From Deltaproteobacteria bacterium (lineage in GTDB: Bacteria; Desulfobacterota; Syntrophia; Syntrophales; UBA2210): DNA of 40,204 bases. Shown piece by piece: positions 1-40,204 of the stretch (within the stretch, counting starts at the first letter, position 1; every line of letters begins with the position of its first letter). A model generated the notes under the pieces. The model was not told the origin of the DNA, did not search any database, and saw only the letters and a list, made by a program, of their open reading frames with translations. Both the position numbers and the translations under genes were made by a program. Where the stretch lies: assembly GCA_016933215.1 (NCBI GenBank), contig JAFGBH010000070.1, forward strand, positions 1 through 40,204, in the 5' to 3' direction.

Positions 1-697
1 CGGAAATACCCTTTTCCGGCGTCACGACAACGACATCAATGGCAACATCTGGCGGAAGCATAATAGGCCTGTTTGTCAATGTGTGGGGACAGATGGGGGT
101 AATGATGATGGAATAGTGCTCAGGCTTGACAATGGGACCGCCGGCGGAGAGTGAATATGCCGTGGAACCTGTAGGAGTTGATATGATAAGCCCGTCGGCC
201 TTGTAGGTTGTCAGATATTTTCCGTCGACAAAAGTCTCCAGAATTACCATCCTGGAGAGGCTCCCCCTGGTGATAACGATATCATTGAGTGCGGAATGCT
301 TCACGCCATCCACCGAGGCTTCAAGCATCATCCTCCTGGAAGTTTCATACTCTCCCTTAAGTATAATCTCCATGACACTCGACATCTCGTTCGGGTTTAT
401 CGCTGTCATGAAGCCGAAGCCGCCCGGATTGATACCGACAATAGGAACGGGAGATCCCTTTACCGCACGGGCTGCCGAAAGGAGCGTCCCGTCGCCACCG
501 AAAACGACGATCATATCAACGATATGGGCCATCTCCCCCTTACTAATACCATCGTTCTTCCCGAGCTTGGATGCGATCTCCTCATCGAGAAAGACCTCTG
601 CTCCCCTCTCTTCCAGCCAGTCTTTCAACCGGTTCGAGTATTCGACGGCATTTTCCTTATCACAGTTTGCGACGATTCCGAGCTTTCCTATACCCAT
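1..697 (-). CDS. nadK: NAD kinase (3' end missing, runs off the left edge)
   Basis: Phosphorylates NAD to NADP with ATP in the cytoplasm and is the only de novo NADP source in most bacteria. The minus-strand reading starts [11 protein letters not shown] at an ATG preceded by AGGATGGG about 7 nt upstream. About 232 codons lie in the window, against roughly 290 in the family, so only the last part of the C-terminal domain is missing. The GGDGT nucleotide-binding motif follows a run of hydrophobic residues ([12 protein letters not shown]). Further on are NPGGFGF and the family block [22 protein letters not shown]. The frame stays open some way upstream, so a GTG near 724 is an alternative start, but the Shine-Dalgarno supports the ATG. 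Confidence 0.95.
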
Positions 698-755
698 GGA
701 CCCATCCTGCTTTACTCTGAACACACTCCCTGCCTCATCACTCCGAAGCGAGGCC

Positions 756-770
756 CCGGAGAATCTCCGG
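756..770. promoter_or_regulatory. Palindrome upstream of nadK
   Basis: CCGGAG-AAT-CTCCGG is a perfect 6-bp inverted repeat, 7 bp if the loop closes to one base. It sits about 60 nt upstream of the nadK start, in the space shared with the divergent rdgC-like gene. It could be an operator or a leader hairpin. No regulator family is recognised from the sequence. Confidence 0.3.
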
Positions 771-862
771 CTGATAGGGAAATTTTCGATTTATGCACTC
801 GCTTCTCAACTTAGAAAGTAGGTACCATAAAAAGAAAAAGGTGTCCATTTGTAATTGGGAAA

Positions 863-960
863 GGGTGGATCTCCCCGCCTACAAGGCGGGGCTTGCGGGT
901 TCGCTCCCGGTCGCGCATAAAGCTTGACAACTCCGACGAAACTGCGTTAGGTACCCTCAC
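863..960. repeat. Degenerate palindromic intergenic repeat (copy 1)
   Basis: A perfect hairpin CCCCGCC-TACAA-GGCGGGG (873-891) is followed by CGGG-TTCGCT-CCCG (896-909) and a TGCGT...ACGCA arm near 944-965. The layout (CTCCCCGC, GC-rich arms, then CGTTA...CCTCACG) resembles parts of the copies at 3364-3510 and 4863-5052. This makes it a probable degenerate member of the same REP-like family. It occupies the gap between divergent nadK and the rdgC-like gene. Confidence 0.45.
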
Positions 961-992
961 GCATAACAAAGAAAGGTGGTAACATTCACGGC

Positions 993-2090
993 ATGGGACT
1001 TACAAAGGGAGCTGTAACCTTTTCAAGATACCGTGTTATCGGCGATTTGCCCGATAACCTCCCCGACTTTATCGATACAAAGTTAAAGCGATTCGCTTTC
1101 AGAAATACTCTTTCCGATGAAGAAAAATCGATCGGCTGGACCAGCATCGAAAATGTGCTGGACACGAAATTCGAATATGCCAATTATTCTCTTGCAACCT
1201 ACGTTATCTTCTCGCTTCGTATCGACAGGAAAGTTATTCCCCCCTCACTTTTAAAGATCAGGGTTCTTGAGGCGGAACGGGAATATATGGCCGATAAGGA
1301 AACTCATAAAATCTACCGGCAGGATAAAAGGGACATCAAAGAAAATGTCCGGGCGGAACTGATGAGAAAGATAAGCCCCATACCCTCTTTCCACGAGGTC
1401 TGCTGGTCGCCGTCGCAGGGCTGGCTCCTCTTTGGTTCGCTCTCCGAAAAGGTACAGGTTGATTTTGAGGAATTCTTCAAACAGACATTCGGACTGAAAC
1501 TCGTAAACTTCATCCCCTGGGACCCCGAATACATGGGGGAGAAATTGCTTCGGGACATGGCATCGGCCGAAATCGGAACGACAAAAAGGGAGCTCTCATC
1601 TCTGGGAAGAGAGTTTCTCACCTGGCTCTGGTTCAAGAGTGAAGAGAGAAACGGAAGCATAATGATACCCGACGAAGGGGACATAGAACTCACCTTTATT
1701 GAGCGGATTGCCCTTGAATCGGGTGAAGGTGAATATTCGGAAAGGGTCGTCTGTCGGGGCTTTCATGCAGACATGGAAGAGGGCAAAGCGGCCCTTCGCA
1801 AAGGGAAAAAAATCAAGGAAGCCAGGCTGAGAATCGCCACTGGATCGGAGCAGATGGATTTCAGCATCAGGGCAGATCATTTTCAATTTCAATCGATGAA
1901 GATGCCCGATTCAATCGGCAAAGACGAAGGAGAACCTGACGAGGAAGGAAGACTCCTCGAAAGGATATATCTCATAGAAAAGGTCTGGGGGATTATGGAA
2001 CGGCTCTTCCACCTCTTTCTCGAAAAGCGCTCATCATCAAAGTGGAACTCAGAAGAAATGAATCACATGAAAAAGTGGATCGCCGAATAG
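993..2090 (+). CDS. RdgC-family recombination-associated protein
   Basis: The 365-residue protein resembles the RdgC-like family common in Deltaproteobacteria. The order is a TRYRV-type N-terminus (here FSRYRVIGDLPD), a basic/aromatic KRFAFR segment, GWTSIENVLD, YVIFSLRIDRKVIPP, then a charged KRDIKENVRAEL helix and IPSFHEVCWSP. In gamma-proteobacteria RdgC is a DNA-binding ring protein that restrains RecA-dependent recombination. Whether this divergent relative does the same is inference. The ATG is kept because the N-terminus fits the family, but its best Shine-Dalgarno (GAAAGGTGG, 971-979) lies 13 nt away, farther than usual. The gene is convergent with the response-regulator gene, 39 bp between stops. 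Confidence 0.7.
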   Translation: MGLTKGAVTFSRYRVIGDLPDNLPDFIDTKLKRFAFRNTLSDEEKSIGWTSIENVLDTKFEYANYSLATYVIFSLRIDRKVIPPSLLKIRVLEAEREYMADKETHKIYRQDKRDIKENVRAELMRKISPIPSFHEVCWSPSQGWLLFGSLSEKVQVDFEEFFKQTFGLKLVNFIPWDPEYMGEKLLRDMASAEIGTTKRELSSLGREFLTWLWFKSEERNGSIMIPDEGDIELTFIERIALESGEGEYSERVVCRGFHADMEEGKAALRKGKKIKEARLRIATGSEQMDFSIRADHFQFQSMKMPDSIGKDEGEPDEEGRLLERIYLIEKVWGIMERLFHLFLEKRSSSKWNSEEMNHMKKWIAE

Positions 2091-2129
2091 GACCGGCGCT
2101 TCATTAAAGAATCGATCGCACCGGTATTT

Positions 2130-3095
2130 CTATCTGTCTTCGAATTTGAATTTATTTTCTTTAAAGAGTCTGATACAGGAATTGGCGACATCATCGTCAT
2201 AAAGAATTCCCTTTTTCGACGAGATCTCCTCTAATGCCTCATCGATCCCAAGGGCGGGTCTGTATGGTCTGTGGGATGACATCGCCTCAACAACATCCGC
2301 CACCGCCATGATCTTTGCCTGGGGAAGAATATCATCTCCCTTCAAACCCTGGGGATATCCCGAACCGTCAAGTCTCTCATGATGCTGATGAACGATATCC
2401 GCAATAGGCCAGGGAAATTCTATGTTCTTCATTATATCGTAACCTGCCTGGGAATGAGTTTTTATCAATCCGTATTCAAATTCGGTCAACTTGCCCGGTT
2501 TACTCAGTATCTCCGAGGGAACCTGTATCTTCCCGATATCATGAATAAGAGAGGCAAGCCGGAGCCCCTTTATGTCATAATCCGGAACGCTCATGTCCCG
2601 GGCAATGGCAACAGTAAGCTCGGCTACATGCCGCTGATGTCCCGCCGTATAGGGGTCCCTCATCTCCAATGCCGATGCAAGGGCGTTGATCGTACCCTCC
2701 ATGCTTTTCAGAATTTCTTCCGTACTCTCATGCTTATGAAGGGCCATCTCAATGGTACTGTGAAGTTCTCTCTCTTCGAAGGGTTTTATGAGATATCCGA
2801 AGGGATCGGTTATCATGGCCCTGCCAAGGGTCTTCTCGTCTGCATAGGCGGTAATATAGACGACGGGGATGTTGTAATTATCTTTTATTTGACGGGCCGC
2901 TTCGATCCCGTCGATATCCCCCTTTATCACAATATCCATCAAAACCAGGTCGGGTCGTAATTCTTCAGCCTTTGCTATGGCCTCCTCGCCTGAAGCGACA
3001 ATCGCCGCTGCCTCATATCCGAGACTTTCCAGTTTGCTCTGAATATCCCTGGCTATTATAGTCTCGTCTTCAACGATCAAAATTCTCTTTTTCAT
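2130..3095 (-). CDS. Response regulator with REC and HD-GYP domains
   Basis: A two-domain signalling protein of 321 residues. Residues 1-120 are a receiver domain: acidic pair E9/D10, phosphoacceptor D54 in LVLMDI, a TAYAD switch, and K in LIKPFEE. Residues ~135-321 are an HD-GYP phosphodiesterase with LIHDIGK (HD pair), HQHHERLDGSGYP and ADVVEAMSSHRPYR. HD-GYP domains normally hydrolyse cyclic-di-GMP, so phosphorylation probably tunes c-di-GMP turnover. The cognate kinase is not in the window. A TTG eight codons upstream also opens the frame, but ATG gives the expected MKKRILIVEDE start. GGTGAAGGAG lies just before it. A strong promoter sits about 45 nt upstream. Confidence 0.92.
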   Translation of the reverse strand: MKKRILIVEDETIIARDIQSKLESLGYEAAAIVASGEEAIAKAEELRPDLVLMDIVIKGDIDGIEAARQIKDNYNIPVVYITAYADEKTLGRAMITDPFGYLIKPFEERELHSTIEMALHKHESTEEILKSMEGTINALASALEMRDPYTAGHQRHVAELTVAIARDMSVPDYDIKGLRLASLIHDIGKIQVPSEILSKPGKLTEFEYGLIKTHSQAGYDIMKNIEFPWPIADIVHQHHERLDGSGYPQGLKGDDILPQAKIMAVADVVEAMSSHRPYRPALGIDEALEEISSKKGILYDDDVANSCIRLFKENKFKFEDR

Positions 3096-3139
3096 AACTC
3101 CTTCACCAGTATCTATCAAATAAAACTAAATAATTTGTG

Positions 3140-3167
3140 ATTATAACATTCACATGGTTGTTGTCAA
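3140..3167 (-). promoter_or_regulatory. Consensus sigma-70 promoter for the HD-GYP gene
   Basis: Read on the minus strand, TTGACA (3167-3162) is followed after 16 bp by TATAAT (3145-3140). Both hexamers are perfect. The predicted transcript start near 3133 gives a leader of about 40 nt to the ATG at 3095. This is the best promoter-like sequence seen in the window. Confidence 0.75.
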
Positions 3168-3257
3168 TTTCTAATGTTTTTTTCCATACTTTCGATCCTC
3201 ACGTCTGATGATATGAGATATGCTTCACTATTTATACAAGAGACAAAACCCACGACG

Positions 3258-3307
3258 ATATTACAGATACCGGCGGAAGTAAGGAGGAAAATGAGATTCT
3301 GTAATAT
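3258..3307. repeat. 10-bp inverted repeat around a ribosome-binding site
   Basis: ATATTACAGA (3258-3267) and TCTGTAATAT (3298-3307) are perfect inverted copies. The 30-nt interval contains AAGGAGG (3281-3287) and an ATG (3291). In RNA this would place the ribosome-binding site in the loop of a hairpin. A 10-bp match at this distance can arise by chance about once in a window this size, so significance is uncertain. Confidence 0.35.
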
Positions 3308-3368
3308 AGCGACTACCGAGCGTTCTAAGGATCTTCTCAAGCGTTTTTCATTCTGTTTCGCACGTTAG
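3291..3368 (+). CDS. Possible 25-residue small protein
   Basis: An ATG preceded by a perfect AAGGAGG (spacing only 3 nt) opens a 25-codon frame ending in TAG at 3366-3368. The product is basic (MRFCNIATTERS...), with two cysteines and no recognised family. No promoter is obvious. Support is the Shine-Dalgarno and the flanking inverted repeat only; it could be chance. Confidence 0.2.
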   Translation: MRFCNIATTERSKDLLKRFSFCFAR

Positions 3369-3510
3369 AAATAATTTTCTGTGTTTCTCTGGCAGAAAAT
3401 AGTTTCGTTAACGCAGGTATCCCGATTGTCGGGATTAAGGAAAATGTTTATTTTGTATTCGCTCGCTTACCCCGCCGCAAGCAGTGGGGAACGCGCTCGC
3501 TGTTCAATTG
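3364..3510 (+). repeat. Structured intergenic repeat (copy 2)
   Basis: The first ~104 bp match copy 4 (4940-5041) in the same orientation at roughly 85% by eye. It holds two hairpins: ATTTTCTG (3374-3381) with CAGAAAAT (3393-3400), and ATCCCGA-TTG-TCGGGAT (3419-3435). It continues with GCTCGC and a CCCC...GGGG arm pair (3470-3489), then a second GCGCTCGCTGTTC. It is non-coding and lies upstream of the HTH gene. Confidence 0.75.
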
Positions 3511-3529
3511 AAAAAAATTAATTAGGCAA

Positions 3530-3557
3530 TTGACAATAAAAGAAATTATGGTATTCT
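3530..3557 (+). promoter_or_regulatory. Promoter placing the transcript start at the HTH gene's ATG
   Basis: TTGACA (3530-3535), 16-bp spacer, TATTCT (3552-3557). Transcription would start about 7 nt further on, at 3564-3565, which is the first base of the ATG. This predicts a leaderless mRNA, in agreement with the lack of a Shine-Dalgarno before that ATG. Confidence 0.5.
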
Positions 3558-3564
3558 TCCACCT

Positions 3565-3999
3565 ATGGCAGCGAGAAAGAAAGAAACTGATTTCAACGAA
3601 TATTTCGATATCCTGTGGGAGCATGCCCGGTCTCTCGGCATGAGCAAGGGTGAGTTCATGAAGGCCTCCGATCTCTCCCCGCAGAGATTCAGTGAATTTT
3701 CGCAGAAGGCGCGAAACGTCACCGGGGAATATTTCCTCAAGATGTTGGGCGGTCTGGGCCTGACACCCGATGATATGGAGCGGATGAGCAGGAGACCCTT
3801 TTCCCCCGACCAGGCATCCCAGTTGCAATTCGAGAGTTTTGTAAGGAGCCAGAAGGTATTTCTTGAAGATTTGATGAAGAACCCCGAAACATTGCAAATA
3901 TGCAAGGTTATCGTCAAATCAAAGGGTCTCTGGCGTAATCCCTACATTAAGCGCCTGCTGTCAAAATTTAGCGGCAGGGAAATCTCCAAGCAGCCGTAA
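3565..3999 (+). CDS. Small HTH-like hypothetical protein
   Basis: A 144-residue soluble protein with no named family. Residues ~20-75 read like an XRE/Cro-type helix-turn-helix: LGMSKGEFMKASDLSPQRFSEF followed by a third helix ending in LGLTPDDME. The remainder is helical and basic, with no enzyme motif. It is probably a DNA-binding regulator, perhaps autoregulated, since its promoter abuts the start codon. The next gene, an alpha/beta hydrolase, begins 17 nt after its stop and is likely co-transcribed. The two-gene unit is bracketed by direct copies of the structured repeat. The ATG lacks a Shine-Dalgarno. Confidence 0.6.
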   Translation: MAARKKETDFNEYFDILWEHARSLGMSKGEFMKASDLSPQRFSEFSQKARNVTGEYFLKMLGGLGLTPDDMERMSRRPFSPDQASQLQFESFVRSQKVFLEDLMKNPETLQICKVIVKSKGLWRNPYIKRLLSKFSGREISKQP

Positions 4000-4016
4000 G
4001 AATCTCAATAGCACCT

Positions 4017-4862
4017 ATGGAACAACCTCAGGTATTACTTCAGGACATCGGGGATGCAGATCTTTCCTACCTTCATTACAAAGGTGACGGAGACACAATC
4101 ATCTTTCTGCATGCAACAGGATTTCTTCCCTGGTTATGGCATCCGATTGCGAAGGCACTTTCGCCCTCATATCGAATCATAGCCCCCTACTTCTGCGACC
4201 ATCGCGAAACAGATCCCGAAAAGGGCGGTCTCAACTGGATGAAACTTGCCCAGGACCTCTCCATTTTCTGTGAGAAACTCGATATAACAACACCTTTTCT
4301 GGTAGGGCATTCCATGGGTGCAACGGTCCTCACCATGGTAGCGGCCACTCTTGGGCTGGACGTACGGAGCATGATTCTCATAGAACCTATCTTTCTGCCC
4401 CAGGATTTCTATCGTATACAGATCAAAGTGGAGGATCACCCGCTTGCCTCCAAGTCCATTAAACGAAGGAATCACTGGGAGAGCGAAAAAGAGGCAATCG
4501 AATACCTCAAATCACGGCCCCTTTTCGCGAAATGGGACGATGAAATGATAGGACTTTACATTCGATACGGCATGGTAGAGGGAGAAACGGGAGGTCTCGA
4601 ACTGACCTGCTCACCGCTCAGGGAGGCATCACTCTTTATGGGAGGTATGCAGTACGATCCATGGCCGCTTCTGCCCAAGATTACCTGTCCTGTTCTCGTA
4701 CTCGAAGGCGAGGCAAGTGAGAACAGAAGCTATATAGACCTCGAGAAGGCCACGTCCCTCTTTCCCCAGGGCTTCCACCGCATCATTCCGGGGGCCGGCC
4801 ACCTCATACCGATGGAACAGCCGGGAGAAATAACCGGAATCATACGGGAATTTTTCGATTGA
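4017..4862 (+). CDS. Alpha/beta-hydrolase fold protein
   Basis: A 281-residue single-domain hydrolase. The oxyanion-hole region is FLHATGF (~30-36). The nucleophile elbow is GHSMGA with Ser99. A charged position in VLEGEASENR (~226-235) may supply the acid, here Glu rather than the usual Asp. The catalytic His is in GAGHLIPMEQP near the C-terminus. A cap region with several Trp and Tyr residues lies between ~125 and 210. There is no signal peptide, so it acts in the cytoplasm. The substrate cannot be told; esterase, lactonase and C-C hydrolase are all possible. No good Shine-Dalgarno precedes the ATG, and translation may depend on the HTH gene 17 nt upstream. Confidence 0.85.
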   Translation: MEQPQVLLQDIGDADLSYLHYKGDGDTIIFLHATGFLPWLWHPIAKALSPSYRIIAPYFCDHRETDPEKGGLNWMKLAQDLSIFCEKLDITTPFLVGHSMGATVLTMVAATLGLDVRSMILIEPIFLPQDFYRIQIKVEDHPLASKSIKRRNHWESEKEAIEYLKSRPLFAKWDDEMIGLYIRYGMVEGETGGLELTCSPLREASLFMGGMQYDPWPLLPKITCPVLVLEGEASENRSYIDLEKATSLFPQGFHRIIPGAGHLIPMEQPGEITGIIREFFD

Positions 4863-4930
4863 ATCTCCCCGCAATCCCGTATAAGCGGGATTTCCGCTTT
4901 GCTCTGACACGTTGCGGGGAATCTCCAACT
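4863..4930. repeat. Nested palindromic intergenic repeat (copy 3)
   Basis: Perfect 9-bp arms TCCCCGCAA (4866-4874) and TTGCGGGGA (4912-4920) enclose a hairpin AATCCCG-TATAAG-CGGGATT (4873-4892) that shares two bases with the outer arm. GAATCTCC occurs on both sides. It lies directly after the hydrolase stop and directly before copy 4. It could act as a transcription stop or mRNA stabiliser, but no T-run follows. Confidence 0.6.
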
Positions 4931-4939
4931 GTTTAGTAA

Positions 4940-5052
4940 GTTAGAATTTATTTTCCGTGTTTTCTGGCAGAAAATAAATTCGTTACCTCACGTATCCCGA
5001 TTGTCGGGATTAAGGAAAAAATTTATTTTTATGCGCTCGCTGTTCGGTTCAG
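4940..5052 (+). repeat. Structured intergenic repeat (copy 4)
   Basis: It aligns with 3364-3467 in direct orientation. It shares the TTTTCYG...GGCAGAAAAT hairpin, CGTTA, the perfect ATCCCGA-TTG-TCGGGAT stem (4994-5010), GGATTAAGGAAAA and the closing GCGCTCGCTGTTC. Together with copy 2 it brackets the HTH-hydrolase gene pair. Confidence 0.75.
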
Positions 5053-5085
5053 ACTGATCAAAAGTGCCGAACCAGAAAAGTTCGG
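5042..5085 (-). terminator. Possible terminator of the metallophosphoesterase gene, with alternative stems
   Basis: Three 6-base blocks, GTTCGG (5042-5047), CCGAAC (5067-5072) and GTTCGG (5080-5085), let the middle block pair with either neighbour. On the minus strand the 5085-5067 hairpin (7-nt loop) is followed by CACTTTT, a weak T-tract. It starts 10 bp beyond the metallophosphoesterase stop. Confidence 0.35.
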
Positions 5086-5095
5086 AATAAAATTA

Positions 5096-5737
5096 TCACT
5101 GAAGCATCGTTATTTCCACGTCGTTTGTCCCATCATATGTCACGAGCGCTCCCCCACGCCCTTGTCCCATGTTGCAGTTAACCACGAGGGTTTCCCCCAC
5201 ATACTTCCACCCGGGCCTTTCATGGATGTGTCCGCAGAGAAAGAGCCTCGGCTGTCGCCGTACGATCATGGTATAGAGGCCGGCTGAGCCCGCATGAAAC
5301 CTGCCGAAGGCCTCGTCAAGAATACCTCTGGGCGGAGGATGAGCCACAAATACGGTTTTCCTTTCCAGGAGATCCTCGATTTTTTCAATGATCCTCTTTT
5401 CGAAAAGACATAGCTTCGAATAAAAGGGAATTGGTATGGTCCCGCTCACGCCGGCAAAGGTGACACCATTTAACTCAATCTTGTTGAGGTGAAGTGAAGA
5501 GATATTGGAGGCCCTTTCAAGCAGGGTTTCCACTCGTGAAAAGTCCGTATTCCCTCGAATGGCCAGGACAGGGAGGGGCATATCATTCAGATCTTTGATG
5601 ACTGAATGTGCATCGGTGTAGTTCGTTATATCCCCCGCAATAACGAGAACATCGGGGTTGAGGTCTGATATGTGCTCCCTGATACGGACGATACGGTCTC
5701 TTTTACCATGAATATCAGAAACCGCATATATACGCAT
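5096..5737 (-). CDS. Calcineurin-like metallophosphoesterase (YfcE/MJ0936 type)
   Basis: A 213-residue cytoplasmic phosphoesterase with the dimetal motif set in order: DIHG at ~8-11, VIAGDITN at ~32-39, GNTD at ~60-63 (the family usually has GNH[ED]), a His in VFAHPPPRG, and the closing GHIHERPG. The last block, NCNMGQGRG, is usual for small archaeal and bacterial members. Most characterised relatives hydrolyse phosphodiesters in vitro; the physiological substrate here is unknown. The start is supported by GGGGAGCGGTGAG just upstream. It is divergent from the polyferredoxin cluster. Confidence 0.88.
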   Translation of the reverse strand: MRIYAVSDIHGKRDRIVRIREHISDLNPDVLVIAGDITNYTDAHSVIKDLNDMPLPVLAIRGNTDFSRVETLLERASNISSLHLNKIELNGVTFAGVSGTIPIPFYSKLCLFEKRIIEKIEDLLERKTVFVAHPPPRGILDEAFGRFHAGSAGLYTMIVRRQPRLFLCGHIHERPGWKYVGETLVVNCNMGQGRGGALVTYDGTNDVEITMLQ

Positions 5738-5816
5738 CTCACCGCTCCCCTTCTCCCATTATACTTTTGACCAGTCATATACCGGGATGCCGTCGCATGT
5801 GCTCATCATATTTTCA

Positions 5817-5844
5817 TTGACACAACGATGTCCTCTTATATAGT
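5817..5844 (+). promoter_or_regulatory. Promoter of the polyferredoxin cluster
   Basis: TTGACA (5817-5822), 16-bp spacer, TATAGT (5839-5844). Predicted start near 5851 gives a leader of ~60 nt ending in AAGAGGACACT before the ATG at 5911. Confidence 0.6.
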
Positions 5845-5910
5845 AATTAAACCTGAAAGATAAAGGATATTCGATAATAAAGAGCGAAAACAAAAAAACA
5901 AGAGGACACT

Positions 5911-6732
5911 ATGTCAAAGCGACCGGAATGGTGGTTAACAGTACTGGCCAAAATCTGGCCCGTTACATGGATCAGCGCCAGGGCAACGACCTGGCCGCTG
6001 ATAGGATGGTTTGTCAAAAAGGCATCGCTGCCGCTTTTTTCCGGAAAGAACCTCAATATTACCTATCTCCCCATAAATCAGGAAATAAAAGGTTCGAGCA
6101 CGCTTTTGCCCGCAACAATAGTGGAAGAACTCATCAATCGTTCGTCACACCGCGTAATCATCAAGAAATGTACCTGTCGTGATGCCCGTCAATGTAAAAA
6201 CCATCCCATCGAGTATGGCTGCACCCTTCTTGGCGAGGGAACCCGCGAAATCGATGAAAGGATTGCCCGTCACGTCTCAAAAGAGGAGGCAATTGCGCAT
6301 CTTCATGAAACCATCGAAGATGGACTTGTGCCGATGGTGGGCCGTGTAAGAATTGACAACATCATTTGGGGGGTTCGTGATAAGGGGAAACTCCTTACCA
6401 TCTGCCATTGCTGTCACTGCTGCTGCACAATCCTGACCTCGGGAAGATACCTGCCGCAGGAAATGGCCGCTTCTCTTGTACCCTTGAAGGGGCTTAGAAT
6501 CGCCGTCGATCACGACGCTTGTACCCTCTGCTCCACCTGCATCGAAGCCTGTCCCATGGTTGCTATTTCAATGAATGGAGAGAGAATCACTTATGATATG
6601 TCGAAATGCATCGGCTGTGGACAATGTATAACTGTCTGTCCCGTGCGGGCAGTGAGTGCCGAGATCGATGATGTAGACGAGGCCATTCGGGAATTAACAT
6701 CACGAATCGGGGGGTTGGCCTCTATCGAATAA
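5911..6732 (+). CDS. Cysteine-rich polyferredoxin-like membrane protein, paralog 1
   Basis: A 273-residue protein of an uncharacterised family found in anaerobic bacteria and archaea. The N-terminal ~40 residues are Trp-rich and hydrophobic, so it is probably membrane-attached. A first cysteine set has the spacing C87-x-C89-x5-C95-x8-C104. A second is the dense block CHCCHCCC (C165-C172). The C-terminus carries two classical [4Fe-4S] ferredoxin motifs (C204/207/210/214 and C233/236/239/243). The two ferredoxin clusters suggest electron transfer; the first two sets probably bind further clusters or metal, which is inference. The partner is not known. The Shine-Dalgarno is GAGGA 5 nt before the ATG. 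It is the first gene of a likely operon with the small membrane protein and paralog 2. Confidence 0.8.
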   Translation: MSKRPEWWLTVLAKIWPVTWISARATTWPLIGWFVKKASLPLFSGKNLNITYLPINQEIKGSSTLLPATIVEELINRSSHRVIIKKCTCRDARQCKNHPIEYGCTLLGEGTREIDERIARHVSKEEAIAHLHETIEDGLVPMVGRVRIDNIIWGVRDKGKLLTICHCCHCCCTILTSGRYLPQEMAASLVPLKGLRIAVDHDACTLCSTCIEACPMVAISMNGERITYDMSKCIGCGQCITVCPVRAVSAEIDDVDEAIRELTSRIGGLASIE

Positions 6733-6758
6733 CTAACCGTGATAAAAGGAGAATCGCC

Positions 6759-7031
6759 ATGTTCGAAAAAAGGGAGTTCTGGTATTTCTTAATGTTCGGT
6801 GCCGTAGTCCTCTGGATCCTGGCATTCTGGCTCAGCTTTCTTCTCTTTCCCGAAAGCACGATTGGCAAGGCAGTCTTACCCCTTGCCCTTTTTGTCCTGC
6901 ATCTTTCGGAGGTTCCCCTCTCGTCAAAGATCGGCAAATCAAAGGGAATATCGAAGCTGCGGGTAGTTCTTAACACCCTGCTTTTCGGATTCACCTGGTG
7001 GCTGCCCCTGAAAAGAGGCGTGTTAGATTAA
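6759..7031 (+). CDS. Small membrane protein between the polyferredoxin paralogs
   Basis: A 90-residue protein with about three hydrophobic segments: ~8-31, ~38-50 and ~70-82 (ending FTWWLPLKRG). No family is recognised. AAGGAG lies about 8 nt before the ATG. The gene sits 26 bp after paralog 1 and 39 bp before paralog 2, all on the same strand. A role as membrane anchor or partner for the polyferredoxins is an inference from position. Confidence 0.7.
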   Translation: MFEKREFWYFLMFGAVVLWILAFWLSFLLFPESTIGKAVLPLALFVLHLSEVPLSSKIGKSKGISKLRVVLNTLLFGFTWWLPLKRGVLD

Positions 7032-7070
7032 AAAGGACCAGCCTTTCCAGGCGCATAGAGGTGATAAACC

Positions 7071-7904
7071 ATGATGAATTGTTTGAAATACGGCCCTACG
7101 AAAAAGATGGTCAGGTTTATGCTCTGGCTCTCATGGCCCATTATTATCGCTGCAAAAAGGTGGAGTGCCCTGCCACTCCTGAAGTGGATCATTAATCCCT
7201 TCTTTGCCCATCCCTGGAACGAGGTCACCTCAGTTCCGATTAATGAGAAAATTCTCCCGCCGGAGAGCCTTATTCTTCCCCGACGTGTTGTGGAACGGCT
7301 GATATCGGAAATTACCGACATTTTCATCCTCGATGAGTGCATATGCAGGACCAAGGAGAACTGCGAGAACTATCCACAAGATATCGGATGCATGGCCCTC
7401 GGACCTGCAATATCGCGATTGCACCCCTCTCACGGAAGGCTGGTGGCAAAAGATGATGCAGTGGAACATGTGAGAAGGGCTTCCAAGGCTGGACTCATCG
7501 CAAATGTGGCCCATGTATGGATAGACCCGGTAGCCTTTGGACTGACAGATTTCAGGAGACTCATGTTCATATGTTTCTGCTGTGACTGCTGCTGTCTTTA
7601 CAGGACGCACATGGAAAAACGGGGACCCAATCTCGACAGGGCATATAAGAAACTCCCCGGGATCTCCGTGACAGTTGACGCCGAAAAATGCAACGGTTGC
7701 GGCACCTGTGTCGACCGGTGTTTCGTTTCGGAAATGACGCTGGTCAGCGGTATCGCCACGGTAGGTGACGGCTGCAAGGGATGCGGACGATGTGTGGAGG
7801 TATGCCCTGAAGAAGCGGTTTCACTCAGAATAGAAAATGAAGAGATTCTCTATCGGCAGTTGAGAGAACGAATCAGCAATGTGGCCGATATCTGGGCCTC
7901 ATAA
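7071..7904 (+). CDS. Cysteine-rich polyferredoxin-like membrane protein, paralog 2
   Basis: A 277-residue paralog of the 5911-6732 product with the same architecture. It has a hydrophobic N-terminus (~15-45), the set C90-x-C92-x5-C98-x8-C107 with exactly the same spacing, the block CFCCDCCC (C168-C175), and ferredoxin motifs C207/210/213/217 and C235/238/241/245. The shared cysteine spacing despite clear divergence elsewhere argues that all four cysteine groups matter. AGAGGTGAT precedes the ATG; a second ATG follows at once. The two copies may form a heteromer or serve different donors. The function is not known for either. Confidence 0.8.
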   Translation: MMNCLKYGPTKKMVRFMLWLSWPIIIAAKRWSALPLLKWIINPFFAHPWNEVTSVPINEKILPPESLILPRRVVERLISEITDIFILDECICRTKENCENYPQDIGCMALGPAISRLHPSHGRLVAKDDAVEHVRRASKAGLIANVAHVWIDPVAFGLTDFRRLMFICFCCDCCCLYRTHMEKRGPNLDRAYKKLPGISVTVDAEKCNGCGTCVDRCFVSEMTLVSGIATVGDGCKGCGRCVEVCPEEAVSLRIENEEILYRQLRERISNVADIWAS

Positions 7905-7940
7905 ACGCTCTGTAAAAAGATATCAACCGATGGGAAGGCT

Positions 7941-8429
7941 GTGGTGACATCAAAAGAAAAAATTCCGTCAACAACGGCAATCAGAATACTTAAGTCACAC
8001 GGCATAGATTTCAGACCGTGCATATACAATTACGAGGAGCGGGGCGGTACCAGGGTTGCCTCCAGAGAACTTGGTATTGAGAAACATGAGGCGATAAAGA
8101 CTATCGTTTTGGAAGACGACAGAAGAAATCCCCTCATCGTTCTCATGCACGGTGACAGGGAAATCTCCACCAAGAAACTGGCCAGGCTGCTGGGGGTAAA
8201 AACTATCGCTCCCTGTGATCCCAAGATTGCCATGCGGCATACCGGGTATATGGTGGGGGGAACATCGCCCTTTGGCACGAGAAAACCCCTACCAGTCTAC
8301 ATTGAGGAAAGTATCTTAGACTTGGAAAAAATATTCATAAATGCGGGCCGAAGGGGCCTTCTGGTGGAAATGAACGTGCAGGATCTGGTAAGGATACACG
8401 AACCACGCACCGTAAATGTGGCGTATTGA
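7941..8429 (+). CDS. YbaK/EbsC-family aminoacyl-tRNA deacylase
   Basis: 162 residues spanning the whole YbaK fold. The family removes wrongly attached amino acids from tRNA, typically Cys from tRNA-Pro. Signature pieces are the conserved Lys in KHEAIKTIV, a VLMHGDREIS strand, KKLARLLG and the GYMVGGTSPFG loop that lines the active site. The ending VEMNVQDLVRI is also typical. It starts at one of two tandem GTG codons (7941 or 7944); GGGAAGG (7932-7938) suits the second slightly better. The nearest ATG upstream (7930) is out of frame and closed after five codons. Confidence 0.88.
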   Translation: MVTSKEKIPSTTAIRILKSHGIDFRPCIYNYEERGGTRVASRELGIEKHEAIKTIVLEDDRRNPLIVLMHGDREISTKKLARLLGVKTIAPCDPKIAMRHTGYMVGGTSPFGTRKPLPVYIEESILDLEKIFINAGRRGLLVEMNVQDLVRIHEPRTVNVAY

Positions 8430-8446
8430 GGTTATAGGGAGAGCAA

Positions 8447-8902
8447 ATGATGCAAGAAAAATCTATCATCATTGTTTGTTCCGAGTGCAGTACAAAAAAC
8501 CGAATACCCGGGAATCGTCTCGGTGACAGACCGAAATGCGGGAAATGCGGCGCTTACTTGGCGTTCTATGGATACTCCGGTAATCCCGTCGATATTACAG
8601 ATCGATCATTTGAAGAAGAGGTACTCTCCTTCCCCGGTCCCGTTCTCGTGGACTGCTGGGCACCCTGGTGCGGTCCCTGTCATATGGTTGCACCGATTCT
8701 TAACGATCTCGCATCGGAATATGCGGGGAGACTCAAGATTGCAAAGCTCAATGTGGATGAAAACCCGGAAACGGCATCCCGATACGATACGAGGAGTATC
8801 CCTACCATGCTTATCTTCAAAGGGGGGAAGCTTGTTGAGAGAATCGTGGGAGCCCTCCCCAAAAAGAGGATTGAACAGTATATTCTCTCCGTCATCAAAT
8901 GA
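8447..8902 (+). CDS. trxC: Thioredoxin 2 with N-terminal zinc-binding domain
   Basis: A 151-residue protein-disulfide reductase. Residues ~10-40 hold two CxxC pairs (CSEC and CGKC), the zinc site that separates thioredoxin 2 from thioredoxin 1. The thioredoxin domain follows, with the active site WAPWCGPC (~65-72), the conserved [17 protein letters not shown] stretch and the cis-Pro after SIPT, then the GxL-type turn ([12 protein letters not shown]). E. coli TrxC is about 139 residues, so the length is normal. It is cytoplasmic, with no signal peptide. GGGAGAG lies just upstream of tandem ATGs at 8447 and 8450. It is 17 nt from the ybaK-like gene, likely one transcript. Confidence 0.93.
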
Positions 8903-9026
8903 TGGAAAAACGCGATATCCCATGATACCTGAGCCAAAAGACCGTTAAAAAAAAGCACGGGGTCTTTCATATCGTAACACCGGCTTCTTTTTCGAGGTAC
9001 GATCCCCTGAAAATCCAAGTTTCAGG

Positions 9027-9055
9027 TTGAAAGATAAAGAGAATTCATTCATAAT
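9027..9055 (+). promoter_or_regulatory. Likely nadE promoter
   Basis: TTGAAA (9027-9032), 17-bp spacer, CATAAT (9050-9055), each one base from consensus. It lies in the 260-bp gap between trxC and nadE. The rest of that gap shows no gene and no convincing terminator. Confidence 0.45.
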
Positions 9056-9164
9056 GTGCGCCTCGCAGCCGGGGAATGCAAGTGATTTCCTGTACCGGCG
9101 ATAGTGAAGAGAAAAACCCTTTAGAGGGCTCTTCGAAAACAGTGAAGAGGCTGAATTGCTTGAA

Positions 9165-11222
9165 ATGACGAAGGAAGAATTTTTCAATCTCTATAATCAT
9201 GGATTCATACGGGTTGCGGCCTGTACACCCGAGGTGAAGGTAGCCGATCCGGGTTTTAACACGAAAAGTACGATCGAACTGGCGAAGGAGGCGGAAGCAA
9301 AGGATGCCCTTTTTGCCATCTTCCCGGAGCTCGGTATCTCCGCATACTCAAATGAAGACCTCTTTCACCAGGACGCCCTCCTCAAGGGTGTTCTCGATTC
9401 TCTGAAGGATATCGTCGATGCTTCAAAAACAATGAATCTGATCCTGGTTGTCGGTGCACCCCTTCGGGTCGATTCGGTCCTTTTCAACTGCGGTCTCGTT
9501 ATTCAGCGGGGACAGATAATCGGCGTCACCGTAAAATCATACCTTCCGAATTACAGGGAATTTTACGAAGGACGCCAGTTCAGCCCTGCTGAAGAGGCAA
9601 TCTCTCAAAGTATCAGCCTTTGCGGACAGGACAACATCCCCTTCGGTGCCGACCTGCTATTTGATGTCACAAATATCAGAAACTTCACATTTTTTATTGA
9701 AATCTGCGAAGACGTCTGGGTTCCCATACCACCCTCGAGTTTTGCCGCGCTTGCCGGCGCGACGGTGATCGGAAACCTTTCCGCGTCGAACATCACCGTT
9801 GGTAAATCCGAATACAGACGTGAACTCGCCTCGAATCAGTCGGCCCGTCTCATATCGGCCTATCTCTATACAGCGGCAGGCATGGGTGAATCCACCACGG
9901 ATCTCTCGTGGGACGGGCATGCCATGATTTATGAGAACGGCACCCTCATCTCCGAATCGAAACGTTTTTCTAAAGAACCCCAGATCATCTACGCAGACCT
10001 CGACCTGGACCGTCTTTCCCAGGACAGAATGCGGATGACGAGTTTCGGTCAGAATGCGAGAACGCACAGGGATAGAATTGAACAATTTCGTACCGTATCG
10101 TTTTCCATCGACACTCCAAAAAAAAAACTGCTGCTGAATAGGCAATACTCGAGATTTCCCTATATACCGTCGGACCCGAAAAAGAGGGACAGGCGCTCAT
10201 ATGAAATATACAATATCCAGAGTTACGGTCTCGCAAAGCGTCTGCAATCCTCGGGCATAGAAAATATCGTTATCGGGATTTCGGGAGGACTCGATTCCAC
10301 CCACGCCCTTCTCGTCGCCGCCCATACTATGGATCTCCTCGAACTCCCCCGGACCAATATCAAGGCCTATACGATGCCCGGTTTTGCAACGTCGGAAAAG
10401 ACCTACACCAACGCCCTGCGTCTCATGCAATCACTCGACGTTGAATCGAACGAAATCGACATCAGACCCAGCTCTCTGCAGATGCTCAAGGACATCGGCC
10501 ATCCCTATGCAAAGGGCGAAAAAATCTACGATGTCACCTTTGAAAATGTGCAGGCGGGAGAACGGACCTCTCACCTCTTCAGGATCGCCAACCATCGATG
10601 TGCCCTGGTGGTGGGAACGGGCGACCTGAGCGAACTTGCCCTCGGGTGGTGCACCTACGGCGTCGGTGATCACATGTCACACTACAATGTCAATGCCAGT
10701 GTGCCGAAGACGCTGATTCAATACCTGATCAGATGGGTAGCCTCGTCGGGTCAATTTGACCGGACGACATCGAAGACGCTCCTCGACATCGTCGAGACGG
10801 AAATCAGCCCCGAGCTGGTTCCCGGAGAAAAGGGAGAAGAACCGGCACAGATCACGGAGGCGACGATAGGGCCTTACGAACTGCAGGACTTTAACAATTT
10901 CTACATCACCCGTCTCGGCTATCTGCCAACGAAGGTCGCCTTTATGGCTTACTGCACCTGGAAGAGAAAAGAGAAAGGTGTCTGGCCCGATGTGCCGGAA
11001 GAGAGAAGAAATGAATACACGATTGGGGAAATCAAACACTGGTTAGGTGTTTATCTCTACCGCTTTTTCAAGACAAGTCAGTTCAAGCGGTCCTGTATTC
11101 CCAATGGCCCGAAGATCGGTTCCGGTGGGTCCCTCTCTCCCCGGGGAGACTATCGGGCCCCCAGCGACAGCGAGGCCACCGTCTGGCTTGAAGACCTGAA
11201 AAAAATACCGGAGAAAGCATAG
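9165..11222 (+). CDS. nadE: Glutamine-dependent NAD synthetase
   Basis: Two-domain enzyme of 685 residues making NAD from deamido-NAD, ATP and glutamine. Residues ~1-290 are a nitrilase-fold glutaminase with the Glu-Lys-Cys triad visible as [15 protein letters not shown] and EICEDVW. Residues ~330-685 are the synthetase, with the ATP-pyrophosphatase loop GISGGLDST and the NAD-family stretch [15 protein letters not shown]. The length is normal for the long glutaminase-containing form. The start is ambiguous: ATG 9165 has GAAGAGG 14 nt upstream, while an in-frame TTG at 9156 has it at 5 nt. A zinc-ribbon gene follows after 4 nt. With nadK at the left edge, two NAD-cofactor genes lie in this window. 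Confidence 0.95.
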
Positions 11223-11226
11223 CGAG

Positions 11227-11427
11227 ATGACAAGAGGCTCCTACAGTGAATTCGACGCCACCGAACTCTACTGCCCGAAATGCAAAAGGGCAGTTCCTGT
11301 GAGAAAGCGACTCCTCATTGTCCTTCCCGACGGAGACAAATATGACTATTTCTGTTCCATCTGCGGAACGTCGGTGGGGGACAAAATGGATCACCAGAGT
11401 GACAACTTCAGGATTCTGAAAAAATAG
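11227..11427 (+). CDS. Small zinc-ribbon protein
   Basis: A 66-residue protein with CPKC (~16-19) and CSIC (~43-46), spaced as in a four-Cys zinc ribbon, around a hydrophobic VRKRLLIVLPDG strand pair. It resembles short conserved proteins of Deltaproteobacteria with no assigned function. It begins four nt after the nadE stop, so it is probably translated from the nadE mRNA. The ATG is preceded only by a weak GCGAG. Confidence 0.65.
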   Translation: MTRGSYSEFDATELYCPKCKRAVPVRKRLLIVLPDGDKYDYFCSICGTSVGDKMDHQSDNFRILKK

Positions 11428-11519
11428 CTCCCTTAAGAATCACGAGAAACCTGGGGATAACGATTGAAGATACTAAAAAGTACTGCTTTTTCGAAATAGA
11501 GACAAGACCTTTTAATACT

Positions 11520-11999
11520 TTATCCTTTTTGCCCCTTTTTTTCCTCCATAGCCTTTCGCAGCTTTTCACCGAGGCTCCCGAGGCCGGATCCGCCTTCTTT
11601 CGAACCTGAACTGTCGGTATGAACTATCGTGCCTGCTCTATCGGAGGCGGCACCTTCATAGTATTCTCCGAGAAGTTCCCTGCTATGGATATCGTCATGA
11701 CAATAGACGCAGAGATTTTCCCAGTTGCTCCCATCGGGGGGGTTGTTGTGATGGTTGCCGTCTTTATGATGAACCGTGAGGAGATGACGATTGGAAGCAT
11801 CAAATTCCTTTCCGCACCGGGCGCAGACCAGACCATGAATCGCAAGGGATTTTTCACGGTAATCTTCACCGGGGTCTTTTCGCATCCCCTCCTTTATGTC
11901 TCGAACGACATCCCCGACCGGTCTCGAACCGGCAGTGTCACCCTTTACAACAGTCTTTGTCACCCGCTTTCCCTTGTTCCCAAAGGAAATCCTGGCCAT
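11520..11999 (-). CDS. yajD: YajD-like HNH protein
   Basis: A 159-residue protein matching the YajD branch of HNH nucleases. The zinc finger CARCGKEF pairs with CVYCHDDIHS, and the HNH core is LTVHHKDGNHHNNPPDGSNWENL. E. coli YajD is about 115 residues. Here the N-terminus is ~45 residues longer and basic, and the C-terminus is a Gly/Ser/Lys-rich tail likely disordered. Nuclease activity is expected from the motif, but the cellular role is unknown. GGGGTGAGG directly precedes the ATG. The gene lies 129 bp downstream of gdhA on the same strand, with a hairpin between them that may separate the transcripts. Confidence 0.85.
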   Translation of the reverse strand: MARISFGNKGKRVTKTVVKGDTAGSRPVGDVVRDIKEGMRKDPGEDYREKSLAIHGLVCARCGKEFDASNRHLLTVHHKDGNHHNNPPDGSNWENLCVYCHDDIHSRELLGEYYEGAASDRAGTIVHTDSSGSKEGGSGLGSLGEKLRKAMEEKKGQKG

Positions 12000-12031
12000 A
12001 AATCCTCACCCCTTTTACTAAAGCAGGAAAG

Positions 12032-12068
12032 AGAAGGAGAGACGGATTCAGAAACCGACTCTCCTTCT
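12032..12068 (-). terminator. Strong hairpin between gdhA and yajD
   Basis: Perfect 10-bp arms AGAAGGAGAG (12032-12041) and CTCTCCTTCT (12059-12068), continued inward by CGG/CCG after an A-A mismatch. On the minus strand it is followed by CTTTCCTGCTTT, on the plus strand by TTCATT, so both T-tracts are poor. It is placed to end gdhA transcription 60 bp after the stop. Confidence 0.5.
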
Positions 12069-12127
12069 TTCATTGACAGAAAATGCCATTGACGCCGCTG
12101 GAGAGATCATGCCCGTTTTGAGGACTT

Positions 12128-13477
12128 CTACACCACTCCCTGCGCCATCATTGCATCGGCAACCTTGACAAACCCGGCAATATTGGCACCGCTCACGTAA
12201 TTACCGGGCGTACCGTATTCTTCGGCGGCATTGATACACGCCGCATGAATGTCACTCATTATCCTTTTCAGATACTTATCGACCTCTTCACGCGACCAGC
12301 TGAGGCGTATGCTGTTCTGAGACATTTCGAGGCCGGATACGGAAACACCTCCCGCATTTGATGCCTTCCCCGGGGCGTAGAGAATCTTGCTCCCAAGGAA
12401 TACCTCGATGCCTTCAGGGGTCGTGGGCATATTCGCACCCTCTGCCACTATTGTTACATCGTTATTCACGAGATTCTCGGCATCCTTGCCATTGATTTCG
12501 TTTTGCGTGGCTGAGGGAAAGGCGCAATCCGCTTTATGGTTCCAGAGGGGGTTATAATCGATATGGGGATCGACAGGTGTATACACTGAATCAGGGTATT
12601 TATCGGCATATTCCTTTATCCTGCCGCGCTCCACGTTTTTCAGATACATGACATAGTCAAGCTTTTCCCTCGAGATGCCCGACTCATCGTATATATATCC
12701 CGAGGAATCGGAGAGGGTTACCACCTTTCCGCCCAGTTCAAGGATCTTTTCCACCGTATACTGGGCCACATTGCCCGATCCGGAGACGAGGCAGACCTTC
12801 CCTTCCATGGAATCGTTCTTTACTGCGAGCATCTCAGAGGCGAAATAAACGCAGCCGTAACCTGTTGCCTCAGGACGTATAAGGCTCCCCCCCCAGGTAA
12901 TACCCTTGCCGGTCAAAACACCGGTAAATTCGTTCCGAAGCTTTTTATACATGCCGAACAGGTAGCCTATTTCCCTCGCGCCTACACCGATATCGCCCGC
13001 CGGAACATCGGTATTAGCCCCGATATGCCTGAATATTTCACTCATGAAACTGTGACAGAAACGCATTACCTCATTGTCCGATTTCCCTTTGGGGTCAAAA
13101 TTCGAGCCGCCCTTCGCTCCCCCCATGGGGAGTGTTGTAAGAGCATTCTTGAAGGTCTGTTCAAAACCCAGAAACTTGAGTATGCTGAGATTGACAGACG
13201 GATGGAAACGAAAGCCCCCCTTATAGGGACCGATGGCGCTGTTCACCTGTATCCGGTAGCCCCTGTTTATCTGTATTTCACCCTTATCATCCACCCAGGG
13301 CACACGAAACATAATGATTCGCTCGGGCTCAACCATGCGCTCCAGGATTTTTGCCCTTCTGTATGCCGGATTCTTCTCCAGCACCGGTTTGACCGACTCT
13401 GCCACTTCGGTAACTGCCTGCAGAAACTCAGATTCTCCCGGATTACACTCCTCACACATTCTGATAAAATCCTTCAT
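12128..13477 (-). CDS. gdhA: NADP-type glutamate dehydrogenase
   Basis: A 449-residue hexameric-type enzyme catalysing reductive amination of 2-oxoglutarate to glutamate, the low-affinity ammonium assimilation route. Clear blocks are GYRIQVNSAIGPYKGGFRFH with the substrate lysines, LPMGGAKGG carrying the catalytic Lys, DVPAGDIGVG, TGKGITWGGS and the Rossmann LVSGSGNVAQY. The SGSG-N pattern and the ~450-residue length favour the NADP-specific class. GGGGGT stands 5-6 nt before the ATG. Transcription appears to start about 93 nt upstream, at the edge of a hairpin with a T-run, so expression may be set in the leader. Confidence 0.96.
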   Translation of the reverse strand: MKDFIRMCEECNPGESEFLQAVTEVAESVKPVLEKNPAYRRAKILERMVEPERIIMFRVPWVDDKGEIQINRGYRIQVNSAIGPYKGGFRFHPSVNLSILKFLGFEQTFKNALTTLPMGGAKGGSNFDPKGKSDNEVMRFCHSFMSEIFRHIGANTDVPAGDIGVGAREIGYLFGMYKKLRNEFTGVLTGKGITWGGSLIRPEATGYGCVYFASEMLAVKNDSMEGKVCLVSGSGNVAQYTVEKILELGGKVVTLSDSSGYIYDESGISREKLDYVMYLKNVERGRIKEYADKYPDSVYTPVDPHIDYNPLWNHKADCAFPSATQNEINGKDAENLVNNDVTIVAEGANMPTTPEGIEVFLGSKILYAPGKASNAGGVSVSGLEMSQNSIRLSWSREEVDKYLKRIMSDIHAACINAAEEYGTPGNYVSGANIAGFVKVADAMMAQGVV

Positions 13478-13532
13478 CTGTTACCCCCTTTTATAATGAA
13501 TATTGAGCATTCGGACTTTTGAACATACCTTC

Positions 13533-13569
13533 AAAAAAAAATGCCCATAGCCGGACAAACGACTATGGG
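13533..13569 (-). terminator. Terminator-like hairpin in the gdhA leader
   Basis: On the minus strand, CCCATAG (13569-13563), a 12-nt loop and CTATGGG (13550-13544) are followed after two bases by nine T (13541-13533). It lies between the predicted gdhA promoter and its start codon. No minus-strand gene lies between it and the start of the divergent hydantoinase gene, so it can act only on gdhA leader RNA or antisense RNA. Confidence 0.6.
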
Positions 13570-13576
13570 ATTATCG

Positions 13577-13604
13577 ATTATCACATAATTCAATCCGTCG
13601 TCAA
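13577..13604 (-). promoter_or_regulatory. Predicted gdhA promoter
   Basis: On the minus strand, TTGACG (13604-13599), 16-bp spacer, GATAAT (13582-13577), each one base from consensus. The expected start near 13570 is the first base of the leader hairpin. Confidence 0.5.
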
Positions 13605-13738
13605 TACGAATCCACTAACTATCACGCTCCAATTTATATAATAACACAACGATTCGAGACTGGCAGAAATGATAAATTGACTGATAATATTCCATGTGGT
13701 AGTCAAATCTGACTGAAACCGAAGAAAGAGAGACCGCT

Positions 13739-15412
13739 ATGATCTTAGGAATAGACGTGGGAGGGACACATACTGATGCAGTTCTCCTGGATCACTACGA
13801 GGTGAGAAAGAAGGCAAAAGTTCTCACCAACAGGGAAAATCTCTTGGATTCACTTCTTAAGGTCACTGAAGAGATACTAAGTGATGAAGGCCCCGAAATA
13901 CTCGACAGGGTCGTCTTAAGCACCACCATGTCCACCAATGCCATCGTGCAGGACAAGATAAGCAAGGTGGGCATGATACTGGCAAGCGGCCCCGGCCTTC
14001 CCCCGTCGATGCTCACGATAAACGATGATACTCATTTCGTCTCCGGCTATGTGAATCACCGCGGAGTTGAGGTTGCCGGCATTGATCACGATGAGATATC
14101 GAAAATTGCAGAAAAACTCAGAGGCGAAGGGATCGAGCATGTGGGAATCGTGGGTAAATTCTCATCTCGAGATCCGCATATCGAGACAGACATCGGTGAT
14201 TCTATTGATGGCAAGTTCAAACATATTTCCCTCGGTCACAGAATGTCGGGGAACCTCAATTTTCCCCGACGCATCGCAACGACCTATCTCAATGCCGCCG
14301 TCTGGGATACCTATAATTCCTTCATCGATAACATCAAAGAGTTTGTGGGAAGATTCAAAACCGATTTCCCCATCTATATCCTGAAGGCGGACGGGGGAAC
14401 GTTCGAAATTAGCCAGTCGGTGAAGTGTCCCGTTCAAACCATACTCTCGGGACCCGCTGCCAGTATTATGGGAATTCTGAGCCTCACGAATTGCCAAGAA
14501 GACGCTATCGCGCTCGACATTGGAGGAACCACCACGGATATCGCAATATTTGCCGGCGGCATCCCCCTTCTGGAACCGCTGGGAGTTACCATTAAAGGAC
14601 ACAAGACACTGATACGAGGACTCAGAACACGGTCCATCGGTATAGGGGGAGACAGCAGAGTGACCTACGAAAATGGTGAATTAACAGTGGGCCCCGAAAG
14701 AGTAGGTCCCGCTGCCGCCTTTGGCGGGCCATCCCCCACACCGACCGATGCCATGATTGTCCTCGGTCTCACCGATATAGGAGAGAAGGAAAAGGCCGAA
14801 AAGGCCATAGCGGAGATTGCCGAATCGATGAATGTTCCCCTCCATGATGCGGCAGAAACAATTTTTCATAGTGCATGCGAAACAATTACCTCGTCCGTTA
14901 AGGATATGATCGACGAGATAAACAATGCGCCCGTCTACACGGTTCACGAAATGTTAGACGGAAAAAAAATCGAACCAAACCTGCTCTATGTTGTGGGCGG
15001 ACCTGCCAAACCTATGGCACCTCGTCTGGGAGATATGCTGGGGTGTACCACGCACATCCCTGAAAATGCGGAGGTAGCAAATGCCATAGGTGCCTCTCTC
15101 GCGAGAACCACGACGGAGCTTACCGTACTCGCCGATACCGAAAAGGGGACACTGACAATTGTCGAAGAGGGGATACAATTAACAATACCCCGTGAATTCG
15201 AAAGGGAGGATGCCCTGAAGATCTGCATGGATAAACTCCGCGAGAGGGCAATAAAAATGGGAGCAAAGGAAGATGACCTGGAAATAGAAATCACCGAAGA
15301 TCAATCCTTCAATATGGTACGGGGCTATTATACGGCCGGAAAAAATATCAGGATTAAGGCACAGGTGAAGCCGGGCCTCATCTCCAACTTTCAAAAGGGG
15401 GAAACCAGATGA
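13739..15412 (+). CDS. Hydantoinase/oxoprolinase-family protein
   Basis: A 557-residue protein of the HyuA / N-methylhydantoinase A / 5-oxoprolinase superfamily, ATP-using enzymes that open cyclic amides. The actin-like nucleotide motifs are visible at both ends: GIDVGGTHTDAVLL (~3-16), VVLSTTMSTNA (the Thr/Ser loop), then ALDIGGTTTDIAIF and the GIGGDS and YVVGGPAKP loops. It is shorter than full HyuA (~700), as in the single-chain versions of anaerobes. No HyuB partner follows. Instead its stop overlaps the ATG of the HDAC-fold gene by 4 nt (15409-15412). The specific substrate is unknown. Confidence 0.85.
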   Translation: MILGIDVGGTHTDAVLLDHYEVRKKAKVLTNRENLLDSLLKVTEEILSDEGPEILDRVVLSTTMSTNAIVQDKISKVGMILASGPGLPPSMLTINDDTHFVSGYVNHRGVEVAGIDHDEISKIAEKLRGEGIEHVGIVGKFSSRDPHIETDIGDSIDGKFKHISLGHRMSGNLNFPRRIATTYLNAAVWDTYNSFIDNIKEFVGRFKTDFPIYILKADGGTFEISQSVKCPVQTILSGPAASIMGILSLTNCQEDAIALDIGGTTTDIAIFAGGIPLLEPLGVTIKGHKTLIRGLRTRSIGIGGDSRVTYENGELTVGPERVGPAAAFGGPSPTPTDAMIVLGLTDIGEKEKAEKAIAEIAESMNVPLHDAAETIFHSACETITSSVKDMIDEINNAPVYTVHEMLDGKKIEPNLLYVVGGPAKPMAPRLGDMLGCTTHIPENAEVANAIGASLARTTTELTVLADTEKGTLTIVEEGIQLTIPREFEREDALKICMDKLRERAIKMGAKEDDLEIEITEDQSFNMVRGYYTAGKNIRIKAQVKPGLISNFQKGETR

Positions 15413-16713
15413 ACGTGAAGAAAACAGGGCTGATATTCTTTCCCGCCTTTGACTGGGCGATATCGCCGAGCCACCCCGAAAGGGAGGAGCGGCTTCTCTA
15501 TACACAGGATCAGGTATTTGAGGAAGGCCTCCTCGACCTCGACAATGTTTTTGAGTTTAAGCCGGGTCTCGCCTCCACGGAAGATATCAACCGGATCCAT
15601 ATATGCGTTCCCGGAGCAGAAAGCGTCATTACCGAGTCCCATCTCATCTCTGCGGGAGGAGCCATTACGGCCGCAGAAAAGGTTCTCACAAAAGAGGTAG
15701 ATAATGCCTTTGCCCTCGTTCGGCCACCCGGTCATCACGCAATGAGGGTAGTCCACGGAGCCCGAGGATTCTGCAACATCAATATTGAAGCAATCATGGT
15801 CGAATATATCAGGCATAGATACGGTCATAAAAGGATTGCCATCGTGGATACGGACTGCCACCACGGAGACGGTTCCCAGGACATCTTCTGGCACGATCCC
15901 GACACCCTCTACATCTCCATACATCAGGACGGAAGGACGCTCTACCCAGGATCGGGATTTCCGAATGAGTTTGGCGGTCCCAATGCGCTCGGATATACGA
16001 TAAATATCCCGCTCCCCCCGAACACCTCCGACAAGGGATTTCTCTTTGCACTCGACAACCTGATCCTCCCCATCCTGGACGAATTCAAGCCCGACCTTGT
16101 TATCAATTCGGCGGGTCAGGATAATCACTATTCTGATCCGATTACCAATATGAATTTTTCAGCGAATGGTTACGCCATACTGAACGAACGGCTCTCACCC
16201 GATATCGCCGTCTTAGAAGGCGGTTACTCCATAGAAAGCGCCCTCCCCTATATCAATGTGGGCATCATTATGGCAATGGCGGGGCTCGATTACAGTTTTG
16301 TAAAGGAACCGGATTACAATCCGAGGGAGATAGAGCAGTCTTCCCAGATCAGCCGATATATCGAAGAGGAGGTATCGCAGATCTACGAGCTCTGGAAAAA
16401 TCGTCATTCCCAGAAGGCAGAGATGGTAAAGAATGCCAAATACGCGAGGCGAAGCAGGAGCATCTACTATGACACGGATGGGATTAACGAAGAGCAGGAA
16501 GAGACCATCCGCATCTGTGACGACTGCGGAGGTATGCTCACAATCGATTCCAAGGCAAGTACGGGAAACAGAATATTTGCCGTTATCGTTCCGGGGCAGA
16601 GTTGTTCCACCTGCCGGGAGAAGGGAGAAAAGGCCTTTGAATCAGTAGAAACCGGGCGATACGACTACGTGTATTTTCAGGACAGGGACAGGGATCTCTT
16701 TATCGTAAAATAG
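15409..16713 (+). CDS. Histone-deacetylase-fold amidohydrolase with C-terminal zinc ribbon
   Basis: 434 residues. The catalytic domain (~5-320) has the full HDAC set: RPPGHHA (H109/H110), the zinc ligands D149 and H151 in DTDCHHGDG, a third Asp (D238) in SAGQDNH, and the active-site Tyr273 in EGGYS. Bacterial relatives remove acetyl groups from polyamines, acetoin-pathway enzymes or other small amides. After a charged helical linker (~325-360) comes an extra zinc ribbon, CDDCGG...CSTCREKG (~367-410), not part of the usual fold. The ATGA overlap with the hydantoinase gene indicates translational coupling and suggests both enzymes act on the same compound class. Confidence 0.88.
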   Translation: MNVKKTGLIFFPAFDWAISPSHPEREERLLYTQDQVFEEGLLDLDNVFEFKPGLASTEDINRIHICVPGAESVITESHLISAGGAITAAEKVLTKEVDNAFALVRPPGHHAMRVVHGARGFCNINIEAIMVEYIRHRYGHKRIAIVDTDCHHGDGSQDIFWHDPDTLYISIHQDGRTLYPGSGFPNEFGGPNALGYTINIPLPPNTSDKGFLFALDNLILPILDEFKPDLVINSAGQDNHYSDPITNMNFSANGYAILNERLSPDIAVLEGGYSIESALPYINVGIIMAMAGLDYSFVKEPDYNPREIEQSSQISRYIEEEVSQIYELWKNRHSQKAEMVKNAKYARRSRSIYYDTDGINEEQEETIRICDDCGGMLTIDSKASTGNRIFAVIVPGQSCSTCREKGEKAFESVETGRYDYVYFQDRDRDLFIVK

Positions 16714-16750
16714 CTTTCCACAGCACAGGATTGAACAGCATTATTTCTCC

Positions 16751-16776
16751 CTTTGTGCCTCGACTACTTTGTGCCT
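16751..16776 (+). repeat. Short direct repeat upstream of mazG
   Basis: CTTTGTGCCT occurs at 16751-16760 and again at 16767-16776 in the 80-bp gap between the HDAC-fold gene and mazG. No Shine-Dalgarno precedes the mazG ATG, so this stretch forms its whole leader. Confidence 0.4.
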
Positions 16777-16793
16777 TTGCAACTTCATAAACG

Positions 16794-17585
16794 ATGGAAA
16801 CCAAATTTCAAGAACTTGTAAAAATAATGGAGCGATTACGGTCCCTCGATGGATGTCTCTGGGACAGGACACAGACAAAGGAGGATATCGGAAGGTACCT
16901 TATAGAGGAGGCCCACGAGGCCATCGACGCGATTGAGGAAGGAAAAAGCGAGGCCTTGAGGGAAGAACTCGGCGATGTCCTCTTTCAGATCCTCTTCCTT
17001 GCGAGAATATCCGAAGAGGCTGGTGAATTTGACATCTCCGACGTGATCGATACGATATCCGAGAAGATGATTCGCCGTCATCCCCATGTCTTCGGGGACA
17101 CGACCGTCGAGAGCGTCGACGAGATCAGGTCAAACTGGGAAGAGATAAAGATACGAAGCGAGGGTAAAACCGACAGGAAGGGATCTCTTTCTTATAAAAT
17201 ACCCCGTTCCCTTCCATCACTTGCGAGGGCGAAGAAAATCACCGAACGCGCATCGATGGTCGGTTTTGACTGGGATAGGAAAGAGGCAGTCCTTGAAAAA
17301 ATTGAGGAAGAGCTTGAAGAGTTGAGAGCCGCCCTTGGGAAAGGTGGGGAACCCTTTATAAAAGAGGAAATCGGGGATCTTCTCTTTTCCATTGTCAATC
17401 TGTGCAGATTCACCGATGTGGAGCCGGAAGAGGCCCTCCGATTTTCCATTGCTAAATTTATTAACCGGTTCGCCTTCATCGAAGAAAGCCTGAAAGACGA
17501 GGGGAAGACACCCGAAGAGGCCTCTCTCGAAGAAATGGACCGGCTCTGGGATATTGCAAAGTCGAGAGATGAGGCAAAACGATAG
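16794..17585 (+). CDS. mazG: Nucleoside triphosphate pyrophosphohydrolase MazG
   Basis: 263 residues, the same length as E. coli MazG. Two tandem MazG domains are visible. The first has CLWDRTQTKEDIGRYLIEEAHE and the metal-binding ELGDVLFQILFLARI (EEAHE / ELGDV). The second (~165-260) repeats EEELEEL...EEIGDLLFSIVNLCRF. It hydrolyses NTPs and dNTPs to monophosphates and pyrophosphate, cleaning nucleotide pools and affecting ppGpp levels in some bacteria. No clear Shine-Dalgarno lies before the ATG. The DUF2065 gene follows after 11 nt. Confidence 0.93.
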   Translation: METKFQELVKIMERLRSLDGCLWDRTQTKEDIGRYLIEEAHEAIDAIEEGKSEALREELGDVLFQILFLARISEEAGEFDISDVIDTISEKMIRRHPHVFGDTTVESVDEIRSNWEEIKIRSEGKTDRKGSLSYKIPRSLPSLARAKKITERASMVGFDWDRKEAVLEKIEEELEELRAALGKGGEPFIKEEIGDLLFSIVNLCRFTDVEPEEALRFSIAKFINRFAFIEESLKDEGKTPEEASLEEMDRLWDIAKSRDEAKR

Positions 17586-17596
17586 ATGAAGGAATC

Positions 17597-17788
17597 ATGG
17601 TAATGAAGTTGTTGTTATGTGTTATAGGTCTGGTATTGATTATTGAGGGTCTCCCCTATTTCGCCTTTCCCGAGAAGATCAAGTCCTACCTCATGAAGGT
17701 CCATGAAATACCGGACAACACCCTCAGGATACTCGGCCTCGCCTCCGTTGTTGCCGGACTAATTCTCGTATACTTCGGGAGAAGGTAG
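17597..17788 (+). CDS. DUF2065 (YjeT-like) inner-membrane protein
   Basis: A 63-residue protein with two transmembrane helices: ~4-20 (LLCVIGLVLIIEGLPYF) and ~43-60 (ILGLASVVAGLILVYFG). The family marks EGLPYF near the first helix and IPDNTLR before the second are present. E. coli YjeT has the same layout. The function is unknown. AAGGA lies 3 nt before the ATG, or 9 nt before the next in-frame ATG at 17603. It is next to mazG and probably co-transcribed. Confidence 0.8.
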   Translation: MVMKLLLCVIGLVLIIEGLPYFAFPEKIKSYLMKVHEIPDNTLRILGLASVVAGLILVYFGRR

Positions 17789-17898
17789 AATCTCAGGAGG
17801 GGTTGTTCCGCAATAGTGAGGAAGAGCAAACTCTGCACCATGAAGGAACGGAACCGGCGGATACCCACGCAATAAAAATTAACCGTTACGATTACCTA

Positions 17899-17925
17899 TT
17901 GACTTTAAAGTTTTTTTCTGATTAT
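17899..17925 (+). promoter_or_regulatory. Possible queA promoter
   Basis: TTGACT (17899-17904) and GATTAT (17920-17925) are 15 bp apart; TATTTC at 18 bp is an alternative -10. Either would start transcription only about 8-12 nt before the queA ATG, leaving no room for a Shine-Dalgarno. Spacing is off-optimum, so this is tentative. Confidence 0.3.
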
Positions 17926-17943
17926 TTCCCTCAATTCGCGACT

Positions 17944-18972
17944 ATGAAAACAGAAGATTTTTACTACAGGCTTCCGGAAAGCCTCATTGCACAGAAACCC
18001 TCCAATCTGAGAGACCATTCGAGAATGATGGTCGTCGATAGAAGAAAGGGGACTGTGGAATTGAGATATTTCTATGAAATCTCCGAATTCTTCGAGAGGG
18101 GAGATACCCTAGTCATTAATGATTCCAGGGTAATACCGGCACGGCTTTTCGGAACAAAATCGACGGGAGCGACCATTGAGATACTCCTCCTTACGAAACA
18201 TGGTTCTCCGAAGCGATGGGAGGTGCTCCTTCGACCGGCCAAGAGGGTAAGAATCGGAACAGAGATATCGTTCAATGACGGGGCATCTGCCCTGGTTGCG
18301 GAACGAAGGTCGGAAAAAAAATGGATTCTTGACTTCTATACAGAGGGCGACTTTGACCTCTTTCTGGAACGAAACGGACGTGCCCCTCTTCCTCCTTACA
18401 TAAAAAGGGAAAAGGGTGGTGGCAACGATAATCTGGACCAGGAACGATATCAGACCGTTTATGCAATAATACCGGGGTCCGTGGCGGCCCCCACGGCGGG
18501 TCTCCATTTTTCCGAGGAGATCCTCGAAAAACTGGAAAAACGTGGTGTTGATATCGTAAAGGTCACGCTCCACGTTGGATACGGGACGTTCCTCCCCATA
18601 GAAACGGACAATATTGAAGACCACGTGATGGAGGAAGAATGCTATGAAATTTCGCCGGGGGCGTCGGAGAGAATCGCAAAAGCGGGGAGAATAACTGCCA
18701 CGGGGACCACATCAGTCAGGGTCCTTGAATCGGCAACGGGCTCGGAGGGCAAAACCAGTGCAGGACTCGGATATACGAATCTCTTTATATATCCGGGATA
18801 CAGCTTCAAGAAGGTGAACCGGCTCATCACCAATTTCCATCTTCCCAAATCATCGCTCTATTTACTCGTCTGTGCCTTTGCCGGAAAAGAATTAATAGAA
18901 AAGGCCTATAAAATCGCCGTAGACGAAGGATTCAGATTTTACAGTTACGGCGATTGTATGCTGATAGTATAA
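17944..18972 (+). CDS. queA: S-adenosylmethionine:tRNA ribosyltransferase-isomerase
   Basis: 342 residues, usual for QueA. It transfers the ribosyl part of SAM to preQ1-modified tRNA, forming epoxyqueuosine. The start follows the family, MKTEDFYYRLPESLIAQKP. Further blocks are DTLVINDSRVIPARLFG, the long hairpin PLPPYIKRE, YQTVYA and AAPTAGLHFSE, the HVGYGTF loop and the C-terminal NFHLPKSSLYLLV. The frame stays open for 47 codons upstream to a TTG at 17803 behind AGGAGG, but that segment has no QueA similarity and the spacing is only 2 nt. The ATG lacks a Shine-Dalgarno. It heads a run with tgt, the next enzyme on the same tRNA position. Confidence 0.95.
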   Translation: MKTEDFYYRLPESLIAQKPSNLRDHSRMMVVDRRKGTVELRYFYEISEFFERGDTLVINDSRVIPARLFGTKSTGATIEILLLTKHGSPKRWEVLLRPAKRVRIGTEISFNDGASALVAERRSEKKWILDFYTEGDFDLFLERNGRAPLPPYIKREKGGGNDNLDQERYQTVYAIIPGSVAAPTAGLHFSEEILEKLEKRGVDIVKVTLHVGYGTFLPIETDNIEDHVMEEECYEISPGASERIAKAGRITATGTTSVRVLESATGSEGKTSAGLGYTNLFIYPGYSFKKVNRLITNFHLPKSSLYLLVCAFAGKELIEKAYKIAVDEGFRFYSYGDCMLIV

Positions 18973-20109
<1,137 letters not shown>

Positions 20110-20155
20110 CTTTAAAAACGCCCGGGGTTAACTCGGAAAGAGGAGGAAGCGAAAA

Positions 20156-20488
20156 ATGAGTGGTATAGCATATGCTATGGGAGGTGCCGGACAGGGCGGA
20201 ACGGGAGCTCAGGGCGGCGATATGCATTTTATCATCGTGATGGCTGCAATCTTTGCCATTTTCTATTTTCTTCTTATCAGGCCTCAGCAAAAGAGGCAGA
20301 AGGAAGTAAAGGCAATGATTAGTAATCTTGGTCATGGCGACACAGTTGTAACCTCCGGCGGTCTGCACGGAAAGATAACAGGACTAACGGATCAGATTGT
20401 AACCCTTGAAGTGAGCGACAAGGTACGGGTAAAGGTATCAAGGGGCAATATTGCAGCAGTAACACAAAAGGGAGCAGCAAAGGAATAA
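20156..20488 (+). CDS. yajC: Sec translocon accessory protein YajC
   Basis: 110 residues. A Gly-rich N-terminus is followed by one transmembrane helix (~23-42, HFIIVMAAIFAIFYFLLI), the signature RPQQKRQKE, and a cytoplasmic beta domain (GDTVVTSGGLHGKI). YajC joins SecD and SecF in the SecYEG holo-translocon. AGAGGAGG precedes the ATG. The tgt-yajC-secD order is a standard bacterial arrangement. Confidence 0.94.
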   Translation: MSGIAYAMGGAGQGGTGAQGGDMHFIIVMAAIFAIFYFLLIRPQQKRQKEVKAMISNLGHGDTVVTSGGLHGKITGLTDQIVTLEVSDKVRVKVSRGNIAAVTQKGAAKE

Positions 20489-20507
20489 TACGTCGAAAGG
20501 GGTGCCG

Positions 20508-22112
20508 ATGTTTGATAAGAATATTAAGATAAGGGCGATCATTGCAATTTCAGTGATGTTAATTGCGCTATTTTATCTTACGCCTTCACTGACAGAAAGT
20601 CTTCCCGGTTTCTGGAAAAACAATCTGCCCACTGACAAGATTCATCTTGGTCTCGATCTTCAGGGGGGAATGCACCTCGTCCTGGAAGTGGAAACTGAAA
20701 AGGCAGTAGAAAACGCAACGGAGAGGATATCAAACGATCTGAAGGAAGTCCTCATGAAAAAGAAGGTCCGGTTCAGAAACCTTGACCGCACAGAAGGAAC
20801 AACCATCATGATCGAACTCAGGGACTCGGAGTCAAGAGGCCAGTTTGAAAGGATCCTGGAAGAGGATTTTCCAACCCTCGAGATCAAATCCTCGGAGATT
20901 ATTGAAGGCCAGGAAAGGATCTTTCTAAAAATAGAGTCCAAGCAGGCCGAGACCATCAAGAAGTTTGCCGTAGATCAGAGTCTGGAAACGATACGGAACA
21001 GAGTGGATCAATTCGGCGTTTCCGAACCGGAGATTATTCCTCAGGGAAAAGACCGTATACTGATTCAGCTTCCAGGTGTAAAAGATCCGCAGAGGGCCAT
21101 CAACCTCATAGGGAAGACAGCCCTTCTCGAGTTCAAGCTCCTGGATGAAGAACACAGTGTCGACGATGCCCTGCGCGGCACCATGCCTCCGGGCAGTATC
21201 GTATTATACGGCTACAAGATCGACCCCGACACACAGCGAAGGAAAAAGGTACCCTATCTGCTGAAGAAAAAGACACTCCTCACGGGTGATGCTCTCGAGG
21301 ACGCAAAGGTAAGGATCGGTAACAGATTTGGTGAACCCTATGTCGGACTCAAGTTCGACTCCCAGGGCGCACGGGATTTTGACAGAATAACCGCACAAAA
21401 CGTCAACAAACGGCTGGCCATTGTCCTTGATGAGGTCGTCCACTCCGCACCGGTTATACAGGAGAGGATATCGGGCGGACAGGCCCAGATTACCGGCACA
21501 TTCACCATGGAAGAGGCACGCGATCTCGCCATTGTCCTCAGGGCAGGCGCCCTTCCCGCACCGGTAATAATACTCGAACAGAGAACGGTGGGACCGTCAC
21601 TCGGCCAGGATTCTATTGACAAGGGTCTCTTGTCCATTATCGTGGGAAGTATACTGGTTATTCTCTTTATGGTTGCCTACTATAAGCTGTCGGGGTTCAT
21701 AGCCAACCTGGCTCTCATAATGAATATCGTCATTATTATGGGCGCACTGGCCGCCTTCAAGGCCACTCTGACACTTCCGGGTATTGCGGAAATTGTTCTC
21801 ACTATCGGCATGGCTGTCGACGCCAATGTTCTTATCTTTGAGAGGATCCGGGAGGAAGCGCGGCTCGGAAAATCGCCGAATGCGGCGATTGACAGCGGAT
21901 ACGCCAAGGCTCTTCTCACGATCGTTGATGCAAATATCACGACTCTTATCGCAGCCCTGGTCCTGTTTCAGTTCGGCACGGGACCCGTCAAGGGATTTGC
22001 CGTCACGCTCAGCATCGGTATAATCAGCAGTATGTTCACTGCTATTTTTGTGACGCGAATTGTTTACGACTATTTCGTCTGGCACAGAAAAATCAAAATG
22101 ATCAGCATATAG
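20508..22112 (+). CDS. secD: Protein translocase subunit SecD
   Basis: 534 residues. SecD with SecF uses the proton gradient to complete export of proteins through SecYEG. It has an N-terminal transmembrane helix (~7-25), LGLDLQGGMHLVLEV at the start of the periplasmic P1 region, the conserved RVDQFGVSEP and IQLPGV, and a C-terminal block of five helices beginning near FMVAYY. The latter includes the helix-4 motif TIGMAVDANVLIFERIREE with the proton-path Asp. ATG 20508 has AAAGGGG 5 nt upstream; a GTG two codons earlier also opens the frame. Confidence 0.96.
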   Translation: MFDKNIKIRAIIAISVMLIALFYLTPSLTESLPGFWKNNLPTDKIHLGLDLQGGMHLVLEVETEKAVENATERISNDLKEVLMKKKVRFRNLDRTEGTTIMIELRDSESRGQFERILEEDFPTLEIKSSEIIEGQERIFLKIESKQAETIKKFAVDQSLETIRNRVDQFGVSEPEIIPQGKDRILIQLPGVKDPQRAINLIGKTALLEFKLLDEEHSVDDALRGTMPPGSIVLYGYKIDPDTQRRKKVPYLLKKKTLLTGDALEDAKVRIGNRFGEPYVGLKFDSQGARDFDRITAQNVNKRLAIVLDEVVHSAPVIQERISGGQAQITGTFTMEEARDLAIVLRAGALPAPVIILEQRTVGPSLGQDSIDKGLLSIIVGSILVILFMVAYYKLSGFIANLALIMNIVIIMGALAAFKATLTLPGIAEIVLTIGMAVDANVLIFERIREEARLGKSPNAAIDSGYAKALLTIVDANITTLIAALVLFQFGTGPVKGFAVTLSIGIISSMFTAIFVTRIVYDYFVWHRKIKMISI

Positions 22113-22121
22113 GAGACATCG

Positions 22122-23039
22122 ATGGAACTTATAAAACCAGGAACAAATCTGAATTTCGTCGGAAGGATGAAGATGGCCTCCTTTGCGTCTGTTGTTGTGA
22201 TCATCATAAGCATTGTATCCCTGCTATTCCACGGCGGCCCCAATCTCGGGATCGATTTTGCGGGAGGAACGCAGGTACAGATCAAGTTTGAAAAGAAAAC
22301 TGAGGTAAAAGATATACGGGATTCCCTCGCGACAATCGACCTCGGCAAGAGTATCATTCAGCAGTTCGGATATGAGGATAACAGCGAATTTCTGATAAAA
22401 ACGGAAAAGTCAAGCTCCGAGATAAAGGGGCTCTCGAGCAGTATCGAAGAGGCACTGACCGCCCAGTTTGGTAAGGACGCCTTTGAGGTACGGAGGGTCG
22501 AGGTTGTGGGACCCAAGGTCGGCAAGGACCTGAGGCAGAAGGGCATGCTCGCCATGGTTTACGCAATCATAGGAATACTCATCTATATTACCTGGAGGTT
22601 TGAATTCCGGTATGCAATAGGTGCAATAATTGCCCTGGTCCACGACGTCCTTATTACGGTGGGAATCTTTTCTCTCCTGGATAAGGAATTTTCTCTCCCT
22701 ATCATTGCCGCACTCCTTACGATAATAGGATATTCGCTTAACGACACCATCGTCGTCTTCGACAGGATAAGGGAAAACCTGAGGAAGGTAAGACGACAGG
22801 AGCTGGCAGGGGTGGTAAATTCAAGTATAAACCAGGTCCTGAGCAGGACCATACTGACATCGGGTACGACACTCCTTGTGGTAGGTGCGCTCTTTTTCCT
22901 CGGTGGTGCTGTGATCCACGACTTCGCCTTTGCCCTTCTTGTGGGAGTAGTCGTCGGTACCTATTCATCAATATTTATTGCCAGTCCCACCATTCTTGCC
23001 TGGGAAACTGTTTGGCCATCAAAGAAAAAGAGGAAATAG
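22122..23039 (+). CDS. secF: Protein translocase subunit SecF
   Basis: 305 residues with the SecF layout: helix 1 (~18-36), GIDFAGGTQVQIKF, a short periplasmic domain, RRVEVVGPKVG, then helices 2-6 with ALVHDVLITVG and GYSLNDTIVVFDRIREN, the proton-relay signature shared with SecD. It ends with a basic tail, WPSKKKRK. It starts 9 nt after secD. Its stop lies just before the likely GTG of the DUF456 gene. Confidence 0.96.
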   Translation: MELIKPGTNLNFVGRMKMASFASVVVIIISIVSLLFHGGPNLGIDFAGGTQVQIKFEKKTEVKDIRDSLATIDLGKSIIQQFGYEDNSEFLIKTEKSSSEIKGLSSSIEEALTAQFGKDAFEVRRVEVVGPKVGKDLRQKGMLAMVYAIIGILIYITWRFEFRYAIGAIIALVHDVLITVGIFSLLDKEFSLPIIAALLTIIGYSLNDTIVVFDRIRENLRKVRRQELAGVVNSSINQVLSRTILTSGTTLLVVGALFFLGGAVIHDFAFALLVGVVVGTYSSIFIASPTILAWETVWPSKKKRK

Positions 23040-23044
23040 GCACC

Positions 23045-23557
23045 GTGTCTCCCCTTGCAACAGCAGGCCTGACACTCTTTATTCTTCTACTGTTTGTTGG
23101 GATTTTTATCACGGTATATGGTTTTCCCGGGACGTTTGTTATTCTGACAGATGTCATTATCTACTCCTGGATAACCGGATTTGAAGAGATAGGATTTGCG
23201 ATAATTCTCATGCTCGCTGTTATTACCCTCGCAGCGGAGGCTGTCGATTTTTACCTCGGCATGAAAGGTGCCAAGAAATACACACCTTCAAAAACGGCCG
23301 TCTTTGCCTCACTGGTAGGAGGAATTGTCGGGGCAATCGTAATGACACGTATTCTTTTGGGACTGGGTACTGCAATCGGTATCTTTCTCGGCGGTTTTTC
23401 CGGGGTACTTATCGCAGAGTTCATGGAAGAGAGAAGGCTGAAACCGTCCTTCAGGGCAAGTTACGGGGCCCTGTCAGGAAGAATCGCAGGGGTGCTGACA
23501 AGAGGTTTTTCCGCCGTTATGATGACCATCATTGCCATGTCAAAAATATATTCCTGA
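23045..23557 (+). CDS. DUF456-family membrane protein
   Basis: 170 residues, almost entirely hydrophobic, with four to five transmembrane segments and a Gly-rich VGGIVGAIVMTRILLGLGTAIGIFLGGFSG repeat (in pieces) typical of DUF456. The function is unknown. The start is chosen as GTG 23045, 5 nt after the secF stop. An in-frame TTG at 23012 would overlap secF by 28 nt and add a charged leader. It sits between secF and lepB, so co-expression with export genes is likely, though a role in export is not shown. Confidence 0.75.
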   Translation: MSPLATAGLTLFILLLFVGIFITVYGFPGTFVILTDVIIYSWITGFEEIGFAIILMLAVITLAAEAVDFYLGMKGAKKYTPSKTAVFASLVGGIVGAIVMTRILLGLGTAIGIFLGGFSGVLIAEFMEERRLKPSFRASYGALSGRIAGVLTRGFSAVMMTIIAMSKIYS

Positions 23558-23568
23558 GGATAGAGGAT

Positions 23569-24183
23569 ATGAAAAAGATCGACAAGAACATTGTCAAAGA
23601 GTATGCGGAAACAATTATTATAGCGATACTTATCGCACTCTTTATACGGACCTTTCTGGTTCAGGCCTTCAAGATTCCTTCAGGTTCCATGAAAGAAACG
23701 CTTCTCATCGGCGACCATATCCTTGTCAACAAATTCATCTATGGAATAAAGATTCCCTTCCTGAGAAAGACCCTGGTCCCCATAAGTGACCCCGAACAGG
23801 GAGACATTGTGGTTTTTATATACCCGATAGATAGATCAAAGGATTTCATCAAAAGAGTCATTGCCGTCGCCGGCGACACCATAGAGATAAAAGACAAAAA
23901 AATCTTCATCAATGGCGCTTACTATAACGAAGGTCATGGAGTCTATACCGATAATCTGATATTTCCACGAGCCATTCAGCCCCGTGATAATTTCGGTCCT
24001 GTAACAGTACCCGAGGGAGCTCTCTTCGTAATGGGGGACAACCGTGACCAGAGCCTTGACAGCAGGTTCTGGGGATTCGTGAATCTGAAAGACGTCCTCG
24101 GCAAGGCCTTTATCATATACTGGTCATGGGACGGGAACAATCATGGTCCCCGCTGGGGCAGGCTGGGACGTATTATAGACTAA
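23569..24183 (+). CDS. lepB: Signal peptidase I
   Basis: 204 residues. It cleaves signal peptides of exported preproteins on the outer face of the inner membrane. One N-terminal transmembrane helix (~14-32) precedes the nucleophile Ser40 in PSGSMKETL. The general-base Lys95 is in FIKRVIAVAGD, and box E reads MGDNRDQSLDSRFWG. All catalytic parts are intact. It closes the export gene run, 11 nt after the DUF456 gene. The next promoter starts 7 nt after its stop. Confidence 0.96.
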   Translation: MKKIDKNIVKEYAETIIIAILIALFIRTFLVQAFKIPSGSMKETLLIGDHILVNKFIYGIKIPFLRKTLVPISDPEQGDIVVFIYPIDRSKDFIKRVIAVAGDTIEIKDKKIFINGAYYNEGHGVYTDNLIFPRAIQPRDNFGPVTVPEGALFVMGDNRDQSLDSRFWGFVNLKDVLGKAFIIYWSWDGNNHGPRWGRLGRIID

Positions 24184-24189
24184 AATGGC

Positions 24190-24218
24190 TTGACATAGAA
24201 TGCGGGCATTGTTATAAG
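24190..24218 (+). promoter_or_regulatory. pyr operon promoter
   Basis: TTGACA (24190-24195), 17-bp spacer, TATAAG (24213-24218). The predicted start near 24225 gives a leader of about 150 nt before pyrR. The sequence AAGTTCTC occurs twice around the start (24217-24224 and 24229-24236). Confidence 0.7.
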
Positions 24219-24259
24219 TTCTCGTTGAAAGTTCTCAGTAAATTGAAAGAGGAAGAGTT

Positions 24260-24295
24260 ATGATCCTTACGTTTCTTTGCATGCAAAATTGTTAA
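24260..24295 (+). CDS. Putative 11-residue pyr leader peptide
   Basis: ATG to TAA encodes MILTFLCMQNC. AGAGGAAGAG (24248-24257) is a good ribosome-binding site. The frame contains a perfect palindrome TTTGCATGCAAA (24276-24287), a possible pause site. The last base of the stop codon is the first base of the terminator's left arm (24295). A ribosome ending translation there would cover that arm. Its value is regulatory rather than as a protein. Confidence 0.5.
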   Translation: MILTFLCMQNC

Positions 24296-24330
24296 AAGGC
24301 CTTCTCATTTAACGGGAAGGCCTTTTTTTT
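24295..24330 (+). terminator. Intrinsic terminator (attenuator) upstream of pyrR
   Basis: AAAGGCCTTC (24295-24304) pairs perfectly with GAAGGCCTTT (24316-24325) across an 11-nt loop, and the right arm runs into eight T (24323-24330). It sits between the pyr promoter and pyrR, so it must be bypassed for the operon to be expressed. Confidence 0.85.
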
Positions 24331-24378
24331 GGACTAATCAGCTTTTAAACAGATCAAAAAAGAGGGATAACAAAAACG

Positions 24379-24915
24379 ATGACTAAGAAAAAGGTGGTAA
24401 TGGATGCCGAAGGGATAGACAGATCCCTGACGAGGATCGCCTATGAAATTCTCGAAGAGAACAAAGGCATACGGGACCTTGTGGTAATAGGAATACGAGA
24501 GGGTGGCGTATGTCTGGCAGAGAGAATCGCCAAGAAGATATCAAATATTGAAAAAACCGACGTGCCCCTGGGCATTCTTGACATAACGCTCTACCGTGAT
24601 GATGTATTATCGACAGCTAAAAAACCGAAGCTGGGAAAGACGGACATACCTTTTTCCCTGGACAACAAAAAAGTCGTTCTCGTCGACGACGTCATCTTCA
24701 CGGGTAGAACAATACGGGCGGCCATGGACGCACTGATGGATTTTGGAAGGCCGACTCTCATTCAGCTTGCGGTCCTGATCGACAGAGGCCACAGGGAACT
24801 TCCGATACGACCGAACTTTGTGGGAAACAGCCTTCCCTCATCACTCTGGGAAGAGGTGAGCGTCCATCTTGCCGAGATAGAGGGGATAGACGAAGTAGTA
24901 ATCGAAAACATTTAA
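24379..24915 (+). CDS. pyrR: PyrR: pyr operon regulator / uracil phosphoribosyltransferase
   Basis: 178 residues, normal for PyrR. The PRPP loop is [20 protein letters not shown] (~108-127). IREGG (~43-47), [15 protein letters not shown] and the loop preceding VGNSLPSS also match the family. PyrR binds nascent pyr leader RNA in many bacteria and often has uracil phosphoribosyltransferase activity. No recognisable PyrR-binding RNA motif was found in the leader here, so regulation may differ. The Shine-Dalgarno (AGAGGG) is weak and about 12 nt away. It heads pyrR-pyrB-pyrC; pyrB starts 14 nt after its stop. Confidence 0.93.
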
Positions 24916-24929
24916 ATCGAGGCACTACG

Positions 24930-25853
24930 ATGAAATTTGAAAGAAAAGATATACTTGGACTGAAAGATTATTCCAGGGATGAGATCAATTTTATTCTCGA
25001 TACGGCAGAATCCCTCAAGGAAATATCCACACGGAAGATCAAGAAGGTCCCTACTCTCCGAGGCAAAACGGTCATCAGTCTTTTTTACGAGCCAAGTACA
25101 CGGACGAGAACCTCCTTTGAAATCGCTGCCAAGAGATTAAGTGCCGATGCGGTAAATATCACGGCATCTGCAAGCAGCGTCGTCAAGGGTGAGACCCTCA
25201 TCGACACGGCACGAAACCTGGAATCCATGAATCCCGACATCATTATCATGAGACATAGTGCCGCCGGTGCTCCCCATATTCTTGCACGACTGCTGAAACA
25301 TCAATCAATTATCAATGCCGGTGACGGGGCCCATGAACACCCCACCCAGTCTCTTCTGGATATGATGACCATACGGGAAAAGAGGGGTAAAATAGACGGC
25401 CTGAGGGTTGCTCTCATCGGCGATATAGCCCACAGCAGGGTGGCACGTTCCAATATCTACGGTCTTACCATAATGGGGGCCGAGGTGGCACTCTGCGGAC
25501 CTGCCATGATGATGCCGAGGGAAATCGACAAAATGGGCGTCACCGTCCATAACCGGATGGAGGAAGCGATACGGGACGCAGACATTATCATGATGCTCAG
25601 GATCCAGTTGGAACGGCAGAAAAACAACATGTTTCCCTCGGTGCGCGAATACGCAAAGCTTTACTGCCTCACACCCGACAGGGTCAAAATGGCGAAGAAA
25701 AACGTTCTTGTAATGCACCCGGGGCCTATCAACAGGGGTGTGGAAATAGACCCGCAGATTGCCGACGGGCCCTATTCTGTCATTCTTGAGCAGGTTACAA
25801 ACGGTGTCGCCTTGCGAATGGCACTGCTCTATCTTTTGGCGGGAGGAAAATGA
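24930..25853 (+). CDS. pyrB: Aspartate carbamoyltransferase catalytic subunit
   Basis: 307 residues. It joins carbamoyl phosphate and aspartate, the first committed step of pyrimidine synthesis. The carbamoyl-phosphate motif [13 protein letters not shown], then the [14 protein letters not shown] block with the catalytic His, [13 protein letters not shown] and the aspartate-binding [10 protein letters not shown]-type stretch ([13 protein letters not shown]) are all present. No pyrI regulatory subunit follows. GAGG lies 7 nt before the ATG, and its stop overlaps the pyrC start. Confidence 0.97.
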
Positions 25854-27157
25854 TGAGACTACTACTCAAGGGGGGAAGAATAATCGACCCCTCACAAAAT
25901 ATGGATGCGACAATGGATCTTCTCATAGAGAAAGGAACCGTCTCCCGAATAGCAACAACTATCCCCGAAAGAAAGGGAGAGAAAACGGCGGTGATAGACC
26001 TGACCGGTATGATACTAACACCGGGCCTTATTGACATGCATACCCACCTCAGGGAACCCGGACACGAATACAAGGAGACCGTTCAAACAGGGAGTGAAGC
26101 CGCTGTTGCAGGAGGATTCACATCGATCGCCTGCATGGCCAATACAGAGCCAATAAATGACAACCGATCCGTCACGGAGTTCATACTACGACAGGCACAG
26201 GCCGCCGGTATGGCCCGTGTCTATCCCGTCGCCGCGGTAAGCAAAGGTGAGCAGGGTAAATTCCTGACAGAATTCGCCGACCTGAAAGATGCCGGTGCTG
26301 TTGCACTCTCCGACGACGGAAATCCCGTTATGGACAGCAGACTGATGAGAAATGCCCTTGAATACGCCTCCTCGCTCGGAATTCCCATAATATCTCACTG
26401 CGAGGACACGAATCTATCGGCGGGAGGACAGATGAACGAGGGGTATACCTCGACGGAACTGGGTCTCCAGGGTATTCCAAACACCGCCGAACATATTATG
26501 ATTGCCAGGGATATCGCACTTGCCGAGTTTTCAAATGTCTCGGTACACATCGCCCACGTAAGCACCGCCGAATCCGTACGAATAATACGGGAAGCCAAGA
26601 AACGGGGGGTCATGGTGACGGCGGAAACGGCACCCCACTACTTTACCCTCACCGATGAGGCCCTCAAGGAATTCTCCACCAATTACAAAATGTATCCACC
26701 ACTCAGAAAAAATGAGGACGTTGAGGCAATAAAGGAAGGTCTCAAAGACGGCACCATTGATGCCATCGCAAGCGATCACGCACCTCATTCATCGATCGAG
26801 AAGGATGTGGAATTCGAGTACGCCGCGAACGGCATCATCGGTCTGGAAACCTCCCTTTCGGCAAGCCTCATACTGGTGAAAGAAAATGTCCTTTCGCTTT
26901 CCCAGCTCATCGAGAAGATGAGCACAAACCCTTCGGGAATACTCAAGATACCGGGCGGTACTTTAAAGGCGGGATCGAACGCCGACATTACGGTCATCGA
27001 TTTGCAAAAGAAGTGGATCGTGAAGGCCGACACATTCCGTTCGAAAAGCCGCAATACGCCCTTTGAAGGCAGGAAATTCCGGGGCAGAGCGGTTCTGACA
27101 ATTGTCGGCGGAAATGTAAAATACTCGATTCTTTCCCTTCCCGGTCGTAAAATTTAG
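25850..27157 (+). CDS. pyrC: Dihydroorotase (class I, PyrC)
   Basis: 435 residues, the usual length of the class I form. It interconverts N-carbamoylaspartate and dihydroorotate. Metal-site motifs are [28 protein letters not shown] and the catalytic Asp in [10 protein letters not shown], with [10 protein letters not shown] and the C-terminal [10 protein letters not shown]. Tandem ATGs (25850, 25853) follow GGGAGG, and the first overlaps the pyrB stop, so translation is coupled. pyrD, pyrE, pyrF and carAB are not in the window. Confidence 0.96.
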
Positions 27158-27216
27158 AGTTGCAAGTTTCTGCTTGACATTTTATATGCTCTTAATCAGG
27201 CATCTGCAGGTGTTGT

Positions 27217-28578
27217 ATGAGTATGGAGAGAAAAGAAGAAATCAAATATCTCGGCCAGCTGAAAGAGTGGATCGGCCTCAACAGGGAATTTGAAATCATT
27301 GACCTCTTTGCCGATCTGCATCCCGCCGACATCGCCGACCTCATCGACAACCTTGAAGAACAGGAAAAAATTCACCTCTTTTCACTCCTTGACGTGGAAA
27401 AGGCCTCGGACGTTATACCAGAACTCAGTGACATATCGAGAGAGCAGATACTGGAAGATATGTCCGACACAAAACTGGCCGAAATCATCGATGAGATGGA
27501 TTCCGACGATGCGGCCGATGTAATTGCAGAGCTTACCGAAGAGCAGGCCAGAGCCGTTCTTGATGTAATCGAGCCGGAAGAATCGGAAGACCTGAAAGAA
27601 CTCATGAAATATGACGAGGACAGCGCCGGCGGTATCATGCAGTCGGAGCTCGTCTCCGTTCTGGAAACGGCCAACGTGAGGGATGCCGTCAATGCCGTCA
27701 TCAATATCTCTGATGAGATTGAAAATATCTACAACGTCTTTGTCGTTAACGATGCAGGTGTCCTCATCGGTACGATCCCCCTGCAGAAACTTATTATCGC
27801 CAAGAGAAACGACGCCATCATAGAGACAATTGACAAATCCATACCGAGCGTCGATGTCGACGTGGACCAGGAAGAAGTTGCCCGAATGTTTGAAAAGTAT
27901 GACCTCGTCGCACTCCCCGTGGTGGACAGTAGCGGACATCTTCTGGGAAGGATCACGATCGATGATGTGGTCGACGTCATGGAAGAGGAAACATCGGAGG
28001 ACCTTTACCGGATCGCCGGCCTCGACGAGGACGACAACATTTTTAACGAACCATTTCAATCCATAAAAAAGAGACTCCCCTGGCTTTATCTCAATCTCCT
28101 GACGGCTCTCGTATCGGCACTGGTTATCGGGTTCTTTGAAGACACCATAAAGATGATGGTGGCCCTCGCCGTCTTCATGCCCGTTGTCGCCGGTGTCGGG
28201 GGAAATGCGGGAAGTCAGACACTCACCCTTATCGTGAGGGGGCTCGCCCTGGGAGAAGTTACCTATGAAAATTCCAGAAAGGCCCTCTATAAGCAGACAT
28301 TTGTCGGGATCGCCAACGGCGTGGCCGTGGGACTGGTGGTGGGAATCATCGCCTATTTCTGGAAGGGAATCCCCATTTTGGGTATCGTCCTCGGCCTTGC
28401 AATGATAATCAATATCTTCGTCGGCACCCTGATTGGAACACTCATTCCCCTCAGTCTGAAATGGTTGAAATCGGACCCCGCATTGGGTTCACATATTTTT
28501 GTCACGGCCTTCACCGATGCCTTCGGCTTTTTTTCCTTCCTCGGGCTCGCCGCCATCTTTATCAAACTGTTCACATAA
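27217..28578 (+). CDS. mgtE: Magnesium transporter MgtE
   Basis: 453 residues. The N-terminal superhelical domain (~1-130) has the family repeats LHPADIADLID and DSDDAADVIAEL. Two CBS motifs follow (~135-255; SAGGIMQSELVSV, LLGRITIDDVVDVMEEE). The C-terminal part (~285-453) has five membrane helices with the pore signature PVVAGVGGNAGSQTLTLIVRG. It imports Mg2+, gated by cytoplasmic Mg2+ through the CBS region. The start ATG has GCAGG 6 nt upstream. The leader of 59 nt is too short for an M-box riboswitch. Confidence 0.95.
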   Translation: MSMERKEEIKYLGQLKEWIGLNREFEIIDLFADLHPADIADLIDNLEEQEKIHLFSLLDVEKASDVIPELSDISREQILEDMSDTKLAEIIDEMDSDDAADVIAELTEEQARAVLDVIEPEESEDLKELMKYDEDSAGGIMQSELVSVLETANVRDAVNAVINISDEIENIYNVFVVNDAGVLIGTIPLQKLIIAKRNDAIIETIDKSIPSVDVDVDQEEVARMFEKYDLVALPVVDSSGHLLGRITIDDVVDVMEEETSEDLYRIAGLDEDDNIFNEPFQSIKKRLPWLYLNLLTALVSALVIGFFEDTIKMMVALAVFMPVVAGVGGNAGSQTLTLIVRGLALGEVTYENSRKALYKQTFVGIANGVAVGLVVGIIAYFWKGIPILGIVLGLAMIINIFVGTLIGTLIPLSLKWLKSDPALGSHIFVTAFTDAFGFFSFLGLAAIFIKLFT

Positions 28579-28632
28579 AAGCCGGTCAGCAATGATTGAT
28601 TACCCACTGACACGATCAAGGTCTAACGCATC

Positions 28633-29406
28633 ATGACCAAAAGAGCCATATATAAGGCCTCTGCCTTTGTCCTTCGTTTTATCGATTACGGAGATTCCGA
28701 CCGTATCGTTACTTTTTACACCGACAAATCGGGCAAACTCAAAGGGATTGCAAAGGGAGCCCGGAGAAGCAAAAAGAGGTTTTTAAACGCCATAGAACCC
28801 TTTTGCCACTCCACTATCCTCTACTCCAGAAGGTCGAAAGAGGGCCTGGCCCTGATTGAGAACTGCGACGTCATAAATCATTATCCAGGAATAAGAGCAG
28901 ATTTGGAGAGGACCATGGTGGCGTCCTGCTTTATCGAGCTTATCGATCAATTTACGATTGAGGGAAGAAAGGTCCCGGGATTATTCAAACTCCTTGAAGA
29001 TTTTCTCGGGCTTATCGAAAAGGGAAATAATATTGATGAAACGCTGCGATTTTTTGAACTTCGCCTCCTCAAGATTGCGGGCTACGAACCGGCCCTCGAA
29101 AGGTGTGTCAAGTGCGGCACACCACTTGACAAAATGGAATCCCCTTTCTTCTGCCCCTCCGACGGGGGCATAAAGTGCTCCCTCTGTGAGAGAGACAGTT
29201 TTAATTCCCTCCCCGTATCGGCCGGCACCCTGAAAATTCTCTCCATGGGAAATAAAATGGATACCGACAGGATTCACCGCCTTGTTCTCTCGAAGAGGGC
29301 CCTGAGAGAGAGCGGTGATATTCTCAGGCTTTTTATACGACACATCCTCGGGAAAGAGCTGAAATCCCTGCAGGTTTTCAATCAAATCAAGAATATGCAG
29401 CCATAG
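28633..29406 (+). CDS. recO: DNA repair protein RecO
   Basis: 257 residues. An N-terminal OB fold (~1-80) has SAFVLRFIDYGDSDRIVTFYT and KGIAKGARRSKKRF. A helical region with a four-Cys zinc site follows: CVKCG near 157 and FFCPSDGGIKCSLC near 173-185. RecO works with RecF and RecR to load RecA on SSB-coated DNA. It is convergent with the TPR-methyltransferase gene with 9 bp between stops. Confidence 0.93.
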   Translation: MTKRAIYKASAFVLRFIDYGDSDRIVTFYTDKSGKLKGIAKGARRSKKRFLNAIEPFCHSTILYSRRSKEGLALIENCDVINHYPGIRADLERTMVASCFIELIDQFTIEGRKVPGLFKLLEDFLGLIEKGNNIDETLRFFELRLLKIAGYEPALERCVKCGTPLDKMESPFFCPSDGGIKCSLCERDSFNSLPVSAGTLKILSMGNKMDTDRIHRLVLSKRALRESGDILRLFIRHILGKELKSLQVFNQIKNMQP

Positions 29407-29415
29407 TTTTGTACT

Positions 29416-30885
29416 TTATCCTGCAGACTCAAGGATATACACGTCCCCCGATATTTCCTGCCCCTCTTCCTTGCGAATGGCCTCGGGGCGATGCTTCGCG
29501 ATTTTGAAACCATGCTGCTTGGCAAGTGCCTGAATGTAGCTGAAGCTGTGGGCATATCTGCCGGTGGGACGGAGGATATAATCATCCCCCAGAGTGACTT
29601 CTGTGGAAAAGGCAAAATAGGATTTGCTCGTTGAGCACCTCTTTACCGATGAAAAGACGGGGGTAAGGTTCCCCGTGTATATAAAGACGTCGGCGGCAAG
29701 AAAGAGGTCATACCTCTCAGGACTCTCATTCAACACCTCGACCATGTCGCCTGTCATGAGAGCGTCATAGATATTCTTTTTCTCGGCCTTCTCGATTATT
29801 ACGGGCGAGATATCGATTCCTTCCAAACGGTCCGTCAGGGATCGTATTTTTTCACCGGCAAGACCCGTTCCACATCCCAGGTCAAGGACCTTATTAAACC
29901 TCACCTTTTTCCCCAGGAGATCATAAAGCATATCCCTGAGAACCGAGGGTATGTCGTAGGAAAGGGTTCCCACAAGGTGGTTCTCGAAATTTTCGGCATA
30001 GCGGTCATAGAGGTCCCTCACGTATTGCCCGGGGGCAGCCTCAGTCTTCATCCCCGTCAGGGCCGCCAGCATATGCCGTGCCGATACATTGTCGTAATCC
30101 AGTTCAACAGCACGTCTGAAACATTGAACGGCCTCGTCAATTCTTCCACTGTCCTTTAACAGATTCCCCAGGTTGTTCTGTGCACTGCTGTTTTCAGGTT
30201 CTATTTTTATAGCGCGATTGTATGCATCGATGGCCTCATCGATCTTTCCCTGCGCCTTGAGAATGATGCCGATATTGTGGTAGGCAGCCATATTATTCTC
30301 ATCACGGGCAAGGACAGTACGATACGAGGCGAGGGCCTCATCCATTTTCCCCTGCGTCTTGAGGATATTGCCCGTATTCAGATGAGCGGCGACATGGCCC
30401 GGATTGAGCGAAATGGCGTTACTGAAATATGAGAGGGCCTCATCCACCCTTCCCTCTTCCATATATATATTTCCGATATTGAAATGTGCACCGGCATGAC
30501 TTCTGTCAGTATCGATTGCCCTGAGATACCTGTCCTTCGCCTCCTCAATCTTGCCCTGTTTCTTCAAAACGTTGCCAAGATTGTAATTAGAAATCGCGTG
30601 GTTCCTGTCGAGAGAAATTGCCTCCCTGAGTAAGGATTCTGCCTCATCTAATCTGCCCTGACTCATCAGCACTGCACCGAGATTGCAGAGTACATCGACA
30701 TCGTGCGGAACGGATACCAGCACCTGCCGGTAGCAGTACTCCGCCTCTTTGAATCTTCCCGCCCTGTGATGCTGCAAGGCGATGCTGAGTGTTTCCTCGA
30801 CTTTTCTGGAAGGTTGTCCGAAGGGTCGGTATGCAACCCCTTTTTTCACATCTTCCTTTTCTCCTCTTTTTCCCCTGGAAGACAT
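29416..30885 (-). CDS. TPR-repeat protein with C-terminal SAM-dependent methyltransferase domain
   Basis: 489 residues from the ATG at 30885. Residues ~30-270 are about seven tetratricopeptide repeats of 34 residues (e.g. AISNYNLGNVLKKQGKIEEA, AAYHNIGIILKAQGKIDEA). After a linker, ~310-489 is a class I methyltransferase with motif I VLDLGCGTGLAGEKI, LEGIDIS and an MTGDMVEVL acidic strand. The substrate is unknown; the TPRs probably hold a protein partner. The start is uncertain. The chosen ATG has a weak GGA signal, while an in-frame ATG at 30924 (13 codons longer) has AAAGGTGA 8 nt upstream and would overlap the glyQ leader. Confidence 0.85.
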   Translation of the reverse strand: MSSRGKRGEKEDVKKGVAYRPFGQPSRKVEETLSIALQHHRAGRFKEAEYCYRQVLVSVPHDVDVLCNLGAVLMSQGRLDEAESLLREAISLDRNHAISNYNLGNVLKKQGKIEEAKDRYLRAIDTDRSHAGAHFNIGNIYMEEGRVDEALSYFSNAISLNPGHVAAHLNTGNILKTQGKMDEALASYRTVLARDENNMAAYHNIGIILKAQGKIDEAIDAYNRAIKIEPENSSAQNNLGNLLKDSGRIDEAVQCFRRAVELDYDNVSARHMLAALTGMKTEAAPGQYVRDLYDRYAENFENHLVGTLSYDIPSVLRDMLYDLLGKKVRFNKVLDLGCGTGLAGEKIRSLTDRLEGIDISPVIIEKAEKKNIYDALMTGDMVEVLNESPERYDLFLAADVFIYTGNLTPVFSSVKRCSTSKSYFAFSTEVTLGDDYILRPTGRYAHSFSYIQALAKQHGFKIAKHRPEAIRKEEGQEISGDVYILESAG

Positions 30886-31021
30886 ACTATATCCGTCCCA
30901 TGTTGGTGGTGAGTAAATATGCATGAAACATATCACCTTTACTGGAAGGTCACAAACCAAAAAGAGGCAAAAACGATCGCTCTCTGGAGTATGCAGCCCC
31001 CTCAGCACCGCAATAACGTCC

Positions 31022-31051
31022 TTGACACTGCCCAAGCATAATGATAGTGTC
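31022..31051 (+). promoter_or_regulatory. Candidate glyQ promoter with a small inverted repeat
   Basis: TTGACA (31022-31027) with GATAGT at 15 bp (31043-31048) or TAGTGT at 17 bp. GACACT (31024-31029) and AGTGTC (31046-31051) are inverted copies overlapping both hexamers, which could be an operator. No T-box features are seen upstream of glyQ. Confidence 0.35.
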
Positions 31052-31096
31052 CCCCGCGACTTAGAGCATTTGCAAGAGATGATGAAGGAGGAAATT

Positions 31097-31978
31097 GTGA
31101 CCTTTCAGGAACTGATATTTTCCCTTGAAAAATACTGGGCCGATCAGGGGTGTATTGTACAACAGCCCTACGATATAGAAGTGGGCGCCGGCACATTCAA
31201 CCCGGCCACTTTTCTCAGGGCGCTCGGTCCCGAACCATGGAATGTTGCCTACGTGGAACCGTCACGTCGGCCTACCGACGGAAGATACGGTGAAAACCCG
31301 AACAGACTCCAGCACTACTATCAGTATCAGGTAATAATGAAGCCTTCTCCCCTTGATATTCAGGATCTTTACCTTAATTCGCTGAAGAGTTTCGGTATTG
31401 ACCCCCTTGAACACGATATACGATTTGTGGAAGACGACTGGGAATCGCCCACCCTTGGGGCCTGGGGCCTTGGCTGGGAAGTGTGGCTCGATGGCATGGA
31501 AATCACCCAGTTCACCTATTTTCAGCAGGTAGGGGGCATCGATCTCAATCCCGTATGCGTGGAAATAACGTACGGAATCGAGAGAATCTGCATGTATCTC
31601 CAGGAAATTGACAACGTGTACGACCTCGAATGGGGAAGCGGCGTCAAGTACGGTGATGTTCACCATAAGGGCGAAGTCGAATTCTCTCATTACAACTTTG
31701 AAGAAGCCGATGTGGAGATGCTGCGGAAGCTCTTCGATATGTACGAAAAGGAATCGATAGAAATGTCGGAGAAAGGCCTCGTCCTTCCCACCTACGACTA
31801 CTGTCTCAAATGCTCTCATGCATTCAATATTCTGGATGCACGGGGGGCAATCAGCGTGACGGAACGAACGAGCTACATCGGAAGGGTACGAAACCTGGCA
31901 CGACTGAGTGCTGAGGGATATCTGAAACAGCGGGAAGAGATGGGATATCCCCTCATGGGCAGATGGAGCAAAAAATAA
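31097..31978 (+). CDS. glyQ: Glycyl-tRNA synthetase alpha subunit
   Basis: 293 residues, normal for the alpha2-beta2 enzyme. It activates glycine and holds the class II catalytic core. [19 protein letters not shown] (motif 1 region), [19 protein letters not shown] (motif 2), [39 protein letters not shown] in short blocks, and [11 protein letters not shown] (motif 3) are clear. Although the frame is open back to 30923, the start is the GTG at 31097. A perfect AAGGAGG (31085-31091) stands 5 nt before it, and [14 protein letters not shown] is where the family begins. glyS follows after 29 nt. Confidence 0.96.
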
Positions 31979-32007
31979 CCAAAGGATAAAGAGGAGACAT
32001 ACTATTC

Positions 32008-34080
32008 ATGGCCAAGGAATTACTGCTCGAAATAGGAACCGAGGAAATTCCCGCCGCTTTTTTACCGAAAGCGCTCAAAGATATAGAGAGAATCATCAAA
32101 AAGGATTTCTCCGAAAACCGGATCCGACATGGCGCCATAATGACGATGGGCACGCCGAGACGGCTCGTCCTCTGCGTTCGTGAAGTCGCGGAAAAACAGG
32201 ATGACCAGGTCATAGAAAAGGTCGGCCCGGCAACACGAGCCGCCTTCGACGATGAGGGAAACCCCACAAAGGCTGCCATGGGTTTTGCCAGGGGACAGGG
32301 GCTCGAAGTATCGGAACTCGAAACAATTACGAACGATAAGGGCGAATATCTCTGCGCGAGGAAAAAGGTGATCGGTGAAGATACCGCAACCTTTCTCTCA
32401 GACACGCTCCCCCGGCTTATTACCTCCATTCCCTTTCAGAAATCGATGAGGTGGATGAATCTCGATCTTCGCTTCGCCAGACCCATCCACTGGATACTGG
32501 CACTTTTCGGCGGGGAGGTTGTTTCCTTCAAAATCGAAAACGTAGAAAGCGGAGCATGTTCCTTCGGACACCGCTTTATGAGCCCCGAATTCTTCGAGGT
32601 CAGTAATTTTGAGGACTATCTGAAAAAAACAAAGGATCATTTTATCATTGCCGATCCCGAGAAGAGAAAGAGCATTATTATCGAAGAGGCCAGAAAGGCC
32701 GCGACTGATGTTGCAGGAGAGGTGCTCGAAAACGAAGACCTTCTCAATGAAGTGACATTTCTCGTAGAATACCCCTCGGTGGTGCTCGGAAATTTCGACC
32801 GGGAGTACCTCGATCTTCCCAAAGAGGTCCTCACCACATCGATGATCAAACACCAGAAATACTTCCCCGTTACCGACGGAGAGGGAAAACTTCTCCCCCA
32901 CTTTATCACCGTGAACAATACCCTGGCGAGAGATCCCTCGGTGGTTGCCCGTGGAAACGAAAAGGTAATCAGAGCGAGACTCGCCGATGCCCAGTTCTTT
33001 TTCGAGGAAGACCGGAAGACACCCCTTGAGAATCACCTGGAAGACCTGAAGGACGTCGTCTTTCACAGCGCGCTCGGAACGTCATACGAAAAAGTCATGC
33101 AGTTCAGGGAACTCGCGCTTTACATAACGGAAACGCTCAATCTGCCCATAAAAGCCACCGTTGACCGCACGGCACTCCTTGCCAAGGCGGACCTGGAAAC
33201 CCAGATGGTATATGAGTTCACCGAACTCCAGGGTGTGATGGGAAGGGAATATGCCCGGATACAGGGAGAGGACCCCGTGGTTGCGAAGGCGATCTACGAG
33301 CACTATCTCCCGGTAGCCGCCGGCGGCGATCTCCCCGAATCGGATGAAGGCGCCATCGTCAGTATCGCCGATAAGATGGATACGATTGTGGGGTTTTTCG
33401 GGATTAATCTGGTTCCCACCGGAACGGCCGACCCCTTTGCCTTGAGGAGGCAGGCCCTCGGCATTATCAACATCATCCTGAACAGAAATTATCCGCTCAA
33501 CTTAGATGCGCTGATCGACAAGAGCATTGCAATCCTCGGCGAAAAACTGAAGAGGAAACCTGAAGAGACAAAGGCGGATGTCCTCGACTTTTTCAGGGGA
33601 CGGTTTGAAAATCAGCTGATATCACAGGGGCACCCCTACGACGTGGTCAACGCCGTCCTGGCACTGGGACTCTCCGATATCGTCCAGTCCCTCCGTAAGA
33701 TTGAGGCCATGGAAGACTTCAAAGAACACCCCGATTACGAGCCGCTTGCCGTTGCCTTCAAGAGGGTCGTTAATATCCTCAAGGGATTCGAGGGTGGATC
33801 CGTCGACACCGAGCTTTTTCAGGAAAAGGAAGAGGAAAATCTCCACAAGGCCTTCCTCGATATCAGCGAGAAGGCGAAAAACTTCATCAATGACGAAAAG
33901 TATAACGAGGCTTTGAGTGAGGTGGCACGCCTGAGAAAATCGGTGGACGCCTTTTTCGATACCGTCCTCGTGATGGCGGAAGACGAAAGGGTAAAATTCA
34001 ACCGGCTCTCGCTTTTGGAAGAACTGAAGACGCTCTTTTACGGGATCGCCGACTTCACAAAAATCGTGACGGACGGCTGA
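32008..34080 (+). CDS. glyS: Glycyl-tRNA synthetase beta subunit
   Basis: 690 residues, usual for GlyS. The beta chain recognises tRNA-Gly. It begins LLLEIGTEEIPAAFLP, the family start. Internal landmarks are GPATRAAFDDEGNPTKAA, ITSIPFQKSMRW, the HD-like AKADLETQMVYEFTELQGVMGREYA, and DPFALRRQA, with a C-terminal DALR-type anticodon-binding part (~580-690). GAGGAG lies about 11 nt before the ATG. It is the partner of glyQ, 29 nt upstream. Confidence 0.96.
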   Translation: MAKELLLEIGTEEIPAAFLPKALKDIERIIKKDFSENRIRHGAIMTMGTPRRLVLCVREVAEKQDDQVIEKVGPATRAAFDDEGNPTKAAMGFARGQGLEVSELETITNDKGEYLCARKKVIGEDTATFLSDTLPRLITSIPFQKSMRWMNLDLRFARPIHWILALFGGEVVSFKIENVESGACSFGHRFMSPEFFEVSNFEDYLKKTKDHFIIADPEKRKSIIIEEARKAATDVAGEVLENEDLLNEVTFLVEYPSVVLGNFDREYLDLPKEVLTTSMIKHQKYFPVTDGEGKLLPHFITVNNTLARDPSVVARGNEKVIRARLADAQFFFEEDRKTPLENHLEDLKDVVFHSALGTSYEKVMQFRELALYITETLNLPIKATVDRTALLAKADLETQMVYEFTELQGVMGREYARIQGEDPVVAKAIYEHYLPVAAGGDLPESDEGAIVSIADKMDTIVGFFGINLVPTGTADPFALRRQALGIINIILNRNYPLNLDALIDKSIAILGEKLKRKPEETKADVLDFFRGRFENQLISQGHPYDVVNAVLALGLSDIVQSLRKIEAMEDFKEHPDYEPLAVAFKRVVNILKGFEGGSVDTELFQEKEEENLHKAFLDISEKAKNFINDEKYNEALSEVARLRKSVDAFFDTVLVMAEDERVKFNRLSLLEELKTLFYGIADFTKIVTDG

Positions 34081-34101
34081 TTACCCCAAGAGATAGAAAC
34101 C

Positions 34102-34908
34102 TTATTTATTATCCTTCAGGAGAGCACTGTAGAAATCTGTTCTCCTGTCATCGAAGAGATTGTTGTATTCGTTGACTTCCTTATTGCGGGCCTCGTTGAC
34201 GTCAATCTCCACAATACCGACCTCCTCGATCCCTTCACCGGCCTGAAAGAGGACGTTTCCCCGGGTACCGGTTATCTGGCTTTTGCCCGTATAGGAGAGG
34301 GATTTCCCTCCCCTCTCCTCGGTTCCCGTCCTGTTTGCCGTCACGGCAAAGACCCTGTTTTCCAGACACCTCGTTTTCATGGCATCCTGGCAGAAAGGAA
34401 GGACAAGGTTTGCCGAATGACAGATAACGTCTGCCCCCATGAGCGAGAGAACCCGCATCGATTCGGGGAAAATCCAGTCGAAACAGATCATGATACCAAC
34501 CGTGCAGCCCCCGATATCGTAAACCTGAAACTCTCCATCCCCCGGATTGAACCATACCGTCTCCTCGAAGAAGAGATGAATCTTTCGGTAGGTGGCACGA
34601 TATCCGTCAGGCCCCACGAGTACCGCCGAATTATAGAAGTTCTTGCCACTCCGCTCGGCAAGGCCGGCCACAATCCAGGCATTTTTCTTCCGGGAAAGAT
34701 CCGAGAGGGCTTCCGTGGTCCTGCCGCCGGGAATCTCTTCCGAAAGTTCTGCTACTTCTTCATGGGATGTAAAGAGATAGCCCGTATTGAAAAGCTCGGG
34801 AAGGACGAAAAGATCCGCATCGGCACTGTCCGCAAGCCGTTTCACTGTGTCAATATTTCCTTCGATATCGCCAAATACCGGATCGAATTGAATAAACCCG
34901 ACTTTCAT
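34102..34908 (-). CDS. Carbon-nitrogen hydrolase (nitrilase superfamily)
   Basis: 268 residues with the catalytic Glu-Lys-Cys triad: LPELFNTGY (Glu ~38), YRKIHLF (Lys ~109) and ICFDWIFPE (Cys ~143), followed by SANLVLP. Members hydrolyse amides or N-carbamoyl compounds in the cytoplasm. CFDWIFPE places it near the amidase/omega-amidase branches rather than true nitrilases, but the substrate cannot be fixed. ATG 34908 has GGGAGGTG 6 nt upstream, preferred over the GTG three codons earlier. It is convergent with glyS, 21 bp apart. Confidence 0.88.
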   Translation of the reverse strand: MKVGFIQFDPVFGDIEGNIDTVKRLADSADADLFVLPELFNTGYLFTSHEEVAELSEEIPGGRTTEALSDLSRKKNAWIVAGLAERSGKNFYNSAVLVGPDGYRATYRKIHLFFEETVWFNPGDGEFQVYDIGGCTVGIMICFDWIFPESMRVLSLMGADVICHSANLVLPFCQDAMKTRCLENRVFAVTANRTGTEERGGKSLSYTGKSQITGTRGNVLFQAGEGIEEVGIVEIDVNEARNKEVNEYNNLFDDRRTDFYSALLKDNK

Positions 34909-35099
34909 GAAGGACACCTCCCTTTCATAACCGTTCCAGTGACATAACTTCTTTTGAATGCCCTGTCAATATACTGTCGTCACCATAATGCCCCTTCGGG
35001 ATACTCCGGACCAAAAAAACCCCTGATTTCATCTCCATTAAAAAACAGCGGAACTCAATGATAAAGTATGGTAAAAAAGAGATGAAGTTAAGGTGAGTT

Positions 35100-36428
35100 A
35101 TGAAAACGGTGAATGTACTGATCATAGGGTCAGGTCCTGCCGGTCTCTTCGCAGCCCTCTGGCTTGAACGGCTGGGCGTTGACAATATCACGATAGTCGA
35201 CCGCCTGCCCTTTCCCGCCGGCGGATTATTAAACGACGGCAAGCTGAATTTTGACTATCGAATCGGCATCGATCTCGATGTCCTTCAGATCGACCGGGAA
35301 AAGGCAACCCGTCTGATGCAGGAGGTGAAAGCGGTTTTTACCGGATTTCCTCAGTGCCATCAGGTGACATACATCGAGAAGAACGAAAAACTCAATGAAT
35401 TGAGAAGCATTGCCACAGAGAATGACGTGCAGTTCATAGCGCCGGAGCAGTGGCACTGGGGAACTGACAACGGAAAGCGGGTTGTCGAGTATCTGAGAGG
35501 TCTCCTGAAAAAAACGCGGTTTTTCCTTGGGACGGAAGTATCCTCCATTTCGAAAAAGGCTGGCGAGGGATACCATGTCATCTGTAAAACAAAGGAAGAA
35601 GATGTCACGATAACTGCCAGGGTCGTCCTTGCCGCCCCCGGACGGAGCGGCGCTTACTCCTTTCGCGACATGGCGGATCAACTGGGGATTGATCACAAAT
35701 TCGGGCCCATAGATGTGGGGATCCGTCTCGAATTGAACAGAACATTTTACGATGCCGTGACGGATATCGTCTACGACCCCAAGTTCATTTTCTACACCGC
35801 GCGCCACGGCGATAAGGTGAGAACTTTCTGCACGAATCCCGGCGGCCGGGTCCGGGCGGAAAACTATAATAACTTCAAACTGGTAAATGGCGATGCCCTT
35901 TCTTCGAGAAAGACAAAAAACACGAACTTTGCCCTGATCAATACGGTATCCCTCACAAAGCCCATCTCCGATACAACCGAGTTCGGGCACATGATCGCCA
36001 GGCAGTTTTCCCTTCTGGGAGGAGGCACACCGATTGTTCAGAGGGTGGGAGACTTCAGAGAGGGGAGACGAAGCTCCACATCGACCTTTAACAGCAAAAC
36101 CCGCCATTTCGAGGTATGCAGTGCCACCTACGATGCCGTGCCGGGAGATATAACCCTTGGAATGCCTGCACGCATTATCGACAATCTCTGGGAATCCCTG
36201 AAGAAGCTCGATAAAATCGTGCCCGGCATTCTCCACCCCTCGACCCTCTTATATGCACCGGAAATCAAGTTTTTCGACACGCAGTTTCCCACCGACGCAA
36301 ATCTCGAAACGAATGTTAACGGGATTTTTGTGGCCGGTGACGGCACCGGAAAAAGCCGCGGCATTGTGGGAGCGGGAATTTCCGGGATCATCGCGGCACA
36401 GGGTATTGCAGAAAAATACTTCCGATAA
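35100..36428 (+). CDS. FAD-dependent dehydrogenase of the COG2509 type
   Basis: 442 residues. The N-terminal dinucleotide motif is VLIIGSGPAGLFAALWLE (~6-23) with an acidic end to the second strand (TIVDR). Next come PAGGLLNDGKLN, a VVLAAPGRSG loop (~177-186), the GPIDVGIRLE segment, and the closing FAD contact GIFVAGDGTGKSRGIVGAGISG (~405-430). It resembles uncharacterised flavoprotein dehydrogenases widespread in anaerobes. The reaction and partner are not known. The upstream 180 bp show no gene. A weak AAGGTGAGTT stands before the ATG. Confidence 0.85.
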   Translation: MKTVNVLIIGSGPAGLFAALWLERLGVDNITIVDRLPFPAGGLLNDGKLNFDYRIGIDLDVLQIDREKATRLMQEVKAVFTGFPQCHQVTYIEKNEKLNELRSIATENDVQFIAPEQWHWGTDNGKRVVEYLRGLLKKTRFFLGTEVSSISKKAGEGYHVICKTKEEDVTITARVVLAAPGRSGAYSFRDMADQLGIDHKFGPIDVGIRLELNRTFYDAVTDIVYDPKFIFYTARHGDKVRTFCTNPGGRVRAENYNNFKLVNGDALSSRKTKNTNFALINTVSLTKPISDTTEFGHMIARQFSLLGGGTPIVQRVGDFREGRRSSTSTFNSKTRHFEVCSATYDAVPGDITLGMPARIIDNLWESLKKLDKIVPGILHPSTLLYAPEIKFFDTQFPTDANLETNVNGIFVAGDGTGKSRGIVGAGISGIIAAQGIAEKYFR

Positions 36429-36443
36429 GGACAACGCTGACAT

Positions 36444-36489
36444 GGAGAGGAGCACTAACCACTCTCCTCTTTAGCCTGATAAATCAGGC
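36444..36489. terminator. Paired hairpins between convergent genes
   Basis: GGAGAG (36444-36449) pairs with CTCTCC (36462-36467), followed by TCTTTAG. Immediately after comes the palindrome GCCTGAT-AA-ATCAGGC (36474-36489), and further on CTAC-AGC-GTAG. They fill the 74-bp gap between the convergent FAD-dehydrogenase and helicase genes and could end transcription from either side. T-tracts are short. Confidence 0.5.
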
Positions 36490-36502
36490 AGCTACAGCGT
36501 AG

Positions 36503-38308
36503 TTAACTTTTATAGATGGAATCGAAGAACTTTTTTACGTCTTTGACGCTGTGGGTAATATTGACCTCCGGCAGCGATGCGATGATGGCCTTTCCGTATG
36601 AGCTTTTCGCAACACGCGAATCGAGCATGGCAACCACGCCGTATTCGTCGCGCCCCCTGATGAGCCTGCCAAAACCCTGCCGCAATGAAAGGATCGCCGA
36701 CGGAAGGGCAAGCTCATAAAACCACCTGCCCCCGAGTCTGTTGCATCGTTCCTGATAGACCGGATCGCCCGGAGAACTGAAGGGTAATCGGCAGATGATA
36801 ACCAGGCTCAAATCATCGCCCTTTATATCGACACCCTGCCAGAAGGTCGCCGTCGCAAGAAGCACGGAATTGGAGGTATCTTTGAACCACCGGATGAGCT
36901 TTGCATGCGGCATATCCCCCTGAGACTTGAAGGGGTATGGTATATCGATATTGTCCGCCACATAATTAAGCTGCCGGTACGATGTAAATAATACCAGCGC
37001 CCTGCCCCGGGACGCGTTGATAAGGTCCTCTATCACATCGAGGCTCTCCTCATTAAAGGTCTCATCATCCCCCTTACCCGGCGCCGGAAGATTTCTGTCA
37101 ACATAGAAAATGGCCTGTTTCCGGTAATCGAAGGGAGAACCGACAATCTTCTCCTCGAAATCGTCGATCCCCAGCCTCTTCTTTAAAAAGGCGAATTTCC
37201 CTTCCGTCGTCAGAGTAGCCGACGTCATAACGACGCTCCCGTAGCCTTCGATCAGTTGCCCGAATGCGCCCTGCGATTCTACGAGACTGCTCTTCAGTTC
37301 CCGTTCTTTTCCGTTTCCCGTCATGTAATAAACCCTGTCCGCATCGCCCTGCCCTATAAAATCATCGATATCCTCCGCAAGAGACTTCACATAATTCTTT
37401 GTCGTCTCTATCCTGTCCTTCTGCTCGTCATCGAGGGCCTTTTTCTTCTGCTTCTCCAAGGTTGTGACTGTCTTGGTAAGCGCCAGTTTCTTCCGTAATT
37501 TTCGCAGTTGCTCTATAACCGGATAGGGAATCGGGAAGACCGGCCGCGACGGAATATCGGCCTTTTTAAAAAACGACTCGGCCTCGGCAAAAAGATGATC
37601 AACGATTATTTTCAGCCCTCCCAGACGGTACAGAAGCCATACCACCCGTGAATAGCTCAGGCTGCTCCCGAGAACAGTGGAGATGACATCCTCGATATCG
37701 GAGGCCTCGTCAATGATTAGGTTCCCGTGAAAGGGAAAGACATTGAAATCGGAAAGCAGGTCGTAGGCGAGGAGATAGTGATTGACCACAAGGATATCCA
37801 CCGTGTGCAGCTTTCGATAATGACGATAGTAAAAGCATTCTGAAAAATAAGGACACAGCTTGCTGTTGCAGTCCCGCGAATCACCGCAGACCTCGGACCA
37901 GAATCTCGGGACAAAGGTGAGGTCATCCTTTCCGCCCGTTTTCGTTTTCGAGAGCCACTTTTGAAACCGCTCATAGGACTTCCCCGTCCCCTCGTATTCA
38001 CCCTCCCTTTTCCGGCAGATATAGTTATTCCTCCCCTTGAGCATGCCGAAGGAAAATTTCTGCGGAAGTGTCTTTTTAAGGAACACAAGGTCTTTGTTGA
38101 CAAGCTGGTCCTGAAGGGCGAGCGATGAGGTGGATATCAGGGTTTTCTCACCGGAGAGAACAGCCGGAATCAGATAGGCAAAGGATTTGCCGACGCCTGT
38201 CCCGGCCTCGACAAGGAGCCCCTTCTTTTTATTGAGACATTCCAGAACCGCGCCCGCCATCTCCCTCTGCTCTGACCGTTCTTCATAATCGGGCAGACTC
38301 TTTTCCAA
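36503..38308 (-). CDS. dinG: XPD/DinG-family ATP-dependent DNA helicase with a 4Fe-4S site
   Basis: 601 residues from a TTG. Motif I is VEAGTGVGKSFAYLIPA. The iron-sulfur cysteines C98, C147, C152 and C158 keep the C-x4-C-x5-C spacing of E. coli DinG. Motif II is IIDEASDIED, so the usual His of DEAH is Ser203. Later motifs are VMTSATL, ALVLFTSYRQL, ATFWQGVDIKG and LRQGFGRLIRG. A 5'-3' helicase acting on R-loops or damaged DNA is expected. The start is doubtful. The TTG has no Shine-Dalgarno, whereas a CTG at 38338 follows GAAAGGCGGGA and would add NLDTLSSSFDI-type residues that fit the family N-terminus. No ATG or GTG exists before the upstream stop (38357). Confidence 0.9.
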   Translation of the reverse strand: MEKSLPDYEERSEQREMAGAVLECLNKKKGLLVEAGTGVGKSFAYLIPAVLSGEKTLISTSSLALQDQLVNKDLVFLKKTLPQKFSFGMLKGRNNYICRKREGEYEGTGKSYERFQKWLSKTKTGGKDDLTFVPRFWSEVCGDSRDCNSKLCPYFSECFYYRHYRKLHTVDILVVNHYLLAYDLLSDFNVFPFHGNLIIDEASDIEDVISTVLGSSLSYSRVVWLLYRLGGLKIIVDHLFAEAESFFKKADIPSRPVFPIPYPVIEQLRKLRKKLALTKTVTTLEKQKKKALDDEQKDRIETTKNYVKSLAEDIDDFIGQGDADRVYYMTGNGKERELKSSLVESQGAFGQLIEGYGSVVMTSATLTTEGKFAFLKKRLGIDDFEEKIVGSPFDYRKQAIFYVDRNLPAPGKGDDETFNEESLDVIEDLINASRGRALVLFTSYRQLNYVADNIDIPYPFKSQGDMPHAKLIRWFKDTSNSVLLATATFWQGVDIKGDDLSLVIICRLPFSSPGDPVYQERCNRLGGRWFYELALPSAILSLRQGFGRLIRGRDEYGVVAMLDSRVAKSSYGKAIIASLPEVNITHSVKDVKKFFDSIYKS

Positions 38309-38452
38309 TATGTCAAAACTCGATGATAATGTATCCAGGTTTCTGTCCCGCCTTTCTTAAATCCTGATCAGTTGCATTTGTTAAAATCCGGTGCCCCTAT
38401 TACGCTTTTGCCGTCTTCTTCTCTGAGGATTTGTTTATGTCCCTAATTATTC

Positions 38453-38481
38453 TTGACATATTACCCTTTATTTTCAATAAT
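38453..38481 (+). promoter_or_regulatory. Strong promoter-like sequence in the dinG / membrane-protein gap
   Basis: TTGACA (38453-38458), exact 17-bp spacer, AATAAT (38476-38481). The next gene starts at 38630, leaving a leader of about 140 nt with no seen structure. The remaining ~290 bp between the helicase and this gene hold no other feature. Confidence 0.5.
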
Positions 38482-38629
38482 TTCTTCCACCTGTCAAAAT
38501 CTTAAATCTGTGAATGTTAGATATACTGATAGTGCGGAAAGCGTCAACAAAGAACTTGCTTCGCAATACAGGGTAAAGATGCCTTATATGTAAATGTTAT
38601 ACTCGACGAGGTTATAAAGGAGGAGAGGT

Positions 38630-39055
38630 ATGGGCGAAACGTCAGAACCCGAACTCAAAAGCGACAGTTGGTCAATGAGCGATGAACGGGCTTTCATGGA
38701 AAACCTTCTCTGTTCTCGCTTCAACTTTTTCCTTGTGTTCTTCGCGCTCGTTATCGCGGCAGCCGTTTCGACTTCCCATGTGTTACACTTCAAGATCGTC
38801 TTGACGCTTGGAGCCGCGCTCAGTATTCCGTTTGCTCTAACCATTGCTAGAGCTCAGGCGAAGCTAAATATTGCGCTAGACGATCATCTCCTCAAAACGG
38901 AAGGTCACCCGGCGAAGATCCTGAACGACAAATGCTGCGGCCCCAGCGTTAGAAGGTGGATCGGATACTGGATCCCTATGGCGTGCTGTGTCACCTTGGT
39001 TGTCGGCGCGATACTTGCGTGGACTGGCTGCTTGACTACCGGTTCATGCACGTAA
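38630..39055 (+). CDS. Hypothetical membrane protein
   Basis: 141 residues, no family recognised. About 30 charged residues are followed by two close transmembrane helices (~32-51 and ~55-72), a cytoplasmic or periplasmic loop (~75-108, containing NDKCCGPS) and a third helix (~110-132). A short Cys-containing tail ends CLTTGSC. Translation signals are excellent: AAAGGAGGAG lies just before the ATG. It lies at the start of the AT-richer right end, whose genes are unlike the housekeeping set before it. Confidence 0.65.
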   Translation: MGETSEPELKSDSWSMSDERAFMENLLCSRFNFFLVFFALVIAAAVSTSHVLHFKIVLTLGAALSIPFALTIARAQAKLNIALDDHLLKTEGHPAKILNDKCCGPSVRRWIGYWIPMACCVTLVVGAILAWTGCLTTGSCT

Positions 39056-39420
39056 AGCCGCCAAGCGAGCGAACAAAGCGGAGAATGAGGAGAATGGGGT
39101 CAGGCCTTGACTATTGCTTAAGGAGATACATGCATGACTAAGGAAATTAGGGAAGTGTTCCTAATTAATCACTCACCTCAGAGACCAATTGTTAGAAAAG
39201 GATAATGAAAAATGAGCAATGTTCCTAAGAGCTGCGTGGATGCATGCTGTCATGTGCAGGATGCCCACATTAAGGGTAGATCCGAAAAAGGGGACAGATT
39301 TATTTTTATCCATTATTAGAGATTAAGGGACATGGGAATTATAGGAATTATAGGGACACAATACTAAATTATTGACAGGAAAACTAGGGACAGCGCCCTT
39401 CATTTCAAAGGACTTGAAAA
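39056..39420. repeat. Non-coding stretch with mobile-element-like motifs
   Basis: 365 bp without a convincing gene. GGGGTCAGGCCTTGAC (39096-39111) is a phrase I associate with REP/IS200-type element surroundings. An inverted repeat AATTAGG...CCTAATT lies at 39145-39166. GGGACA occurs four times (39291, 39327, 39353, 39387). GGAATTATA is duplicated in tandem (39335-39352). AGGGACAGCGCC (39386-39397) recurs with one change at 39961-39972, on the other side of the next gene. Confidence 0.5.
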
Positions 39421-39945
39421 ATGAAAGGAATTATTTATTTTGTAATAATACTCATCACATTACTATCATTTCAAATGATCAATGCCGCCGATCAAGAAGA
39501 TATAACTCCTGAGGAACAGCAATGGCTTAACGAGGCCAAACAAAAAGGGGCATCTGAAGAACAAATTAAAGAATTAAAATTTATCTTTAAGGTAAAGCGT
39601 GGAGAGAACAAAGTCTGGTCTGAAGAAGAATTGGATGAATTAGATACATTACTAAAATCGAAATGGAATCAAATGAGAAAAGCATTGGATCACGGTGACA
39701 TTGATACGGCCGCCAGTTTCTTTTGCATGAAATCGAGAGACGGATATAGAGAAATGTTCTCAAGGCTTCCGCAAAAGAAGCTATCTGAGGTGTCACGTGG
39801 ACTTGCTGATATTTGTATGATTAAAGTCTACGGTAATCATTATGCGGAATATGACATCCGACGCAATGTAGATGGGAAAACGTATTCGTATATGTTGATT
39901 TTTTTAAGAAACAGTGATGATAAATGGGAAATCAAATCTTTCTGA
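39421..39945 (+). CDS. Hypothetical exported protein
   Basis: 174 residues, no named family. Residues 1-22 are a signal peptide (basic MKG, hydrophobic IIYFVIILITLLSF, cleavage likely after INA). A charged helical part (~25-75) is followed by a compact domain (~80-174) with WNQMRKALDHGDID, YREMFSRLP and YAEYDIRRNVDGKTYSYMLIFLRNSDDKWEIKSF in short blocks. This resembles small periplasmic proteins of Deltaproteobacteria with a beta-sheet ending in W-x-I-x-x-F. AAAGGA is 9 nt before the ATG. It is AT-rich compared with the main gene set, flanked by AGG[GA]ACAGCGCC copies, and followed at once by an attC-like site. Confidence 0.7.
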   Translation: MKGIIYFVIILITLLSFQMINAADQEDITPEEQQWLNEAKQKGASEEQIKELKFIFKVKRGENKVWSEEELDELDTLLKSKWNQMRKALDHGDIDTAASFFCMKSRDGYREMFSRLPQKKLSEVSRGLADICMIKVYGNHYAEYDIRRNVDGKTYSYMLIFLRNSDDKWEIKSF

Positions 39946-39969
39946 TATGTTAGGAAAATCAGGAACAGC

Positions 39970-40049
39970 GCCTAGTATTTATAACCAGCGGCTCCACATG
40001 GACCATCAGGGCCTGCGGCCTTTCCGGCCAGTGAGCCACAAAGTTAGGC
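39970..40049 (+). other. attC-like integron cassette recombination site
   Basis: The segment ends in the core GTTAGGC (40043-40049). Going inward: a 5-nt spacer, GTGAGCC (40031-40037), then GGCCA. These pair with TGG(A)CC (39999-40004) and GGCT(C)CAC (39990-39997), leaving single unpaired bases, including an extra C in the left L box. A 4-nt spacer leads to TTATAAC (39979-39985) as the left core, and GCCTA (39970-39974) also complements TAGGC. An inner AGGGCC-TGC-GGCCTT hairpin fills the centre. The 4-5-nt spacers, imperfect arms with extrahelical bases and the GTTRRRY end follow attC architecture. It starts 25 nt after one gene and ends 19 nt before the next, as in cassette arrays. Confidence 0.5.
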
Positions 40050-40068
40050 TTCGTATATAAAAAAAGAG

Positions 40069-40204
40069 ATGAAAAAACTATCAATACTATTTGTTTTATT
40101 CTTAATGGGGTGTGTTGTGCAGTTCCCCCAAAGTGATGGACACACCGAAAAGTTAGAGATAAATAAAGAAGAACTTGGAGGTGTGCGGTGGAGAACAAGA
40201 GAGA
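40069..40204 (+). CDS. Putative lipoprotein (5' part, runs off the right edge)
   Basis: The frame is open from ATG 40069 to the window end, 45 codons. It begins MKKLSILFVLFLMGC, a short lipoprotein signal peptide with a lipobox-like LMGC (Cys15; Met at -2 is less common). A polar mature part follows (HTEKLEINKEELGG). GAG directly abuts the ATG and no proper Shine-Dalgarno is seen. It would be the first gene after the attC-like site. Function unknown. Confidence 0.55.
   Translation, partial: MKKLSILFVLFLMGCVVQFPQSDGHTEKLEINKEELGGVRWRTRE

Follow-up and report, generated by a model that had tools for sequence, protein, structure and literature searches.

This locus raises the question of how a pyrR-pyrB-pyrC operon is controlled when its leader combines a short open reading frame (ORF) with a strong terminator and the first gene behind that terminator is pyrR itself. 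By "the window" we mean the whole 40,204-nt stretch of DNA that was analyzed, in which the leader and its surroundings are arranged as follows (+, forward strand).

ending at 24183: lepB, the upstream neighbor, of the secDF-lepB operon, just before the promoter
24190-24218, +: sigma70-type promoter read from the sequence (TTGACA 24190-24195, 17-nt spacer, TATAAG 24213-24218)
~24225, +: transcription start (+1), predicted from the promoter position
24248-24257, +: Shine-Dalgarno-like sequence AGAGGAAGAG in front of the leader ORF (SD duplex energy -5.9 kcal/mol)
24260-24295, +: leader ORF of 11 codons, MILTFLCMQNC (ATG at 24260, stop codon TAA at 24293-24295)
24276-24287, +: TTTGCATGCAAA, within the leader ORF
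24295-24330, +: predicted intrinsic terminator, the putative attenuator (hairpin AAAGGCCTTCTCATTTAACGGGAAGGCCTTT at 24295-24325, -17.9 kcal/mol, then a T tract to 24330)
24379-24915, +: pyrR (NCBIfam NF003549, 237.7 bits, cut-off 138)
24930-25853, +: pyrB, aspartate carbamoyltransferase, in the controlled operon (NF002032, 416.8 bits, cut-off 263)
25850-27157, +: pyrC, dihydroorotase, with a 4-nt overlap with pyrB (TIGR00857, 435.1 bits, cut-off 279)

The original prediction had described a promoter, a Shine-Dalgarno sequence, an 11-codon ORF and a strong terminator stacked so that the stop codon shares a base with the hairpin, and each of these elements was found where it had been placed, base 24295 being common to the stop codon and the hairpin. 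Our strict promoter scan requires a T at the last -10 position and therefore missed the window promoter, which was seen by eye and with a looser scan. The T tract and pyrR are separated by 48 nt.

Leader ORF and terminator in related genomes

The PyrR query had matches in all 60 relatives searched, mostly true pyrR genes (66-79% identity); in a few it matched weakly, and only to another phosphoribosyltransferase. The close relatives with names are Syntrophales or "Syntrophaceae" MAGs. We analyzed the position of the ORF in the 48 leaders that had a terminator and a start codon, after removal of near-copies, using dinucleotide shuffles as the null. Start codons cluster about 40 nt 5′ of the hairpin, with an ATG at -42 to -36 from the hairpin core in 27 of the 48 leaders (shuffles: mean 7.7, maximum 15). 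The stop codon lies at the hairpin base (-5 to +1) in 15 of 48 (mean 3.7, maximum 9), and no leader has its stop more than 20 nt upstream of the hairpin (mean 6.7, minimum 1). Within the window's family, the terminator is present in all 18 leaders and a strict ORF test was passed by 12 of them (null mean 1.3, maximum 4) and failed by the other six. A convincing Shine-Dalgarno sequence was not found in one leader, L010. Judged against the shuffles, the leader ORF arrangement is not a product of chance, and the Shine-Dalgarno sequence, short ORF, stop position and terminator foreseen in the original prediction are conserved across related pyrR leaders. A palindrome inside the leader ORF is not conserved among relatives (alignment A2).

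The leader peptides themselves are diverse (for example MILTFLCMQNC, MLLECFAEKGY, MALIFDSKIQT and MKKPLCKYRMT), and no common residue run or repeated codon was found across the 48 leaders. In this comparison it is the position of the ORF that is conserved and not the peptide, as would be expected if the location of the ribosome is what matters. A short ORF beside a terminator is also the general form of attenuators that sense a charged tRNA through particular codons of the leader. We rejected an amino-acid attenuator of this kind for want of conserved codons; the search for another pairing partner of the terminator arm was also negative, and we give this explanation next to no chance of being correct. 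The absence of an obvious antiterminator, noted in the original prediction, was likewise supported by a duplex test, in which mean z was close to 0 in three groups (0.28, 0.40, and 0.02) as compared with -1.1 to -2.1 in Bacillus controls, and antiterminator pairing was rejected on this basis. In the alignment of family leaders the terminator is the sole conserved structure; neither a second conserved element nor 5′ structure was found in these leaders, whose 5′ part is unstructured (mean z +0.34).

Since lepB ends just before the promoter, the hairpin could conceivably be the terminator of the secDF-lepB operon, with the pyrR promoter downstream of it and the ORF present by chance. However, nearly all relatives have a TTGACA-type promoter 5′ of the terminator, leaders where the end of lepB is not just upstream among them, the scan that requires a T at the last -10 position gave no promoter-like match in the 48 nt between T tract and pyrR, and ORF positions exceed those in shuffles. 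We consider this explanation highly improbable.

The PyrR-binding loop and its correlated PyrR residues

In many relatives outside the window's family, CCTTTTAATTTAATCCGGAGAGATTGAAAAAGGA stands directly 5′ of the leader ORF. It is predicted to fold into two 6-bp stems, lower and upper, with a 5′ bulge between them and a CNGNGA loop on top, and this fold is backed by covariation (score 0.376 vs. 0.247 in shuffled alignments, 0/500). Sister-family leaders match Rfam RF00515, two of them above the gathering score and 13 more at 36-51 bits, and their loops closely resemble the Bacillus PyrR loop consensus ARUCCAGAGAGGYU (PMC7430163). The 3′ arm of the loop supplies or abuts the Shine-Dalgarno sequence of the leader ORF in the leaders inspected; in the window, the corresponding position is occupied by AGAGGAAGAG.

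In searches with R1, a covariance model of the leader PyrR loop, 43 of the 80 genomes from the window's order gave one match each; of 198 genomes drawn from the whole phylum, 29 had the loop. All 27 phylum-wide loop loci that were inspected adjoin pyrR, and 26 of them also pyrB within the stretch examined. Geobacter-type leaders have a loop-to-ATG distance of 7 nt in 18 of 20 cases. In the Geobacter-type loci L083-L114 a five-base loop, CGAGA, takes the place of CNGNGA and is followed, mostly 7 nt on, by a tiny ORF (often M--LNS) and then a terminator; on this evidence these leaders are a conserved Geobacter version of the device made up of PyrR loop and leader ORF. In other members of the phylum (L149-L175) and in Nitrospina (L125 and L134-L135), a PyrR loop lies near or abuts a start codon before pyrR, and a terminator often follows. 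An attenuator that couples PyrR to a leader ORF thus looks widespread outside Firmicutes.

The window's own family differs from these relatives. An Rfam scan of the window gave nothing at gathering scores and no RF00515 match; RF00515 hits elsewhere in the same genome reached 24-26 bits against a cut-off of 54 and are noise, as is the sole R1 match at the window locus, which lies on the opposite strand. The genome-wide R1 search placed a loop at the pyr locus in 0 of 19 genomes of the family, and a search of the family's pyr leaders with filters off did not find it. Two weak R1 matches occurred in one family genome (G003); the better one (L137), the one whose surroundings were inspected, has gltX and an acetyltransferase-like ORF nearby rather than a pyr gene, and was rejected. 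The original prediction was therefore right that the window carries no PyrR-type RNA loop. The conserved PyrR-binding RNA that it had named as evidence against its model does overlap this region in sister families, but not in the family to which the window belongs. Because the loop occurs in other families, in other classes and in Bacillus, we read its absence here as loss.

The PyrR protein appears to have changed in parallel. An unbiased scan for columns that loop carriers conserve and the window's family has lost put columns 152 and 153 (B. subtilis numbering) first. The window PyrR has E27, E41, and N152-S153, whereas loop-bearing relatives have mostly K or R at 27, mostly T at 41, and K/R152-N153. 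All 32 loop carriers have the latter pair, compared with 5 of 31 loop-less leaders and 0 of 18 family members, an association with a Fisher p-value of 5e-13 when relatedness is ignored; the tree-corrected test was not significant, as the changes are few and poorly supported, and no pair ran in the opposite direction. Residues 152-153, 27, and 41 may be RNA contacts, as PyrR mutagenesis reportedly indicates. RNA binding by PyrR involves a basic concave surface (PMC7430163). On the comparisons made here, loop and matching PyrR residues have both disappeared from the window's family, while the ORF and terminator persist, and residues 152-153 may help to tell pyr operons that PyrR still controls through RNA from those that it no longer does. 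At four other loci (L008, L014, L029, and L036), the sequence in front of pyrR is unrelated and has no loop or terminator, and the encoded PyrR lacks N153 (KD or KS).

One might argue that the RNA site in the leader has diverged, that the RNA-contact surface of PyrR has altered, and that PyrR still regulates the operon, as pyrR remains the first gene and has had its residues 152-153 altered rather than being lost. However, the terminator is the only conserved structure in family leaders and R1 gave only noise at the window locus, and an enzymatic role can account for the continued presence of pyrR, because the uracil phosphoribosyltransferase gene upp was not found in 79 of 80 genomes of the window's order, the window's genome included (a control search had a match in 12 of 14 well-known genomes). 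PyrR may be the sole uracil phosphoribosyltransferase in most of the order, and pyrR has probably been kept in the window's genome for this activity. Continued regulation by PyrR therefore seems unlikely to us.

Proposed mode of control

We consider it fairly probable (roughly 0.6), from sequence comparison, that this leader attenuates transcription of pyrR-pyrB-pyrC through coupling to translation, and does so independently of PyrR in the window's family. RNA polymerase would start at about 24225 and a ribosome would load at the leader Shine-Dalgarno sequence. If the ribosome reached the stop codon before polymerase had finished the T tract, it would cover the left arm, no hairpin would form and the operon would be transcribed; if no ribosome were at the stop in time, the hairpin would fold and transcription would stop. 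In the ancestral form, represented by many sister families, UMP-bound PyrR would bind the loop that overlaps the Shine-Dalgarno sequence, so that the ribosome is blocked and termination follows. The ancestral device was thus probably one in which PyrR shuts off leader translation. As the window's family no longer has either the loop or the PyrR residues that accompany it, ORF and terminator would be governed without PyrR there, most simply through a race between ribosome and polymerase.

In an experimental test system, termination fell from ~90% to <10% when the stop codon was shifted to a point 5 bp ahead of the terminator, and was full with the stop beyond 27 nt (PMC4824070). Given that a stop near a terminator represses termination in this way, that the window's stop lies at the hairpin base and that no antiterminator was found, read-through that depends on the ribosome is the most likely mode of control in the window. 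A ribosome is, on the other hand, unlikely to catch polymerase in the first ~100 bp unless polymerase pauses (PMC4824070), and for this reason an 11-codon leader would need polymerase to pause or run slowly. Either could result from a shortage of pyrimidines, a slow pyrimidine supply tilting the race toward read-through. U is weakly enriched at the start of the ORF in all loop-less leaders as compared with loop carriers (31% vs. 24%, p = 0.009, uncorrected for relatedness). The window's leader may plausibly sense UTP, as in pyrBI, although we hold true nucleotide sensing to be somewhat less likely than not.

Alternatively, the ORF and terminator may be a relic, that is, an unregulated and partly leaky attenuator that has set a fixed level of read-through since the loop was lost. 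The joint disappearance of loop and K152-N153 fits such a relic, as do the unstructured 5′ part of the family leaders and their lack of a second conserved element. Against it, the ORF position and a strong terminator have been kept in divergent genera of the family, where drift alone would have eroded them unless a fixed level is useful, and we regard a relic as a doubtful, although appreciable, alternative to the translation-coupled attenuator. A fuller scenario for the latter, which we put forward tentatively and at somewhat less than even odds, is that the lineage dismantled the regulatory half of PyrR (the RNA loop and the matching protein surface), kept PyrR as its sole uracil phosphoribosyltransferase, and was left with an ORF and terminator that form a self-contained nucleotide sensor of about 11 codons based on ribosome-polymerase timing.

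The translation-coupled, pyrBI-like model of the original prediction thus keeps its conserved geometry and its lack of both antiterminator and loop in the window, although the leader is not a stray pyrBI-like one. What had appeared an unusual arrangement is explained as the derived state of a widespread PyrR-loop leader, since many sister families share the same leader with the loop. Two states of one device would then be available for comparison: in many Desulfobacterota leader translation is apparently controlled by PyrR, while the window's family would have a form that receives no input from PyrR. The former state supports a little-tested idea, namely that PyrR attenuates by blocking leader translation and not by remodeling an antiterminator, and supplies many natural replicates for testing it.

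Comparison with known systems

The closest counterpart is a proposal that Van de Casteele et al. reportedly made in 1997 (J Bacteriol) for Thermus strain ZO5, in which PyrR stops leader translation and thereby causes attenuation. That system reportedly resembles the window in its pyrR-pyrB-pyrC type of cluster, in a leader ORF that runs into a terminator and in its use of the ribosome in place of an antiterminator. The sister families match this design with the loop included, whereas the window has no loop over the Shine-Dalgarno sequence and its PyrR lacks K152-N153. An RF00515 signal was present in a Thermus control genome. In Mycobacterium smegmatis, PyrR is reported to act on the first gene of the pyr mRNA itself, with no attenuator terminator. 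PyrR would act on translation initiation there as we infer for the sister families, but in the latter the target would be the leader ORF, and in the window such action would be absent. Translational repression by PyrR in M. smegmatis is credited to Fields and Switzer (2007), as cited in PMC13328217.

The pyr attenuators of Bacillus (RF00515; PMC7430163) share with the window a pyrR operon with a terminator in its leader. They rely on pairing between antiterminator and anti-antiterminator, whereas the window has a leader ORF and neither antiterminator nor loop. In E. coli pyrBI, closeness of the ribosome prevents formation of the hairpin (PMC5021804), and there, with the pyrL leader peptide, as in the window, a translatable leader ORF ends at or inside the terminator. 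The window's ORF is much shorter and is followed by pyrR, and the UTP-sensitive pausing of the pyrBI type is putative here. As the window's leader apparently derives from a PyrR-loop leader, its resemblance to pyrBI would have arisen by convergence.
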